In this document: positions 1 through 6,383 of the stretch, piece by piece
Position numbering within the stretch: position 1 is the first letter of the stretch
How the letters are laid out: each line of letters starts with the position of its first letter
Source: Flavobacteriaceae bacterium
GTDB taxonomy: Bacteria > Bacteroidota > Bacteroidia > Flavobacteriales > Flavobacteriaceae
Length of the DNA stretch: 6,383 bases
Assembly: GCA_030633285.1 (NCBI GenBank)
Contig: DAOVTC010000065.1
Coordinates: forward strand, 1-6,383
Direction: 5' to 3'
Position numbers and translations under genes: made by a program
Notes under the pieces: generated by a model
Told to the model about the DNA's origin: nothing
Seen by the model: the letters and a program-made list of their open reading frames with translations, nothing else
Database searches by the model: none

Positions 1-40
1 GGTAAGCCTTTATTCATTTTAAAAAATTTCTAAAGTTCAA

Positions 41-1234
41 TTATGCCAATACTTCTTGAACTTTTTCAGCTGCCTCTCTAAATTGAACAACAGAAATTAA
101 ATCTAAACCACTTTTATCAAGTAATACTTTAGCTTCTTCAGCATTTGTACCTTGTAATCTAACAATGATAGGAACTCTTATTTTACCTCCCATATTATTA
201 TATGCATCTACTATACCTTGTGCTACTCGATCACAACGAACAATACCACCAAAAATATTTACTAAAATAGCTTTTACATTCGGGTCTTTTAGTATAATTT
301 TAAATCCGGTTTCTACTCTTTCAGCATCTGCTGTACCTCCAACATCTAAGAAGTTTGCCGGTTCACCTCCTGACTGTTTTATCAAATCCATCGTACTCAT
401 TGCTAAACCTGCGCCATTTACCATACAACCAACATTTCCGTCAAGGTCAACATAATTTAATCCAACAGCATTAGCCTCAACTTCAATAGGGTTTTCTTCA
501 CGTAAATCACGTAAATCGATATAATCTTTATGACGATATAATGCATTATTATCTAAAGTTACTTTAGCATCTACAGCTAAAATTTTATCATCGGAAGTCT
601 TTAAAACTGGGTTGATTTCAAAAAGTGAAGCATCTGAACCTATATATGCATTATACAATGAAGTAACAAATTTTGTCATTTCTTTAAAAGCTTTGCCTGA
701 TAAGCCTAAATTAAATGCAACTTTTCGAGCCTGAAATGCTAACAATCCTGTTGCAGGATCAACTTCTTCAGTAAAAATTAAATGTGGCGTTTTATCGGCA
801 ACAGACTCAATATCCATTCCACCTTCAGTAGAATACATGATCATGTTTCTACCAGTAGCTCTATTTAATAAAACTGACATATAATATTCTTCTGGTTCAT
901 TGTCTCCTGGATAATAAACATCTTCAGCAATTAAAACTTGATTAACTTTTTTACCTTCTGGTGGAGTTTGAGGCGTTTTTAACATCATACCAATAATATC
1001 ATTAGAGATATTTTCAACTTCTTCTAACGATTTAGCAAGTTTAACTCCTCCTCCTTTTCCTCTTCCTCCAGCATGAATTTGTGCTTTTATTATCCACCAT
1101 TCTGTACCTGTTTCGGCAGCCAATTGTTTAGCAACATCAACAGCTTTTTTATGATTATCGGCAACTAATCCTCTTTGTATCTTAACACCGAAGCTATTTA
1201 ATAATTCTTTTCCTTGATATTCGTGTAAATTCAT
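41..1234 (-). CDS. sucC: Succinyl-CoA synthetase (ADP-forming) beta subunit
   Basis: Beta subunit of succinate-CoA ligase, the TCA-cycle enzyme that interconverts succinyl-CoA and succinate with substrate-level phosphorylation in the cytoplasm; it works with the alpha subunit SucD, which is not in this window. The 397-residue protein is full length for the family. It opens with the typical MNLHEYQGKELL start of the ATP-grasp domain. It then shows a glycine-rich nucleotide-binding segment (GGRGKGGGVK, residues 56-65), the metal-binding EINP (206-209) with D222 of VDAK, and the C-terminal CoA-ligase domain with GNVGCMVNGAGLAM (266-279), the FLDVGGTA segment (295-302) and NIFGGIVRCD (326-335). 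The start is fixed by the conserved N-terminus, and a TAnnTTTG element lies about 30 bases upstream. The gene is divergent from the DUF5916 gene. Nothing is odd; the identification is secure from motifs alone. Confidence 0.97.
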   Translation of the reverse strand: MNLHEYQGKELLNSFGVKIQRGLVADNHKKAVDVAKQLAAETGTEWWIIKAQIHAGGRGKGGGVKLAKSLEEVENISNDIIGMMLKTPQTPPEGKKVNQVLIAEDVYYPGDNEPEEYYMSVLLNRATGRNMIMYSTEGGMDIESVADKTPHLIFTEEVDPATGLLAFQARKVAFNLGLSGKAFKEMTKFVTSLYNAYIGSDASLFEINPVLKTSDDKILAVDAKVTLDNNALYRHKDYIDLRDLREENPIEVEANAVGLNYVDLDGNVGCMVNGAGLAMSTMDLIKQSGGEPANFLDVGGTADAERVETGFKIILKDPNVKAILVNIFGGIVRCDRVAQGIVDAYNNMGGKIRVPIIVRLQGTNAEEAKVLLDKSGLDLISVVQFREAAEKVQEVLA

Positions 1235-1262
1235 TACTTATTTTTTTTGAATTAAATCGATA

Positions 1263-1270
1263 CAAAAGTA
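1263..1270 (-). promoter_or_regulatory. Candidate Bacteroidota -7 element of sucC
   Basis: Read on the minus strand this is TACTTTTG, an exact match to the Bacteroidota -7 consensus TAnnTTTG. It ends 28 bases before the sucC ATG, which would leave a leader of roughly 20-25 bases. No good -33 TTG is present at the usual spacing: a TTC at 1293-1291 has a 20-base spacer, and the nearest true TTG at 1303-1301 is too far away. The match is direct; promoter function is inferred. Confidence 0.5.
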
Positions 1271-1426
1271 AGTATTTAATTCAGAAATTAGAATATTGAA
1301 CAATTAATTTTTATAAAATATTTCTTTAAAAATATTCAAAAATATCTTTCAAAAAATAATGTAACAATTATATTTTAAAATTGTCTTTTTAACAGTTTAT
1401 TAAGATACCATTTAACAACTATTAAA

Positions 1427-1434
1427 TATTTTCG
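1427..1434 (+). promoter_or_regulatory. Weak candidate -7 element of the DUF5916 gene
   Basis: TATTTTCG matches TAnnTTTG at five of the six fixed positions and lies 39 bases before the ATG at 1474, a plausible leader length. No convincing -33 TTG is seen upstream. The surrounding divergent intergenic region (1235-1473) is extremely AT-rich, so a near match can occur by chance. Confidence 0.25.
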
Positions 1435-1473
1435 CTTTATAAATAAATTCAAATCTTTACAGCTTATTATTTC

Positions 1474-3894
1474 ATGAAAAATATTACTATTATTTTTTTA
1501 TTTTTCTTTACTACACTGATTTATAGTCAAGATAAAAAAAAAGAAATTCAAGCTGTAAGAATAAGTGAATCTCCTAAAATTGATGGAAAATTAGATGATT
1601 CTGCATGGAAAAATGCAAACACAGCTGGTGATTTTACAATGTTTGAGCCTGGAAGTGGTAACCCAGAACCAAAAGATCAAAAAACAGAAGTAAAAATTAT
1701 CTATGATGATGAAGCCATTTATATAGGTGCTGCAATTTATGATGCCAACCCAGAAAATATATTACGTCAATTTACGGAAAGAGATAATTTTGGTACAACT
1801 GATGTAATAGGATTGAGCATAAATACCAATAATGATGGTCAAAATGAATTTTGGTTTCTTGTAACTGCAGCAGGAGTGCAAATTGATGCTCAAATCTCTC
1901 CCTCAAATGGTGAAGATTTTAGTTGGAGTGAAGTTTGGTTTAGCGAAATTAGTTTTGACGAAAAAGGATGGTATGCTGAAATGAAAATTCCCTATTCTGC
2001 TTTACGCTTTTCAAAGGGAAATATTCAAACCTGGGGAATTAATTTATTTAGAAGTATTGAAAGTAAAAAAGAACTTTATTCATGGAATTTTATCGATAAA
2101 ACAATTGGAAATTCTCCACAATACACGGGTCTTTTAACAGGCTTAAAAGATATAAAACCACCTGTTCGGTTAGGTCTTTCACCTTTTACATCATTTATTC
2201 TAGATAATTATGATGACAATACGGATACTAACTTAGCATTTGGATTGGACTTGAAGTATGGTATTACTGATAATTTTACATTAATAGCAACACTTATTCC
2301 TGATTTTTCTCAAGCTGGATTTGACAATATAACATTGAATTTAGGGCCTTTTGAACAAGTTTTTGAAGAACAACGACAGTTTTTTATTGAAGGAGCTGAT
2401 CTATTGGAAAAAGGAAATTTATTTTTTTCAAGAAGAATTGGAAATAGACCTGTTGGAAATGGTGATGTAGAAGAATTTGCAGAAGAGAATGAAAATATTG
2501 AAATTGTTAACAATCCAACAGAAGTTGATGTGCTAAATGCAATTAAAGTTACAGGCAGGTCAAAAAAAGGTTTGGGAATTGCTGTTTTAAATGCTATAAC
2601 CAAACAAACTAAAGCAACCATTAAAGACAGTATAACTGATGAAAAAACAAAAATAGTTACCGAGCCATTGGCTAATTATAATGTGTTTGTTATAGATCAG
2701 GAATTCAATAAAAATTCTTCCATTGGATTAGTCAACACAAACGTATTGCGTGATGGCAATTTTAGAGATGCCAATGTTACCTCTTTGGTATTTAATTTAG
2801 CTAACAAAGTTAATTCTTATAAAATTGAAGGTGATGCAAGTACAAGTACTGTTAGAGAGGAAGGTGAAAATACAACTGGTTTTGCATCAAATTTGGAATT
2901 TAGTAAAACCAAAGGAAATGTACGATTTGATCTAGAGCACGAATTTGCTGATGCCAAATACGATAAAAACGATTTAGGTTTCCAAAGAAGGAATAACTAT
3001 AGTACTTTTAGTGGAAGCATAAATTATAGGATTTTTAAGCCTACTAAACATTTTAATAGTTTATATATTGGTTTATGGACAGGTTATTTTCGAAGATTTG
3101 ACCCAAATGTTTATACTGGTACTTATATTAATTTGCATGCTTCTGTTACCAACAAAAAGCAAATCTCATATGGTTTGAGATTGGGTTCAAATATAGGGCA
3201 AACAAAAGATTATTTCGAACCTAGAACTGATGGTAGATTTTGGTTAGAAGATCCTGAAACAAATACAAGTGTTTGGATATCATCTGATAATAGAAAAAAG
3301 TTAGCCCTGAATTTAAGATTAGGAACCAGCTGGTATCATGGAAATGATGGATATGATTATTACGTAAGTGTAGCCCCAAGATATAGAGTAAATGACAAAT
3401 TACAGTTTAGTTTTTCAATTTCTTTAGATTATGAGTTTAACCAATTGGGCTATGTAACTACATTAGAAGATGAAACAATTGTCTTTGGAGAACGAAATAC
3501 TAAAGAAATTGAGAATTCATTATCAGCAAAATACAATTTCAATGATAAGTCTTCACTATCATTAGCATTCAGACATTATTGGTCACCTGTAGTATATAAA
3601 GATCAATATTTCAAACTTGAAGAAAACGGAGAATTATCTAACAGTGATTATACCGATAATCATGATTTGAATTTTAATAGTTGGAATTTAGATTTGCGCT
3701 ATGTATGGAGATTTGCACGAGGTAGCGAATTGGTTGCTTTGTATAGAAATTCAATTTTAAATGAAGATGAACTATCCCAATTATCCTATCAAGACAATAT
3801 CTCAAATCTATTTGATCAACCTATCGGGCAAAGTTTTTCTATAAAAATAGTTTATTATCTAGATTATAACCGAGCAAAAAATTGGTTTAAATAA
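1474..3894 (+). CDS. Secreted/outer-membrane DUF5916 protein with CBM9-like N-terminal domain
   Basis: An 806-residue exported protein. Residues 1-18 form a signal peptide (MK, a hydrophobic stretch rich in I, F and L, then IYS before Q19), with likely cleavage between S18 and Q19. Residues about 30-220 look like the carbohydrate-binding family 9-like domain that usually precedes DUF5916: KIDGKLDDSAW at 35-45, an IIYDDEAIYIG strand at 75-85, and W166 with the following MKIPYSALRF. From about 230 to the C-terminus the sequence has the alternating aromatic/polar strands of an outer-membrane beta-barrel. The family landmark PDFSQ...FEEQRQFFIEG lies at 276-307, followed by NLFFSRRIG (315-323). 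The last strand runs to the C-terminus and ends in F805-K806. The substrate is unknown; carbohydrate binding is only suggested by the N-terminal fold. No susC/susD or peptidase neighbour is present to indicate a role. The family call is firm, the function open. Confidence 0.88.
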   Translation: MKNITIIFLFFFTTLIYSQDKKKEIQAVRISESPKIDGKLDDSAWKNANTAGDFTMFEPGSGNPEPKDQKTEVKIIYDDEAIYIGAAIYDANPENILRQFTERDNFGTTDVIGLSINTNNDGQNEFWFLVTAAGVQIDAQISPSNGEDFSWSEVWFSEISFDEKGWYAEMKIPYSALRFSKGNIQTWGINLFRSIESKKELYSWNFIDKTIGNSPQYTGLLTGLKDIKPPVRLGLSPFTSFILDNYDDNTDTNLAFGLDLKYGITDNFTLIATLIPDFSQAGFDNITLNLGPFEQVFEEQRQFFIEGADLLEKGNLFFSRRIGNRPVGNGDVEEFAEENENIEIVNNPTEVDVLNAIKVTGRSKKGLGIAVLNAITKQTKATIKDSITDEKTKIVTEPLANYNVFVIDQEFNKNSSIGLVNTNVLRDGNFRDANVTSLVFNLANKVNSYKIEGDASTSTVREEGENTTGFASNLEFSKTKGNVRFDLEHEFADAKYDKNDLGFQRRNNYSTFSGSINYRIFKPTKHFNSLYIGLWTGYFRRFDPNVYTGTYINLHASVTNKKQISYGLRLGSNIGQTKDYFEPRTDGRFWLEDPETNTSVWISSDNRKKLALNLRLGTSWYHGNDGYDYYVSVAPRYRVNDKLQFSFSISLDYEFNQLGYVTTLEDETIVFGERNTKEIENSLSAKYNFNDKSSLSLAFRHYWSPVVYKDQYFKLEENGELSNSDYTDNHDLNFNSWNLDLRYVWRFARGSELVALYRNSILNEDELSQLSYQDNISNLFDQPIGQSFSIKIVYYLDYNRAKNWFK

Positions 3895-3939
3895 TCATCA
3901 TTTTATAAATATATATTCGTTAAAACGGAATTAAATTTC

Positions 3940-3969
3940 TTGCTTAGTCACTAAAAATATGTATTTTCA
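3940..3969 (+). promoter_or_regulatory. Weak candidate promoter of lolD
   Basis: A TTG at 3940-3942 is followed after 19 bases by TATTTTCA (3962-3969). This spacing suits the Bacteroidota -33/-7 pair, but the second element matches only four of the six fixed TAnnTTTG positions. It sits 15 bases before the ATG at 3985, which would give a very short leader. This is a low-confidence suggestion in an AT-rich spacer. Confidence 0.25.
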
Positions 3970-3984
3970 CAACCTCATTCAAAT

Positions 3985-4665
3985 ATGATGATCAAAGCAG
4001 AAAACATTCATAAATCTTATGGTGATTTAGAAGTACTCAAAGGTGTTGATTTGCACATTAAAAAAAGTGAAATTGTTGCTATTGTTGGCCCTAGTGGAGC
4101 AGGTAAAACTACATTATTACAAATTTTAGGAACTTTAGATAAACCCACTAGTACTGATAAACTTATCATCAATAATCAAGATATAACTAAATTAAATGAT
4201 AAATATTTATCAAAATTTAGAAATAAACATATCGGTTTTATATTTCAATTTCACCAGTTACTTCCCGAATTTACTGCTTTGGAAAATGTATGTATTCCAG
4301 CATTTATTGCCAATAAACCCAAACAAAAAGTTATAGCTGAAGCCAAAGAAATTTTAGATTTTTTAGGACTCACCAATCGTATAGATCACAAACCAAATGA
4401 GTTATCTGGTGGCGAACAACAACGTGTTGCTGTTGCCAGAGCTTTAATCAATAAACCCGATGTGATTTTTGCAGATGAGCCTAGTGGCAATTTAGACTCT
4501 GCCGCTGCAAAAAGTTTACACAAATTATTTTTCACTTTAAGAGATCAATTTGGTCAAACTTTTGTAATTGTTACCCATAATTTAGAACTAGCAAATATGA
4601 CAGACAGAAAATTAGAAATGAAAGATGGACAAATAGTTAGAGACAAAAAGCAAATAGCTAAGTAG
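3985..4665 (+). CDS. lolD: LolD-type ABC transporter ATP-binding protein (lipoprotein release)
   Basis: A 226-residue ABC ATPase of the LolD/MacB/FtsE group. In the characterised family LolD powers LolC/E membrane subunits that extract lipoproteins from the inner membrane for delivery to the outer membrane. All nucleotide-binding motifs are intact: Walker A GPSGAGKT (35-42), Q-loop Q88 within [16 protein letters not shown], signature LSGGEQQR (140-147), Walker B VIFADEP (160-166), D-loop SGNLD (167-171) and switch histidine H198. The segment after the Q-loop ([14 protein letters not shown]) is typical of LolD rather than of MacB or FtsE. The gene opens with two ATGs in a row (3985 and 3988); either could be used. 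No permease gene is adjacent, so its LolC/E-like partner must be elsewhere. The protein has no membrane segment and would act on the cytoplasmic face. ATPase certain, LolD assignment likely. Confidence 0.88.
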
Positions 4666-4761
4666 TAAAGAGTAAGCGGTTAGCTATCTGTAAACAAGTT
4701 TGGTTTAAAATTAGTAGTTAAAATAGATAACAAATTTTCAACTTTTTACTAAAATACATTT

Positions 4762-5508
4762 ATGATAGGTATCATCAGTGCAATGCAAGAAGAAATACAA
4801 GCTTTGCATACATTTCTTAAAAATGAAAAAATCATAAATAAGGGTATGCGTACTTATTATCATGGTACTTTATTTAATCAAGAAATAGTTTTGGTGTTTT
4901 CTCGTTGGGGAAAGGTAGCTTCGGCAACTACAGTAACTCAGTTAATCAATGATTTTGATGTTGATGAAATTATTTTTACTGGTGTAGCAGGGTCAATTCA
5001 TGAAAATTTAAATATAGGAGATATAGTTATTGGTAAAAATTTGTTCCAACACGATATGAATGCTAGTCCGCTTATTGCTCCTTATGAAATTCCTTTATTG
5101 AATAAAAAATATTTTGAAACAGATTCTTTCAAACGAGATTTATTAAATAAAGCTTCTCAACTATTTTTATCTGATTTTGAAAGCTTCATACAAAAAAGTC
5201 AAGCTAAAGAATTTAGCATTACAAATTCTACAATTTTTTTAGGTGATATAGCTAGTGGTGATCAATTTATATCTAACAAACAACAAATCCAAAATATTAA
5301 AAATAATTTACCTAACGTAGTTTGTGTTGAAATGGAAGGTGCAGCTGTAGCACAAGTTTGTTACGAATATCAAATTCCTTTTAGTATAATTAGAACCATA
5401 TCAGATAAGGCAAATGATAATTCACATATAGATTTTTCAAAGTTTGCAAAACAAATTGCCAGTAATTATGCCTTAGGTATTTTAAAAAATTATTTCAAAT
5501 TGATTTAA
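4762..5508 (+). CDS. mtnN: 5'-methylthioadenosine/S-adenosylhomocysteine nucleosidase
   Basis: A cytoplasmic nucleosidase that hydrolyses 5'-methylthioadenosine and S-adenosylhomocysteine to adenine plus the thioribose compound, feeding methyl-cycle and methionine salvage. The 248-residue protein shows the family pattern: N-terminal GIISAMQEEI with E11 at the position of the E. coli catalytic Glu12; FTGVAGSI (72-79) and GDIVIG (86-91); QHDMNA (96-101); SGDQFI (165-170); VEMEGAA (189-195) with E192 matching E. coli Glu174, which contacts the ribose; and RTISDKAN (211-218) with D215 matching Asp197. It is somewhat longer than the roughly 230 residues usual for the bacterial enzyme, the extra length lying about residues 112-150. 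The spacer from lolD is 96 bases, so co-transcription is possible but not shown. The gene ends 26 bases before a structured repeat that may form its 3' end. Futalosine hydrolase is a related alternative but fits less well. Confidence 0.92.
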   Translation: MIGIISAMQEEIQALHTFLKNEKIINKGMRTYYHGTLFNQEIVLVFSRWGKVASATTVTQLINDFDVDEIIFTGVAGSIHENLNIGDIVIGKNLFQHDMNASPLIAPYEIPLLNKKYFETDSFKRDLLNKASQLFLSDFESFIQKSQAKEFSITNSTIFLGDIASGDQFISNKQQIQNIKNNLPNVVCVEMEGAAVAQVCYEYQIPFSIIRTISDKANDNSHIDFSKFAKQIASNYALGILKNYFKLI

Positions 5509-5534
5509 GGTATCACCATAATTTTTAAAATACA

Positions 5535-5669
5535 AAACACACCCCTATCCGATAAACGAATTTCTCCCCTCTCAAGAGGGGAAATCAACATCAATATTAT
5601 TATACACTATTTGATATATTTAACTATAAGTTCCCCTCTTGAGAGGGGTTAGGGGTGTGTTTATGTTAA
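5535..5669 (+). repeat. Structured REP/BIME-like repeat, upstream copy
   Basis: First of two direct copies of a structured non-coding unit. By hand alignment, 5538-5669 matches 6103-6235 at 127 of 134 columns, with 4 substitutions and 3 single-base gaps. A perfect 13-bp inverted repeat (AAACACACCCCTA, 5535-5547 and 5650-5662) bounds the unit. Just inside each end is a 16-nt hairpin: CCCCTCTCAAGAGGGG at 5566-5581 and its reverse complement at 5633-5648, so the two can fold singly or pair with each other. The left end also holds an extra segment of about 18 bases (5548-5565) between the terminal repeat and the hairpin. In the other copy this segment forms a perfect stem-loop; here it is damaged (ATCCG against CGAAT). 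The 51-base centre between the hairpins is AT-rich and non-coding. It may also act as a transcript end for mtnN. The structure is certain; function is unknown. Confidence 0.93.
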
Positions 5670-5726
5670 CTTCATAAATAAATTTAAACAAACCGATTAT
5701 AGAAATAAATACAGCATCATTAAAAA

Positions 5727-6113
5727 ATGAAAAAAAGAAGAATTATTCCATATAATCCCAAACTAAAAGAATTAGCTCGCCAACTTAGAAATAATTCTAC
5801 AAAATCAGAAATTTTCCTATGGCTTAAATTAAAAGGAAAACAAATCTATGGGTATGATTTTCATAGACAAAAACCAATTGATAATTATATACTTGACTTC
5901 TTTTGCTATGAGTTAATGCTAGGTATTGAAATAGATGGCTATTCACATGAAATACTTGAGGTATATGAGAAAGATAATATCAAAACAAAAAGAATGAATA
6001 AACTTGGAATATCAATTTTACGTTTTAGTGATATTCAAGTATTTAATGAAATGGATAATGTAATGAGGGCTATTGAGCATTTTATTATTGAATTTGAAAA
6101 TACACACCCCTAA
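5727..6113 (+). CDS. DUF559 (Vsr-like fold) predicted endonuclease
   Basis: A 128-residue soluble protein of the DUF559 family, which belongs to the restriction-endonuclease-like fold together with the very-short-patch repair nuclease Vsr. Visible family features are N-terminal IIPYNPKLKELARQLRNN (6-23), the conserved E28 and W32 of the first helix, FHRQKPI (45-51), the strand YILDFFC (54-60) with presumed catalytic D57, IEIDGYSH (67-74) with E68, D70 and H74, and the closing ILRFSD strand (97-102). It has the full length expected and no damage, so it may be active; no substrate is known for this type. The start is the ATG in an A-run, with PYNPKLKE following as in relatives. The final T-H-P codons and TAA come from the left end of the downstream repeat. 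A 64-base AT-rich leader separates it from the upstream repeat, and I see no clear promoter in it. A role in processing or moving the flanking repeats is my inference. Confidence 0.85.
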   Translation: MKKRRIIPYNPKLKELARQLRNNSTKSEIFLWLKLKGKQIYGYDFHRQKPIDNYILDFFCYELMLGIEIDGYSHEILEVYEKDNIKTKRMNKLGISILRFSDIQVFNEMDNVMRAIEHFIIEFENTHP

Positions 6114-6235
6114 TCCGATAAACGGATTTCTCCCCTCTCAAGAGGGGAAATCAACATCAATATTATTTACACTATTTGTAATATTTAACTATAAGTTCCC
6201 TTCTTGAGAGGGGTTTAGGGGTGTGTTTATGTTAA
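6102..6235 (+). repeat. Structured REP/BIME-like repeat, downstream copy
   Basis: Second copy of the unit, in the same orientation as the first. A perfect 12-bp terminal inverted repeat (ACACACCCCTAA at 6102-6113, complement at 6215-6226) bounds it. The left hairpin CCCCTCTCAAGAGGGG (6132-6147) is perfect; the right one (6198-6213) reads CCCTTC in its first arm, so one C-G pair becomes a T-G wobble in the folded strand. Between terminal repeat and left hairpin there is a perfect 6-bp stem-loop, AATCCG-ATAAA-CGGATT (6112-6128), which is degraded in the other copy. The left terminal repeat overlaps the last codons and the stop of the DUF559 gene. Similarity to the first copy continues a few bases past the right terminal repeat (TTATGTTAA). 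Confidence 0.93.
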
Positions 6236-6294
6236 TTTATAAAAAATATTTAATATTAAGTTCACCAAGAGGCGTGTTAAATATCTAATCAAAC

Positions 6295-6383
6295 TCACTC
6301 AAAAGTAGTTTTTCGTCTATCACGCTTAATAAAGTGCAATTTTCCATCTTTATAAATTTGTTTTCTATAGCCTAACAAGTGGA
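6295..6383 (-). CDS. C-terminal end of an unidentified protein (runs off the window)
   Basis: On the minus strand one frame is open from the right edge to a TGA at 6297-6295, giving 28 residues that begin HLLGYRKQIYKDGK and end in RDRRKTTFE. The other two minus-strand frames hit stops within the first 20 bases from the edge. The lysine/arginine-rich tail with alternating hydrophobic residues looks like a real protein end, but the piece is too short to assign to a family. If real, this gene is convergent with mtnN and the DUF559 gene, placing the repeat cassette in a space between two gene 3' ends, where REP-type elements are usually tolerated. Confidence 0.5.
   Translation of the reverse strand, partial: HLLGYRKQIYKDGKLHFIKRDRRKTTFE

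Follow-up and report, generated by a model that had tools for sequence, protein, structure and literature searches.

Intrastrand triplex motifs (TMs, alias BoxC or PIT) occur in more than 260 genomes, and a triplex fold in solution is reported for the E. coli BoxC/PIT sequence (Holder et al. 2015, PMC4666352). E. coli K-12 carries 23 TMs, the surroundings of the sites vary in E. coli, and the cause of the instability around TMs was stated to be unclear (PMC4666352). The accessible part of the same paper reports that mobility-conferring activities were never found around TM sites, names no partner gene and describes the PIT elements of E. coli as having no transcription termination activity. 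As for enzymes that go with repeats, each RAYT has its own enzyme-specific repeat, and certain genomes have these repeats clustered close to it (accessible part of Nunvar et al. 2010, PMC2817692). EDxHD homing endonucleases are described as having an additional DNA-binding region beside the catalytic domain (accessible part of PMC3943268). Caulobacter VsrA, which has a DUF559 domain, triggers an SOS response in cells without a cytosine methyltransferase and was proposed to be a mismatch-repair enzyme (accessible part of PMC12907096).

BoxC/PIT/TM repeats are long-known orphans with no partner known to us. We analyzed a window (the whole stretch of 6,383 nucleotides) from a Flavobacteriaceae genome, in which a DUF559 gene lies between two repeats that we assign to this class. 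No link between DUF559 or YcjD and TM repeats was found in the titles and abstracts listed by searches of openly licensed PMC papers. The comparisons reported below point to DUF559 as a likely partner nuclease, and such a candidate makes the cause of TM-site instability directly testable.

Gene and repeat units of the window

The window carries an intact DUF559 open reading frame of 128 amino acids on the forward strand (5727-6113), bracketed by two directly repeated units as the original prediction had described. In a profile search the protein matches PF04480 with 91.8 bits, against a cut-off of 20.6; DUF559 (residues 12-119) is its sole domain above cut-off, and DUF559 and MTES_1575 are the only profiles matched. 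The genes upstream, also assigned by profile search, encode a PNP_UDP_1-family nucleosidase (4762-5508, forward strand), an ABC ATPase and a DUF5916 protein. We take the nucleosidase gene to be mtnN; the gap downstream of it is the insertion site, according to the same-genus comparison described below.

The two units lie on the forward strand and span 124 bp (5537-5660) and 125 bp (6102-6226). They are slightly shorter than the roughly 133 bp predicted, but their near-identity was predicted correctly, with 119 of 126 aligned columns identical (94%, against an estimate of about 95%). Each starts with ACACACCCC and finishes with GGGGTGTGT, which form 9-bp terminal inverted repeats, and contains hairpins of the type CCCCTCT(CA/TG)AGAGGGG, the last of which has an arm mismatch. 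Single-strand folding of both units was better than that of 200 out of 200 dinucleotide shuffles (z -8.8 and -10.4). The second unit provides the last codons of the DUF559 gene together with its stop codon (6111-6113).

The ends of the units are composed of a hairpin, a short spacer and a G-rich foot. This arrangement is clearest at the right end of unit 1 (5633-5660, forward strand; scanner match 5633-5659), which reads CCCCTCTTGAGAGGGG-TTA-GGGGTGTGT and where the foot mirrors the purine arm, G standing opposite G and T opposite A. At the left end of the same unit, the hairpin CCCCTCTCAAGAGGGG (5566-5581, reverse strand) is followed by a loop, within which lies a short degenerate hairpin (5547-5561), and by a foot at 5537-5545. 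The left end of unit 2 (6102-6147, reverse strand) is built alike, from a hairpin at 6132-6147, a loop hairpin AATCCGATAAACGGATT at 6112-6128 and a foot at 6102-6110, while its right triplex motif (6198-6226, forward strand) has one arm mismatch and a 4-nt spacer and was missed by the scanner. The two feet nearest to the DUF559 gene (5652-5660 and 6102-6110) both face it.

Judged from its sequence, the window repeat follows the same three-part scheme as the BoxC/PIT intrastrand triplex motif, namely a pyrimidine arm, a loop, a purine arm, a short spacer and a third strand mirroring the purine arm. Like BoxC/PIT/TM repeats, it belongs to a type that is widespread in bacteria and varies between strains, and the window motif CCCCTCTTGAGAGGGGTTAGGGGTGTGT departs from the E. 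coli BoxC consensus CCCTCNCCCN3-6GGGNGAGGGN3GGGNGAGGG. The scanner detected third strands that mirror the purine arm, with G opposite G and either A or T opposite A, across all samples. When 590 distinct hairpins were examined, at least 6 of 7 positions matched in 12.7% of them with their own arm and in 3.3% with a swapped arm, in a test diluted by non-TM hairpins; the third-strand base opposite an arm A was A in 92 cases, G in 71, T in 64 and C in 12. GC-rich hairpins adjoining an open reading frame could also be two-way transcription terminators or insulators for the nuclease gene. We find this hardly credible, as a third mirrored strand is superfluous to a terminator and the same motifs are found inside open reading frames and as solitary copies away from DUF559.

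The genome of the best match among the relatives of the window gene (L001) contains a single match to unit 1 over its full length (87%), another that overlaps this one on the opposite strand, and four partial matches elsewhere. Comparison by eye of the second-loop hairpin, which is AATCCG..CGGATT in the window (5547-5561 and 6112-6128) and AATCTGC..GCAGATT in L001 (2855-2872), reveals differences on both sides, as expected of a hairpin that is kept. The window has no match to Rfam families at the gathering threshold. Relatives were searched for in viral contigs and none was found; phage records gave two distant matches.

The best fold matches of the DUF559 protein are a DUF559 crystal structure, the homing endonuclease I-Bth0305I and Vsr. 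The protein has the PD-(D/E)XK/Vsr fold, and homology of its catalytic domain to that of I-Bth0305I, an EDxHD enzyme, is supported by profile as well as by fold. Across 193 domains, conservation of the active-site residues is 98% or higher (8 of 200 were left out because of a stop or a length below 95 residues, and a few duplicates were kept), with E28, W32, Q48, D57, E68, D70, H74, D83 and R99 invariant or nearly so. The original suggestion of a nuclease in place of the Y1 enzyme is changed in that the protein resembles a homing endonuclease or Vsr and not a transposase. The DUF559 fold is also matched by several protist mitochondrial ribosomal proteins (model me1ba360b8ba4). Since the fold is that of Vsr, and VsrA triggers an SOS response in cells without a cytosine methyltransferase and was proposed to be a mismatch-repair enzyme (accessible part of PMC12907096), DUF559 might be a Vsr-like repair nuclease kept beside TMs to resolve folded DNA or mismatches. 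A trans-acting enzyme, however, needs neither to be bracketed by its substrate nor to be inserted in frame in LeuS, MetH and RecG, and we regard this as very improbable.

Association of DUF559 genes with triplex motifs

We analyzed the surroundings of the closest relatives of the window gene, defined as the best 80 of 320. In the 78 of them that lie off contig edges, the window-type motif is present on both sides and facing the gene in 49, on one side in 23 and on neither in 6. By comparison, none of 100 size-matched control ORFs has it on both sides and 6 have it on one side (0 and 39, respectively, for 477 control ORFs of any size). DUF559 genes are therefore flanked much more often than size-matched and other ORFs at these loci, as had been proposed. 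Of the 228 motif matches in 721 kb, 183 are found no more than 300 bp away from DUF559.

We then applied a scanner that looks for the triplex grammar alone to four sets of loci. TMs were detected on both sides in 48 of the 74 closest relatives (best 80 of 320) with 300 bp on both sides, and in none of the flanks of 8. A non-random set of 60 Flavobacteriaceae loci among the listed matches, 20 picked for long frames and 40 short, gave TMs on both sides in 15 of the 59 that are fully flanked, and none in 29. Outside this family, both sides were positive in 19 of the 24 loci from other Bacteroidota (27 of 30 were fully flanked, and 3 of these duplicated members of the Flavobacteriaceae set) and in 25 of 27 loci with full flanks, out of 30, from a second phylum that we presume to be Nitrospirota (genome G048, locus L076), where one locus had no TM. 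In five rounds of shuffling the flanks of all sets, the scanner returned one match in total and never matched both sides. Among 638 control ORFs, which include ORFs adjoining DUF559, 9 had TMs on both sides and 161 on one side; among 79 size-matched ORFs away from DUF559, 3 had a TM on one side and none on both. DUF559 homologues without flanking repeats would have weakened the prediction: most of the closest relatives are flanked, but 29 of 59 Flavobacteriaceae loci are devoid of scanner TMs, although repeats of another sort flank the gene on either side in many of them.

Comparison of the two flanks with each other extended these observations. DUF559 genes of Deinococcus, Pseudanabaena, Picosynechococcus and Neisseria have TM-like hairpin repeats on both sides, and E. 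coli ycjD and a Photobacterium gene have them on the downstream side only; for the Sinorhizobium and Pseudomonas genes, this comparison returned no significant repeat between the flanks. In a plasmid collection, 8 records contain a DUF559 gene, and the scanner detected TMs on both sides in 2 of them. On a plasmid of Deinococcus psychrotolerans (L121), the DUF559 gene lies between paaD and paaZ and has inverted ends of 71 nt that are 93% identical. At two further loci (L032 and L064) the inverted repeats around DUF559 run, by eye, past the hairpins into locus-specific sequence, and at L064 a 28-bp exact direct repeat lies outside them.

The feet face the gene in most of the closest relatives (best 80 of 320), and their orientation relative to the gene is consistent in two of the four samples. 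The Flavobacteriaceae and Bacteroidota samples show both orientations, and the feet of their in-frame copies point outward. Neighboring genes differ among the closest 80 loci (best 80 of 320), yet the TM ends recur. Hitchhiking on a transposase was considered and rejected because no neighbor is recurrent in these 80 loci.

TMs also resemble each other when their DUF559 domains do, as predicted. When 28 loci of the second phylum were compared with their nearest DUF559 among 118 Bacteroidota loci, the TMs were more alike than expected (0.148 versus 0.262, sd 0.024; 0 of 5000 permutations as low). Within the two groups, DUF559 and TM correlate with coefficients of 0.39 and 0.46 (values not reached in any of 2000 and 500 permutations, respectively), which are also fed by shared descent. 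The overall rank correlation across phyla is weak (0.10, a value reached in 115 of 2000 permutations), in a comparison that has L168 (the same place as L076) on both sides and some non-Bacteroidota loci among the Bacteroidota; the nearest-DUF559 comparison above is free of both.

DUF559 is present in 119 of 249 Flavobacteriaceae genomes and in 109 of 198 Bacteroidota genomes. The original prediction would have suffered if repeats were equally common without the gene. For the window-type motif this is not the case, since DUF559 is found in 19 of the 20 Flavobacteriaceae genomes with the motif versus 100 of the 229 others (P-value 5e-6, kinship ignored). Generic TMs occur in 26 of 38 second-phylum genomes with DUF559 and in 17 of 61 without (99 genomes, P-value 1.4e-4, kinship ignored), with 977 and 164 copies, respectively. 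They are rare in the 198 Bacteroidota genomes (10 of 109 with DUF559 versus 2 of 89 without), where the difference is not significant (P-value 0.07, kinship ignored). On the other hand, TM-rich genomes without a detected DUF559 exist, such as G515 of the second phylum, which has 61 generic TM copies and no DUF559 match in an assembly that may be incomplete. TMs can therefore exist without detected DUF559, and these genomes, together with the TM-less Flavobacteriaceae loci, speak against a strict dependence of TMs on DUF559. The exact window-type motif occurs in 1-13 copies in each of 8 genomes, and 19 of these 41 copies lie within 1 kb of a DUF559 match. Local extremes are G083 (Flavobacteriaceae), where a burst has left 148 exact copies of the window-type motif in a genome with four DUF559 matches, and G511 (second phylum), with 13 DUF559 matches and 255 generic TM copies.

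These data also bear on the alternative that TMs spread otherwise, through replication slippage or an unknown enzyme, and that DUF559 is a passenger caught between repeats. The TM-rich genomes without a DUF559 match and the 23 TMs of E. coli K-12 (accessible part of PMC4666352) agree with it. Nevertheless, bracketed control ORFs are very rare, none of the other genes is a regular neighbor throughout the 80 loci (best 80 of 320), two of the four samples show feet with a set orientation towards or away from the gene, and TM and DUF559 vary together across phyla. Taken together, this makes a passenger role of DUF559 decidedly unlikely.

Insertion sites and in-frame copies

Occupancy of the insertion site varies between related genomes. 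A full match to the nucleosidase is present in 15 of 22 same-genus genomes (a sixteenth, partial match was left out): 2 have a unit and DUF559 downstream of it, and 13 have neither DUF559 nor a TM. A similar variation is detectable within a protein-coding gene. MetH is matched in 36 of 38 Lutibacter genomes, and in the 30 loci compared it has an 11-residue linker in 20, while in 9 part of the linker is replaced by 144-167 residues comprising DUF559 and TM-derived ends; the insert is present in L157 as well, whose length was left out of the count. At L100, a pair of motifs about 140 bp apart encloses a DUF559 remnant (35% identity over residues 12-59, E 6e-4). Solitary TM units away from DUF559 also exist, and one of them is in frame. 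A non-systematic look at the loci showed no consistent target-site duplication, which is a mark of MITEs alongside terminal inverted repeats, and no intron or intein was seen at the DUF559 element. A ycjD match spanning 80% or more of the query is present in 3362 of 5426 E. coli genomes; in the sapF-fabI region (L126-L129), three strains without ycjD have efflux-transporter genes beside sapF, and a clean empty site was rejected because these indicate a replacement.

Profile searches identified DUF559 inserted in frame in LeuS, MetH, IleS, RecG, HsdR, HsdM and further restriction-modification proteins, and fused at one end to HisD, HemD, a relative of threonine dehydratase and a GATase_5 protein, which is presumably PurL. 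These hosts were picked for long frames and hence yield no frequency. In one LeuS (L185:2033-5785), the DUF559 insert is directly followed by a repeat-only unit and, about 1.5 kb further on, by a second one, all in frame; the two repeat-only units are 85% identical over 123 nt. In a FastTree phylogeny of 201 domains, where loci that have long frames but no named host (L238, L266 and L280 among them) are labelled intergenic, the nearest relative resides in the same host gene for 3 of 3 RecG, 6 of 6 HemD, 5 of 6 LeuS and 12 of 13 MetH copies. Since in-frame copies mostly group by host gene, the majority probably descend from an ancestral copy or have homed to the same site, with a jump now and then, and many of them may be inherited rather than freshly moved. 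One such jump within a gene is suggested by the MetH of L177 (G264), whose two in-frame DUF559 insertions are each nearest to the other on the tree.

This grouping by host gene, the targeting of several conserved genes and the fact that the nearest characterized fold relative outside DUF559 is a homing endonuclease are all compatible with plain homing, the main rival explanation. There, the nuclease would recognize the sequence of the host insertion site, and TMs would be passive, serving as stop-free linkers or terminators. Three observations are at odds with passive TMs: neighbors vary in the closest loci (best 80 of 320) and TM ends recur; even between phyla, a TM is similar to the one found at the nearest DUF559; and solitary TM units occur, one of them in frame. 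We consider plain homing unlikely, although less so than the other alternatives.

A candidate selfish element compared with known systems

The association between DUF559 and TMs is documented by their pairing, its recurrence in several phyla, the likeness of TMs across phyla, the varying occupancy of sites, the in-frame insertions in housekeeping genes and the conservation of active-site residues. From these data we infer cutting and spreading, and we favor, as the probable explanation, that the gene and its two units represent one copy of a small selfish element, made up of a DUF559 nuclease gene with TM ends of its own, that spreads by break and repair. The nuclease would break DNA at a TM folded on an exposed single strand, or at a target free of the element, and recombinational repair would copy the element in, as in homing. 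TMs would be the ends of the element and probably the substrate of the nuclease. Internal deletions would leave solitary pairs of TMs or single TMs such as BoxC. In-frame copies presumably survive in essential genes because the repeats are translated as short stop-free linkers.

A broader reading, to which we give somewhat less than even credence, is that DUF559 and TMs form a bacteria-wide class of selfish elements apart from transposons, introns and inteins. Its members would encode a single-domain Vsr-fold nuclease, carry their own triplex-folding ends as its substrate and insert between genes or, without splicing, in frame within essential genes; their deletion derivatives would be the BoxC/PIT/TM repeats that occur as orphans in E. 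coli, Neisseria, cyanobacteria and others. If so, essential genes such as that of leucyl-tRNA synthetase would be able to host a mobile element, perhaps without splicing, by means of stop-free linker ends, and a role would be assigned to a common 'domain of unknown function'.

Compared with REP/BIME repeats and their RAYT, the window has the same layout, a gene between two palindromic repeats in inverted orientation. The enzyme, in contrast, is a Vsr-fold nuclease homologue rather than an IS200/IS605-type Y1 transposase, the GT(A/G)G head is absent, with the foot GGGGTGTGT and a TTA spacer instead, and the repeat carries a third mirrored strand. The REP/RAYT-like partnership originally put forward therefore holds for the pairing of gene and repeat, but not for the repeat itself, which has TM grammar without a GTAG-type REP; a strict REP reading was dropped because of the low number of exact motifs per genome.

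Palindromic repeats in frame within protein genes are also represented by the Rickettsia palindromic elements, which to our knowledge have no nuclease gene. Vsr shares its fold with the window protein, and we know of no link between Vsr and flanking repeats. Among EDxHD homing endonucleases, I-Bth0305I is the closest characterized relative after another DUF559 protein, and conserved genes likewise serve as insertion sites for relatives of the window gene. The window element differs in having palindromic ends of its own, no intron or intein and a single small domain, with no equivalent of the additional DNA-binding region of these enzymes. Overall, the element combines a REP/RAYT-like layout with a homing-endonuclease-like enzyme, and departs from each of the two systems in at least one tested feature.
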